NCBI GenBank assembly: GCA_963281255.1
Contig: OY725490.1
Location: 6,820,001 to 6,884,000, forward strand
From: Aphrocallistes beatrix
Lineage: Eukaryota > Porifera > Hexactinellida > Sceptrulophora > Aphrocallistidae
Length of the DNA stretch: 64,000 nucleotides
Reading direction: 5' to 3'
Shown: positions 1-64,000 of the stretch, one piece after another
Position numbering within the stretch: the first letter of the stretch is position 1
Layout of the letters: each line of letters starts with the position of its first letter
The notes under the pieces: model-generated
The model's database searches: none
Told to the model about the DNA's origin: nothing
What the model saw: the letters and a program-made list of their open reading frames with translations, nothing else
Program-made: the position numbers and the translations under genes

Positions 1-233
1 ATAATAATTGTATGTGAAAATGCTTGAGTGCTCCCCCAGTCCACCCCACCTCGATGTTAGAATTAGTTAGTGGTTAGGTATATGCTTGATAGAACTTTAC
101 GACAAGTCTAGTGATTTCTATATTTTTGCTGATGAATACTTGTAAATAATTGCTCAATTACTTTTTTTCTTTACTATCCGTGGTATGCTTTTCACGTTTC
201 TGATTCGATTGGGATATATTGTGTATTCATAGT

Positions 234-2077
234 ATGGCAAGCAAACTTGGTGATAGTGCAGATCAAGAGGATGAGTACACTGTGAGTTTCCGAGGGGAAG
301 CCTTGAAGGTAGACACGGTGGAAGATGCGCAGCGTATCGTCAACAAGATAGAGGCGTGTACCAGCATGCTAACGCTCGAGTTATCCGGGAACACTTTCGG
401 GGTAGAAGCGGCGGGAGCGATTGCACAAGCTTTAGAAGAGAAACCTTCTCTGCGGAAATGCCTTTGGTCCGATATGTTCACTGGACGTCTTCGCTCTGAG
501 ATTCCCTTGATTCTTACTACTCTCAGTGAGGCTGTCATCAAAGCAAATATGCACCTTAGCGTCTTAGATCTCTCTGATAACGCTTTCGGTCCTGATGGTA
601 TAAAATCTGTCCGACATCTCCTTACTAGCCCTGCTGCATTTTCTATACAAGAGTTGTATTTGAATAACAATGGATTAGGATCGGGAGGTGCAATCCTGGC
701 CGACATGCTAATGGAGTGCCATAAAAGGGCCAAAGAAGTAGGGACAATGTTTGAACTGAAAACTTTCGTATGCGGAAGGAATCGAATTGAGAATGGAAGC
801 GCTAAACCTTTGTCTGAAGCTTTCAAAATCCTGCAAACTCTTGAAGTTATTAAGATGCCACAAAACGGAATATACCACGAAGGGATTCGAAGTTTAGCTG
901 AGAGCTTTGAATGCAACCCCAACTTGAGAGAAATCGATCTCAGTGACAACACTTTCACAGAAAAAGGAGCTCAGGCGATGAGAGAGGTTTTGCCGAAGCT
1001 AATTAAGCTTCAAAAAATAAACTTTAGAGATTGTTTAATCAGGGATCAAGGTGCACAAATTCTTTCGAATAGCTTCACCATGGATCATACACAATTGGAA
1101 TCAGTGAAGCTAGGTCTGTACTGTGCTTACATAATATACTGCTAAATTATTTTGACACATCTATTTGCTGCGTGTGTTTCATAACTGATATTTGTAGACT
1201 TCAATGAGATCGGTATAGATGGAGGAATTGCATTAACCGACGCGATATCAAGTCTACCTGCTATCAAACGATTCAATCTAAATGGAAACTCAATTGGACG
1301 TGATGGAATCGAGGATATCAAAGTGAGAATGTCTTCTGCTGGTAAGAGTACCGCACTGGATACATTCAGTGATGATGAATTGTTAGTTGATGATTGCGAT
1401 GACGATTATGACCCAGAAAAAGACCAATCGAAAGGTTCGCATTATCCTCCGTGTTTTTCTCCTCAAATGGATAAATATTTACATTCGTGTATATCATTAA
1501 TTTAGATTCTGATGAGACAAGAGAAAAAGAGATAACTCCTCAAAAAAAGATCCCTCCGCCAATCTCGGAAAACTTCACCACCGATATTCCAACTCAACAG
1601 CAAGTAGAAGTGTTTCTCAGGACTCCTAGCAGGGAGGGGCTTTGTGCAATCGGAACAAACTGTATTCCGACAGTAGTAAAATGTGTCCCGTTGACGAGAG
1701 ATCCAGAATCGATAGCAGATCTGTTCGTGCAAGTGGCTGCCATTCACTCAGATTGTAAAGATCCACAATTAGAGTCACTTGTCACTGGAATGCTTGACGC
1801 AATCCTAAACGAATTCGCTACTCATAACACTAAATTTTCTTCGCAGTTCATAAGCTATATGCTAGTACACTTTGGCCTGCTGAAGCCGGAAGATAAGAAG
1901 TTTAAACCTATTGAGAATCTAAGCACACACTTTAAAGTTTTGTCAGAACTGATTTCTAAGCCTTATTTTACAAAATCGGACAGGAATATGCTTCTTCTAT
2001 TCTTACAAAAACCTTTCCCCAATCTCCTGAAAGCGCCGACTGAACTGAGTCTTCTTATTAGTGCTCTCTTCGACTGA
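234..2077 (+). CDS. RANGAP1: Ran GTPase-activating protein 1
   Basis: Activates GTP hydrolysis by Ran, keeping RanGDP high in the cytoplasm for nuclear transport and spindle assembly. Exons 234-1113, 1198-1434 and 1506-2077 join in frame to give 562 residues; human is 587. The N-terminal two thirds are leucine-rich repeats with the family signature SDMFTGRLRSEIP, which carries the functional arginine. An acidic stretch (DDELLVDDCDDDYDPEKD) follows, then the C-terminal RanGAP1 domain. In that domain LLKPED holds a sumoylation consensus at about Lys499, matching the vertebrate site that ties RanGAP1 to RanBP2 and Ubc9. I chose the ATG at 234 because it opens the conserved reading frame. An AATAAA-like signal lies just after the stop. 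Confidence 0.95.
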
Positions 2078-3365
2078 TTGACAAATTTAAAATATTCAGT
2101 TTATATTAATAAATAACATATCAGGATATTTGTTTTAGCCCTATAGTTCTCCTGATTAGGTATATATCAGATGCTCTCACTCTCTCATTCCAATTTAATA
2201 TTACATTTCTATTCAGAGATTTTCCCTGAGGGGGGGGGGGTTACGGTTTCGATTCTTGTGACGCTTTGGCACATAAAATTATACTTGAACTCCATCTCCG
2301 TCTAAAGAATCTATTAAACGGTATTAGCAAATTTTAATTCTAGCTTCCTCCGGATTATCATGCAATAATGTCGTATCCTTCTCCTATTAGGTGATTGTAT
2401 GAGCTAATTCGTTCGATTCTGATGTCGTCAGTTTTAAGATATCTCTGCTTATTGCAAAGACAACAGCTAATCATCGGTGATGTAGTAAAAATTTATTAAT
2501 TAAATGTGTTAATTGCTTTATCTGATTGCACAAAATGAAATAAGATTTATACTCAGCTCTAAATCGTTGAACAATTTTGCTTGTTTTTGAAGTCGAAAAG
2601 TGGAATTTAGTCGATAAAAGAACCAATTAGCGTTGATAATTGAATTGCCAATTAGCTCGATTTTCCCTGCACGTGTTAACCAGTTAGAAATGATTTCAAT
2701 CTCATTAAAGTTTAAAGCAGTCTACAGTACATCGAATTTTATTTTAGAACGATGGTACGATGTGTTACATGATCTAGTTGGAACCTTGTCAAATTCTATT
2801 TAGCTGTGGTAGACCTAGCTATAGTATGTGCTGTTTCATAAATTTGTACTGGGGGGATCACCGTGGCTAATTTACCACGCAATTATGTTTCCAATCTCCA
2901 TTAACATTCTGCTCTACTTTGAATATTTTTAATAGACATTTTCAGAAGAATCCATTGTAACAGAAAGTTAGTTGAAGTATAATGAAGTACCTTCCACTCT
3001 CATCTCGAAGCGCTAACCTAACACAAGTTGGTGTTTTGGGTGATACTAGCACTAACACGATGTTTTTTTCCTTTCATTCATAAGTTGAATTTGTGTCTAA
3101 AATCATCTGCTCGTACTTTGCATGGATCATTCCTATCAATTTTTAGAATTTAAATAATTACTTTATACTCTTTAACTTTCTACTTTGATCTTCTCGCGGT
3201 CTATCATCTTTTCTCAGAGGTTTTCCAAACAAGTCTACAGTGGTTTGTCAACAATTAAAACACTACAGCTCACGAACCTGATATCATTGCAATGATTTTG
3301 TCGTTATTTATAGTCATATGTTAGATTTAATGAAATATCATATCATTATTGAGGCATGAGGAATA

Positions 3366-3548
3366 CAATCGACTCCGCTTAATAGGGTCACATCGGTCAG
3401 AGGACATTTTGCCCCGATTAAGCGGAGATCCCTATTAAACATATTTGTATTAGCTTCTATGTGTGAGAGCTATTCCGGTCCTGCCAAAAGTGGCCCGATT
3501 AAGCGGTTGACCCGATTAAACAGTGACCCTATTAAGCGGAGTCGACTG
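3366..3548. mobile_element. Pogo/Tigger-like MITE with 26-bp terminal inverted repeats
   Basis: The first 26 bases (3366-3391) and the reverse complement of the last 26 (3523-3548) match at all but one position, starting CAATCGACTCCGC and CAGTCGACTCCGC. The element is directly flanked by TA on both sides, as expected for a TA target duplication. It is 183 bp and has no coding capacity, so it is a non-autonomous MITE. The internal part repeats the motif CCGATTAAGCGG, giving sub-terminal repeats. Assignment to the pogo/Tigger side of the Tc1/mariner superfamily rests on the TA target and the CAGT-type ends. Confidence 0.85.
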
Positions 3549-3634
3549 TATTATTTGGTAATGTATTCGTGCTAGATCACTAATGTTGTAATACATTCAG
3601 AAGTTATCTTCAGCTTTTGCTAATCGAAATTATT

Positions 3635-3784
3635 ATGCTAACAGGTCTGCTACAAGGTAGAATAGCAGGTTGGGAGAAAGTGTGGGTTGAGAGTCGTTCA
3701 TGTGATTCCAAGTGTTGGGACGACTTGCACAGAGAGCTGTTGGAGATGGATCAGCTCGAGATACGCAATCCAGGTTTGTGATAT
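3635..3784 (+). other. Small exon-like ORF of unknown affiliation
   Basis: An ATG at 3635 opens 49 codons reading MLTGLLQGRIAGWEKVWVES onward. Inside it, CTAACAG|GT at 3641-3646 looks like an acceptor and CCAG|GTTTGTG at 3773 looks like a donor, so 3645-3773 could instead be a symmetric phase-1 internal exon of 129 nt. Composition is less AT-rich than its surroundings. I recognise no family, and it does not join in an obvious way to RanGAP1 or to the ankyrin gene at 4353. It could be a small protein, an isolated exon of a gene I cannot trace, or chance. Confidence 0.3.
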
Positions 3785-4291
3785 TTCATCTTGGAACGGA
3801 TTGACAAATATTGAAATTTGTATCATAATGCATTTGGTAATGAGAGTGACTGAGTCAAACGATTAAGTTTGCAGATGCTCTAAATTAAAGATATATTCTA
3901 AAAGATCTTCCTTTTTAACCGAATTCGGATATATAAATACATTAATGTCCCACTGACATTGTTATCTATCTTCTGCATACAGCATTTTCTCAGAATTCAC
4001 ATTATTGGCTAAGCAATAAATTATGGAAATTTATTTTATTACCACTAGATTTGTAGACAAGCAGTTTAATCTATGTGCATGTATGTATGTATAATCCGAC
4101 ACTGGTTTTATCACATCTGATAAGTTTGATTATCAGATTGCACACAATCATTCTGTTAGTTATTCCAATGTTTGCATTTAAATTGAAGTTCTTAAACCCT
4201 GATTGAGAGCTGTATTAAATGGCTTTAACAATCGACTGAACAGTGAACTAGGATGTGTAGTCCAGCATAGTTTCACTGATGGATTGATGAG

Positions 4292-4299
4292 TATATAAG
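4292..4299 (+). promoter_or_regulatory. TATA-like box upstream of the ankyrin gene
   Basis: TATATAAG lies about 54 bp before the ATG at 4353, a spacing that fits a TATA box followed by a very short 5' leader. It is one of the few clear TATA-like sequences close to a start codon in this window. The call is by sequence and position only. Confidence 0.4.
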
Positions 4300-4352
4300 G
4301 AGTAAGTTCAGATGGTTTTTAACTCAGATACCATCGATACAACTTTCTCACA

Positions 4353-5243
4353 ATGGAATTTTCCACAAACAAAAAGACCATTGGAGTAGGACAATATGCC
4401 AAAACAGTAACTTGCGCACGTCGTGAAATTAAAACTTATACTACTACAACCACATCCCGCAAACTCAATATTAGTTCATTCGCAAGCAGCGTCTCCCCAA
4501 AGTCGCTGCACAAGAGGCGTGTTTCATTTGACCACATGACCCTACTCAATGCTGCCATTCGTGAGAGCAGTCTCGAAGATGCCAAATCTGCCCTTTCCAA
4601 TTTAAGTTTGTACTCTTTGAATGCGATAAGCAATAGTGGAGTTGCGCCTATACATCTAGCATGTCTTGAATCGACATATGAAATAGTCGAACTCCTCCTT
4701 AAAAAAGGTGTGAACTCCTCTGTGAAAGATGCAGACGAATGGACGCCTTTGCATATAGCTTGCCATTCGAATGCTCTGGATATTGTCAAGCTTCTTCTTG
4801 AGTATGAAGCAGATCCACTCGTCCTTAACCTAGACGAAGAGTCTCCAATCGACCTGACTGAAAATGAAGAGATCAAAGATATCCTCAATCGACATGACAA
4901 AGCAACCATCAACGAAAATTTCGAGGCTACCCTACTTTCGTGTTTAAAAACCGCTGTGAAGGAGAATCGAGTCGAATCATTCCTGAAAACCATAGATATT
5001 TCTGACCAAGGGACATTGTTGCACCTTTCAGCAGCATATGGGTTCAAAAAGCTTGCTCGCTACATCCTAGAGAGTGGACTCATTGAGGTAGACACCATGG
5101 ATGATGAGAAATGGACTCCCTTACACGCAGCTTATTACTGGGAGAATGACGATATAATTAGCCTGTTGATCCAGTACAATGCAAACCCAGATCTCGTTAC
5201 TAAAGATTACTTCTCAGTAAACGATTTGAAGAAAGAGAAATGA
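4353..5243 (+). CDS. MYPT/PPP1R16-like ankyrin protein with PP1-docking RVxF motif
   Basis: Single-exon 296-residue protein. KRRVSFD near residues 54-60 is a PP1-binding RVxF motif placed just before the ankyrin repeats, as in the myosin phosphatase targeting family (PPP1R12, PPP1R16, PPP1R27). At least four ankyrin units follow: GVAPIHLAC, EWTPLHIAC, GTLLHLSAAYG and KWTPLHAAYYW. The break between the second and third repeats is the layout seen in MYPT N-termini. Family knowledge says such proteins bring PP1 catalytic subunit to substrates. The long C-terminal half of MYPT1 is absent, so this is a minimal version. A Ser/Thr-rich, basic N-terminus of about 50 residues is not recognised. The exact orthologue is uncertain. 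Confidence 0.7.
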   Translation: MEFSTNKKTIGVGQYAKTVTCARREIKTYTTTTTSRKLNISSFASSVSPKSLHKRRVSFDHMTLLNAAIRESSLEDAKSALSNLSLYSLNAISNSGVAPIHLACLESTYEIVELLLKKGVNSSVKDADEWTPLHIACHSNALDIVKLLLEYEADPLVLNLDEESPIDLTENEEIKDILNRHDKATINENFEATLLSCLKTAVKENRVESFLKTIDISDQGTLLHLSAAYGFKKLARYILESGLIEVDTMDDEKWTPLHAAYYWENDDIISLLIQYNANPDLVTKDYFSVNDLKKEK

Positions 5244-8200
5244 GCAGAGTATATACCTTGTTTTACCCCGGATTTATTCATTATTTCACCAATTAAACTC
5301 GTACCTACCTGATTTTTATTATAAATTACAACTGTACTTGTCATTTGATATAAAAATTGATTAAACTTCAAAAACGAATCTTTAAGTTTTTCTATAAATG
5401 GTAAAAATGCAGTTTGAATGGGAGATCGGGATTCAGTAGCAACAGAGCTTCATGACGGATTCTGAAGAAATATTTCCTCAACCTTAAGAAACTTATGACG
5501 TAGATTTGTAACGCATTTATGTGATATTTTAGTAACTTTAGTACTAAGATAATCTGAAGCGAATTCTTAGTAAAGCCACAAATACGAGTAAAGGAAACAT
5601 CATTTCTAGGTTAGAACTATTTCAAAAGCGAACAATAGGAGCTATTAGCAAATGATACACGTGTAAGGATATACTTTATGTCAGAAGCATATGATCCTAC
5701 CGCATGCATGATTCTATTTGTTCATTAATGTATTAATTAATTTATTAATTAAACGCGATTTCGGGGTATTTGGTTGGAGCAAATTTGCCCATCGTAAATT
5801 CGCAATACTCTGTAACAGAATACGTACTGACCATTTATAATTTAAGTTGTGAGACCAAATACCATAAAAAGTTGGAATAGTTTGAATTCTTTCAAATACA
5901 TCCCATTTTACAAGTTAATTGATATTAAACTCATCGCTTTGTCGGTTTATCTCCTTATTTGATTTTAATTCATGATTTACAAGTACGTACTTCGCAGGAT
6001 TCTGACTATCATTAATTAATTAAAGAATTCAATATCACAATTGCGTAAGTGTTATGATATGGTGTCATCTTAACATTGGATCTTATTAGTGTAATGCTAT
6101 TGTCAAGTTGCACAAATTAAGGTGACTTTAGGTTTGAAAATTGTGGCGCGCACTACAAGATCTCCCTCAAAGGTAGTCCTAAGAAGAACTGGAATAGCTC
6201 TGCTATTTGCTCACTACTACTCAGTTAGCTCCTCGTTTGAACGTAACTTGATCAGATTTTAATATAACTGCACTACGTTGTAAAACAGAACTTTCTAGTG
6301 ATTAACACATTGCAATATTGGCTGATACTGTTGATCCTATAGAACTGTGTAATGATAAGTGCAGATTATTTTCTTGTCATGCGAGTAGGTTGTAGAAGTA
6401 GGAGTCGTGTCTAACAGAGACATTTTACATTACGCCCTAGCGCCGTATTTACTAGCTTATTTGATGTAAGATGAAAAGCGAGATTCGTTTCAAATTACCC
6501 TCTAGGGATATCATATTATGTTGCATTTTCATCTCGGCCCATAGGATAGCTGAACACCCACTAGAATTAATAGGGTTCTGACCTAATAATTACAACCCAT
6601 ACCTTAAAATTGAGTTGTACCTTTGAAAGCACATCAAGCAATAAGCGTTTGAACCACTCCACAGCGAGATTAATTGTATATTCAATAAATACGTACAGTT
6701 TGACACACTTCACTCATACTTTTGATTGGCTACCTTGAAACTATTAGTGAAGCTTGATCATTTACTTGGATATGGAGCCATGTGGCTTCAAATTTGGATT
6801 AATTTAACATTCAAAACCATAAAAATATGTACTCATTAGAATTGGTGTTAAAAACTTATATATTTGTGAAATCCTTTCAAATTACTTTCCTAGGTTAACA
6901 TTGCGCCAACTCGAACCTAGAGCCTCATTCTGTGTTCTCAGTACAATCGAAATCCATTCGACATTTGTCTGATGACTGAGCTTACTCCACATCATATGGG
7001 ATGAATTTGCGCGCTTTCGTTATGCGGTCGTGTATACTTATAACTCCGTTCCACAAATAATTCAACTCATATGACTTTACCTTAGGACGATTGAAAACAT
7101 CAAACTTTGAACAAGATTTGTTGTTGATATCAGTCCTTTTTCTACCTGATGAGGTTATTAACATGTTTCCAATTATAACAAAACGATTTGCTTATCATTC
7201 TATGTTCACTTCTCCACCACAACAATATCAACAGCTGTTTGGCGATATACTGGACTAGGTCTAAAGATGACGTACTCTTTGTTAATAATTTCTTAAATAT
7301 TTTTCATTTTCTCTCATTCACATGATTCACCCCCAAGTTTGAAAGTCGATTTTCTTTCGCATATAAAATATCTCGGCCCCTCCGTAACTATATTATGATC
7401 AAAGCCACATAAATTATGATGCGAGCTTAGGTAATAAGTTCAATATTCCAATAAGTTAAATTGCTTTACCTGTTCTGTATCATTTGACTCCAGTTAACTT
7501 TATTTTAAAATTGATCCTCTTGGAAACTTTAGGAGTTGGGTTCGCTCATGGAAAATACATAATTTCAATATTGTTATATGGTGAAATAATTGGGTGATCT
7601 TATTTGATAGGAATAAGATCTTTTGAATGCAGGTGCAGTGATTTTCCAAGTTTAATCTTCCGTTTAACCATTATATCTAAATTACACTATAATTTATAAA
7701 CAATTGTAGATTATCTTCTAATTAGATTTGTTACTTGGAAAGAACTTTCTATTAGTGTTCGCCACTTCTAGAGACCGATCTGTATGTTCATAAGCTAGTG
7801 TGAAATCTTCAAATCATTGTTTTTAACTCGCTTCGATCGATATTAGCGAATGCAGAAATCATCGATTGTCCTGTTGCAGATAAAAGTATTTTAATTTGAA
7901 AATTCTTTTGCGCCCCCGCGGGATTGAAGACAATTTTAGAAGAGTTATTGTGAAACAGTTAACTCTTTATTTTTAAATTTGAGCAAAATCGAGATATCGC
8001 TTAGGGGTCCATTTTTTTACATCAACAAGATGCTAATTTTTGAGAGAAAAGGATGAGAAGATTCATTGAATTGTGCGAACTCAGTTACTGTCTCGTCTCT
8101 ACTTTCAAATAAATCATGTTCTTTTATTTGAATATAAAATTTACACTTGTCTTATGAATGTTACGTGAGAGATACGATGAATTGGTTAATCTGATTGAAA

Positions 8201-8820
8201 GGAAATTCATTGCTTTTAAGTTTTAACCAACGCCCTCACACAGAAAACTTCAGTTAATTAATTTTCGGATCAGTATCACCACCAGACATAATTTTTTACC
8301 AGCTTCTTAGTATAGGAAGGTTTCATTTTTTATGGAAATTCTTGGGAGCTCTGCTTCGTCGAGTAGATGAACTAGGTCCAGTCATTACAAGCGATAAATC
8401 TATTACACTATGGATAGTTCCTCTGATTTACAACGCTCGGCAGGTTAATACAATATATACGCAATTCTGTGATATAACATAATTATCACAATAACAGTAA
8501 GTACTAATTGCGCTAACATACCTATTTACATTCTTTAAATAATTCGAAGAAGTACCATTTCAAATCTATGATAGGCTATCCCGTTAAATCCTCCTCAGTT
8601 CACCATTTCTATCCGTTCGCATGCTATCTCTCCTCGTATCCACTATAATTCTATACCACAAAGTTCATACGTTGCTGGCTACAGTAGGCATTTGCTGATT
8701 CCACCAATCATTTTTCAGACACTTTATTAAAGAGTTTGTTTGTAGCACCTTTTACAGATAAATAGAACTAAATTCGATCAACAGCATTTCTCTCCACCAT
8801 TATTTACTCCATTAGTAAAG
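5244..8820. other. 3.6-kb interval without a recognisable gene
   Basis: AT-rich, with runs such as TTAATTAATTAA near 5725-5750 and 6010, and no reading frame that looks protein-coding. A 60-codon frame at 6982-7164 on the minus strand has no coding features. No transposon ends, tRNA or tandem repeat were noticed. It is the longest gap in an otherwise dense window. Confidence 0.6.
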
Positions 8821-9159
8821 ATGGCTGAAAAGGAGGCCGAAAAAAAGAAAAACATCGCAGATTTTTTTGCAGGGCTACCCAAGAAGGATTCTAACTTTAT
8901 TTTGAACTATGAGCCCTCCAAAAATCCTGCACCCCTCAAAATCCTCTATAGGGACATTAAAGTGGATAATTCAAAATCGGTTCCCATCCTATTTGGATTG
9001 ACCCATCCCTTCTTGAAGGAAGTTGAGAACGAGCGCCAGAGGATCAAACAGCACGAGCGAGAGATTGAGCGAGAAGCGCAGTTGTTTAATTTCAGGAAGA
9101 AACGAGAACGAGCTGAAGAGGCCAATGGCAAAAAAATAAAGAAACGCAAAGAAAATTAA
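8821..9159 (+). CDS. Small basic charged protein, family not recognised
   Basis: A 112-residue protein from an ATG preceded by TTAGTAAAG. The N-terminus is lysine-rich (EKEAEKKKN). The middle contains NFILNYEPSKNPAPLKILYRD and FGLTHPF, which look like a conserved globular or docking stretch. Residues from about 68 onward form a highly charged helix (ENERQRIKQHEREIEREAQ) ending in a nuclear-signal-like tail KKIKKRKEN. I do not recognise the family. It lies only 124 bp upstream of CDK5RAP3 in the same direction and may be co-transcribed with it. An absence of introns and clear coding-like composition support it as a real gene. Confidence 0.65.
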   Translation: MAEKEAEKKKNIADFFAGLPKKDSNFILNYEPSKNPAPLKILYRDIKVDNSKSVPILFGLTHPFLKEVENERQRIKQHEREIEREAQLFNFRKKRERAEEANGKKIKKRKEN

Positions 9160-9283
9160 AACCCCTTTTTGCTTGTGAATCTAATAACAATATTGTGTGT
9201 ACTTTAAAACTGATATTTATTAAGATTTTATTGTCGAATTGTGAATTTAATACTTAGCTACATTTCTCTCGTAACAGAACAAA

Positions 9284-10711
9284 ATGGATGACACTCAGCC
9301 TCTATTCCCAATTGACATGCAATGCATGAGAATAACGGATTGGTTGATACAAAGGAACCACGTGCAAACAGATTGGATACATTTAGTTAAGAAAATCCAG
9401 GAAAAAAGCGTCAAGCCTCTGCTGCCTTCCCTTACTCAGGATATAGTGTGGGAGATAGCTAACTTGAGTGAGCACATTGGGAACAGTGCGAAATGTGACA
9501 TTCCATATTACATGTGTAAACGAATCTTCGAGTATTTCCTGTCAAAAGAAGGAGGAGACACAGATCTATTCGGGAGCTATTCATCTCGGAATGTTAAGTC
9601 CTGGTCTACTGTTTTGAAACAGTATAGGAAGGATGCATTGCACTTGGGCGAGACGGGTTATTTGATTACAAATAATCTGAAATATGAGTTGCCTTACTGG
9701 CATAAACAGAAAGAACGCACTAAACAGCAAATCCAGGTTGCCAACCAAAAGATTAACACCTTGATCCGATCGAAGGATGGTCTAAATGAGAAGTATCTAA
9801 GAACGTGTCGGGGCCTGGGACTGAGTGTTGAGAGTGATTTTAGCAAAGAAGAAGTGTGGGATTTCGCAATTGGCTGTATTGTGGACGATGGAAAGGCTAA
9901 GTTGATGGAGCTGTTTCGCTCTGATATCTTCAGTAGGCTAAGATCAGTGATCGAGTTTTACACTAACTTCATACGGGCCTGGCAAACCGAGGACTCAGAG
10001 CTACTTAACATTGATGAGCTCCTACCTATATTAAGAAGTTTGTTTAGTTTCCTGGACTCTCTCACTCCGCGAACTGTCGAACAAGAGCAGATTCTGTCCC
10101 CAACTGAACACAATGAGTTTGGTATTGAACTTGTTGAAGAGAATGGTGGTGCATGTAAACCCAGTTCCTCTCCAACTAGTGACAGCAATACATTCTTACC
10201 TATAAACAAACACTCGTTTCGCCATGATTTATTGAACGAATTGCAAGAGATTGAGTTTTTCTTGAATCAAAGAAAAAATGAAATGTCTGATTCGGGATTA
10301 GATTCATTTTCCATAACACAGTTAATCGAGACCACTCCCCTTAGACAAGATCTGGAATCAGTCAGTGAGGTGCAAGTTTGTGAGATGTCAACTTTGGTAA
10401 AACAGATCAAATCCGAGCTCAACCTCCCACAGATACAGCAGACTTACAAGCTTTTGCGCTCTAAGCCTTACAGATTTCGGCTTCAAGATGAAATCCTAAG
10501 ACTGAAAGCGCAGGAAAAGAAGACCATTAAGAAAATTGAACTGGAGGAACAAACTAAAGACAAATTGATTCGAAATCTCCAAGAAATAGCGAATAGAATT
10601 GATAAAATAATCTCGAATTGCAGATACCTCAAACAGCTATTCGAAACTGAGGCTTCTCCTTTGTTCAATGATAGGAAAGTGAATCTAGTCGGAGAGATCA
10701 ACCGTTTGTAA
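9284..10711 (+). CDS. CDK5RAP3: CDK5 regulatory subunit-associated protein 3 (UFMylation adaptor)
   Basis: Substrate adaptor of the UFL1-UFBP1 UFM1 ligase at the ER, acting in ribosome UFMylation and ER-phagy. It is a single exon of 475 residues; human is 506. The N-terminus (PIDMQCMRITDWLIQRNHV) matches the family's PIDIQ...DWL start, FGSYSSRNVKSW matches the conserved FGRYSS motif, and the C-terminus VNLVGEINRL matches the family's VNLMG end. Long helices dominate residues 140-190 and 400-460. In the central loop, where vertebrate proteins carry repeated IDWG-type UFM1/ATG8-binding motifs, I see only EFGIELVEE near residue 285. The ATG follows a possible acceptor (CGTAACAG). The next gene starts 227 bp downstream. 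Confidence 0.92.
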   Translation: MDDTQPLFPIDMQCMRITDWLIQRNHVQTDWIHLVKKIQEKSVKPLLPSLTQDIVWEIANLSEHIGNSAKCDIPYYMCKRIFEYFLSKEGGDTDLFGSYSSRNVKSWSTVLKQYRKDALHLGETGYLITNNLKYELPYWHKQKERTKQQIQVANQKINTLIRSKDGLNEKYLRTCRGLGLSVESDFSKEEVWDFAIGCIVDDGKAKLMELFRSDIFSRLRSVIEFYTNFIRAWQTEDSELLNIDELLPILRSLFSFLDSLTPRTVEQEQILSPTEHNEFGIELVEENGGACKPSSSPTSDSNTFLPINKHSFRHDLLNELQEIEFFLNQRKNEMSDSGLDSFSITQLIETTPLRQDLESVSEVQVCEMSTLVKQIKSELNLPQIQQTYKLLRSKPYRFRLQDEILRLKAQEKKTIKKIELEEQTKDKLIRNLQEIANRIDKIISNCRYLKQLFETEASPLFNDRKVNLVGEINRL

Positions 10712-10938
10712 ACTGATCGCGACCTGAGAATTGAATGCTATGTCTTCCTATTTTCTGCATCTTTTGTTAAACTGAAAACTGATATTATTTTGTCAATAAA
10801 ATTTATTGCGGTTAGGAATATAATATTTCTTAATTAAGTACGTATATATATAGAGTTCAGTTACAACTACACTACATTCTCCCCACAAGATATTTATTTT
10901 GTATTTATTCCTTTAAACCTATCAAGTTTAGAGGTTAA

Positions 10939-13714
10939 ATGAAATCGTTATGCCGTGCTAACTTCAAAAGAACTGTGCATTTCGGCAGGTCCATTCGCTA
11001 TTATTTTGCTATAAACAATTCAAAGAAATTTCTTTACACTCCATCAATAAACCCTCGAGTTCTGGACAAAAGATGGTTAGTACCCTGTCCCTACTACACC
11101 CTAAGAAAGCTGTTCAATATAGTGTTTGTTTGTAGGAGCAAAAGTATAGGCTATTTTCGATCGGTAAGCGAAGACATTACTTTGAATAAGAAATATAAAA
11201 TTTCGGATGAAGAAGATTCACGGAATTTCGATGAGCTTATATTCCATATGTACGCGGACGGCCAGCGAGTGAGCGTACTGAAATTCTCAGAGGTATAATT
11301 ACGATAATTTATAACATAATTTTTTATACAATCTGTTTTATTATAACAAATATTTTCAGGAACTAAAGGCGCATGGGATTGTGATCTCCAAGGATCCAAG
11401 ATTCGCAAGTGTAGAAGCTGAGCTCAATAATATAATCAGAGATCATGATGGACAATGCGATTTCGAAACGTTTAGAGAGTTAGTATTTATCCACGAAACG
11501 AAACGAAACAAGTTTTGCTTCCTCATTTCATGCAAAATTTTCATATAGCCTTATCCGGCCTGTGATCAGTATAATCCACAACACATTCCAAGGACATAAT
11601 GTGATAACTGACTTTTGTGAGTTCACTAACGGCCTTAAAGAGCTCGTGAATAGTGTCAAGGATATACAGGAAGGACAGAATGCAACACATATACCACAGC
11701 TGGCCAGAGCAGATCCGAACAAGTTCGGACTATCGATTTGTTCAGTCGATGGCCAGAGATTTTCTGCAGGGGACTATGACGATCAGGTTCCCATACAGCA
11801 GGTGGTGAAGCCCCTGATGTATGGCCTGGCACTCACAGACCTAGGGGAAGACTTGGTTCACAAGTACATCGGCCACGAACCGAGTGGGTTTGGATATGCT
11901 AAGCTGATGCTGAACAACAAAGGTACAGCGGAACGAAAGATACATACGAATTGATAATTCAGTTACGAAAATCGTTCTCTAGGGAAACCTCATAACCCGA
12001 TGATAAATGCCGGTGCATTAGTTTTATCTTCACTAATTTGTGTAAGCAAAATAACTAAATTTCTGAACTCAAGATTTCGAGAATAAATGTTATTGATTGG
12101 AAATAATAATTTATAGCCGGACAAGCCTTCACCCGAGAGAATCGGATATGTGAGTCATTTATAAATGCGAATTTATGCGAAATGTTTAGAGTTACATGTA
12201 CTCGTATGTGAATGTCTAGATGTTAGAGAAGATAAACAGACTGTGTGGAGGTGGGAACATCCTCATTGATCTCCCATCGTAAGTGCTAGCACCTTGTCAT
12301 CAAGGTACAGGGATTGTGTTCATATAACGTTTTACTAGGTTCATATCTGAGAGAGAGAATGCTGATCGTAATTACGCTCTAGCTTATTATTTACGAGAAA
12401 ACAAGGTTAGAGGATAATAATATTACGAAAGAGGAAATGAATAAATTTTATTTATTTCTATAGTGTTTCGCGAATAATGTCAAACTTCGAGATATTTGTG
12501 ATCTCTATTTCCAGGTAGATGATTTGTATACTCTATATCATACGTATATAGTATATAATCTCCGATTTATGTTGAAACAACTCGTATCTTAGCTCTGTTC
12601 TTCACTTGTTGACTGTGAGAAACTGTCGGTAATCGCAGCTTCCCTTGCTAACGACGGAGTTTGCCCTGTTACAGGAGAAAGGGTAAGGCTACGAAACACG
12701 GAAATAGATCGTCTGCTTATTATAGCTAAAATGGCCTAATTCTTAGATTCTCAAGTCCATCGCAGTAAGAGATACTCTCAGCATGATGAACTCATGCGGA
12801 CTATACAAGTACTCAGGACAGTTCGCTTTCAAGGTTAACACCGTTGTGACATTGTGCTATACGATTCTACTACGTTCTTATTCTGACATGTGTATGTAGG
12901 TTGGGTTCCCTGCTAAGTCTAGCGTGTCTGGTTTCGTAATGGCAGTGGTGCCAAACATGATGGGGATCTGTACCTGGTCTCCTCCCCTTGACACCAGGAG
13001 CAACAGTGTGCGAGGAGTCAGGTTCATGGAGGTTAGTAGGGTGATAGGGAATAGTCAAGAACTTAGGTTTAGTCGTTTATTTACTTAGAAACTAGTGGAG
13101 AGATTCAACTTCCACAACTACGATTTTTCACCAGATAAATACCATATGAATCCACGGATTAGAAGGAATTCCATTGAGGTTAGCCTTACTCGTATCTACC
13201 GCCTATGTCACTCTATCAGTGTGTTATTATAATCATATTTAGGAGCATAGAATAGCCTCGATGCTTTTCGCTGTTCAGCACGGATCTCTCGGATCAATGC
13301 ATCGGTATTTGTGGTAACTTTAACTGAATTTAAGCATAAAATAAACTAACATCTTTTCGTGTAGATATCTCTCTGCTGGATATGATTTCAACGCATCTGA
13401 CTACGATGGCCGTACTTCCCTCCACATCGCTGCTGCTGAAGGTTAACATTGTACACTCAAAACTGTTTGTCAGATTATTCAGTGTTGAGTCTGAGATATG
13501 CTATTAGGAGCGCTGAGTATCGTGAAGTTTCTAATTGAGAAATGCCAGGTGAACCCCAACCCAGTGGACAGGTTTGTAGTGGTTGTCATTGTTGGTATTG
13601 TGGTTGTCTATTTATTTTATGTTATTTAGATGGGGAAGGACACCTTTAAAAGATGCGATCGTTTTCCATCATGAAGAAGTCAGGAAATATTTGGAAATTA
13701 AATCAATGAAATAA
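10939..13714 (+). CDS. Glutaminase-family protein with altered active site
   Basis: Sixteen exons close in frame to 600 residues: 10939-11292, 11360-11478, 11549-11922, 11983-12041, 12117-12149, 12220-12278, 12339-12405, 12464-12514, 12593-12682, 12747-12833, 12900-13031, 13089-13178, 13243-13304, 13365-13441, 13508-13571, 13630-13714. Order: mitochondrial-type basic N-terminus, EF-hand-like region, glutaminase domain ([44 protein letters not shown]), then two ankyrin repeats ([18 protein letters not shown]) as in GLS/GLS2. Members convert glutamine to glutamate in mitochondria. Here the catalytic Ser (human GLS Ser286, SCVK) is Gln242 (QVVK), and the substrate Tyr249 is His205 (THIPQLA). Lys245 and the Asn, Glu and later Tyr residues remain. 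Activity is therefore doubtful. The fold and orthology to GLS are not. Confidence 0.9.
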
Positions 13715-13931
13715 TATTTTATACTGGTTACTCGTTATCATCTATTAACATCATATCATTGCACTATTATTATAACTGAACATGTTCTCAAATATTTAAA
13801 TTTTCAGTACTGTTTTGGTGTTTGTATCATTTGAGTTATACCCTCCCATTTTAACGGTCGACTCTTTACATATGTACGTAAATATTTTAATATTAAAAGT
13901 ATAATCATGAGTTTTGATAATTGGCTGAAGG

Positions 13932-14899
13932 ATGCTTAGACAAACAAATTCGATTGAGAGAACGAAGAGTTCTTGGACTCCTATTAACGATCGAGTAGCT
14001 AACAGACAGGTAGGCAGGGATATTTCAAGGTGTTACTATTCGCAGATTCCCACTTTGTATGATATTTATCATCTGTTCTAGCTCTTCAACGAGAGAATGA
14101 AACTGATATCTCATTGGGTAAGGTAGGACAGAGCGAGCTTATAAGACACTGGTACACCTATGCTTATTCCATAACTTATAATCGGTTTTGCAGCATAAAG
14201 CTTGGTTTGACTCACAGAGACGGGACTTCATAACATTCTGTCTGGGTCTGTGTAACGAAGAAGAACTCTATTTCACTGAGCTACTCGTGCAGAGTGTTGT
14301 GCCGAGCGAGAATGTTGATTTCACTCGAGTAATGTTGAGATCGCTTTCTCTAAGGATTTTCTCATACCTTGATCCCAAGTCTCTATGCAGAGCTGCTCAG
14401 GTATCCCATTTCTCCTCTTTTTTATACTTTTCATGTTATGACATATAAGATTAATTTAATACAGACTTGTTGGTACTGGAACTATCTCGCCTCCGACAAT
14501 ACAGTTTGGGAGATGAAATGCAAGTCTGTTGGTTGGCACGCAGACATCACTCTTCCCATGAATGTACTCGGATTTTGGAAACACTTTTACGCACAGAAAA
14601 TACACGAGTTAAGGATTTTACCAGAATTGGTACGGTAAATGTAGGTTACATTAATGATAAGATTCACTACTTTGAACGACTCAATACAGGCTAAAAATAC
14701 ACCTCAAGATGCCAATACAGATGGAGAAGAAGACTTTATACATGAAACTGAAACAAGGGATACACCCCCGACAGAGAAGAAGAGAACTGTTACCTTTATT
14801 AAGCACCACACGCCGAATAAAGTAAACGTTTGGAAATCGAACGACTTGAAAGCTAGAGATATCGAGAAAAAGTCTTCTCCTGAAAAGCTTACAAGGTAA
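13932..14899 (+). CDS. FBXO16: F-box only protein 16-like
   Basis: Likely substrate receptor of an SCF ubiquitin ligase. Exons 13932-14009, 14082-14117, 14194-14400, 14465-14629 and 14690-14899 give 231 residues; human FBXO16 is 292. The N-terminus has SWTPINDRVAN, matching the family's WTPLN start, and DSQRRDFI. The F-box follows (LSLRIFSYLDPKSLCRAAQ) with WYWNYLASDNTVWEMKC after it. The C-terminal motif VNVWKSNDLKARDIEK resembles the PPWRSSDKHPTDI block of vertebrate FBXO16. All exons are phase 0. It sits 217 bp after the glutaminase-like gene and 295 bp before CaMKII, same direction. FBXO16 is commonly expressed with cilium and testis genes, and TEX9 and CAPSL lie nearby. Confidence 0.85.
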
Positions 14900-15194
14900 C
14901 TTGACTCATTTGTCTGGATCTCTTCAGAATTTTATATGCAGTATCCCCTTCTAGGACGAAGTATCACTCAACTAGTATTTTATACCATTAGACACAAGAC
15001 AATATTTTAAGTATTTTAAAATATTAATATTCGTCACATATGCAAACCGATCACTTATTTAGGAAAATCCAATTAATATCCTTACACTTTTACTCTCGAT
15101 TGTTATATAGATATAAACTCAACTACACTTATACTTATAAAAATATGAATTTTCAAGTAATTTGAAAGATGTTTCCCGTCTAAAGTTTCTAGAT

Positions 15195-16631
15195 ATGCAG
15201 CCTCTTATTGAAGGTGACGCTTCTGATTTTTTCGTCAATTACGAAGTGAATGAAGAACTAGGAAAGGGGAAATTCAGTGTTGTGAATAGATGCACTCTCA
15301 GAAGAAGCAAGCTTTCGTATGCTGTTAAAATGGTCAAGACGACACAACTCAATAACAAAGATAACAAGTTCGTCAAACAAGAAATAGACATCCTACGGCA
15401 ACTCAATCACAAGAATATTGTCCGTCTACACGAGGTTTACTTAGACTTGAGTCAGACATTCTTAGTTTTAGACTTCCTCTCAGGTGGAGAGCTCTTTGAT
15501 GATATCATCGATCGCTCCCATTACACAGAGACCGACGCTAGCATCTGCATCCAGCAGGTTCTAGAAGCTGTGAGCCACTGCCATGACTCAGGGATCGTGC
15601 ACAGGGACTTGAAGCCTGAGAACTTACTGCTAGCGTCTAAGAGTAAAAATGCTTTGATAAAACTCGCTGATTTCGGTATCGCTGTACAACTGAAGGGAGC
15701 CAATAAAGCATGGTTTGGATTTGCAGGCACTCCGGGGTATCTCTCCCCTGAAGTCATCCAAAGAGAGGACTATGGGCGAGGAATTGATATCTGGGCGTGC
15801 GGCGTGATTCTGTACATTCTTCTTTGTGGCTATCCTCCCTTCTCAAATGAGGATCAGAGGGATCTATTCCGCTCCATCACAGAATGTAGATACGAGTTCC
15901 ATCCTCAAGAATGGGACACTGTAACTCCAAAGGCTAAAGAGCTCATCGAGAACATGCTACATATCAATCAAAACAAACGACCTTCTGCTGAGAAATTGCT
16001 GACGCACCCATGGATACGGGAGAGAAGCGAAACTGCGAGCAATCACAACCGACAGAAAACGATTGGAGCTCTGAGAAGATTCAATGCAAAGCGTAAACTC
16101 AAAGGTGCAGTGCATAGTATCATGGCGATTAACCGGTTAGGCTTTGATACCAACGAAGTTAAGAAAGAAGAGAGCTCATCATTAATCAGTAATCCACCAA
16201 TTTCCATCAAAAATGCACATCTGTGTTCTACGAATGCCAATGACGATATAGCCTTTCCGCCTGATAGGAGGAAAGAGAAATTAAATAATGAAATCGAGAA
16301 AGAAATATTGAATTTGACACAAAGACTAGTGAATACCGACGCTCTCTCTACTTCAGACATGATATGCGATAAATCAACCATATTTCAGTCCGGAGTTCCT
16401 TGCCTCATGCTTCATGGGGACAAATACTACTCCGCTCAAAATCTCAAGTATTCCATCCTTCAGCCTACTTTCCATATCATCAGCCAAGATGCAGTTTGCA
16501 TCGCTTATATACTTGTGTGTAGTGTACAGAACGACATACTCGTCAATTTAAAGAGCTACAAGGAGACTAGGGTGTGGCAGAAGACAGGAGATGGTTGGAT
16601 TTGTATCCATTGCCATTCTTCTGATACTTGA
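15195..16631 (+). CDS. CAMK2: Calcium/calmodulin-dependent protein kinase II, intronless
   Basis: Single-exon Ser/Thr kinase of 478 residues from the ATG at 15195, the first in-frame ATG before the kinase domain. Kinase features: GKGKFSVV glycine loop, YAVKMV lysine, HRDLKPENLL, DFGIAV, GTPGYLSPEV. The regulatory segment RQKTIGALRRFNAKRKLKGA keeps the Thr286-equivalent autophosphorylation site and the calmodulin-binding basic helix. The C-terminus (NEIEKEILNLTQRL ... ACIAYILVCS ... ETRVWQKTGDGW) is a diverged association (hub) domain that would build the multimer. The linker is short, with few alternative-splice features. Absence of introns is unlike its neighbours FBXO16 and the glutaminase-like gene and could reflect retroposition or intron loss. 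An upstream 5' exon cannot be excluded. Confidence 0.93.
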   Translation: MQPLIEGDASDFFVNYEVNEELGKGKFSVVNRCTLRRSKLSYAVKMVKTTQLNNKDNKFVKQEIDILRQLNHKNIVRLHEVYLDLSQTFLVLDFLSGGELFDDIIDRSHYTETDASICIQQVLEAVSHCHDSGIVHRDLKPENLLLASKSKNALIKLADFGIAVQLKGANKAWFGFAGTPGYLSPEVIQREDYGRGIDIWACGVILYILLCGYPPFSNEDQRDLFRSITECRYEFHPQEWDTVTPKAKELIENMLHINQNKRPSAEKLLTHPWIRERSETASNHNRQKTIGALRRFNAKRKLKGAVHSIMAINRLGFDTNEVKKEESSSLISNPPISIKNAHLCSTNANDDIAFPPDRRKEKLNNEIEKEILNLTQRLVNTDALSTSDMICDKSTIFQSGVPCLMLHGDKYYSAQNLKYSILQPTFHIISQDAVCIAYILVCSVQNDILVNLKSYKETRVWQKTGDGWICIHCHSSDT

Positions 16632-16799
16632 ATCCTCTTAGTTATTTGAAAGTTACATAGTATTTATTTAGTTTTTATAGATTTGAATTCACCATAGTAA
16701 ATAGTGCCTGTAGTAGATTACTGGATCTATAAGTTTAATTAAATTTTGTGATATAACGCGCATTTGAATATTTTTAAATGAATTAAATATTTAACAGAA

Positions 16800-18790
16800 A
16801 TGTCGCGGCGCCCTATCTCAAGTCAGGGTAGGTCCAAACCGGACGTGAAGTCCTACCCAGCACGACCAAGTTCTTCAACCTTCACCAGACAGAAGAAAAG
16901 TACCAAAGAAGGAAAAATAGTTGAGAAAGATGATAAAGAAATGGAAAGAAGATTGGAGGCCATGAAGTTAAAGGAGGAGGAGTATCGAAGGGAGAATGAA
17001 AAGCCAAGCAATAAGTTCCCTATGATTGAGCAGGAATGTGACGCTCTCTTAGCTAACTTCAAGTATTCAGACCAGGAGCTTGATGAGGAAATGAGAAAGG
17101 CGGCATTGCCAGCTGACAGAGAAATCTTAGATGGAGATGACTTGGAGTCTATAGAGGCAAGGGAAAGGACGTTGAGAAGGATGAATGAAGAGTTGAATGA
17201 GAAAAATTCAGGTTTTGTTGATCAGTGTTCAGCTATTCTGTCTAAATTCGACCCAAATCTTGCGAAGGAATTGACTGAGATAATGGCAATTAAGCCTAGG
17301 GAGCAAGATGCCCCTCCTCAGCATAGAATGGAACCTGATAGGACGGACCAAATGGGAGCAGAAGAGGCAGAGTTTAGGAGGATTAATGACGAGTTGGAGA
17401 GGGAAAATGCTGAAATTACGAAACAAGCTGAAGCCATGCTCGGCATACAGCTCGGAGACAGAGCGCCCCCAGCCAAGAAGACAAACAAGAAACCACCCGC
17501 ACCCCAAGCAGGCATCAAAAAGTCACAAAGTGCGAAACAGGTGAAACAGCTGCTAGATAACATTGAATTAGCCGAGCGGTCTCGAAGCCACTCCCAATTA
17601 GATGACAGAACGGAGGAGGCAGGTGCAGCAGATTCGTTGCCGGAGCTAAGGGAAGATCTGATATCAGCTGACTTCTCTGAGGTAGTGCGGAGGATTGAAG
17701 CGAGGATGGGAGACGAGACTAGCAGCGATCAAGTTGATCTAGCGACTAAAGATTCTCGAGAAATAAGAGAAGCGAGTGAGAAAATGGTAACAGCCCGACC
17801 TGCCACAGCCCCGGCACCTGCTCCCAAAGCGGCGCTGGTGCGAGCCAGAGGCCCAATCGACGACATAGAGCCCCCGGAGGAGGTGGGGGCAGAGGCGATA
17901 CAGAGATTCTTAAAAGCGAAGCTCCGCGTACTTCAAGAAGAACTGGATCGGGCGTCAGAGGAGATTGCTCAGAAAGACGCAGAGCTGCAGCAGTGCAAGA
18001 AGGAACTGAGCGGAAAGCAAGAGCAGAGCTCTCAGCTGGACAGACAGGTGACTAGCCTCAGGACGCAGTCGGAGAAACAGCTGAAGAGATTGGAGTTAGC
18101 CACGAGGGATTTAGACAACAGTAAAATTGAGGTATGTTGCGTTTATCTATGATAGCAGAGTTCAACTCACAACTAGATATTCTTAATTGTCTGAGATCAA
18201 AGTACAAGTACTATCTACCCGAATTAACTACACGTAGTTTGGTGGTTCAGATAAATTGGATTCTTACAAGACAACATGATTGAGTAGATATGCGGTCCTA
18301 ATAGCATTTGTCCATTATGTTGTGACGTATGTGTGAACCGTTCTCTCTTCAGGGAATGTAAGATAGAGTTCGAGATAAATCTAGAGCCATATGGTGTATG
18401 TAACTGAACATTTTGCAGATTGCTGGACTAAAGAGAGAGTTGGAATCGCAACAGCGCAACCAAAAGAAAGTTGACAACACTCAGTCTGCAGTGGAAGTAC
18501 GGTTGAATAGAGCTTTGGAAGAAGTGGAGAAGTACAAGCTCGTGGTTCAGCAGATGAAAGGAGACAGCAAAGACAGCCACACCTCCACAAGCAAGAGGTT
18601 GGAAGGGCTGCAAGTGGAGAATAAAATGTTGTTTAAGCAGCGAGAAGAGCTAATGGCTGGGTTTAAGAAACAAATGAAACTGATCGATAACTTGAAGAGA
18701 CAGAAAATGCACATGGAAGCCGCTAAGATGCTAGCATTCAGCGAGGAGGAATTCATGCGCGTATTGGACTGGTGGAAAGTTTCTGATTAG
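16800..18790 (+). CDS. TEX9: Testis-expressed protein 9-like coiled-coil protein
   Basis: Exons 16800-18131 and 18419-18790 give 567 residues; human TEX9 is 391. The C-terminal 120 residues match TEX9 closely: VEVRLNRALEEVEKYK, LKRQKMHMEAAKML and FSEEEFMRVLDW. A long coiled coil covers roughly residues 365-560. The N-terminal half carries three related units built around a RR.N[ED]EL..[KE]N core and Q...A[IM]L ending (near residues 60-85, 125-150 and 190-220), so the extra length comes partly from motif repetition. TEX9 belongs to the set of ciliated-cell and spermatid genes; its molecular role is poorly defined. The start follows a good acceptor-like TTTAACAG two bases before ATG. The intron of 287 nt is long for this window. 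Confidence 0.85.
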
Positions 18791-19043
18791 ATTTCTCTTC
18801 ACTCATCACTTTATTGCAACATTCACTTGCTATTAAACTCAATTCAATTCTAACACCCTATCTGTTTAAACTTTAACATACGAGTGTACACGCAGTATTT
18901 AGGTATTTTAATAGTGTATAGAGAGGTTACAAATGTACTAATGCAATAGTGAATGTGAATTGGAAAATATTCATTCATCCGATAAACTAAATATTGAGAA
19001 TAGTAATAGAGGGGAGAGATATGGAAGTAATCGGGTTGCGTTG

Positions 19044-19673
<630 letters not shown>

Positions 19674-19882
19674 TCAATATTTTATCTAATTCGATTTTAA
19701 GTTATAACCTAGAGAAAAGAATTGTGCATATATAGAGACTAGAAAGTCCTTATTGACTGGTTCACACTTAGAGAGATGATATTTTAATTGTATCTCTGAA
19801 ACTAAACTGCGTCTCAAGTATCCCATGAATAGTAGTATCTATTAACTGTATTGTTTTAGAGGAAATTAAGCTGCTCAATACG

Positions 19883-20969
<1,087 letters not shown>

Positions 20970-21108
20970 GTGCAAATATTAAGTACGAGTAGTTAGCATG
21001 TGTCTAGTTGTGCTACGTAATACACATAGATATATTCTACATAGGAAGTCTCTCTACTTATATATATATAAACCTGTTTGTTTAAAATCTTCAACAATAT
21101 ATATGAAA

Positions 21109-22085
21109 TCAATTCTTCCCTTCAATATTAGCGATCAGCGCCTTACCATTCTCGGACTGCCATCCCTTCGCACTCTCGAATCCATTCGTACAGGAGCCGT
21201 AGTCCTTCATGGCCTGTCTGATCTCCTCTTCAGTGTTCATTACGAACGGTCCATACTGCACTACACTCTCTCCGATTGGCTCACCGGCTATAAATACGAA
21301 ACGTAACACCTCCTTTCCTGTATTCTGAAACCGTACCCCATCCCCATCTTGATTAAAGAGTATTGTGTGATGAGCTGTGCATGTCTTACCCCTTTCACTC
21401 TCTTTAGGTCCAAACATACCCTCACCTTCCAAAATGTAAACAAAAATATTCCAACCAGGTGTGACCTCCTGGAAATAAGATGCGCCTGGTTTCAGTTCAA
21501 AGTCCAAGTAATGCACAGGCGTAATTGTGTATATCTTCGATTCAACCCCCATAGCCTTCCCAGCTATAACCGCTACCTTAACCCCGCCCTTCTCAACTCT
21601 AGGGACCTCTTCTGCCTTCAGCTCCTGGTACCTGGGCTCGCACAGCTTGTGCTTGCCGGGTAGATTGACCCAGAGCTGGAGTCCCCTCCCCTCCCCCTCT
21701 CCGCACGGCATCTCAGAATGTACGATTCCCTTACCCGCAGTCATCCACTGGAGATCTCCGGCGTTCAGTATCCCTAGTACACTATAGTTAACTCTGACAC
21801 ATACCAGGAGATAAGATCATTTTGCTCACCTTTGTTCCCTTTGAAATCCTCGTGGGTGAAGCACCCGTATAGATTGTAGGTAACTGTCTCAAATCCTCTG
21901 TGCGGGTGGTCTGGAAATCCAGAATTCCCTCCTTGACCCTTGAACTCGTCTAACATCAGGAAAGGATCCAATCTCCCGCAGTCTCCCCTCCCTATACTCC
22001 TCCGGACCCGACTGTTGACGCCTTCAGATTGCTCGATCGACTCGAAAGCCTTGCTCACACTCCGACTCTGTTCTGTCGCAGCCAT
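21109..22085 (-). CDS. PIR: Pirin, iron-binding cupin nuclear protein
   Basis: Two exons on the minus strand (22085-21830 and 21773-21109) give 306 residues; human pirin is 290. The cupin metal ligands are present: HPHRGFET supplies two histidines and GKGIVHSEMP supplies the third histidine and glutamate. LQLWVNLP is another family block. Pirin is a nuclear Fe-dependent NF-kappaB co-regulator in mammals, and bacterial and plant members have quercetinase activity. The gene is downstream of and convergent with DECR1. A TATATATATA run lies in its 3' flank. Confidence 0.93.
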
Positions 22086-22300
22086 GCTATTCTAACTAAC
22101 TTTAGGTGTGATAGATAGGAGCGTACGTAGACGTATATCGACCCTGTTGGCCCAATGCAGTAATACTAGACTTCATAGCATGAGTATACACTATTCATAG
22201 AACTGAGTTTAAATTCCACTAAATGTGTGCTATTGAAATGAATTAGGTTCTTATAGTTTAAGGAATAATTTACGATGGTTTGTCAAAAAGAAAAGCGACT

Positions 22301-25200
22301 TCAAAAACTTTCAGACTTCATATTTGCCTTATAACGCATATTAGCCACAGGACTACTGAACGGATTCAGATTTCTGGCAGGCGATGCCTCCGTTTCGAGG
22401 ATACTGCTCGTGTCCTGTCCCGATTGGCCGCGAGTCACCGCATAGAAATTGTATCTCTTGATGTCAACTTTTTGGTTTATCCATCTGTTTGAGAGTAATT
22501 GGTCTATGGTCGCTCTGGAGGCGGGGTTAGGGTCTAGCACCTGGAAGACGAGTTGAGTCAGTTTGCCCGACACTCTGAAAGGGATTGTCAATTTTCCTTC
22601 GATCGCTTCTTCAACGTCTACGAAAGGATTTTCAAAGAAGGTCATTGTGTAGAGGATTATCCCCATTGTCCACACTTCTAACTCAGGCCCATAGTACTTG
22701 TTCCCTAGCAATATTTCAGGAGAACAGTACTCCATTGTACCGCAAAAAGTCGCGAATAACTTCCCTGCCTCCATGAAATCCGCAGACCCGAAATCGATCA
22801 GTCTGATACTGAATCTCTCATCAATGATTACATTCTCATCTTTTATATCTCGATGCGCGATGTGACAAGAGTGGAGGTAAGCTACTCCGTCTACAATCTG
22901 TCTGAAGATGTAGCTAATGAGCGCTTCATCCAGTAGGGGGTGCATCTCGATGAAGTCGAACAGGTCCATGCCGTCCCCATGCTTCCTCATCACCAACTGA
23001 TAGTAGGACGGGTTTTCGTAAACTTCTAACAGTTCGACTACATTTGGGTGTTTCAGTCGACTCAGCACCAGAATCTCCTTCGGCACCCGTCCGAACTCTT
23101 GGTCCTGCACCCAGCTCTCTTGGAACACTTTAGACTTGCATAAGAACTTGACCACGACGATCTCGTCCCCAGGTGCGCTGGTACCGATCCTCCTACACAA
23201 GTTCACATGCCCAAACGCCCCACTACCAATCTCCTTCAGGAGAATGAAGTGCTTAATGAACTCCCCCGACTCAGGCGCGTACGCCTCTTCACTAGTAACA
23301 TTCAGTTTAGACACGTTTAGCGTATCCGCCACTCCCTGTTGAGATCTAAACGACTGACTCATGTCGAGAGCTTGCCTCGTTCTCTGATCGTCCTCCACAC
23401 GAGAGATCCACAGACATACCAACACCCTCCCCCCTGACAGGGGGACCTTTCTGAGCTGTACGTGTACCCCTAGTTGAGACCCGTCCTTGTGACTCGCCTT
23501 GGTGGAGAAAGCTCCGTCGGGGATAGCGAGGAGTGTGTGAGCGTCCGAGTTGGGACTAACGGGGGAGGAAGTGGGAATTTGAGAAATGTTCGGCTGTAGG
23601 ACAGGACTTCCGTCCATGGTTGTGTAATCCATTCTGTTAGTTTGTCCGCTCTGCGGGCGCTGTGAGGGCTGTGGAGATGGTTTCGTTTCCTGCATGCCCG
23701 TGTTCTTGTTGTGTGTCTGCGCCAGGATGCTGCTGATGACGTTAAGTGGTGGGGTTGCCATCTGCATCAGTTGAGAGATCCTTTTAGAAGGATTGGAGAG
23801 CAGAGAAGATGAGAAAACATCGGATCCTTGAGTCTGGTCGAAGAAAGAGGAATAATTCGTCTGATCCAGGTAGGACTCCTCGTCTAGTTGTTCCACTTGC
23901 TGATAGAAGTCAGGAATGACCTTAGTGATGGGTTCCTCTCTCAGTTCCTTATCTCCGTACCCGAAAATGAAGGTAGAGAAGTTGTGGTTGCAACCGTAGA
24001 TGGTTCCATTCGGCTTCAGTGATACCAGCCCGCTAATACTACGGAACACCGTCACGGCTAAGGGAAGGAGTGCGTTTAGGGAGGTGAGGACGGATGGTCC
24101 CTGCTCTATGAACTCTCTCGCCACCATCAGGTCCAAGATGAGTGGGAAGAAAGTGCCGGATTTCGTTTTTCCGGTTACTGAATATCCTCCCTCAGTGGGC
24201 GGGATATCGAACGGGGATTTCAGTGAGGGGATGATGAGGGAGAGAGATTTTCCAATCAACTCACTCTCACTCTCGAAACCGAAGAGAGTAGGCAGCCACG
24301 CCTCCAGTTCGTTGATATTCCCATGAGCGTCCACCTGTAAGATCCCCATTGTCAGTTCTACTGGCTCTATCACGAGGATGGCACGCTCATCCTCGCGGCC
24401 TTTCACACCTTTACGGCTGGGGAGACGTTTGAGCCATACACTCACAGGCACCTCTTCGTTTCTGGAGGTCATTGCTTTCATCACCTTCCCGTTGATCTTG
24501 ACAACTTCACCTTTAGCGCTGAGTGCCTCGTCCCAGAATTCCATCTGGCTGGTACCGACTCCGAACAGGTTTTGATTGAGGAGTTTGGTGATGGACAGTC
24601 CCACTATCTCGTGTCCTGACACCCCCCACAGCCTGCAGGCGTGCTTGTTGACTGTGAGCACTTCTCCATTGGTGGAGATCGTCACCAGTGATTTTTTGGG
24701 ATTGCGTTTAGTGGTTGCCATCAGTTCTTCCGTCTGTGTTTCGCCTATACGAATTAAAATTAAATGCAATTAATTCGAAATTTTAGCAATTGCTTCTCAC
24801 CAAGTGAGCAGTTGAGACCTCTGAAAAACGAGGTATCTAGACTCGAGTCAAAGAATCCGTGTTTCTTTTCTGCCCCCATAGGTCTAGCGTTGCTCGTGTG
24901 AGCATAGGAGTAGCTCATACTCATGAGCGACTCTCCAAACGGGTCCCCTTCGGTCAGGGTGGTCGATGTGGTTCCCGTCTGGTCTGTCCGAATGTCCCTC
25001 TCTACCTCCTCTCCATCTTCCACGGACACCCGAGTGGATCGGGTGGACTGAACCAGCTCGTCTAGGGGGGAGGCTGGGGATCTGTTCCCGAAGTAATGTG
25101 AAGCACTCAGGTTCAGTTTGTTTCTATCTAAAAGGGCTTTAACGTCTGCGAAACTTGGCTCTGAGATGGATGGATTTGGCAACGTGATAGGACGGGACAT
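22301..25200 (-). CDS. PASK: PAS domain-containing serine/threonine kinase
   Basis: Metabolic sensor kinase linking nutrient state to protein synthesis and glycogen metabolism. Two exons (25200-24801 and 24744-22301) give 947 residues; human PASK is about 1320. A PAS domain lies near residues 150-270 (LVTISTNGEVLTVNKHACRL, GHEIVGLSITKLL). A second PAS-like segment starts near residue 360 (SLKPNGTIYGCN). The kinase domain occupies about residues 640-890: GSGAFGHV, VVVKFL lysine, HRDIKDENV, DFGSADF, GTMEYCSPEI. That combination, and the lack of an activation-loop phosphosite, is typical of PASK. The Ser/Thr-rich middle is not conserved by eye. IWR1 lies 110 bp upstream on the same strand. Confidence 0.92.
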
Positions 25201-25310
25201 GCTACGTTAAACAAAGACACTTTATAACAACTACGCCTGTACTCCATCTACACATTTATATGCTAACTAATCTCAGAGTTTACTAAAAGCACATTACTAG
25301 TATTGCAATA

Positions 25311-26282
25311 CTAATCGTCACTCAACAGTGATTCGTCATTATCATAATAACTCAGGTCCTTTCCGATGTGGTACTTCGCCATTTCGCTTAGCCAGGGGTT
25401 AGTGCGACTTTCTGAATCATCAAAGCTACTCAGATCGTATTCTCCCATCTCAGTCCCGTATTTGCAGTAGTGCATACGATCTATCTCGACTTCTGAATCA
25501 GAATCCGGCTCCTCACCATACTCATTCCTCCAATTGCATTCGTCGTTAGAATCGTCGGACACACCGTCACCATAATAATCCTCGTCATAGAGTGAGTACT
25601 TAGAATTTGCTATTGGATCCGTCCATGTAATATCGTAATCGAGCGGGTTAATCAGTATAGCGCTAGGATCGTTAAACAGAGACAAGTCTGCATCTTCTGT
25701 GTAGTAAAGGTCGTATACATAATTCTGGTCATCAGCGTTCTGGTGTACTTTGGGCCCGATTATTTCTCGGATCATTTGGTCCCCATTACAAGTTACTACC
25801 GGGGGGTGTGTGGGAGGTTGAGGAGTTGAAATAGACTTTATCGTTAATGTCTCTGTCTTCACATCCTTTGACATATCAAACACTTGTATATTATTCACAC
25901 TAGGATCAGTTGAATCTGTTAGAACTTGCTTAGGTTTATCTTTAGCTTTCGTCTCTAACTCGCCCAGTTTTAATTTCTTCATCTTGATTCCAATATCATC
26001 TTTACCCGCCATTTTCTTTTCTGACTCGCTACTTAGCACCTTCGCAATCTCGCAGTTGATGGGTGACGTCATGTCAATGCTGCTCGCACGAGTAAAGAGG
26101 GTTTTGCTCGGTTTCTCACTGCCTTTTGGTTTCGGTTGGTTTGAAGTGTTCTCAATCGAGCTGGTCTCGATGATAAACGACTCGAGAGGTGGGGCGTGTC
26201 TCTTTCGCTTCATTCTGATGAGGATGTTTCCATGGGAACTAGATGAGGAGGGTGGTATGTGGGTCGTATGTTGAGAGGCCAT
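25311..26282 (-). CDS. SLC7A6OS: RNA polymerase II nuclear localisation protein Iwr1/SLC7A6OS
   Basis: Single exon, 323 residues. The Iwr1 signature lies in the acidic second half: YVYDLYYTEDAD, then DYYGDGVSDDSNDECNWRNEYG with SDS-type acidic repeats. The basic N-terminus (IRMKRKRHAPPLE) resembles the nuclear import signal region with the LKRKR-like start seen in this family. In yeast, Iwr1 binds assembled RNA polymerase II and escorts it into the nucleus. The gene sits between ANKAR and PASK on the same strand with 160 and 110 bp of spacing, so a shared transcript with either is possible. Confidence 0.88.
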   Translation of the reverse strand: MASQHTTHIPPSSSSSHGNILIRMKRKRHAPPLESFIIETSSIENTSNQPKPKGSEKPSKTLFTRASSIDMTSPINCEIAKVLSSESEKKMAGKDDIGIKMKKLKLGELETKAKDKPKQVLTDSTDPSVNNIQVFDMSKDVKTETLTIKSISTPQPPTHPPVVTCNGDQMIREIIGPKVHQNADDQNYVYDLYYTEDADLSLFNDPSAILINPLDYDITWTDPIANSKYSLYDEDYYGDGVSDDSNDECNWRNEYGEEPDSDSEVEIDRMHYCKYGTEMGEYDLSSFDDSESRTNPWLSEMAKYHIGKDLSYYDNDESLLSDD

Positions 26283-26442
26283 TTTACAGCTAAAATAATG
26301 TGGATTTATTAATTAAAAAACGGCATGAGCAATTGTAAATTTGTGCCGAAGACAAGTCCTAAATAAACTAACAAATAGATAGCAATAAATATATGTAATA
26401 CAAATAACATAAGTTAAAAAACACAAATCGCTTGTCTACAGA

Positions 26443-29400
26443 TCAAAATACAACGTTGGTATCTTCGAAGGAGTCATTGTATCTTTTGCTGCTAGCTAGT
26501 GTATTCCTCGCCGTCGGTTTCCCTTCTCTTAACATGGAAAGTTTTCGTTGCATCAGAGGTCCGTTTGAAACACGAGCTCTCGTATTTGTCCTGTAATTCG
26601 ATTTGGAAGCTTTCAGACCATTAAGATCTGCGTTTGGAGATCCTTCAGCTGGACACGAGTGGAGGTTCGAAGCAATGTACTTGTTGTGTAGAGCTTTCTT
26701 AGGCGGAGGGACGAAGTTAGGATCGTACTTGCGTAGGAGAACATCCTCACCGAGACTAAGCGCGGGCAATCCTTTCGTAGAAGTCATTTCCCAGTCATAT
26801 TTAAACGCTCTGCAGGCTTCTCCCTCAGTGAAGTTTTTGGTGAACATGAAGCAGAGATAGGGGTCGAGACGGAAGGCAGTGAGGATGTTCCTCCTTCCAG
26901 TGGGGTTGAAAGTCAAGTAGCCGAGAGCTACTGCCGCCATTCTTGCAATGCTATTCGCTGGGTTGAAAAGGTTATTGAAGAAATGCTCAATTCCGTTGGC
27001 AGCGATGATTGTCGCAGGAATTCCACCTTCAGTCCGAGCTAGTGCAGCTAAATAATCCAGGGCGCTTATCACAATCAGCTCATCTTGGTTAGAGAGTTTA
27101 GCTATCAGCTCCTTGATCCCGTTGATGACCGCATCTGATGAGGAAATGTCTTTAAAATGCGCTGCAAGGATTATCTGTGAGAAAATGACCTCACAACTAC
27201 TAGCTGAAGCTTCGAATTCCTCTTTCAGGAGAGAGAATTCCGAGTATTCGAGAGAGAGGCTATATATACGTGTGAGCGCCTTTTCAAACTGTTTATTGTT
27301 ATAGACAAACAGGGCCAAACTGAAAATAGCGATCACTCTCGCAGCACGCACTTCTGATTTAAATAATTTTAACAGATCGCCAATATCCATCTGCTGTCCA
27401 TTTTGATCGAAATGAAACACAACACCCTTTCTCACATTCCTATAGTCTCTATTATTATCTCGCATAAAAGCTGCCAAACACAGCCACGATTTCGCACATA
27501 ACAACTGATCCTCCACTGTCGATAGACTGATGAGAGAATACACATTGTTATTCTCGTGGAAGGCCTCTTGTATCTCAGCATTACGTACCAGGGCCTGTCC
27601 TAACAGTAAGGAGTACAGAGTGTCGGACAGGTGAAGGATGCGCTCTCTGACATACTCGAATACGCCATGTTTATGTGTCACCTCCCGGATCGCCTTCTGG
27701 AGAGTGCGAAAAACCGGTAACACCCCTCCTTCCTTGTGTATACGGGACGCGTTCTTGGACTGACCGGTGGCGAGGGAGTTGAGCGCATCGGCGCACACCA
27801 GCTCGAGTTTTCTGTCTCCTAACTCGATCATGTCAGCCAGCATAGGGATGGTAATGAAGTTAGCAATAACCTTCTTCGTATCAAGCTTAGCTCCAGCTAT
27901 TGCGTACAAAGCGAAGAGTCCGCAAATCTTGGTTTGATTCTCTTTCATTTTCAACAAACGCGCTAACCCCGCCTTAGACTTCCCATTCGCTAGTATTATG
28001 TCCTGGCACTTCTGGTTTTTGCTGGCGATATTCTCAACTGCATGCGCAGCTGAGTTGTGGACCAGGGCGATGTCAGAGAAGAGAAGATTTACGAGACAAT
28101 CAACTGCTCCCACCTCGAGCACAGCCATCTGATTCTCTACATTCTCCTCGACGATAGAAGCTATCGCCAGGGCAGCTGACACTTTGATATCATGCGGTTG
28201 GTCTTGTAGGAGAGAAACCAGCTTCGGAAGAGCTCCCATCTTCACGATCTGTCTCTGACACTTGTAATGCAGCCTAGCAACCTGACTGAGGCAGTGGCAT
28301 GCGTTCAGTCTCAGGTCGTAGAGAGGTGAGGTAAGGAGCGGTACTATATGCATGATAGCACCGTGTGCGTGAATGGAGTTCTTATTCTCCTCGAAGACGA
28401 TATTCACTGCTGCATCATCGTCCGTGGACGGAGTTACAATATCGGAGAGGATGACCAGAACTCTCCATTGCAACGTCCCCCCTCCCCCCTGCCTGCCTAG
28501 CAGGGCTGTCAGCTGTGAGATTATCTGAGAAGAGCTGAGCGCAGTCTTAACCAGTGCCTGATGGCTGACGTTCTGTAGGACCAAGGTGCTCAGGGACTGG
28601 AGCTCTTCGCCCTTGTCGAACAGGGAGATGAGTGCTTCCACACCTCCAGCCTGCTGGAACTCATGGTAGTGCCCGATCGAGGATTTGGAGAGAGGGTCCA
28701 GCATTCTAGCGGCACACTCCACCTGTAAAACAACGCAGATTATTAGTCGTCCAAACGTATACTTTATTATTATCACAGCTGTACCTCCTGTTGTGAATTA
28801 GAACTCAACATTTTAGTGAGTGTATCGAAGACAGGAATGTCATCTCTCTTGAGGTCGATGAAATAATTCAGGATATTGATATGGCAGTTGAGAGTCGTCC
28901 ATTGCACCAGTGTAAACTGACTCTTGACTAGAGCCTCGATGCTAGCTCCCAGTCCCAGCAGCTGTTTCACGGTGTCGAGGGCTCCAGCTTGCACGGCCAG
29001 TAGAAGGGGAGTGCACTGGTCGGCGTTTTGCGTCAGCTGATTAAGTGAGTCCGGGTTGCGATGCACCAAGTAGCGGACGATGCAATGGTTGTTGTTGTAG
29101 GCAGCGTAGTGCAGTGGAATCCAACCTTGGATGATTGTATATAAATACGTTCTACTAAAGAATTAGCATCGCATTGATTGTACAGTCTGACACGAAATTA
29201 TTTACATTTTTTTTGTTGTTTAATAGAAACCCGTAATCATTCAAGATAAATAAATAAATAACCCTGAATCACTTTATACACCCCAAATAGTTCAAAATTT
29301 CTGCTTTCGACTTTTATTTTCAAAAATTAGTTTTCCAATTTTTTTTGTAGCGTCATCTTGCGAGATTACTGTACAATTTTCAAATATTTTCTGGTGTACT

Positions 29401-32400
29401 CTCATACTTGTAATTACTTGATCTAAATTCTTCACAAAATGCAACAGAGCAAGCGTGAAAACGTATCTGAGTTATTAAAATCGAAAACAACCACTGTGAA
29501 AGAAATTGCGAAGCGTTGTGGAGTCTCATTGAAGACCGTCTATAATGTCAGGACTAAGCTTTCAAAACTCCAAAGTTTGAAACATCGTAAAGGAGCAGGG
29601 AGACCAATGAAAATGTCAAAGAATAATAAGATTTCTCTGTCATTTAAACTTCGAAACAACCCGCGCATTTCTGTGAGAAGTTTAGCAAATGAATTTCAAG
29701 CTTCTCAGGGTCTGAATATCTCGAGAGAGTCTGTACGCAGGACAATAAAAAGTATGGGGTTTTCCAAGAAAACACCAATTCGAGGACCTGGAATTACCCC
29801 CCAGAATGAAAAAACACGCGTTGATTGGGCCAAAAAACATAGGAATATTCATTGGCATAAAATAATATTCACAGATGAATGTTCAATTTGGCTCAATCAA
29901 GGAAAAATTCAAATGTGGACAAAAGGCGAACGTCCAATCCTTAACATTCCACGTCATACACCAAAAGTACACATTTGGGGAGGCATTTCAGCTCGTGGTG
30001 CCACACCAGTGAAAATATTCAAGCAAAATTTCAATTCAGAACATTACTGCGATGTATTAAATGAAGTTTTGTTTCAGACAGCAGAAATATTATATCCTGA
30101 TGGCTGGAAACTGCAAGAGGATAACTCGAGTATCCATAAATCTAAAATTTCATGTGCTTACAAAGAGACACACCGGATAAGAAGCATAGATTGGCCTCCT
30201 AATAGCCCCGATCTGAATCCCATTGAAAATTTATGGGGAGTACTAAAGCAACGAATAATGGTTAACTCTCCCAAGACAATTGACGAGGTGGAAACGATGA
30301 TATATTCGCAGTGGGAAACTTTTGATCCGGATTTTCTGACCAAGTTCACAAAATCGATGAAAAAAAGATGCGATCTGGTCATAGCCTCTGGAGGGAAAAA
30401 GATAAATTACTAGTTGTAATATTGTAAAAAGAATTCTTTGTTGCTTATGCACATATAAAATATTGCGATTTTCTGAAGTAAACGCTATAAATATAAAAAA
30501 TGTTTAATTTAAAATTGTAAATAATTTCGTGTCAGACTGTAGAACTTAATTGCCAATATATCAGTCTTATTTATACTAATTCTAATCTTCGCTTAATAAT
30601 ATCAAACTATGGATTCCACCACCTTTGAAGTCCACACGATTGACGTCCACTCCATGCGTGACGAGGTAGGCCACTATGTCGATGTGGCCTGATCCAGCTG
30701 CGAGCGAGAGTGCACTCGTCCCCTCAGCAGAGTTCACTTCGTTCGTCTGGTTTACGTCACAGCCCATCCGCATCAGGCTAACTGCGATGTGCACATTTCC
30801 GTGCAGACAAGCGAGGTGGAACAGATTGTTGCCATCAGGCCCGTTCTTCTGCATGTACGTTTTAGTGGAACGCTTCGCTAGAGTGTGAAACCCAATCAAC
30901 TCGCCCAGCTCTGTGATCTTCCGCAGTTGAGCAGGATTGGTCTTATGATTTGACATCTCCTTAGAACCGAGTTTCAGCTTTAGAATGTCTTGAATTTTAG
31001 AGTCGGAGAAGCGATCTGAAGATTTGAGAACATCTCCTTTGTTCCGGAGTTCATCTTTAAAGGCATGTACCCATCTAGAATTTTTGCATTAAAAAAGAAG
31101 AAAAAGAAAGAATTAAGTTTAAGATATGGTGGTGGTACAAACCTCGGTATTTTAGGAGTGACAGCATAGAAGTGTTCGAGTGACAATTTGAGAAAATAAC
31201 AACTCTCTCCATCCCCAATCTCCACGTGAAAGACTTTATTGTTCATTGCTTCCTTTTCCAGGAGTGATGGCAACTGATTGAGCACTTCGCTTGGGACGCC
31301 ATCACTCTCACTTAAGTCCTGCATCTTCTCGCCTTGTTTGAAGATATCAAGATCACACTTCACACCGCACAGGTTGGACGCCTTGTGAGGGAACCATCGA
31401 GACCCTGAGCCCGGAATGATTGGACAGAGATACTTTTCTGTTGAGTATGCGTCCTTCTCCAGTTTCTCGATCAGTGATGGGACATATGGAATCTTACCTA
31501 CGCAATTAAGCTATGAAACTAGATTCTATCAGCTGTACCAATCCGGATCTTATATTATTCTGGGAACTTTGGAATTTATTTTCCAAGATAATGGCATTTC
31601 AGTTTTTTGCCAAAATAACACAATTTAATTGCCAAAAATCCGTACGAACTCTCCTACCTTGACGCTTGAGTACAGTGAACAAAGGCAGAAGAAACACAAT
31701 GTACTTGAACAAGATTATGTCCATGGTGTATTTGGGGTCTGAGAAAAGGTTCTGACAGAGATATTCCCTCTGAGCCTGTAGGTAGCATTGGATCTGTCTA
31801 TGTTCCACTTCTGAGAGGTTATCTTGCTGGATGTGCTTTACTCCCAGATCGATTTCTGCTGAGCTAATAATGACATTATCCTAAATGAGGAAAAGATAGC
31901 ATTATAAGCTATTGGCCAACTCAATTTTGTTTTTCGTTTATAATTATGTGCTAACAATACATGGTTTATTGGTGTCTATTGTGCAATGTATCATGCTGAA
32001 TGATAGAATCATTATATGTGTGACGTAAATTCTATTTTTATCACAGACATCGATATTTATAGACGATAAGTCTAATTAATAAATAAACTTCCAAAATGAG
32101 CAGTATTGGATTCGAGTTGAAGTTATCAGTGGGGAAGCTAGGGGAAGAAGAGTCGGATTTCAAACGCCCAATGGGAATTGCTATTGACTCTCAAAATGAG
32201 AACATCTACATCGTGGATGAGGGAAACCGTCGAGTATTCATCTACTCGCAAGAAGGAGAGTATTTATTCAGCTTTCCAAATACCCCTCAATTGTTACAGG
32301 GAGCTCGCGGTATTTGTATTAAATCGGATCGAGTGTACGTGAGTGAGGAGTTCCTATCAGTGATTTCAATTTTCACTCTGCTTGGAGAGTTCATCACGCG

Positions 32401-34012
32401 ATTCAACGGAGGGAATATTCTAAATAAGAATGGTTTTAACGTCCCAACCGGTCTGATGCTGGATGATGAAGAGAATATCTATGTTTGTGATTGTTTTAAT
32501 GAGCGCATTGCCATCTTTACAAATGAACTCGTCCCTCAGTTTCATGCACTGAACCTCACACTGGTGAAAACCTTGGACATCAAGCTATTCCACAAAAGTT
32601 TACTCGTTCTAGATGGAGAGGGTATCAAGATGATTCATACTGTGACTGGAAAAACGAAAGTTATAATAAACAACACGACAAGTTACAGCGAGGAAGGTCA
32701 GGTGAAATATCCTATCTTCTTCGATATCGACCAGAGTGGAAATATATATATCAGTGACAAGGGAAACAATTGCATCAAGATTTTCTCAAAGAGAGGGAAG
32801 TTACTAAGTGTGATTGGTAGAGGAGGCGACATGTTCAAATCGCCTACAGGAATCGCTATTGTCTCGAGATCAGGAATGATTGTCAGTGTCTGTCGCAATA
32901 AAGAAAGACCTTTACATTTTCTCAAACAAATACCTAACACTTAATTATTTAAACTTACCGCTATCTTGACAGACCCGAGACTTCCGACGATATGGGGGAT
33001 GAGGGAATCCAAGTGAAGATTGAAAGCTTGCTTTCTAGCTGACTCTTCAGATACAGCAAAATTCGGTGGGTCATTACGATTAGGGAGTTTCAACTTCTCC
33101 AAATCCAACAATCCTGATTTAAATTAAAGTAATATTTATGTTATTGTGAGTGATTACTCATTATTAGACTCCTACCTTCCTCTAGCAGTCTAGTGCGCTC
33201 CTCTTCCATCCTTCTATTGCTATCGACATAGGTGGGCTCTGCAGGCAAATGCACCAGTCCCTTCTCTTCAAATATCTCCTTGATTTGCTGCTCCCTCGAG
33301 GTATCAACCAGGGAATCCTGTCTTCTAAAATAGAATCAATAAAAATACTACAATTAACGCATTGTTATCCATACTCACTTCAACTGTGTCGAGGTTTGAG
33401 ACTGTTTGAGTACGGCTTTCCAATTGTCAGCGAACCAAGTGCGCTTGTCAACATCGAACTCGAATCTGTTCAGCAGCGACACGACTGCGTAGCCTATCGA
33501 AACGAGAGTTTGTCCAGTGAGAGTGTTGTAGTAAGCTGGCGTGACATCCACCGTTGTGCTACCTAGCAACGCATACGGTATAAAGCTATGCGACGAGTAT
33601 TGCTAGTTAATCTTTTTAACAAACCATCATGGTTAGCGGAGAAAGAGAGCTGGGGGGTTTGTTGGAAGATGTACATGCCGATTGTCATCTCCCTGATGAT
33701 GTGGTGTAGCTGAGTGAGGTTGGGGTACTTGAGGGGTGTGGCCGTATTGGCACTCTGAACCTTGAACCCTAGAATGAGGTCTACGATCTGGTTGTTGGGG
33801 AGGATAGGGAATGGGTTGAGGAACTGTTCATGGGTTGGCGGCTGTTCGAAGTCCCCCAGCAGCCAGTCGCAGTGCCGCTGGTATGCGGACGCGTGGAGAC
33901 AAGACCGATCGAACTTTTCGAAATAATGAATCGCCTCTCTGGCTGCGTTGATCAGCGATTCAGTCACACGCTCCATGTCCGTGCGAAGAGACGGTTGGCT
34001 GGCATTCGTCAT
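26443..34012 (-). CDS. ANKAR: Ankyrin and armadillo repeat-containing protein
   Basis: Nine minus-strand exons close in frame to 1508 residues; human ANKAR is about 1430: 34012-33625, 33562-33379, 33324-33176, 33113-32959, 31880-31658, 31497-31143, 31074-30623, 29125-28785 and 28722-26443. The N-terminal ~550 residues form the conserved but unnamed ANKAR region (DKRTWFADNWKAVLKQ). Ankyrin repeats follow (NNLFHLACLHGN, TSALSLAAGSGH, WIPLHYAAYNNN, TPLLLAVQAGA), then a long armadillo array in the last exon (GALPKLVSLLQDQ, GAVDCLVNLLFSD). Two introns are greatly enlarged: 30622-29126 holds a Tc1/mariner element and 32958-31881 holds a complete NHL-repeat gene on the opposite strand. Both flanking exon pairs still join in frame. 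Function is unknown; expression of this family is linked to ciliated tissues and testis. Confidence 0.88.
29183..30539 (+). mobile_element. Complete Tc1/mariner transposon in an ANKAR intron
   Basis: The first 24 bases and the reverse complement of the last 24 are identical, starting CAGTCTGACACGAAATTATT. TA lies directly outside each end (29181-29182 and 30540-30541), the target duplication of the superfamily. Length is 1357 bp with one intact transposase gene. Removing it would leave an intron of about 137 nt. It is oriented opposite to ANKAR. Perfect ends plus an open frame suggest a recent insertion. Confidence 0.95.
29439..30413 (+). CDS. Tc1-like transposase
   Basis: A 324-residue, uninterrupted DDE transposase. 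The N-terminus has paired helix-turn-helix DNA-binding segments (TVKEIAKRCGVSLKTVYNVR and, after a GAGRPMK GRPR-like linker, ISRESVRRTIKSMGF). Catalytic residues: the first Asp in IIFTDECSIWL, the second in LQEDNSSIH, and the third acidic residue in DWPPNSPDLNPIENLW. DLNPIE with about 34 residues before the Glu indicates the Tc1 (DD34E) branch rather than mariner (DD34D). QEDNSSIHKSK differs slightly from the common QQDNAPIHTA, so activity is likely but not certain. Confidence 0.95.
   Translation: MQQSKRENVSELLKSKTTTVKEIAKRCGVSLKTVYNVRTKLSKLQSLKHRKGAGRPMKMSKNNKISLSFKLRNNPRISVRSLANEFQASQGLNISRESVRRTIKSMGFSKKTPIRGPGITPQNEKTRVDWAKKHRNIHWHKIIFTDECSIWLNQGKIQMWTKGERPILNIPRHTPKVHIWGGISARGATPVKIFKQNFNSEHYCDVLNEVLFQTAEILYPDGWKLQEDNSSIHKSKISCAYKETHRIRSIDWPPNSPDLNPIENLWGVLKQRIMVNSPKTIDEVETMIYSQWETFDPDFLTKFTKSMKKRCDLVIASGGKKINY
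32096..32944 (+). CDS. NHL-repeat beta-propeller protein nested in an ANKAR intron
   Basis: Single exon, 282 residues, lying wholly inside the 1078-nt fourth intron of ANKAR on the opposite strand. It shows NHL-type units: FKRPMGIAIDSQNENIYIVD, FNVPTGLMLDDEENIYVCDC, YPIFFDIDQSGNIYISDKGN and FKSPTGIAIVS, each followed by R.F[IV][YF] or CIKIFS. With two weaker units in between, a six-bladed propeller is plausible. There is no RING, B-box or signal peptide, so it is a stand-alone propeller, not a complete TRIM2/3-type protein. The stop is 14 nt from the ANKAR exon boundary. The partner and role are unknown. Confidence 0.8.
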   Translation: MSSIGFELKLSVGKLGEEESDFKRPMGIAIDSQNENIYIVDEGNRRVFIYSQEGEYLFSFPNTPQLLQGARGICIKSDRVYVSEEFLSVISIFTLLGEFITRFNGGNILNKNGFNVPTGLMLDDEENIYVCDCFNERIAIFTNELVPQFHALNLTLVKTLDIKLFHKSLLVLDGEGIKMIHTVTGKTKVIINNTTSYSEEGQVKYPIFFDIDQSGNIYISDKGNNCIKIFSKRGKLLSVIGRGGDMFKSPTGIAIVSRSGMIVSVCRNKERPLHFLKQIPNT

Positions 34013-34235
34013 TACAATTACAACTACAAAGTTCTACTTAACTGAAGTGTTAATTTTATAGAGAGCAACTGCCATCTGTTGAATTCATTCCATTATATTC
34101 TTTTCAATTGTTTAGTTTGAATGAATATAAAAGCAGTTTCGCTAATGAATGGAACGAACAATTATCTTTTTTATCAACAATACACTTGAGCAAGAATCAA
34201 CAATTCATCTATTTGATCAATTTCATGTCAATTGT

Positions 34236-35350
34236 CTAGAACACAATGGTGTTGAGCATGGTCCCTAAAGACTGGATAATGTTTGAAGTGAGTGTGAGAT
34301 CTACTTTCTCTTCAAGATGCCTTTTCGGATCTTGTTTCCCGACGTTTTTAATCGCGAGCTGTTCCGGAGTCATTTTATCTTCCTCCAATACTGCTTTGTT
34401 GTAAGCTTTGGCTAGCTCCAACATCTCACACACAATCGTCTCATTGTTATCTGCATGCTCCTTGAATTCCTCCAATCTCAATCCATCCATCCAAGTTTTC
34501 TTGTGCAAGTTCATCAACATCTTCTGCTCCAACTCATTCTTCTTGTAGTTGATGGGCATTGAGTAGTAGTGTCTGCCGAGACCATGGATAACAGCCTGGA
34601 TTGACGGTTTCTGTAAGTGACCTGATGAATCAATAATTAAAAAGAATACAGCTATAAATAAGAATATGCGTCATTAAGATATAATCTTACCTATGTTGGA
34701 GGTGGTCTGCCTTGCTTCCTGTGTGGAAGCTAAAGTGGCAGTGCTAATGAGCCTAAACGCGTCTATCACCACCTTCCCTTTCACGCTCTGTATTGGGTCG
34801 ACGACCACAGCCACAGCCCGTGCAGTGAGGGCCTCGAAGCTCTGCTGGGTGTTGATATCCACTCCGGAGAGCCAACACCCGAATCCAGGATGTGAGTGGT
34901 ACCAGCCGACCACCATTTCAGGCCGTCCTGTCTGCTTCAGCATGTCCAGCATCTTCGCTTGGAAGACGGGGTCCACTGCTTCGACGCTGACCCCCGTGCC
35001 TGATTGAGGCATCGCGAAGACATCGATCACTTTGACGGTGTAGTCGTCAACAAAATCTCCTACGCACACACATGTTTCAATTCTGGTTAAAATTCATGTT
35101 GAGATGTTTTGTTATCAAAACTGATAAAGACAAATTATTTAAATTACGGATTTAATATAAAATCGCGGAATAACTCACCTAACATCAGCCCCATGACCTC
35201 CATTGGCACCCCAGCCCTACCGTGTTTCAGCATTTTCAACAGTGCGAGTGAGGATATGTAGACTTGCTCTGCCGTATCCATGGCTGCCCCCTCTTGGGGG
35301 GGAGGCATTAGCCCAGGGAGACGGCGACTTAGTTGCAGGAGACTGTCCAT
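34236..35350 (-). CDS. PSMD14: 26S proteasome deubiquitinase Rpn11
   Basis: JAMM metalloprotease of the 19S lid that removes ubiquitin chains from substrates. Exons 35350-35179, 35059-34691 and 34621-34236 give 308 residues; human is 310. The Zn site is intact: Glu51 in [10 protein letters not shown], then [14 protein letters not shown] with His112, His114 and Asp125. [20 protein letters not shown] and [20 protein letters not shown] are nearly identical to animal orthologues. The start was chosen at MDSLLQL, which matches the family N-terminus. It lies 224 bp upstream of ANKAR on the same strand and is divergent from the coactosin-like gene (505 bp). Confidence 0.98.
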
Positions 35351-35855
35351 TTGTAACAAAAAATTATTTGCTATGTTTAATAAAAAAAAATATCATTAAT
35401 TTTGAAACTAAGCACATATTAACCGATAAGTTAAACCTAATACAGTTCTCTGAAGAGTCATTATTCTTCCCCAAACTAGCTCTGTCGGAAAATACATAAA
35501 TTACATAAGTATTAGCTTTGCATGATACTTATCAATCAAGATTGCAGGAATCTAATAACTAATTAACCTAATGCAGTCAACCGAACTCTTAGCATGGATT
35601 ATATGCAATGACGCCAGCAGTATTTAGATCTAATCATTGAAATGACAAACTTTTTTGCAGAATTAGCAGTAAATAGCAAGCGTGGGTAATTTAACACTGC
35701 AGTGTCCCAATTATGGATAGGCTTCGATGCTATTCAAATATAGCAGAGTGGAGCAAAAGTCAGAAACAAGTCTAGCATACAAATACTGAAAGCTGAACCT
35801 AACTGCACCAGTACGTGCTGGAAAAAGTGGAAAATACGTAGTTCACATATTTAAA
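35351..35855. other. Divergent intergenic region, PSMD14 / coactosin-like
   Basis: 505 bp between two opposite start codons, so it must contain both promoters. AT-rich, with a poly-A/T tract near 35385. No clear TATA box, repeat or RNA gene was identified. Confidence 0.5.
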
Positions 35856-36470
35856 ATGGCTGCTTCTTTTGAATGTTTGAAATTAAGCGCAGAAGCACAA
35901 AATAATTACAACGAAATTGTGAAAGCGAAATGTGCTGCAACACCCTGGGTCCTTTTCACTTACGCGGAAGAAGACGATGCGACTCTCGTACTGTTGGAAG
36001 AAGGGGCGACGAGAAATGATTTTATTGCAAACCTCAGCAGTGATAAAGTCATTTTCGGACTGTTACGAATCGCAGATAACAAACCTAACAACCTCAGAGG
36101 TAAAATGATTCTCGTGTACTGGATAGGGCCTAACTCTGAGTTGGATGTCAAGGGGAAGAGTCAACAGCATTATGAGAGAGACGTGCAGGCTCTGTTTAGC
36201 AAGTCTGATGGGTTCATTACGATAGAACATGAAGGCGAATTGGATGTCAAGTTACGCGCAATACTAATAAACAAGGATAAAGACAAGTCGAATGGAGCAG
36301 AGAGGAGAAGTGTATCTGACAGTGATGGAAATGAAAAGACGAAGAGAAAATTTATCTCAATTCACAAGCGCAAAAGCAGGATTCGGGAGAGTACAGTCCT
36401 TGAGGATTCGCCTACCCCGAGTAAGAAAAGTATCGATGAAATAAAACTAGAGACACCAAGTAAGAAATAA
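35856..36470 (+). CDS. Coactosin-like ADF-H domain protein with basic tail
   Basis: Single exon, 204 residues. The first 130 residues form an ADF-homology domain of the coactosin type: WVLFTYAEEDDATLVLLEEG, VIFGLLRI and KMILVYWIGPNSEL correspond to the family's ALFGYDG, YGFLRV and LITWIG blocks. Coactosins bind actin filaments without severing them. The C-terminal 75 residues (KTKRKFISIHKRKSRIR, SPTPSKK) form an additional basic, Ser/Pro-rich tail not present in classical 142-residue coactosin. It could be a nuclear signal or phosphosite region; that is inference. A perfect hairpin sits 33 bp after the stop, and a Rab gene starts 155 bp downstream. Confidence 0.75.
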   Translation: MAASFECLKLSAEAQNNYNEIVKAKCAATPWVLFTYAEEDDATLVLLEEGATRNDFIANLSSDKVIFGLLRIADNKPNNLRGKMILVYWIGPNSELDVKGKSQQHYERDVQALFSKSDGFITIEHEGELDVKLRAILINKDKDKSNGAERRSVSDSDGNEKTKRKFISIHKRKSRIRESTVLEDSPTPSKKSIDEIKLETPSKK

Positions 36471-36502
36471 ATTTATATAATTAAACGGTCGCATGTCTCT
36501 AC

Positions 36503-36539
36503 GAATCCACCTCCTTTCTTCTTGAAAGGAGGTGGATTC
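36503..36539. repeat. Perfect 16-bp inverted repeat with 5-nt loop
   Basis: GAATCCACCTCCTTTC at 36503-36518 is followed by TTCTT and then by its exact reverse complement at 36524-36539. As RNA this would fold into a 16-bp stem. It lies between the stop of the coactosin-like gene and the start of the Rab gene, both on the plus strand, so it would be in the 3' end of one transcript or the 5' leader of the next. Function unknown. Confidence 0.9.
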
Positions 36540-36625
36540 AACATATAATATTTCTAGCTGAAGATGTTGCAGTAGAGATAGCAGAGGTACCCGAAACGAA
36601 GACAGAGAGCAGAATAGAAAAGTTA

Positions 36626-37267
36626 ATGACCAGCAGCATCAACTACGCCCAGTTGGAGAAAATGAAGGTTATTATTGTAGGCGACTGTGAAGTAGGAAAG
36701 ACGCACCTTCTGCACACATACGTATACGGGAAATCCACCAAGTACCGTCCTATGGTGACCGTGGGGGTAGACCACCTGTATCGTGTGGTTAATACGGACA
36801 TCAACCGCCCAGTGAAGCTGGAGCTTTGGGACACGAGTGGAGAGGAGAGGTACAGAGCTCTAGCCTCGGTCTGGTACCGCAATGCAATCGGGGCAATGGT
36901 GATATTCGACCTAACAAATGAGGATTCACTAATGAGTATACCGAACTGGATCAACTCTATTAAGCGGTACACGGACTGCAAGGCTTACATGCTCGTAGGA
37001 AATAAGAATGACCTCGTGGAGCAGAGAAAGGTGGACAGAGAAGTGGCGAAAAAGATCGCAGACGAGAATGACATGATATACTCGGAAACGTCTGCGAAGT
37101 TTGGAATGCATGTGGACGACGCTTTTATAACAATGGCTAACGAACTTGTAAGCACCAAGGAAAAAGAACCCAAACCCGAACTCCAACAAGAAAGCTTAAT
37201 AATTGATCTAACACAGCCCATGGACCCCGTTGTAAAGAAAAAGAAGGACAAATGTTGTCACAAATAG
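36626..37267 (+). CDS. Atypical Rab-family small GTPase
   Basis: Single exon, 213 residues. G boxes: P-loop GDCEVGKT (residues 19-26), switch I with Thr45 in MVTVGVDHLY, switch II WDTSGEERYRAL, NKND and ETSAK. RYRAL and the overall spacing mark it as a Rab. Two departures stand out: Glu73 occupies the position of the catalytic Gln of WDTAGQE, and the P-loop has Cys-Glu in place of Ser-Gly. Both predict slow or changed GTP hydrolysis. The C-terminus ends KKKKDKCCHK, a CCXX-type prenylation signal after a polybasic stretch, so membrane attachment is expected. Subfamily not assigned. Confidence 0.9.
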   Translation: MTSSINYAQLEKMKVIIVGDCEVGKTHLLHTYVYGKSTKYRPMVTVGVDHLYRVVNTDINRPVKLELWDTSGEERYRALASVWYRNAIGAMVIFDLTNEDSLMSIPNWINSIKRYTDCKAYMLVGNKNDLVEQRKVDREVAKKIADENDMIYSETSAKFGMHVDDAFITMANELVSTKEKEPKPELQQESLIIDLTQPMDPVVKKKKDKCCHK

Positions 37268-37413
37268 TACAATATAAAGATTATCTGTAAAATTTCTAAG
37301 TTGCATTTTGTATATTTCAACATGTTGGTATTTTTTATGCTAAGTAAATAAGCAAACTATTTTATTTTGTCTCATACATCTAGCATTCGTAGGAATGTGT
37401 TCAATCAACTGAG

Positions 37414-39805
37414 CTAGTTTTTGTTCTTTCGCTGCCGCTGCCTCTGTATTATCTTCCCTCTCAGATGCTTCTCCAAACCAATGCATCCCTTCTCCCGATC
37501 CCGACCTAGCGATTCAACTCCGGAAGAATCGTCACTAGCACGAAATCTCCTTCGTTCTTTTCCAGGCCCCTTTTCCCTTCTCTTATCGCGGCGTCTTCTT
37601 TGCTCCTCACTGTCTGACTCGCTAGAAGAGCTGTCCTCGCTCTCAGAGGATACACTGCTGGAGTCAAGGGTAAGAGATTTCTTGTGGCGAGGCCTTTTAG
37701 TTGCAGCTGGAGACACCTGTCTCTGCTTTCTCTTCAACACATTCTTATTTACCTCTTCTAGCTCGGAGTTGTCCTCGCTTTCGTCGCTAATTTCAGAGCT
37801 AGGCTGACGTCGAGCTGTATGCTTTCTCTTCGGCACAACGACCCGTCTCTCTACTGACTCTCGTCCCTTCTTCTGCGGCCTTCTGATCTTGCTCTTCACT
37901 GAAACATTGCTCTCCGGTTGAGGCTTCCGTTTGCTAGAAGAAACTTGCTTATGTATCTTTAATTGCAATGAAGATTTCCGTTTTTGCTCCAACTCTGAGA
38001 AGTTTTCAGAAGTGTGCTCGCTCTTTTCTGATGCTGGGCTCGTACGATGGCGGCTGTGCGAGTGAGACTTTCTCTTGGCATGCGCGCTCCCTCGCTTTGA
38101 GGATTCCCTCTCCGCTTCTCTTCTCGGAACTCGAGTCGGTTCCCTGCTAGGTTTCGCGTGAGTTCTGTGCTTGGAATGGGCCTGCCGATGCCTGTGCTGT
38201 GAGTCAGAATCAGACTCGCTGGACGCTGAACTGGAGAAGGAAGACTTCTTTCTGGTCCTTCCCTCTCTCCTCGCCGGCCTAGCTCTCTCCTTCACAGGAG
38301 AAGCGGAGCCTGATGAAGAGGAAGAAGAGGAGGAGGTAGAGGTGTTGGACGCTTCTCTGCCCTTACGTGTGTCTCTACCGCTCCTACTCTCTCTATGTAC
38401 GCGAGGAGACTCTTTACTATGGTGTGTCCTTTTCTCCGGTATCTGAGGTTGAGATCGACTTGTCTTTACAGGAGGGACGTAGCTGTCTTGCGTGGGTAAG
38501 CTATGCGACTCTTTAGGATCAGATCTGCTGTCTTGCGTCTCAATATTAGACTGTCTGTGTTTCTGTGTAGATCCTATCATTCAGATGAGAATTATGAAAT
38601 AGGTTAAGCAATAGGATTTCAGTATAAAATCAAACCTTGATGCTGGTGTTCCGTGTGCCTGTGCTGGTCCATTGGTCCCTCCTGACGGTGCCTGTTCTCA
38701 GGAGACCTGAGGGGTCTCGAGTGGTAAGGAGACTCTCTCCTATGTCCCCTTCCCCTTGGGTTGTGCGAGTGCGAGTCCGGAGAGAATGGGGATAGGCTGG
38801 AGCGTTGTCTCGATCTCCTATGATACACATGTACTCTTAAATAAATCCATGCGAGCATACTCAATCGTTGGAGTAAGTATCCAGTTACCTAGGTCGATAC
38901 CTCCTCTCTCTACTCTCCCCCCTCTCACGAGATCTGCTGCGGTGTCTCCTCCCGGGGGAGTAGCTCCTACTCCGAGTCTTGTTCCGCTCTCTGTGATCCT
39001 CTCTCCTCAGATCTGCACCCCTGTACACGTCCTTGTTATGATGCTGCATCACTTGTTCGACTGACTTTATGATGTTCTCTACTCTGCTCAGAGTAGACGC
39101 ACTCGTAGGGCCAGGTTGCTCCAGGTCAGCTTGTGTGCTGGAAGCCTCTGATTTCTGAACCTTCAAAACATAGTACGATTTAACAATGAATTCATAAATG
39201 GGTAAGCTACTATATAAACAGACCTGCACTCCGATATCCGATATGTTTCCCTTATCGCGTCTGTCGGAGGCCCTCCCATGAGGAGACCGGGGCGACCCCC
39301 TGTACCTCCCTTGTGGGCGTCTGTAGTATTCATCTCTATCGGGCGAGTAGCGCCGGGAGTCATCGCGTATGTTCAACTCCATCTCAATTCGCTTCTTTTG
39401 CTGACGAATCGCGTTTTTCTTATCCTCAATAAATTTCTCTGGCAATTTTGAAGGGTTTTCTTGCGCACTTAACAACAACCCCCACAACTGTCCAATGAAG
39501 AGACGGGCAGGTTTTGACTGGAGAAACCCTGTAACGAGAATCTGTAACTTCTTTGCATTGGGGAAGCGCTCGTGCTCTAGAAAACTGAAGATCAACTCAA
39601 CTACTACCTCGTCTTCAATGCCTAGAATCTTTGTCACCTGCTCCGAGACCCAGGGTTTGAGTGCTTCGAAGTTAACTTTATGCAAATCCACTTTCTGTTC
39701 GAGACATCCGTCAAATTTCATTGTTTTGAGGAGTTTCTTGTCTTTGTCTGAGAATCGGACATCCTGCTCTGTGCTGGTTCCTCGGAAGAATCCAGCGTCT
39801 GTCAT
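37414..39805 (-). CDS. SRRM1: Serine/arginine repetitive matrix protein 1 (splicing co-activator)
   Basis: SR-related protein of the spliceosome that bridges SR proteins and snRNPs at exonic enhancers. Exons 39805-39224, 39160-38889, 38817-38636 and 38573-37414 give 731 residues. The N-terminus DAGFFRGTSTEQDVRFSDK and the PWI domain (residues ~25-125, with KPWVSEQVTKILG and LWGLLLSAQEN) match animal SRRM1 closely. The rest is low-complexity RS, RH and ES sequence, with long serine and glutamate tracts, typical of nuclear-speckle proteins. Intron 1 (39223-39161) is 63 nt, a multiple of three with no in-frame stop; if retained it would insert a hydrophobic 21-residue stretch. Confidence 0.93.
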
Positions 39806-40063
39806 TACGCCTAAATACTCTATGAACTACTCAGTGAAAATCCTGATACGGTAAAATGAATTCTAATTCCAACGTAGAAACATATATAATTAAGGATATT
39901 AGGGAAGATACGAAAAAAATTGCATTATAAAAATCAAAGTCTGCATACATCTCAACATAGTAACCTAATCATCGATCATTAGCAATAATACTCCATGCAA
40001 ACAATATTGATTTGTTCTTATGTCTAAAAAGCTATGTACACTGGCTGAATCCTAGCCCAGAGC

Positions 40064-43000
40064 TCAAAAGAAAAGAGCGTAGATCTTGGCTTTAAAACGG
40101 TGGAAAACCTTTGATTCATGAAAATGCTCTAGGTCCTCCAAATGCTTCACGATATCCTTCTTCGTGATGATGCCAGTCACTTTACCATTGTGAGTGACTA
40201 GCAATTGCCTGAGGCCGACTTTCCTGAACAGTTCCATCACGTTGTACATGTGTGTGATTGGAGTTACCTGGAAGTGCGTGGTGTCGAGGAGTGAGTAGAA
40301 GTTGAGGTAACGCCCTGAGGAGGATTTCACCTCGTTAGGCGGGAGGAAGTGGACCAAGGTGTCAGGGGAGATGTTTTGACAGACACTGCGCATTGAGTTC
40401 AGCGCATCCTGGAGTTCATCATGTGTGACGTATCCCATGAGGAGCTGAGAGTCGTGCGTCATCACGACAGGGAACCCCCAGTAGTCGTATGTGTCCAGTA
40501 GCTCCTCCAACTCAGCCACAGTCGACTCAGTCGCGGAAATAAATACGAGAGGGTGCTGGTGTGGTTGCGGACTCATAATGTCACCAGCCACTGCATTGAA
40601 AGTGTACCTCTCTTTGGCTTCGATGAACGGATACCTTGAAAGAGTGTACAGATCATTTCCGAATCGCATTACACAAATCTAAATTCTTCTTACCTGTTCA
40701 GTTTAATGTGTTCGTCATATATCCCCTCACTGAAGTTATCTCCCACCCACTTGCTGACAAGTGCTGCTAGCATTATAGGGACAATGTAGGCGAGTCCACC
40801 TGTCAGCTCGAACATGATCACCACCAGAGACACTGTCATTCTCGTAACGCCCCCCAAGAAGGCTCCAGCACCAACCATGGCATAGAGACCAGGGATTATA
40901 CAGGTGGAACCGATTGGACAGAAGAATTGGATGAAATCGGAATTTCTATTCGCGTACACTGACTATAAAAGAATCCGATTAAAATCGTGGAATAAATGTT
41001 TAATTTTAAAATAAAGTTGGGTACGAACTTGCTCCATGAGGACGCCTATGATACGTCCGATGCAGGCGCCAGAATACATACTGGGTATAAATAGCCCAGC
41101 TGGTATCTTGATCCCGTAGGTGAACGTGACAGTGAGCAGCATATACAAGACAGCCAATGCCAATCTCCACAGAGCACTAGAATATAACCGCATTTAAACA
41201 GCAAATAATTCAGCGTAGATCGTACACAGAATCCACTAACTCGTAAACTGGCTGTAGTGCCTGAGTGTCGTGGTATTGTCCGCTCGGTTCGAAAGCAGAA
41301 GTGATGTTGTAGCTGCAGAGGTCCGTGTCAGTGTCAGGTCCACATTGAGAGAACAGATCGCGGATCACCTCTGACGCATCACTTCGTGTGAAGTCGATTG
41401 GGTAGGCGAGCACAGCTGTTCCAAAGCAGACGATACACACCTGTCATAGGGAAGATATGTTGAGAGCCGGAAGTAGATTAGCATCGTAATCGTTACGTAC
41501 CTCCGTGATTGCATGTCTCTTCCAGTACTTCTTCCTGAGAGAGGACCAGAACACGTTCGCACGGATGAAAAGAGCGCCGTACAGCCCGCCTAGCAGGCCG
41601 AGGAAGGCGAACGGGAACAGCTCGAACAGGTGCCAAGGAGCGTCGTATGTGACGTAGAAGAGCACCAGATTCCCGTTGGGGTACGGGTTCAGGTACTTCA
41701 GGGTGGCGGCCGCCACGAGCGCGCACAGAAACGCGCGCCAGAGAGTTTTGAGCGGGAAATAGTAGCTCACCTATCATTCAGAGTATAAATAGAGAATTAT
41801 TCGTTTGAATATCTGCAACTCACCTCTTCGAGACTGAACAAGACCCCGCCTATGGGAGCTCCGAACGCTACCCCTACCCCTGCAGCCGCCGCGGCCGATA
41901 AGATCTCTTTCCTCTTGGCCTGGTTCCTCCGGTATTTAGGAAAGATGTAGGAGAAGATATTCCCACAGCAGCAGGCCACGTGCACCAGCGGTCCCTCCTT
42001 CCCCAGACTGAGCCCCGCCCCCACAGCCAGCATCATGCTGATGCTCTTCACAGCCAGAGTAGCCTTGCCGAGGTAGCCGTGGATCACGTAGCCGGAGAGG
42101 ATGGTCTTCACTTCGGGGATACCGGACCCACTCGCGTACGGCGCTACTGCTTTCACGAAGCTTGAACCGAGGAAGCCGAATAGCACAGCGAGGAGGATGA
42201 ATCTGAAAAACATGGAAATGAAATTCAAATCTTAAGAACATTTAGACTATACAAATTTATTAGTACTCACATGATGTAGTTGAAGAAATATCTCCCGTAG
42301 TAACTGTCAGCCGGGATCCCGAACAGATTTGCCCATTCGGAAAACTCGCGACAATGCTCGACGTTGAAACCCGTCTCATTGCTGATCCAGCAACAAGAGT
42401 ACTTATCTGACGAGAAGTCGCTGGTACAGACGCCTTGCCTGAAAGATACGAACCAAGCAGTGCCTACAAGAACAACTCATCAAACTCTGTACGACCCAGC
42501 TACGAATGTAAATCTTACCAACGTCGATGCAACCGGCCATGACTCCGGACGCTAGCCCGACTAGGAAGACTAACACCCAAGCGGAGGCGGCGTCCCACTG
42601 TTTGTACAGCCACCCCGTGTACGTGTTAGAACTGTCCAGCTGTTTGTAGCGCTTCAGATCCCGCACTGTGTCCCGCACCCAGTCCACCGTGTGGAAGTCT
42701 GAGTAGCGGGTGCTGGGGGGCTTGGCGGTGTACTCGGCGAACGATTTGGAGTTCAATCCCTGAGGGAAGATTTGAAGATGTATTACACCATCAGCTCACG
42801 TTAACCCCAAGTTGTGAATATAAGTATAAGAATAAAGTTTAATCGTTGATCTTCATAAGTGATTCGAGTTACACTAAGTCCTAATTGGTACAACTAAACT
42901 AGAAAAGTTAAATTATCTAAGTCAGGGTTGGGTGAGATCAGCTCTTTATGAAGTTGTTGAGCTTGTAGAGAAACTCGCTCAGATAAATCCTCCGCTCGAA

Positions 43001-44209
43001 GACCTGGTAGTACTGAACCAACTGGTTCAGGAAGTTGTCATCGATTCCGTTCTCCTCCATGTACTCCACCAGGCTGTCATAGATGTTATCGTCAAAGTTG
43101 GTACCTTCCAGGCTGTATACGTCATCTTTCTCAGAGGTACCTGGACTCACGACCCGAACTTCGTTTATCTGCAGGCCTGACTCAATGATGTCTTGTAGAC
43201 TTTCTCCTTCAGGATTGAAGGAACAGTCCACTTCCAACCGATGTCCGGATGGTTTGCCAATGTTGATATTGATGACAGGAAGGAAAATGCTTTCGTCTTC
43301 CTTATCATCAGAATCTTCATTGTCCATCAGCCCTTTATCCATGCTATCCATCCCTTCCATGTTATCCATCCCTTCCATACCATCACCGGACATTATCTCT
43401 GGCAGGAGTTTCTCATTCGCATTCACCGAAACGGAAAATTTGACACCATTCACCTCTTTCGTGAAAGTCACTTCTATACCATCTATCTTTGATTGGAACG
43501 TTTCTATCTCTGGGAGATCAGCTGCCAGGGATGTCTGGTAGGAGATCTCGTCTTTCAGGCTCTTCATCAGCCTCAGTGTGCCGGGACTTTGTTTGGTATG
43601 TTTTACGTAATTACGCGTTGAAAAAGTTCGAGGTAGAGATGTAATTGCAGGTATCGCAGGTGAAAAAGATGGATTTTGAGGTAAATTTCCTCTCGGTTGG
43701 ATCATTGGGACCCTAGTGCTTATTGTTAGGAAACGTCTGACAATGGAATGCATGTCCAAGTTTAAAAAAATTGAAAGCTAGTCTTATAAAAATTCTAAAT
43801 TAATTAATAAACAATACAATGATATCTAATTTTAGAGGTAAATATAGTTAGATTCATAATTGTGGGTCGGTAAGTAAAGCAAAATATTTCGTTTGAACAG
43901 ACCAAGTACGTAGTAGGCGGGTTCGTTACATCCTAGCATAAGAAAATGAACAAACTAACTCACCTCATCCTTCTTTATCACTCGAATGTGAACCTTCTCC
44001 TCCTCATCGATGCTATCATAATTACGTGGATGCTGTACGGATCCGTTGCCATCTGTCAGAGATCCTTCTACCTGCGCACCAGCTCGGGCTCGAGGCATTG
44101 CTATTATTTCATCGTCCCTGTCGAGGGTTTCGTTTCTGCCTGCCTGTAACGCATCCGATTGGAGAAGAGGGGTCTGTGAGGTATTTATGTCCTTGTTCTG
44201 ATCAGACAT
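40064..44209 (-). CDS. CLC-3/4/5-type chloride/proton exchanger
   Basis: Endosomal 2Cl-/H+ exchanger. Nine exons (44209-43964, 42759-42519, 42463-42271, 42202-41824, 41770-41501, 41440-41226, 41176-41029, 40962-40694, 40634-40064) give 843 residues. [10 protein letters not shown] places it in the CLC-3/4/5 group rather than CLC-6/7. Core motifs: GSGIPE (~252), GKEGPLVH with the gating glutamate at ~296, FSLEEVSYYF with the proton glutamate that marks exchangers, and [11 protein letters not shown]. The last exon holds two CBS domains ([36 protein letters not shown]). The cytosolic N-terminus has a possible dileucine sorting signal, TPLLQ. The exon 6/7 junction uses a weak donor and is less certain. 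Intron 1 contains C1QBP on the same strand. Confidence 0.92.
42938..43753 (-). CDS. C1QBP: C1QBP/p32/Mam33 mitochondrial matrix protein
   Basis: Single exon of 271 residues; human C1QBP is 282. The N-terminal ~60 residues are rich in Arg, Ser and Thr with no acidic residues after the start, a typical mitochondrial presequence. The mature part shows the MAM33 fold pattern: [32 protein letters not shown], a long acidic insert ([17 protein letters not shown] ... DSDDKEDE), then [16 protein letters not shown] and the C-terminal [13 protein letters not shown]...YYQVFE. It is an acidic trimeric chaperone needed for mitochondrial translation and RNA binding. It lies entirely within the first intron (43963-42760) of the CLC gene, in the same direction. 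An ATG at 43753 was chosen as the first in-frame start. Confidence 0.92.
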   Translation of the reverse strand: MHSIVRRFLTISTRVPMIQPRGNLPQNPSFSPAIPAITSLPRTFSTRNYVKHTKQSPGTLRLMKSLKDEISYQTSLAADLPEIETFQSKIDGIEVTFTKEVNGVKFSVSVNANEKLLPEIMSGDGMEGMDNMEGMDSMDKGLMDNEDSDDKEDESIFLPVININIGKPSGHRLEVDCSFNPEGESLQDIIESGLQINEVRVVSPGTSEKDDVYSLEGTNFDDNIYDSLVEYMEENGIDDNFLNQLVQYYQVFERRIYLSEFLYKLNNFIKS

Positions 44210-44724
44210 GGTCAACACTCATTGGCTAGCTCTAAGACAAAGCTGTTACACTTGTTATTGGATATTTTCAATGAATGTTTAGTCTGAAGTACACCCCGAG
44301 GCATAAAGATGAATACGATACTGTTCTCCCAGATAACTTATAGGTACGACCAGTAGCTCTTTTTTGTGCATATCCAGGAGAATTGGATATGTGACACCTG
44401 AGGAAAGATAGGCAATATTATGAAGTCAATCGGGGTTGAGTGTACTCTGAATTTTGTGTATGTAAATCTATCCCTACTCTCTGATACTCGTCTTAAACTC
44501 GTGCAACAAATACACGTATTTATTCCGACATTTCTGATATAGATATTTAGCAATTCGGGATCCCTAATTTCCGGGACGGGACTATCCCGGAAATTATCCT
44601 TGCCCCAGAATTCTTGTGAAGATAACTGAATTTTAATTAATTAATTAATTGGCTGAGCCGAATCCGATTTTATATAAACAGACAATAATTTTTTTCAAAT
44701 ATAGCAACCTACATAACAGGTCTA
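44210..44724. other. Divergent intergenic region, CLC exchanger / PH-RA-SH3-RUN gene
   Basis: 515 bp between opposite starts. It contains an imperfectly spaced palindrome at 44566-44595 (separate entry), a TTAATTAATTAATTAATT run at 44635-44651 and a TATATAAA-like box near 44671, about 50 bp before the plus-strand ATG. No gene seen. Confidence 0.5.
44566..44595. promoter_or_regulatory. 11-bp palindromic arms with TTCC..GGAA core
   Basis: AATTTCCGGGA at 44566-44576 and its exact reverse complement TCCCGGAAATT at 44585-44595 flank an 8-nt spacer. The position between two divergent promoters and the paired TTCCGGG/CCCGGAA arms suggest a dimeric transcription factor site (ETS- or STAT-like half sites), but it could also be a remnant of a mobile element. 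Sequence evidence only. Confidence 0.4.
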
Positions 44725-47700
44725 ATGGACGATGAATATTTAGAAGGAGAAGTTCTCCAGCTGGTGGCGAAAAAATGGAAAAAGAGATACCTGTGTGTAA
44801 AGAAAAACACTTTATACTTGTATGAGAAAGAAGATGTGAATTCTAACCCACTACAGAAGGTTCCTATCCGTGAAATAAAGGCGATTACAGAAACCACCTT
44901 TATCGGGGACCAAACTGTCATCGGGAAGAAGGACGTTCACAATTGCGGGTTTAAAGTTGACTTCGGAGTCCACTCGCTCAACTTACAAGCTAACGGTCAA
45001 GATGAGAGAGACAGATTAGTGCACGGGCTGCAAGATAGCAAGACATACTGGCAACAACAGTCCACACCTACATCCACAGAGACGAAGGTATTCTTCGACC
45101 AAGCTAGTAGTAGCATCGAACTCTTGGATGATAGCGGAGAACAGAAGGATCCACTTGGAATTGTTGTAAAGGATAACGTGAGTTAACCAAGGTTAGCAGA
45201 CAACTCAGAGGTTTATATGTGCAATTAACCTTAGGTCACAATGAGAGAAGGCTACGAGGGAAAATGCTCGGTGAAGTTGCTCTACAGTGACGGCAGTACT
45301 CAGAATACGACACTCAGCACTAACATGACAGGGGAAGAAGTCCTGAACCAGGTTCAGGATTCTTCAGGTTCTAGCAGCTCTTCTCTCTTCCTGTTGGATA
45401 TGAAAGGCGTAGTGCAAAGACTGAAACTAGACAGCAAGCCGGGCCCTATCCTAGCCAGACTATACGGCCTGTGTGTAGTTGAGCCCCAGAACCGAGTTAT
45501 TGTAGTGCATTTCTCCAGCGGTGATTGGGTACCCCTTATACTGCCAAAAAGCACCAACTGTCAGCAGATAATAGAATCAGAAAGAGTAAGTGTTAGTGTT
45601 TGTCAATCTTCCTTACCCATACGTCTAAGAGTTTGCTTTAGCTTAACACGGATGGGGTAAAGTGAGGCTTGGAAATGATGAGAACAATGCGTGTCATTTG
45701 AGACGATTGGCTTTGGGGTTTTCCCAGTCAAATATTGTCCTTGATACAACCAAACTCTGATCCGAAATAGCAATTTAAAAAAAATATGAATAAATAATGA
45801 ATTTATCCGTGTAGATTAGAATGAAGATAAACGAGTATCAGATCTCGAAAGCAGCTCTTTTCCTTCGCACTCAAACTGAGCTCCAGCCGATGAGCACACC
45901 AACTTCTGGAGAAGTACAGTTGCCCCCGCTAGAGTGTCCAGCTGAAATTCTGTACAGAGCGACAGGTGGAGAGGTGGAGCCTAGCTCGACGCTGCTCATC
46001 GTACGTCCTGGGGGTGCGAGCATGTCATCTTGGTCTGAGAAAGCTCGGGCAATGACACTCAAAGACAAATACACTCTCCTCTCCTCCCCCACCAGCAAAG
46101 TGAAGAATCAGAAAAAGATCGAGATGATATACGATGAAGCGATTGAGAACCTAGAGAACGATCCCCTACAGTCCAGCACCATAGTGCCAAGATATACTCA
46201 AGAGAGGTAGGTGACTTCAATCGAATATTTCCTAAATAGTAATTGAATCTCCATTATCACCTCCCGATTAGCCCGATAGAAAAGCAGGAGAGTGCCCCCA
46301 TCGCCAACCTCCCTCATACAAGTTACGTCATAGAAGAGTCCGCGTTGGAAACCTCAGTCATGATGCTACCCACCTCGGAACCAAGGGCGAGGCTGGCAGC
46401 GCTACAAGGCAGTCCGAGTAAATCCGATGGCGTGATGAAGCGACTGCAGAAAACTTTGCACCACGGAAAGAAGTTAGAGAATAGAAAGTCAGTTGATGAG
46501 ATACCGGACCCATTGGAAGGGAGGAGGGAGCGATCAACTGCGCTCTCTGCAACATCAGACCAAGTGAGTGGTGCAAACTGTAGTGCAGCGGTTCCCAACC
46601 TTTTTTGGCTGTGGACCCCCTAAAGCAATTCTCCGATATTCTGTGGACCCCTTCCTATTAACCGTAATACAAAATTTCGAATCTCCTGTGGACCACTAAG
46701 GGGTCCATGGACCCCAGGTTGGGATCCACTGCTGTAGTGAATAGCGAATTCATAGATTAAAAACTGACTCCGTAGTATTTTAAAACAAAGCATGTTCGTA
46801 GTATGAGGAACATCTGCAGTATGTTGAAGAGGCTAGTAAGAGAAGGGAGTCAAGAGACCAACTTGAAATGTCGATTGAAGAAACTTCAGAGGGTCTAAAA
46901 AGACCGCACCAATTACCCCCAGGGGTAGAGCAAGAGTTGGCTAACAAAGATTTTGAGAGGTCCCAATATGTGAGGCCAAGCAGCTTAGCACCTATATTAT
47001 CAGCGAGAGAAATCGCGAGACACGTAACCTCCGCCAAAACGCCAGACGAAGAGAGCAATCCAATGATTCCTATCCTTCTCTCAAAGCAGGAGATATCCAA
47101 GTTAGTCGAACCTGTGTATTACTATAAAACTGAGATACTGTAATTGAGCTATGAAATTTGATGAGGGGATACAATTACAACTACGCATTAACATTGTTCC
47201 ATACTCAATAGGTACCCCACGCTAGAAAACTCTAACTTGCTCCTGAAAGATAGTGATCTGATGGAGCAGAAGAAAACGCTTGATAAAAACGCAATCTTGG
47301 CTGAGATTACCTCACGTGCGAACTTAACACACGAAAGTAAACCATCTGAAAATGATAGGATCATCTTGCCGCCATTGGTCATTCCATTTGAAAAGAAAGA
47401 CCAGAGACCTTTTGAGGTTACTTCTCCAGCTGTTCTTAGAACATGGGTAATTAACTCAAGCAACCCCCCCGCTAAAATCAAAATTAATAAGAGTGTCCTG
47501 GAACGGAAGAATAATAAATGGGTGCTAGCGCCCGATTCACAATATTCTGATGTCGTTGTCACAAGCTCCATTGATGAAAATAAAAGTATTTTCAAATTAC
47601 CGGGAGATATTGGGCTTGTCTACTACGAGAAGAACAAGAAATGGGCCGTAACAGGTCCTAGGATAATCAAGACCAAAGTTATCAACCAAACACGGAAAAG

Positions 47701-49072
47701 TACAGAGGAGAATGCGGGTGTAAGAGTGAATCAGAAATTTACACAAAAAGCGATAGCCCACTTCCCTAACGTTTCGAGTCGAGAAGATGAGTTAGGGTTC
47801 GAAAAAGGAGACATACTACTCGTAGTGTCAGTGTTTAATGAAGAGTGGTTGAAGTGCGAGGATCAGTCAGGCAAGAGAGGGATCGTGCCCAAGAACCACG
47901 TCGAAATTATCGAGTGCAAACCACCAACACCTCCTCTACCAAAGGAAGAAGTAGATCTAAAGAGTCCCACATCTCCACTGCGAACGATTGAGAATGGAGA
48001 AACAGGAGAAACGCCGACAGAAGTTAAATCTGAAGAAGAAATAAAAACTCCCGAATCGCCCCCTCCGGTTCTTGATCTCCCTTCCAAGCTAGCCGCAGAT
48101 CTCCGAGAAAAGATAAAACATCTCCAAAATTCCGTCGATCCAGTCCTCTGGCATTCAGGTGCCACGAGGGACCCCGAGGCGAAACAGCAGCTATTCGATG
48201 ACAAGAAGACGCCAGCAATCGCAGTGCTCATCCGAGGGAGGCTGTGCTCCGCGATTGTGCAGATTCTCATCACAGGACTTAAATCTCGGAGCAGCTTCTT
48301 CCAGATCGAAGGGAATAGCGTTTGGAGTATCGTGAAAGAAACTTTGAAGTATTCTGATACAATTCCGGCTTGCAAAGCTGCGTTTAAAGCAGTGGAGGAT
48401 ATTGAGATTTTGAGTGAGGTGACAAACACTCCGCTCTCTTCTAGCGCGAAATTTCGCTCCTTTGTCTGTCAGGCTCTCAACAACCACTTCCTAGAATTAT
48501 GGTTGCATGCCGTATTCTTCGACTTAGGAGGTGCCGAATGCCTTGACAACTTGTTTGAATTAGAATCTTTCGTGGTTTTTAGTCGCCATCCCAAAATCCA
48601 GCCTCTTCTCAAGGAAATGTTACTCACCCTACAACCACTCGATGCACTCGAATTCAAACTGACAATCGATTTCGAACGAGGTCGGGGGGTGCCAGATGAT
48701 GCCACATCTGTGAGTGGGATTGGAAAGAAGTTTGGTAGCTGGTTTCTCAAAGCTATGACTTCGCCAATCACCCCGATAGCTGCTACTAGACCTTCCCCGA
48801 TGTCTTCAAGGACGAATAGTCGTGAAAGCCTATCGGAGGGAATGTATAGAAGTGACGCTTTGAGTCAAGATAAAGAACACAGAAAAGTATTTGTCTCTCC
48901 GGGAGAGACTATCCACAAAGGAGGCGTAACCGTGGATACTGCAAATGAGGTAGCTGTCGCGGACGCAACCTTGAGGAAATTCGGACCCCGTAAGACTATC
49001 GAACATCTGAATAAGATCGTGGAAGGAGATACGATCAAAAAGGAAGACACGCCAGAAAATGGAGAGAAATAG
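44725..49072 (+). CDS. Multidomain adaptor: PH - RA - SH3 - RUN
   Basis: Six exons (44725-45177, 45235-45585, 45815-46206, 46272-46563, 46802-47100, 47212-49072) give 1215 residues. Order: PH domain at 1-112 (EGEVLQLVAKKWKKRYLCVK ... YLYEKED), Ras-association/ubiquitin-like domain at ~155-230 (CSVKLLYSDGSTQNTTLS), possibly a second one after it, a disordered charged middle, an SH3 domain at ~776-830 (REDELGFEKGDIL, EEWLKCED, KRGIVPKNHVEIIE), a proline-rich linker, and a RUN-like domain at ~890-1090 (SAIVQILITGLKS, FRSFVCQALNNHFLELWLH). Expected role: membrane-linked scaffold joining small GTPases and cytoskeleton. I know no standard family with this exact order; RUSC proteins have RUN before SH3. 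A hAT MITE lies in intron 4. Confidence 0.8.
46586..46731. mobile_element. hAT-type MITE with 8-bp target duplication
   Basis: Starts CAGCGGTTCCCAACC and ends GGTTGGGATCCACTG, near-perfect inverted ends of the hAT type. The 8 bases CTGTAGTG occur directly on both sides (46578-46585 and 46732-46739), a target duplication of the hAT length. The 146-bp interior repeats a TGTGGACCCC motif and has no coding capacity. It sits in intron 4 of the PH-RA-SH3-RUN gene, just after the exon that ends at 46563. Confidence 0.93.
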
Positions 49073-49286
49073 AGTGCATGTAGAATATGTAAATTTTATG
49101 TGTATATAGCAACTGGTATGAATTTTTATGCGTCAATATGTACTGTGGGATATCAATGTTTTTAATTTTTATTGCATTTCATAAACCCCGCTATACTTTA
49201 ATTTTTGTTAAAATGTAATAAATAACTAAAATTTAGAAAGTGTATGACATACGTAGATAATTGAGTTCGGAGGAGATCGGAATAGA

Positions 49287-52200
49287 ATGTCTGGATGGCA
49301 AGTAGAATCTGAACTATTGCGAGAACTTCGCAACCTCGATAGCCCCATAGGGAGGTGGGAGTTGGTTGAGAGGATAGGGGAGGGGACGTATGGCGAAGTG
49401 TACAAAGCTCGAAACTGTAAATCTGGAGAAATCCAAGCTGTCAAAGTGATGGATGACATAGGAGAGAAAGAGGATGACATACGGGCGGAATTAGAAGTGT
49501 TGAAGCACCACTCCCTCCATCCTAACATCGCTTCCTTCTACGGCGCCTACCTCAGGCCGGGCACAGGGGGGGAGGAGCAGCTCTGGCTTGTGATGGAGTA
49601 CTGCGAGGGAGGTTCCATCACTGATCTAGCCAAGAGCGTCCAAGAGAGAGGCTCCTGCCTAGAAGAGGACTGCATCTCATTCATCCTGCGAGAAGTCCTG
49701 CAGGGACTGTTCTACCTCCACAAGTCGCACATCATCCACCGGGACGTGAAGGGACAGAACGTCTTACTCACCAGGCAAGCCAACGTCAAACTGATCGACT
49801 TCGGAATCGCCGCGAAGGTCGCGCACACTCTGGACAAGAGACACTCGCACATTGGGACACCATTCTGGATGGCCCCTGAGGTCATTGCGTGTGAGACTCA
49901 GATCGACATGGACTATGACAACAGGGCGGACGTCTGGTCGCTTGGCATCACTGCGATAGAACTCGCAGACTCTGTCACGCCCTACCATGGGGAGCACCCG
50001 GCACGAGTGCTGTTCCGAATCCCCCGTGACCCCCCACCCACCGTGAGAGAGACAGAGAAATGGTCCCAGCTGTTCCTAGGCTTCATTGCCAGGTGTCTAG
50101 TCAAGGATTACGAGAAGAGACCGAATGTAATAGAGCTTTTAACCGACCCATTTGTGGATACCAATACTGACCTTCGTACCATCAGACGCAAGCTGCTACA
50201 CCTCCTCGACCAAGCACAGGGACCGCGATTGGAAGATAACGACATCTTCACGCTCAGCTTGAAGGGCGGGGAGAGTACGATCAAGAGAAATGTCACGGAT
50301 GTGCCAGCCTGGGAAGTTCACGATCTCGCGTCCTTAGAAACGATCGACGAAGCCATCATAGTGCACTACCTACAGGAGAGGTACATGCGAGGGGACATCT
50401 ACACGTATGTGGGAGATGTCCTTATCTCCTTGAATCCTTTCGAGACACTGGATATATACAGCAGCACGTTTCAAAAGCATTACATCGACATTCCAAACAC
50501 GAGGGAGAGACCCCCGCACATCTTCGCGATAGCAGACCTCACCTACCAGTCCATGGTCCTGAACCGAGAGCTGCAGTGCTGTTTGATCTCCGGAGAGAGC
50601 GGAGCCGGAAAGACGGAGGGATCGAACCTGTTTCTGCAGCACCTGACGCGACTAGGCAGAGCTCGGTCCAAAGAGTTGGAGGATAGGATTCTGAAAGTTA
50701 ACCCCGTGTTGGAAGCATTCGGGAATGCTCGCACGATCATCAACAACAACTCTTCGCGGTTCGGGAAGTACATCGAGGTGTTTTTCAGTCAGTCCGGACA
50801 GGTTATCGGGGCGGAGATTACGCAGTACCTCCTCGAGAAGTCCCGCATCATCCATCAGCCACGAAGAGAGAAGAGTTTCCATATCTTCTATTACCTCCTC
50901 GGACATCTGACCCAGGAGAATAAGCTTGAGAATTTCTATTTCACAGGAGACGAGCACCGCTACATGAGGATAGGAGGCACGAAAATTGATAGTTCGAAAC
51001 AATTCACCGTCAATTCTCTCCACTTCAACAATATACGGCACTCGTTAGATGTAATTGGATTCACTCCGCGCGAGAAAACATCCATCTACTCCATCATAGC
51101 TGCCATCCTACACATGGGGGACATACAGATCGAGATCGACATGTCCAGCTACGAGGAATCCTCGCACATCGTGGAGTCTACCCTAGTCGCTAACGCCGCT
51201 GTGGCACAGAAGGCAGCTGCTCTGTTGAAAATCAACACAGATCAGCTGATCCGGGTGATTACTAGCATGGGTGTGGTTACCCATGGGGAGCACTTCGAGA
51301 TCCCACACACGCTGGAACAAGCAATGGACATACGAGATGCCATATCAAAGGGGCTGTATGGGCGGCTGTTCTCTTGGATTGTCAGGAGGATCAATGTCTC
51401 GATTGTGCCTAGAAATCTCCCGTCTGACTATCTCTCCGTCGGAATATTGGACATCTTCGGATTTGAGAATTTCAAAAAGAACTCTCTCGAGCAACTGAAC
51501 ATTAACATAGCGAACGAACAGCTCCAGTTCTTCTTCAATCAACACATTTTCGCGCTGGAACAAGCCGAGTACGCGAGAGAAGGGATAAATCTGGACGCAG
51601 TGTCCTTCACGAATAATCAGCCAATGCTGGACATGCTGCTGAAGAAGCCAGTCGGCATCCTAGCACTGCTGGACGACGAGAGCAAGTTCTCCAGCGCGAC
51701 TGACCGCTCCCTCATCACCAAGTTCCACTCTCAGTACGGAAGATGCAAGCATTACATCAGACCCAAATCTGACCATCCCACATTCGGAATCACGCACTAC
51801 GCAGGTAAGGTGAGCTATTCCGCAGTTGGGTTTCTGCAGAAGAACAGGGACACGCTGCAGTCGAGCGCTATCACTCTCCTGACAGAGTCAAGAGATGATC
51901 TCATTCACGAGCTCTTCTCAGACAAGTTTATAGCCGGAGGGTCGTTGCTTGCTGAGAAAACCTACACAGCAGCCAAAGCATCTAGATCTCGCCTGAAGCG
52001 GCTAGCGACGGGAGAATCTAACAAGACTGGGAGAGAAGGACATAATGCGCACTCCTATCAGCCAAATCCTGCGTCCCTGGTCCGTAACCAGACAGTCAGC
52101 ACTCACTTCCGTAACTCGCTACGTGATCTGATGGCCAAGATAGAGTCCGCACAGCCTCACTTCATCAGGTGCATAGATCCTAATGGCACACGGACTCCCA

Positions 52201-53603
52201 AGCTGTTCCTGCCGCACAAGGTCGTAGAACAGCTACGCTACACCGGAGTGCTGGAGACCTGCCACATCAGAAAGAAGGGCTACTCCCACAGGATGCTATT
52301 CGAGGAGTTCATTGAGAGGTACAGAGTCCTGGATCTGAACTTTGGCCAGAAGATTAACAGACCGTTTGCAAACTGTGCGCAGATCCTGGAGAGTACTCGT
52401 ATCCGCGGCTATCAGTTGGGCCGTAGCAAAGTGTTCCTGCGGTACTACCACGTGGAGGAGTTGAACGAGAAGGTCAAGCGCTATCTGAAGAATGCAGTGG
52501 TGCTGCAGAAGTATGCGAGGGGGTTCCTGGCTCGTAGACTGAGAAAGCGAATCATTTGGAATGCCAGGAACAATGCCGCTTCTGTTATTGGGGGCTGTAT
52601 GCGTGCTTGGCTGTTCCGTGTTAAATTCCGCAGGTCAGTTAGGAGAGATTACCGTAGTCTGATCAGGTTACAAGCAATCGCAAAAATGGTTCTCGCAAGG
52701 AGACGCTACTTGAAATTGAAGTTTGAATATCACAGACGGACACGTGCTGTGAGAATCCTCCAATCCTCTGTGAGGGTGTGGCTAGCGAGACGCCACTTTT
52801 CACACCTCCAGGAGCAGATAATGCTGGAGAGCCTAGTGAAGATACAAGCGGGAGTTCGTGGGTTAATAGCTCGTCGAGAGTACAAAGCGGCCTTGAGTCA
52901 GCACTATGCAGCTATTAGAGTACAGCGTGCATTCAGGGTGTACTTGGACAGGAAGAGAAAGGAGCTGGAACGACAGAGACTCGACGGAGAGACAGTGTTC
53001 ATAATGAGGCCCGGTCTTAGAGACTCTCAGAGAGAACTTGACCTTTGGATTGAGAAGGTAATCCCGTCGAGTAAGCAAGCTTGTAAGCAAAAGCCTCAGA
53101 GTAAAGGTTCGTTACGTCATCAGCTGGAGAAGGGACTGGTCGAGGAGTACAACAGGGAGCATGCAGCTGTTACGTTACAGAGATATTACAGGGGGTGGAG
53201 GGATAGGAGGAGGACAAGGGGGGCTTTCCTGAGGGCGGCGAATGAGAAGAAGGCTGTAGCGAACTTTTTAACTGAATTAGGGAATATTGGTCGTAAGATA
53301 GTAAAGAAGCAAATACAGCTTGAAGACAAGAAATGGTATTTTTCTAACATCACGATCCTAGAACCTCCCCCCAGGACAAGCGTGTATACTCCCATCTCCG
53401 TGCAGGATAGCGTTAAATTCTTCAAAACCCTCGAAGAATCCCAGCAACTGAAGATTCCTAGGCCGCATATAGCCGGGTCTGCACTCAACGATTTATCCCC
53501 TACAACCTCGGATTCTGATATCAACAGCCGTACCAGCAGCAGAAGCAAGTTCGAAATGAGGACTGCTCGGTTCAACTTCACGACCATGTACGCCCATAAG
53601 TAA
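49287..53603 (+). CDS. MYO3: Class III myosin (kinase-motor fusion), intronless
   Basis: Actin motor with an N-terminal Ste20-like kinase; class III myosins act at tips of actin protrusions such as microvilli and stereocilia, and in fly photoreceptors (NINAC). One exon encodes 1438 residues. Kinase at ~24-292: GEGTYGEV, AVKVMDD with Lys53, HRDVKGQNV, DFGIAA, GTPFWMAPEV. Motor at ~340-1060: P-loop GESGAGKT (436-443), switch I NNNSSRFGKY, switch II LDIFGFENF (721 on), actin-binding PHFIRCIDPNG and LRYTGVLETCHIRKKGY. The neck at ~1070-1310 holds about seven IQ-like motifs (for example LQKYARGFLARRLRKR, IRLQAIAKMVLARRR, VKIQAGVRGLIARRE). The tail is short and Ser/Thr-rich. All catalytic motifs are intact. 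It begins 214 bp after the PH-RA-SH3-RUN gene. Confidence 0.96.
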   Translation: MSGWQVESELLRELRNLDSPIGRWELVERIGEGTYGEVYKARNCKSGEIQAVKVMDDIGEKEDDIRAELEVLKHHSLHPNIASFYGAYLRPGTGGEEQLWLVMEYCEGGSITDLAKSVQERGSCLEEDCISFILREVLQGLFYLHKSHIIHRDVKGQNVLLTRQANVKLIDFGIAAKVAHTLDKRHSHIGTPFWMAPEVIACETQIDMDYDNRADVWSLGITAIELADSVTPYHGEHPARVLFRIPRDPPPTVRETEKWSQLFLGFIARCLVKDYEKRPNVIELLTDPFVDTNTDLRTIRRKLLHLLDQAQGPRLEDNDIFTLSLKGGESTIKRNVTDVPAWEVHDLASLETIDEAIIVHYLQERYMRGDIYTYVGDVLISLNPFETLDIYSSTFQKHYIDIPNTRERPPHIFAIADLTYQSMVLNRELQCCLISGESGAGKTEGSNLFLQHLTRLGRARSKELEDRILKVNPVLEAFGNARTIINNNSSRFGKYIEVFFSQSGQVIGAEITQYLLEKSRIIHQPRREKSFHIFYYLLGHLTQENKLENFYFTGDEHRYMRIGGTKIDSSKQFTVNSLHFNNIRHSLDVIGFTPREKTSIYSIIAAILHMGDIQIEIDMSSYEESSHIVESTLVANAAVAQKAAALLKINTDQLIRVITSMGVVTHGEHFEIPHTLEQAMDIRDAISKGLYGRLFSWIVRRINVSIVPRNLPSDYLSVGILDIFGFENFKKNSLEQLNINIANEQLQFFFNQHIFALEQAEYAREGINLDAVSFTNNQPMLDMLLKKPVGILALLDDESKFSSATDRSLITKFHSQYGRCKHYIRPKSDHPTFGITHYAGKVSYSAVGFLQKNRDTLQSSAITLLTESRDDLIHELFSDKFIAGGSLLAEKTYTAAKASRSRLKRLATGESNKTGREGHNAHSYQPNPASLVRNQTVSTHFRNSLRDLMAKIESAQPHFIRCIDPNGTRTPKLFLPHKVVEQLRYTGVLETCHIRKKGYSHRMLFEEFIERYRVLDLNFGQKINRPFANCAQILESTRIRGYQLGRSKVFLRYYHVEELNEKVKRYLKNAVVLQKYARGFLARRLRKRIIWNARNNAASVIGGCMRAWLFRVKFRRSVRRDYRSLIRLQAIAKMVLARRRYLKLKFEYHRRTRAVRILQSSVRVWLARRHFSHLQEQIMLESLVKIQAGVRGLIARREYKAALSQHYAAIRVQRAFRVYLDRKRKELERQRLDGETVFIMRPGLRDSQRELDLWIEKVIPSSKQACKQKPQSKGSLRHQLEKGLVEEYNREHAAVTLQRYYRGWRDRRRTRGAFLRAANEKKAVANFLTELGNIGRKIVKKQIQLEDKKWYFSNITILEPPPRTSVYTPISVQDSVKFFKTLEESQQLKIPRPHIAGSALNDLSPTTSDSDINSRTSSRSKFEMRTARFNFTTMYAHK

Positions 53604-54020
53604 TCCACTGTATGCGTGCATGGCAAACTGATCGCTTACACCGTCTACCGTAGAGACTATTTTATATACAAATGTGTCATTATAACTTTTTAATGAAATC
53701 TTTACTTTGTATGTTTTAAAGAACCCGGCTTCAGAACTCCGTAAAAAACCAATGTCGATTCTCGATTTACCCAATTAGGAATTAATAAAAAGGTGGCGAG
53801 TCGTATAATAGAATAAATTATCTCAGAGGAATACAATTGAGTTCGTCTCGTGCGTAACCATGAAATGAAATAGGCTACTGAACTATTCGGGATTTCTTTG
53901 TTTCTTATGTAAAATATTATAATTTTAACATTTTTTGATATAAATTTAAACTTACAACAACAACAAAGTTTCAATTTCACTTCGCTGAGGTTAGTTGTAA
54001 CATATTTTATAAATATTCAG
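53604..54020. other. Intergenic region, MYO3 / EFHD
   Basis: 417 bp of AT-rich sequence, presumably MYO3 3' UTR and the EFHD promoter. A T-rich tract ending ATATTCAG abuts the next ATG and resembles a splice acceptor. Nothing else seen. Confidence 0.5.
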
Positions 54021-54581
54021 ATGTCCGAACTAGACCAAATCCTAGCTCGTCGTGAACGGATCAACGAGGGCGAGGAAAAGGCAAAGGGTGGGACGCATGG
54101 ATCCATTTACGCCGAATTCAAAGAGTTCTCAATCCTAGAAATCAAGGAGTACAAAAAGAAATTCATCGAGTACGATGAAGACAAGTCTAACTTTATTGAC
54201 ATGATGGAGCTAAAGAGGATGATGGAGAAGTTGGGCGCCCCTCAGACGCACCTTGCGTTGAAGGCTATGATCAAAGAGGTAGATGAGGACATGGACAACC
54301 AGATTTCATTCCGAGAGTTCATGCTGATCTTCCACAAAGCTCAGACCGGGGAGCTGATTGCGGACGGACTATCAGTAATAGCGCAGACTTGCAATGTTGC
54401 GGAGGAGGGGGTCAAGGGGGCGAAGAGCTTCTTTGAAGCGAAAGCAGCTGAGGTTTCCAAGGGAGCAAAGTTCGAGGATGAAATGAAAGCTGAGAAAGAA
54501 AGGAAGGCGATCGAGGCGGAGGAAGCACGTGCACGAAAAGAAGCTTTCAAAGCTAAAGCAGCCAATTTCCACAGCACATAA
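54021..54581 (+). CDS. EFHD2: EF-hand domain protein, swiprosin family (EFHD1/2)
   Basis: Single exon, 186 residues. Two adjacent EF-hands are visible: DEDKSNFIDMME near residue 53 and DEDMDNQISFRE near residue 90, preceded by the family segment EFKEFSILEIKEYKKKFIEYD. A C-terminal alanine- and lysine-rich coiled coil (residues ~140-186) is typical. Swiprosins are calcium-dependent actin-binding or bundling proteins. The ATG follows ATATTCAG directly, so a spliced leader or 5' UTR intron is possible. EFHD1 and EFHD2 cannot be separated here; the single invertebrate gene is co-orthologous to both. Confidence 0.9.
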   Translation: MSELDQILARRERINEGEEKAKGGTHGSIYAEFKEFSILEIKEYKKKFIEYDEDKSNFIDMMELKRMMEKLGAPQTHLALKAMIKEVDEDMDNQISFREFMLIFHKAQTGELIADGLSVIAQTCNVAEEGVKGAKSFFEAKAAEVSKGAKFEDEMKAEKERKAIEAEEARARKEAFKAKAANFHST

Positions 54582-55120
54582 CGGACCCAGCTTGTACATG
54601 TTTCTTCCATCTTTTATAGGTTAACTGATTAAGTGCGTGGAAAGTGAAGGGAACACACAACATGAGAACATGCGTCTATTGCAATTTGTATATGTCATAA
54701 ACCAATATAATATATCTAAGTGTTGTAAAGGGATGGAGTCGTTATAGTAAATCCAATTGAAAGTTTTGAATATATTTTAACTACATTTTTGCTCCAAATG
54801 AAATTCTATAGTTGTCGTACTTAGGATGTAAGCTGCTCTTGGTTATCAAATTATCTTCCTACTTGTAACTGGAATAACAGCGAAGATTAGACTGTTTGAG
54901 CTGCCCACACAAGTTCAAAAATTTGAGCTGATAGCTGATATCACCAGACTAGCGAGAATAATGCATCTAATTAACTTATTTATACGTAATTTACTATGGA
55001 ATTACCTTCAGAATTCATCTGAATACGTCTGTTCTCGTTCGAGGTTAATATATGCTGCAGCCTTCTGAAAAACATCCTGCAAGCTTCTAATCGTTTTAAA
55101 ACCAAAAACAAACTATCAAC

Positions 55121-55181
<61 letters not shown>

Positions 55182-55278
55182 TGTATGTGCATGTTTGTAT
55201 GAATAATTATATTAAGACAAATTGTGAATGTTTATTGTCCGCAAAGTTAGCTATTTCTTTCACTCAATCAAAAAGAGA
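54582..55278. other. Intergenic region with an (AT)n microsatellite
   Basis: 697 bp between EFHD and the RhoGAP gene. Apart from the 56-bp AT run at 55124-55179, it has no recognisable gene or repeat. Confidence 0.6.
55124..55179. repeat. (AT)28 microsatellite
   Basis: Uninterrupted alternating A and T over 56 bases, about 100 bp upstream of the first RhoGAP exon. Likely polymorphic in length. Confidence 0.97.
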
Positions 55279-58200
55279 ATGGATGGTCAACTGAGTAGAG
55301 AAAAGTGTCCACTTCGAGTGAGTAATGAGTCAATAGCATCCGTAGATTCTACCAGATTACTCGGCTCTATTTTCTATAGCGAGGGAGGTTGATATCAACG
55401 GATCTTGAGACATTCTTTACAGAATGGAAAGATATTCAGAATTCTGATCGGATATCGTATCATCCAGTGGATACTGAGGTTGAAAATGAACTTACAGATG
55501 AAGATAAAGTTGAGAAAGGTGAGTGGTGATATCACGGTTTTATTACATTCGTACATCCTATACGTCTACTCTTGAGGACGAGCTGTGGTTGTAATTACAC
55601 TATATAGCTGTGTAATAATGAGTTGTGGTTTTGCTGTAGGAAGGATTGCAAAACCATTTGTATATACACAAGCATGCTAACTTTGAGCGAATACTTAAGC
55701 CAATCTCTTCTATTATCATTTAGAGGTGCAAGAACAGATAGACTGGCTTGCAGACGCAGGAATGAAGAACATCGCCGATAAGATAACAGGTGGTTTTACT
55801 GTTAGGTGACAATGGACGCTTTTTGTATTTAAACTTGTATCATTTTTTATAAATCATTTTTTATACAGCGAGTCCGAATCTCAATGGATTTGATCTCGAG
55901 GCCTCAGTAGCCTGGATGTCCGATAAGCAGGCTTCAGTGGTTCGAAAGCGCGTGTTCAGTGTTCAAAACACTATAAAGAGGAGAAATGCGAAAAAGAGAT
56001 GTATAGCGGAACACAACACGTACACAGATGCCGCGAAGGATCCCCATTACGCAGTACCAGGAACAGGGAATGACGTTAGTAGACTCGATATTAAACGTAT
56101 TAAGCCGAATGAATGATGGTACTTTCTTTCGTTATTTAGCCATCACCCGTTGAGAACGTGGAGAGCTCACTAACCAAGACATTCTATGAGCAGTATGATA
56201 ACATTGTTTCACCTCGGGGTGCTGCCCCTACGGATATAATGGACAGTTGCGAGGTTCCTACGTTCGAACTGGTACTTTACTCTACAATTGCGTTTATGTT
56301 CTAATTCATTGTTTCTTTTTATTGTAACTTAACATTGTTTAGCATGAGGCGAATCCAATGTATGACAGTCTATCTGGGAGTTTGCTGATTTCTGATTTGA
56401 AACAATGCCCCCCTCGGCCAATATCCAAATCCAGACCTGTGATCAGAAAGGGAGCTAACCATCGTACAAATTCTTTCACACCTGAACAAGAGAATCAATA
56501 CGACACTATTGTGGATATCGTTTCTATGCCATTAACACCATGTTCCCCCAGCCGTGCATTCTTTCCTAGCCATAAGAATCTGAATCGATCCACATCAGAC
56601 AACCAGCTCTCCCTCTCCAACCAATCCTTTAACAGCGGCACCAGTGACTGCTGCTTCTACATCACTAAGCGCCATGATGCGGACGGACTGCCTGTGAGTT
56701 TAAGTTTATGCAGAATATTGAGTTCATTGAATCAATGATATACGAGACACTTTGTATATAGGAAGCTCATTTAGTGCCAGAGGATGAGGGGATCACAAGG
56801 ATAGGAGACCTCCATCCGGAGGATTACCAGAAGATTGGTTCGCTAGCGCTCATAGAACTAACCGCAATTCTGGACAATTATAATCTAAAACTGAATAAGA
56901 GGAAAGCACCTAAAACGAGAAACAAAGGTAAGATTCATACGATTGAATGAGTTCACTTGGAAATTCATATTATCAAGTTTTGAGTAGAGAATGGAGTGTT
57001 TGGAGTTTCAATTGATCAGATGCTAGTTAACGATTTGAGGAGGAGACCTCACTATAAAGGGGACGTCCCGCTGTTCCTAGAAGAGGTAAACCTAATTACA
57101 CTCAATTCAACAATTCTTAAGCGATGAGATATATCCTAATACTAACCTTGTGTTTTATTAGATCTGTCAGTGCATAGAGGAACAGGGTCTATCTGAGGAA
57201 GGGATCCTTCGAGTACCTGGCAACGCTGCTCGAACTAAGGTATGCATAACTTTAAGGGCCAATTAATGATGAGTCATTATGTATATCTACTGTATTCCAT
57301 TTTATGAAGAAAATAATAGAGGAAATCGAATCTCAGTTTAACAATGGGCGGTTTTCTTGGAAAGGAATCGCTACGAAAGATTTATCGAGCATTCTCAAGC
57401 AGTTTTTAAGGTAATACATTCTCGTTCCACAAATTGCAACTAGAAAACTGCAATTTACTCCTCCACTGATCTGTAGAGATATGCCGTCACCGCTAGTTAC
57501 CCACGAGTTCCTGGAGACTTTTCTCGAAATAAACAGTGAGTGTACGCGAGAATATACTTCAAGATAATGAATTAATACTGTATACGAACCAGGTGTCCCA
57601 GATCAGCTGGAGAAGTTGAGAACTCTCAACTGCCTCATCCTAACTCTGCCCCTCACCCACAGCGCTTGTCTCAAGCGCATCCTGCAGTTCGTCACCAAGA
57701 TAGTAGAACACAGCGATGAGAACAAGATGACACAGAGCAACTGCTCCCTCGTAATGGCGCCCAACCTGTTCTACACCCCTGGTGTCGCAGCCCCGGCTAG
57801 CGGGAGAACGGTGGACCCAGGTGACGAGATCCAGAGGGCGACTGCTCTCACGGATGTCATGAAGATGATGATAAAGTATCATGAAACTCTATGGGTGGTG
57901 AGTATAACTGATATATTGATTTGATCGGAACATCTGGATAGTATTCCCCTCAAATGCTTACAGCAACAATCGATTTGAGTCTGTGATCCAAGATATGATA
58001 TAATAAAATACATTCTTATGACACCATCCAGTATTATTCAAATAACGTAATAGACAAGTACTGCTGAGAGCAAATATTTCAAAGAGGGAATTGCATCAGG
58101 TAAATCACTCCAAATATGAAAGTGAAACAAAAAGATTATGCCAGTTTCCTTTAATTCCTTATCATAACATGAGCCATCTTGAGAGTCGTCAGCATGCAGC

Positions 58201-59308
58201 AGACAGCTGCATGAGTTAATACGTGCTTGAATGCAATTTATGTGATTGTCTCCTACCTTGGTAGATTCCTAACCAACTCGTTTCAATATTGAGAATGCAA
58301 ACTGACCAGCCAATGAACAACTTTCCTGGAGTCAAAAAGGTACAAAAGGTAAAATGTTTGTACAGTACACCCTCGCTAATCCGATCAGTTCTGTGCCGAT
58401 GATCGAAAAAATCGTTCGGATTAGTGAATTTGCTCCGATTAGCGAAATAACACTAATTCAATTGGGTATTAACTATAATAAATTCGTATTGTTAGAAAAT
58501 TAAGGATATAATTTTGTTATGATTGCTTTTTTTAACGAGGTTTCGCAATCATAGATCATAAACGTTGGTTCAAATTGTAAAAATCAAGTGTTCGGATTAG
58601 CGAGGGTTCGGATTAGCGAGATTCGGAATAACGAGGGTGTACTGTAATAATATATTCAAATGTCAAATGTTTACATTTTTTGTTGGTTTTAGAATCAACG
58701 TCGCTGGAAGATTTTCCGGATGGGCACGTCATCAACAATAAGCAATACGAGTAACCCAATGATCCAGGATAACATGGTAAGACTCTGCTATTATGTCTGC
58801 TCCGTTCTTCTGTTATCATACAAGCAATGTATTCTCTAGATCAACGACACGCTAGTCGTCCGTTTACAGAGTCCGTTATTCGTTCAGAAATCGCGAGCTA
58901 TCAAAGTAGATGAGTATCTGACAGCTGGAGATGCCCTTAAAGAGTACAACAAACATTTCAAAATCCATAAAGAAACCGTGAATAATTATTACCCACTAAC
59001 TCGGCAGAAATGCTATGGTTGCTTCGGGCAAAAACATTTCCCAGAAACGTTAGATATACAGGATAACGTCCAACTGGAAGACTTGCACATTTATGAGTAC
59101 TCTGGAAACTTAAGTATGTAAATCTTTTAAAATGAATATTCAATTCAATCAAAAAGCCTAATTAATACTCTCTAATCCGTCTATAGAAATAAGAAAACTC
59201 CATCCTAAAGCGATGATTCATTCTGTCCGCAGTTCCAATCCCCAAGGCATATTCATCGTCTTACCAGATTCCTTCCCAGACCCTAGTCTCCTCTTGAAGG
59301 AGAGATAA
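55279..59308 (+). CDS. Rho GTPase-activating protein, ARHGAP18/28/40 family
   Basis: Sixteen exons close to 767 residues: 55279-55317, 55380-55518, 55724-55789, 55869-56074, 56140-56271, 56343-56693, 56762-56927, 56988-57085, 57162-57239, 57310-57410, 57477-57535, 57593-57897, 58265-58348, 58693-58776, 58840-59113, 59187-59308. Family landmarks: N-terminal LSTDLETFFTEW-like helix (LISTDLETFFTEWKDIQ), TRIGDLHPEDYQKIGSLALI before the GAP domain, the RhoGAP domain with arginine finger in GILRVPGN and NKMTQSNCSLVMAPNLF, and the C-terminal ubiquitin-like segment ending in LHPKAMIHSV. These proteins switch off RhoA at the cortex to control stress fibres and cell shape. Exon 1 is only 13 codons and is the least certain. 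A pogo-like MITE occupies the intron before exon 14. Confidence 0.9.
58363..58644. mobile_element. Pogo/Tigger-like MITE in a RhoGAP intron
   Basis: 282 bp, flanked by TA on both sides. The first 21 bases (CAGTACACCCTCGCTAATCCG) and the reverse complement of the last 21 differ at two positions. Sub-terminal copies of TTCGGATTAGCGA repeat inside both ends. There is no open frame. The ends are unrelated in detail to the MITE at 3366-3548 but share the CAGT start, TA target and repeated sub-terminal layout, so it is a second family of the same type. It fills most of the 344-nt intron between RhoGAP exons 13 and 14. Confidence 0.88.
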
Positions 59309-59632
59309 CACGTTCACACTTTTAACGACCATCCCCCTAACACACCCTTACCATATTTGTTAGAGGCATGCTTTCTAATTGATTGTTATTTATGTTTCTA
59401 CTTAATGTAATATTACTATTAGATTATTTAATTATTCCGAATTAGTTTGGTTTAACACTAATGATTTACTTTTAATTTGGCACGAAAATGATCTAACACA
59501 GTAATTAGCTACATCATAATACTGCCACTGCATTTCATGGTAGAAATTGGAACTGCTACTTCAACATTGAATCATTATCAGAAAACTGAAGCGTAGCAAT
59601 TTCTGTTCTGCACAGTAATTAGAATAATCATA
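59309..59632. other. Intergenic region, RhoGAP / EF-hand-like gene
   Basis: 324 bp of AT-rich sequence; no feature beyond probable 3' UTR and promoter. Confidence 0.5.
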
Positions 59633-60361
59633 ATGACTAGTTTCAGGTATGTGCCACCACCTGAAGAAAGTCATTCCAATGCTCCACCTCAGCGCAGTGG
59701 TTTTAAATCCGGAGCTCTCATTGCGGCTTTTCAAATTCTCGACACGAAGAGACAGGGGTACTTTCCAAAGGATATCCTCCTACACATCTTGACTAGAAAA
59801 GGGGAGAGGGGGTTAGATCCTGATTTCGTACAGGGGGTGCTAGATAAGGTGTCGATAGGGGGGCGTGTGTACTATAGGGACCTTTGCGAGTTGTTCAGAG
59901 AGACCGCGATGAAAGCAGAAGCTCAATTGGATATAGTAAGAGATTCCGAAGAGACACAGAGAGTTGAAACAGTTCAAGAAGTTCCGAATGAAACAGTTGA
60001 AATGGTAGAACCCGCCTATCCCATGGATAGCAAACCCAAAGTTACGCCAGGGAATAGTTTCAGTGATTCAGATGATTCATACCCGAATTTCGACCACACT
60101 CCTGTCCCCACGCCTGAGCGTCCAGGCAGCGCGTCAACAGGGCAAGTCGAGACGCTCTCACTTCCGCTAACTGCCCAAGATAACGAATCTATGCTAGACC
60201 AAGCTTCCAGCTTGCAAAATGTCGCGAGTGTAGAACACCTCGAAGAAGTCTCTCCCAACTCAGAAGACGCAGATCTAAATGGATTGCATGGCGGAGCAGC
60301 CATGCAGGGCGTTGGGGAAATCCCAGAGCTGCTGAAGCAAGCGGAATCTGATCAGAATTGA
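59633..60361 (+). CDS. EF-hand-like protein with acidic disordered tail, unrecognised
   Basis: Single exon, 242 residues. Residues 28-95 look like a degenerate EF-hand pair: ALIAAFQILDTKRQGYFPKD resembles an EF-hand entering helix and loop (DTKRQGYF with few acidic ligands), and VSIGGRVYYRDLCELF resembles the second. Calcium binding is therefore doubtful. The remaining 145 residues are rich in Glu, Ser and Pro with no predicted fold (SDSDDSYPNFDHTPVPTPE). I do not recognise a named family; ciliary or cytoskeletal EF-hand proteins are a possibility only. It lies 324 bp after the RhoGAP gene. Confidence 0.65.
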   Translation: MTSFRYVPPPEESHSNAPPQRSGFKSGALIAAFQILDTKRQGYFPKDILLHILTRKGERGLDPDFVQGVLDKVSIGGRVYYRDLCELFRETAMKAEAQLDIVRDSEETQRVETVQEVPNETVEMVEPAYPMDSKPKVTPGNSFSDSDDSYPNFDHTPVPTPERPGSASTGQVETLSLPLTAQDNESMLDQASSLQNVASVEHLEEVSPNSEDADLNGLHGGAAMQGVGEIPELLKQAESDQN

Positions 60362-60983
60362 AGTCACAAAAATTGGGATGAAGTAATGAGCATTTTTATA
60401 ACTGATAATTTGCATTATAATACATTTCTCACTTATTATATCATCCTGTTAAATTTCGAATACACTATTTTTGTATCAATAATTGAACTTTAATAGTCTT
60501 GTAATTCGTTTCGATGATGCCCTAAAGCTATGCACACCAAACAGGTTTCAACTCGATATAGTCACTGTTCAGATTGCGATGAGGTATGACGCGTTTAATC
60601 AGAGCATAGTGATTGTACGTTCCATCACCACACAAGGGATTTATCCGCATTCCGATTTCACTATTACACAATGCGGGCAATTTATGCGATGAAACAGATG
60701 CTCTAGCTATTTACTATTACACATTTGTAAAATGATAACGTCTATGTGGTGCTTGTTTTTCCAAGAACCTAGCCGCATTAGGTAATGATAATTCAGGATA
60801 CTTTTACTTTCACTAAGTTGTACAAACAACTGGTAAAGCGTATAAATACTATATTAGTCTGTTGCTAGCAGAAACGCACTTAAATAAATAAATAATTTAA
60901 ATATTCGACGAATTTCGAACCGAGATAATGCGCAACTGTCGACAGAGAAAGTTAATTGCCCTCTTAGAATTAGATTAGGTAGA
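60362..60983. other. Intergenic region without a clear gene
   Basis: 622 bp. A 69-codon frame at 60483-60692 has no start context, no similarity I recognise and ordinary composition, so I do not call it. No repeats or RNA genes seen. Confidence 0.55.
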
Positions 60984-61415
60984 ATGGCGTCAAGATTTCT
61001 TGGCAAATCATGGTTTAGACTTCGACCGCTAGTCGATCAGGACATAATTGCGGAGCCGATTTGGCTGAAAGTAGCAGAGACGTTTCCGCCCCTTCCTCCC
61101 CCCAGCGTAGAAGCGAAAAAAAAGGAAGATATTCGCAACCTATTTCCTGAGGAGGTGCAGAGAAGGAGAATCGATATGAAGTATCGCATGGATCAGACGC
61201 ACCCTTTGCGAGAGACAGAGAGTGTGGAGGCGTTCGGGCGGGAGGAGCTAAGGAAGGAGCTTGACCTCCTGCTGGAGAACGGAATGAAGGAGGAGCTAGC
61301 CTGGCAGATGGGCATCAAGCGGTTATGGACTCAGTACAGGATTTCGGCGACGAATGTAGAGGAGGAGGTCAAGATTCGTAGATTGTTAAAACTTAAGAAA
61401 TTAGCCGAAGATTAA
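60984..61415 (+). CDS. Possible mitochondrial ribosomal protein mS23
   Basis: Single exon, 143 residues. EPIWLKVAETFPPLPPP resembles the P-L/I-W-x-x-V-x-x-AFPP block near the N-terminus of MRPS23, followed by a basic region with IRNLFPEEVQRRRI that could match the family's IRNIFYPED-type segment. The start is basic and lacks acidic residues (MASRFLGKSWFRLRPL), compatible with mitochondrial import. The C-terminal 70 residues are strongly helical and charged. The size fits a small-subunit protein. The assignment is a similarity judged by eye and could be wrong; another small mitoribosomal or mitochondrial protein is the main alternative. Confidence 0.5.
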   Translation: MASRFLGKSWFRLRPLVDQDIIAEPIWLKVAETFPPLPPPSVEAKKKEDIRNLFPEEVQRRRIDMKYRMDQTHPLRETESVEAFGREELRKELDLLLENGMKEELAWQMGIKRLWTQYRISATNVEEEVKIRRLLKLKKLAED

Positions 61416-61550
61416 CTTCGAATGTATTAGGCAACCCGACCCTTTCTACCATTAGACGAGAAAAATATAAAAATATACATTCCTTATAATGCAAAAAATA
61501 TGCAACAATATTTAAATCAAATTTCTTGTTAAAATTAGCACTAAATTTGA

Positions 61551-62698
61551 ATGTCAAATAAAGAGTACTTCGACGGTCCCAGAGTTGTTTCGGCTGAGCA
61601 ATCCAAACGGGACAGAGCGCAGGCTCCCAGGAACCTCGAGAGGGAGAATGAAGAACTGGTGCGAAAAGTGGAGACGATGAGAACTATATGCGATGATTTC
61701 GGTAGAATGAGTCACAGGTGTCAAACGCTCGAAGGTGACCTCAAACAATCGAATACAAACCTACAACACTATAAAGAAAGGACCAAGATGCTGCAGAAAC
61801 AAGTGGACGGACTCAAATCAGGTAGGTGTACCGTCATGGGATAACAGGGTATTCTTTGATGTAATATATTTCTGTTGATAGTATTTGATGTTAGTTTATT
61901 TTTAGGGAAATTGAAACCAGACAATGTTCCTAACTTTAAATCTGCAAATCCGAACCAACAAATCATAAAAGCGCTCCTCAATGAAAATGAAAATCTGACC
62001 AAAAACATCGAACAGATGAAAAAGATCAAAGAAAAGGTGATGCATAATACTGCGAACGTTGACAGGTCGGATATTCTGGAAGCACTCGTCCAACTGGAGG
62101 AGGAGAACAAAGGCTTGAGGTCTCGGCTGAATATGGGAGACGCGTCTCCTCACTCGTATACAGGGCCTGAAGAGGAGAGCGTGGAGATAACCCAGTTGAG
62201 GGAGCGACTAAAGATGTCAGGTGAGTAGATAGACCATGGATAATTGGATAATTCTGAACTATCTATGCATCTATGGTGCAGCATATAGGACAACATCATT
62301 ATATTCTCGTCGTTCTAGTTAACCACTCACGAGACCTGAAAGATAATGTGGAAACCCTGGAGAGGGAACTAACACACAACAGGAAGTTGCTAGAAGAGAG
62401 ATTCCAGCAGCTTAACTTACGCACTATCTCGCCAGCAGGCCCAGCGATGGGTATAAAGAACTCCAACCAGGCTCTAGCACGTGGTGACCCATTCGTACCC
62501 TTCCACCCAGATCCCGGCTACTTTGTCCCTTCACACCATCCTCCTATGTATCCTGACCCCTTCACATATGGCCAATCGCCTACCATCCCACCCCACAGTG
62601 TTGTATTACCTACAACAGGCGCACGTGAAAAGCATAAACCGAGGACCAGTCCGCACCCCCCGCACTCGTATCAACCTCCCGATATGTACCCCAAATAA
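61551..62698 (+). CDS. Coiled-coil protein with proline-rich C-terminus
   Basis: Three exons (61551-61821, 61906-62220, 62319-62698) give 321 residues. Residues ~25-200 form a heptad-rich coiled coil in several blocks: ERENEELVRKVETM, HYKERTKMLQKQVDGLK, ENENLTKNIEQMKKIKEK and EALVQLEEENKGLRSRL. The last 100 residues are rich in Pro, His and Tyr (HPDPGYFVPSHHPPMYPDP). Coiled coil followed by a proline-rich tail recalls TNIP/ABIN-like adaptors, but I see no diagnostic ubiquitin-binding motif, so no name is given. It starts 135 bp after the preceding gene on the same strand. Confidence 0.7.
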
Positions 62699-64000
62699 TG
62701 GAGATTAGGTTCTCCCCTACGTTAACACAAATATATATATATATAGACTTTTCATGAGATCTTAGGCAAAAGAGCGGCGCATGCAACTGCTTGATATGTA
62801 TTGTATAGAGATGAAATGTAAGCTGCTGCCTGTGTAGAAGTATTATTTCTCTCTGCTAGATCTTAATTTTGTTTAAAATAGAACTCAGTTATTTCTGTAT
62901 GTATATGTGGCTGTACTTGTGAATATATTGCACGTGTACCAAGTTTCACTCTCCGGGACCCATGGCCTTACGAAATGCAGTGTCATATTATGATGTTTCG
63001 GTCAATACCGCCGATATACCTATATTAAACTTTAAAGAGCAATTTCGAAATTTGATTTATGCAATTATTATGTGGTATAGAAAAGTATTCAGATGAATAT
63101 TTCGAATTTTAACTTGATTAATTAACCAATTCCAATACGTATATTGCCGCATAATTCTGGAAGGATTACTTGTACCCTGTGTTTCTATAGTTAGTTCCAT
63201 TTCCTCTCATGTTACCTCATAAAAACGAGCAATAAACTTATGAGAAAAATTAAAAATATCTACTGATTGCAAAATACCATTTAACAGCATAAAAATGTAA
63301 ATATTAGTTAACTGTGGAATGCCTAGCATTGATAAGGCTTCAGCACCATATAAAATGGCTGGGAGACATCCGCGATATCGGGGACACTGTCCCCAGTGGG
63401 GATTCTACGGTTAAAATAATTAGTTTTTTTATATACAGGAATTTAAATGCTTGGCAATGAAAGGACACAAAAACACAAAATGCATTCCATGTCAAATCCA
63501 CTATTATTAGCTAAGAATTTTTCCAATAATATTAGCTGACTCTACTCGAGTTTGCATTTCAAAAATTCCACTCAGTTATAATACGTCAGTTATTTTATGG
63601 AAAATGCAGTTAGCCAGTATAGTTTCATAACCACCATGCGTTTTATTTGGCGATAATTTGCACCCTACACACAGTTGGTAAGAAAAATACAATTTTTGAT
63701 ACGAAATAAATTCATTGATGGCTGTAATAAATTGACCTTATCATGATCTCGTAAGCTTCAGGAACCTCAACGAATAATTCTCTGAAATGTCAACAACTAT
63801 TAGACTAAATTATTTTGATTAATTGCTAACGTTTCAGTTATCTCACCAGAAATTGATTTGTCTGTAAATCCAATTAGCAAACAGGTTTAAAATTGAATCT
63901 GGAATTTATCAACAGCGATAAAATGTAATTTTCTTGTAATTTTTTCTAATCCGGGAATTGAAAATTTGTTGAATCGTATGGCACGAGATTATAATCTTAT
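62699..64000. other. Gene-free end of the window
   Basis: 1.3 kb of AT-rich DNA. The first few hundred bases are probably the 3' UTR of the coiled-coil gene and include an AT run near 62732. No coding frame, transposon end or RNA gene was identified. Confidence 0.55.

Follow-up and report, generated by a model that had tools for sequence, protein, structure and literature searches.

The gene at positions 10939–13714 on the forward strand of the window, by which we mean the whole stretch of 64,000 bases that was analysed (contig C3, bases 6820001–6884000; the genome is small, with 28 contigs that total 100.5 million bases), is intact, and the glutaminase-like protein that it encodes has lost the catalytic Ser286 and the lid-loop Tyr249; the other pocket residues are kept, and a complete paralogue lies elsewhere in the genome. 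Active-site residues are numbered here as in human GLS. We tentatively read the product of this gene as a maintained, probably mitochondrial pseudo-glutaminase, and the role that we favour for it, with reservation, is that of a partner protein, sensing glutamine or phosphate, for the active enzyme.

We assembled the gene model manually, guided by splice signals and homology. It predicts 16 exons separated by 15 introns of 57–78 bp, every one of which is bounded by GT and AG, and the coding sequence of 1803 nt specifies 600 amino acids and a stop codon with no internal stop; an in-frame stop stands directly 5′ of the ATG. Exon 1 (10939–11292) encodes a basic N-terminus and the beginning of the EF-hand-like domain, exon 2 (11360–11478) lies in the EF-hand_14 domain, and exon 3 (11549–11922) holds the end of that domain and the start of the glutaminase domain. 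The two lost residues both map to exon 3, where, by arithmetic from the exon table, the CAT codon of His205 occupies 11688–11690, at the site of Tyr249, and the CAG codon of Gln242 occupies 11799–11801, at the site of Ser286; the AAG codon at 11808–11810, placed in the same way, encodes Lys245, the counterpart of the catalytic Lys289. Exon 4 (11983–12041), which encodes a 19-residue stretch with Asn291 (Asn335 in GLS), is followed by exons 5 (12117–12149) and 6 (12220–12278), and exon 7 (12339–12405) carries the motif SERENADRN with Glu337 (Glu381) and Asn344 (Asn388). Tyr370 (Tyr414) lies in the DLYFQ motif of exon 8 (12464–12514), and after exon 9 (12593–12682) come exon 10 (12747–12833), with Tyr422 (Tyr466) in GLYKYSG, and exon 11 (12900–13031), with Val440 (Val484) and the segment AKSSVSGF. 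The end of exon 12 (13089–13178) corresponds to the point at which human KGA and GAC part (GLS Arg550). The ankyrin region begins in exon 13 (13243–13304), its repeats continue in exons 14 (13365–13441) and 15 (13508–13571), and exon 16 (13630–13714) contains its end and the stop codon. The sixteen well-formed exons, the ankyrin repeats and the clear reading frame across exon 3 described in the first-pass annotation are thus all borne out by the gene model and by Pfam.

In the Pfam search, EF-hand_14 (PF17959) was found above its cut-off at residues 98–177, and the Glutaminase family (PF04960) matched residues 200–486 over its full profile (positions 1–286 of 286) with 335.9 bits (cut-off: 27 bits). 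Five Ank families exceeded their cut-offs in the C-terminal part, so that the protein has the order of EF-hand-like domain, glutaminase domain and ankyrin repeats that is typical of animal GLS and GLS2. Its N-terminus carries nine Lys or Arg residues ahead of the first acidic residue, Asp43, and the protein is probably located in mitochondria. Three neighbours of this 16-exon gene, at window positions 9284–10711, 15162–16631 and 19044–19670, have their Pfam matches in one open frame each (CDK5RAP3; a protein kinase with a CaMKII association domain; EF-hands). Such single-frame neighbours may be a sign that genes of this genome have been retro-copied or have lost introns, although further exons may lie outside the frames.

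To examine the active site, we aligned GLS, GLS2 and the three paralogues from this genome by MAFFT with 66 bacterial relatives, for which every one of the 66 loci collected was used. At position 286, Gln is present in the window protein only, and Ser is present in 66/66 bacterial proteins, in GLS and GLS2 and in the two paralogues, which we call C8 and C15 after their contigs; this position lies outside both patterns used to collect the bacterial relatives. Likewise, only the window protein has His at position 249, where GLS, GLS2, C8, C15 and 66/66 bacterial proteins have Tyr, a bacterial count that is partly built in, as the YIPQLAK stretch was one of the two search patterns. Lys289 and Asn335 are each found in all 66 bacterial relatives, and the window protein retains both of them together with Glu381, Asn388, Tyr414, Tyr466 and Val484. 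Of the Ser-Lys-Tyr triad it therefore has Lys and Tyr (Lys245 and Tyr422) and lacks Ser. The first-pass annotation had proposed exactly these two replacements, with retention of the Lys, the Asn of NAGA, the Glu of SERE, the Asn of DRN and the later Tyr residues, and the alignment agrees with it at each position. TCG, at two changes, is the Ser codon nearest to CAG, and all the others are three changes away; since at least two changes separate CAG from any Ser codon, a single base error is ruled out.

According to an excerpt of PMC10912226, Lys289 deprotonates Ser286 for its attack on glutamine, and the site is closed by Tyr249, a residue of the lid loop; the S286A variant of human GLS1 is reported to be without activity in an excerpt of PMC7078194. 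Because of these roles and of the inactive variant, it is very likely that the window protein does not hydrolyse glutamine. The loss of the lid Tyr249 may also weaken the trapping of glutamine. A third change, from AKSGVAGG to AKSSVSGF, had been listed as a lesion of the lid region. The change itself is real, but it is not diagnostic, and we do not accept AKSSVSGF as evidence that function has been lost: the same segment reads AKSAVSGA in GLS2, SKSGVSGI in C8 and AKSSVSGV in a bacterial relative (L028). Moreover, the lid loop sits elsewhere, being the stretch at Tyr249, which in GLS2 is Tyr182–Lys188 and not the AKS segment (PMC10912226, excerpt).

The solved structures closest to the window protein were those of human GLS2 and GLS, whose four best chains had E values between 9.9e-146 and 5e-140; the GLS2 chain 8szl_A matched residues 96–595 (E 9.9e-146), and the KGA chains 5uqe_A and 8gwr_B matched with E values of 3.4e-140 and 5e-140. 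The window protein resembles animal GLS (KGA) and GLS2 in domain order and shares 52–53% identity with them in the catalytic domain, but, unlike them, it has Gln for Ser286 and His for Tyr249 and has lost Arg317, Glu325 and Lys398, which belong to the activation and phosphate region. With the bacterial glutaminases it has the catalytic domain in common, although Ser286, like Lys289 and Asn335, is found in 66/66 of these.

The genome was searched with the Pfam model (7/7 candidates scored) and with the window protein (73/87 candidates scored, 26 matches), and both searches found glutaminase-domain matches at three loci only, i.e. the window locus, C8 and C15. Six other weak matches of the window protein covered only residues 487–596, its ankyrin part. 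A second, intact paralogue, whose existence had been raised at the outset, is indeed present: the C8 gene (L009 2426–5887; hand-built model with 7 exons and 565 residues) keeps 10/10 of the active-site residues checked and is the only such glutaminase found in the genome. Its glutaminase match in Pfam is nearly as strong as that of the window protein (335.3 versus 335.9 bits), and the two belong to the same clade and have the same domains, although the EF-hand_14 match of C8 is below the Pfam cut-off. C8 differs from the window gene in keeping all ten checked residues, in having its six introns elsewhere, and in carrying Glu in place of Lys320 and Asp in place of Arg317. The C15 gene (L008 3002–4621) is intronless, with a single open frame of 539 residues. 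Like the window protein, C15 lacks catalytic residues and has Asn at positions 325 and 461; the residues lost are different, however, as C15 has kept Ser286 and Tyr249 and carries Lys289Asn, Asn335Ser and Asn388Cys, as well as His for Phe318. Judged by these residues, C15 is a second, differently broken glutaminase copy, and the genome looks to contain one active-looking glutaminase and two that appear dead for different reasons. Beside the C15 gene, at L008 1395–2282, lies an open frame that matched glycosyl hydrolase family 7 with 100.2 bits (Pfam). This family is cellulase-type and unusual in animal genomes.

In phylogenetic trees calculated with 36/66 and 17/66 of the bacterial rows, the three paralogues formed one clade beside GLS and GLS2 (support 100/98). 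Placing C8 or the window protein with GLS/GLS2 was rejected (p-AU 0.014 and 0.004, respectively). Within the clade, the window protein grouped with C15 with support of 91/50 (36 bacterial rows) and 89/72 (17 bacterial rows); pairing the window protein with C8 instead was not rejected (p-AU 0.308), and for C8 with C15 the p-AU was 0.0899. We regard the sister relationship of the window protein and C15 as unproved. The branch of C15 was longer than that of the window protein (1.49 versus 0.76).

In the explanation that we prefer, the gene is a duplicate of the glutaminase of animal mitochondria, and its product would fold and be imported like the enzyme. Hydrolysis very probably cannot start in it, with Gln in place of the Ser nucleophile and His in place of the lid Tyr, and the likeliest role would be that of a regulatory partner of C8, the one intact enzyme: the protein would join C8 tetramers or filaments and set their activity by glutamine and phosphate, the sites for both of which it appears mostly to keep. 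This partner role is our inference. Regarding phosphate, the residues of the site are K320, R387, Y394 and K398 (PMC13218152, excerpt). Three of the four are kept in the window protein, in which K398 is replaced by Asn, three of four in C15, and two of four in C8, which has Glu in place of the phosphate-sensing Lys320, a residue present in 9/66 bacterial relatives. As GAC K320A and GLS2 K253A are described as constitutively active in an excerpt of PMC10912226, C8 may work without phosphate, and the dead copies may still sense it. Regarding glutamine, the hydrolysis-dead GAC variant Y466W binds it and forms filaments that persist (PMC10912226, excerpt). This variant is a close analogue of the window protein, in that both have a glutaminase fold without hydrolysis (predicted for the window protein), but it is man-made, is changed at a different residue, and has been seen to bind glutamine and to form stable filaments. 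It is because the phosphate-site residues are mostly kept and because Y466W behaves in this way that we propose a protein which is gated by glutamine or phosphate and serves as partner or scaffold.

The subunit contacts bear on whether that role would be exercised together with C8. Residues of the GLS filament contacts are kept in 3/5 cases in the window protein, in 3/5 in C8 and in 1/5 in C15, and the inter-subunit bridge R317–E325 is lost in all three proteins (Gly/Asn in the window protein, Tyr/Asn in C15 and Asp at 317 in C8). It is doubtful that the window protein co-assembles with C8: the filament contacts are partial, the bridge is lost and the two catalytic domains are 53% identical (154/290). 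The window protein could instead act on its own, either by assembling with itself into mitochondrial tetramers or filaments or by binding partners through its ankyrin and EF-hand-like parts, and leave the active enzyme untouched. This possibility, which we rate as somewhat unlikely but the most serious of the alternatives, agrees with the retention of all domains, with the differences between the window protein and C8 at the inter-subunit contacts 317, 325 and 461, with the lasting filaments documented for the hydrolysis-dead variant (PMC10912226, excerpt), and with the effect of GAC filaments on mitochondria, which, according to section 4 of PMC13142944, may be uncoupled from the metabolism of glutamine; it is at odds with the filament-contact Phe residues 355 and 373 of the mammalian enzymes, both of which are Ile in the window protein.

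Where the window gene and C8 encode the same residue, 57 of 84 four-fold sites differ between them, against 58.3 expected for random third bases; silent sites between the two genes are thus saturated. In neutral simulations of the C8 frame with point changes only (2000 runs per level), 11/2000 frames were still free of stops at 0.1 changes per site, and 0/2000 were at each of 0.25, 0.5 and 1.0 changes per site. Counted over the 290 positions of GLS 244–533, the catalytic domain of the window protein is identical to GLS2 at 154 positions (C8: 152; C15: 129) and to GLS at 151 positions (C8: 155; C15: 129). A decayed pseudogene was rejected, as all 16 exons are free of premature stops and frameshifts and have sound splice sites, and the simulated neutral genes lose their frame. 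Thus, the earlier view that the domain is not decaying at random is upheld by the intact frame, the saturated silent sites and an identity to GLS2 no lower than that of C8. We consider purifying selection on the window gene for a non-catalytic role probable. An essential catalytic residue is lost and the gene is intact, as in a pseudoenzyme, and the first-pass description of a conserved pseudo-glutaminase gains support from the intact gene, the lost Ser286, the intact paralogue and the literature on S286A.

The gene could also be a recent relic, i.e. an allele or gene freshly without function in which decay is beginning. The near-invariant alignment columns lend this some weight, since 45/52 are kept in the window protein, compared with 50/52 in C8 and 40/52 in C15, and the genome may tolerate spare copies, as C15 also lacks catalytic residues and has the longer branch. 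The seven near-invariant changes of the window protein are at positions 249, 282, 286, 318, 319, 483 and 509; they were not significantly concentrated on the eleven known active-site columns (3/11 versus 4/41, Fisher p 0.15), and one of those three, the Tyr at 318, is also the residue of the active GLS2. These two points, and the higher count of kept columns in C8, speak against our preferred explanation, whereas the 45/52 columns that are kept speak for it. A recent relic is nevertheless improbable in view of the at least two changes needed to turn a Ser codon into CAG, the 16 undamaged exons and a catalytic domain that is as near to GLS2 as that of the intact copy.

A changed chemistry, the alternative named in the first-pass annotation, in which the pocket with Lys245, Asn291, Glu337, Asn344 and Tyr422 would convert a different substrate or use a different nucleophile, fits with the retention of the rest of the checked pocket set, which distinguishes the window protein from C15. 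We judge it quite improbable: there is no Ser, Cys or Thr at the site (a ten-residue stretch), and Gln is not a nucleophile. In addition, human GLS1 with S286A is inactive according to the report mentioned above (PMC7078194, excerpt). Finally, the gene was read from a single assembly, but an assembly or sequencing artefact at codon 242, or a missed splice form restoring the SxxK motif, is very improbable, as the codon would have to be wrong at two or three bases, exon 3 runs continuously across codon 242 with the surrounding frame intact, and none of the five matches to ..SxxK[PVI] in the three forward frames of 10701–13932 could, in our reading, replace the exon 3 motif.

The exon-intron structure bears on the origin of the putative pseudo-glutaminase. 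None of the six intron positions of C8 coincides with any of the 15 of the window gene within six alignment columns. In the alignment, GLS Arg550/Val551 falls at the phase 0 intron that follows residue 505 of the window protein. Arg550 is also where the match between KGA and the human GAC chains of the PDB ends, the local alignments stopping at query residue 60 (61 in the chain set 3ss3). Exons 1–14 are common to GAC and KGA, and KGA continues with exons 16–19 (PMC5399437 and PMC11224379, excerpts); four exons follow the parting point both in KGA and in the window gene. Human GLS2 and KGA have 18 exons (PMC3367983, excerpt). Judging by the matching intron at the KGA/GAC point and by the number of exons, the ancestral structure may survive in the window gene; C8 and C15 would then have been rebuilt or retro-copied. 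A gain of the C8 introns by an introner-type mechanism was rejected; the two of six introns tested matched only themselves, although such a lack of matches is no proof of rarity. A more far-reaching scenario, which we consider unlikely but worth stating, is that the intron-bearing original locus became a non-catalytic subunit that senses glutamine and phosphate, that hydrolysis moved to the relocated C8, which lost the old introns and the phosphate-site Lys, and that C15 was added as a second dead copy. If this ancestral-locus reading were true, glutaminase in this animal would comprise one catalytic protein and two without catalysis.

Searches of open-licence papers, a scope outside which most subscription papers lie, found no pseudo-glutaminase of this family, and the hits apparently dealt with other subjects (PLP synthase, vitamin B6, CPS1, glucocorticoids); pseudoenzymes are already known as a kind, and one appears to be new among serine-dependent glutaminases. 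Glutaminase is a target for drugs, and functions beyond catalysis have been proposed for its filaments (PMC13142944, section 4). A natural glutaminase with the fold, the domains and several regulatory residues but no nucleophile would separate those functions, and with such a protein a non-catalytic role of glutaminase assemblies could be tested without engineered mutants. The loss of different catalytic residues in two paralogues of one genome suggests that the non-catalytic use is not a single accident.

By its gene content the genome belongs to an animal. A search for Chitin_bind_4 had no hit in it, which says little because the 14 control genomes had none either. A further observation concerns contig C28 (17,996 bases) of the same assembly, with frames at L011 3092–4672 and 1795–2385. 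It carries COX1, which reads well with the invertebrate mitochondrial code (table 5); the frame at 1795–2385 has 197 codons, and the recognised long genes of this contig, judged by eye, lie on one strand.
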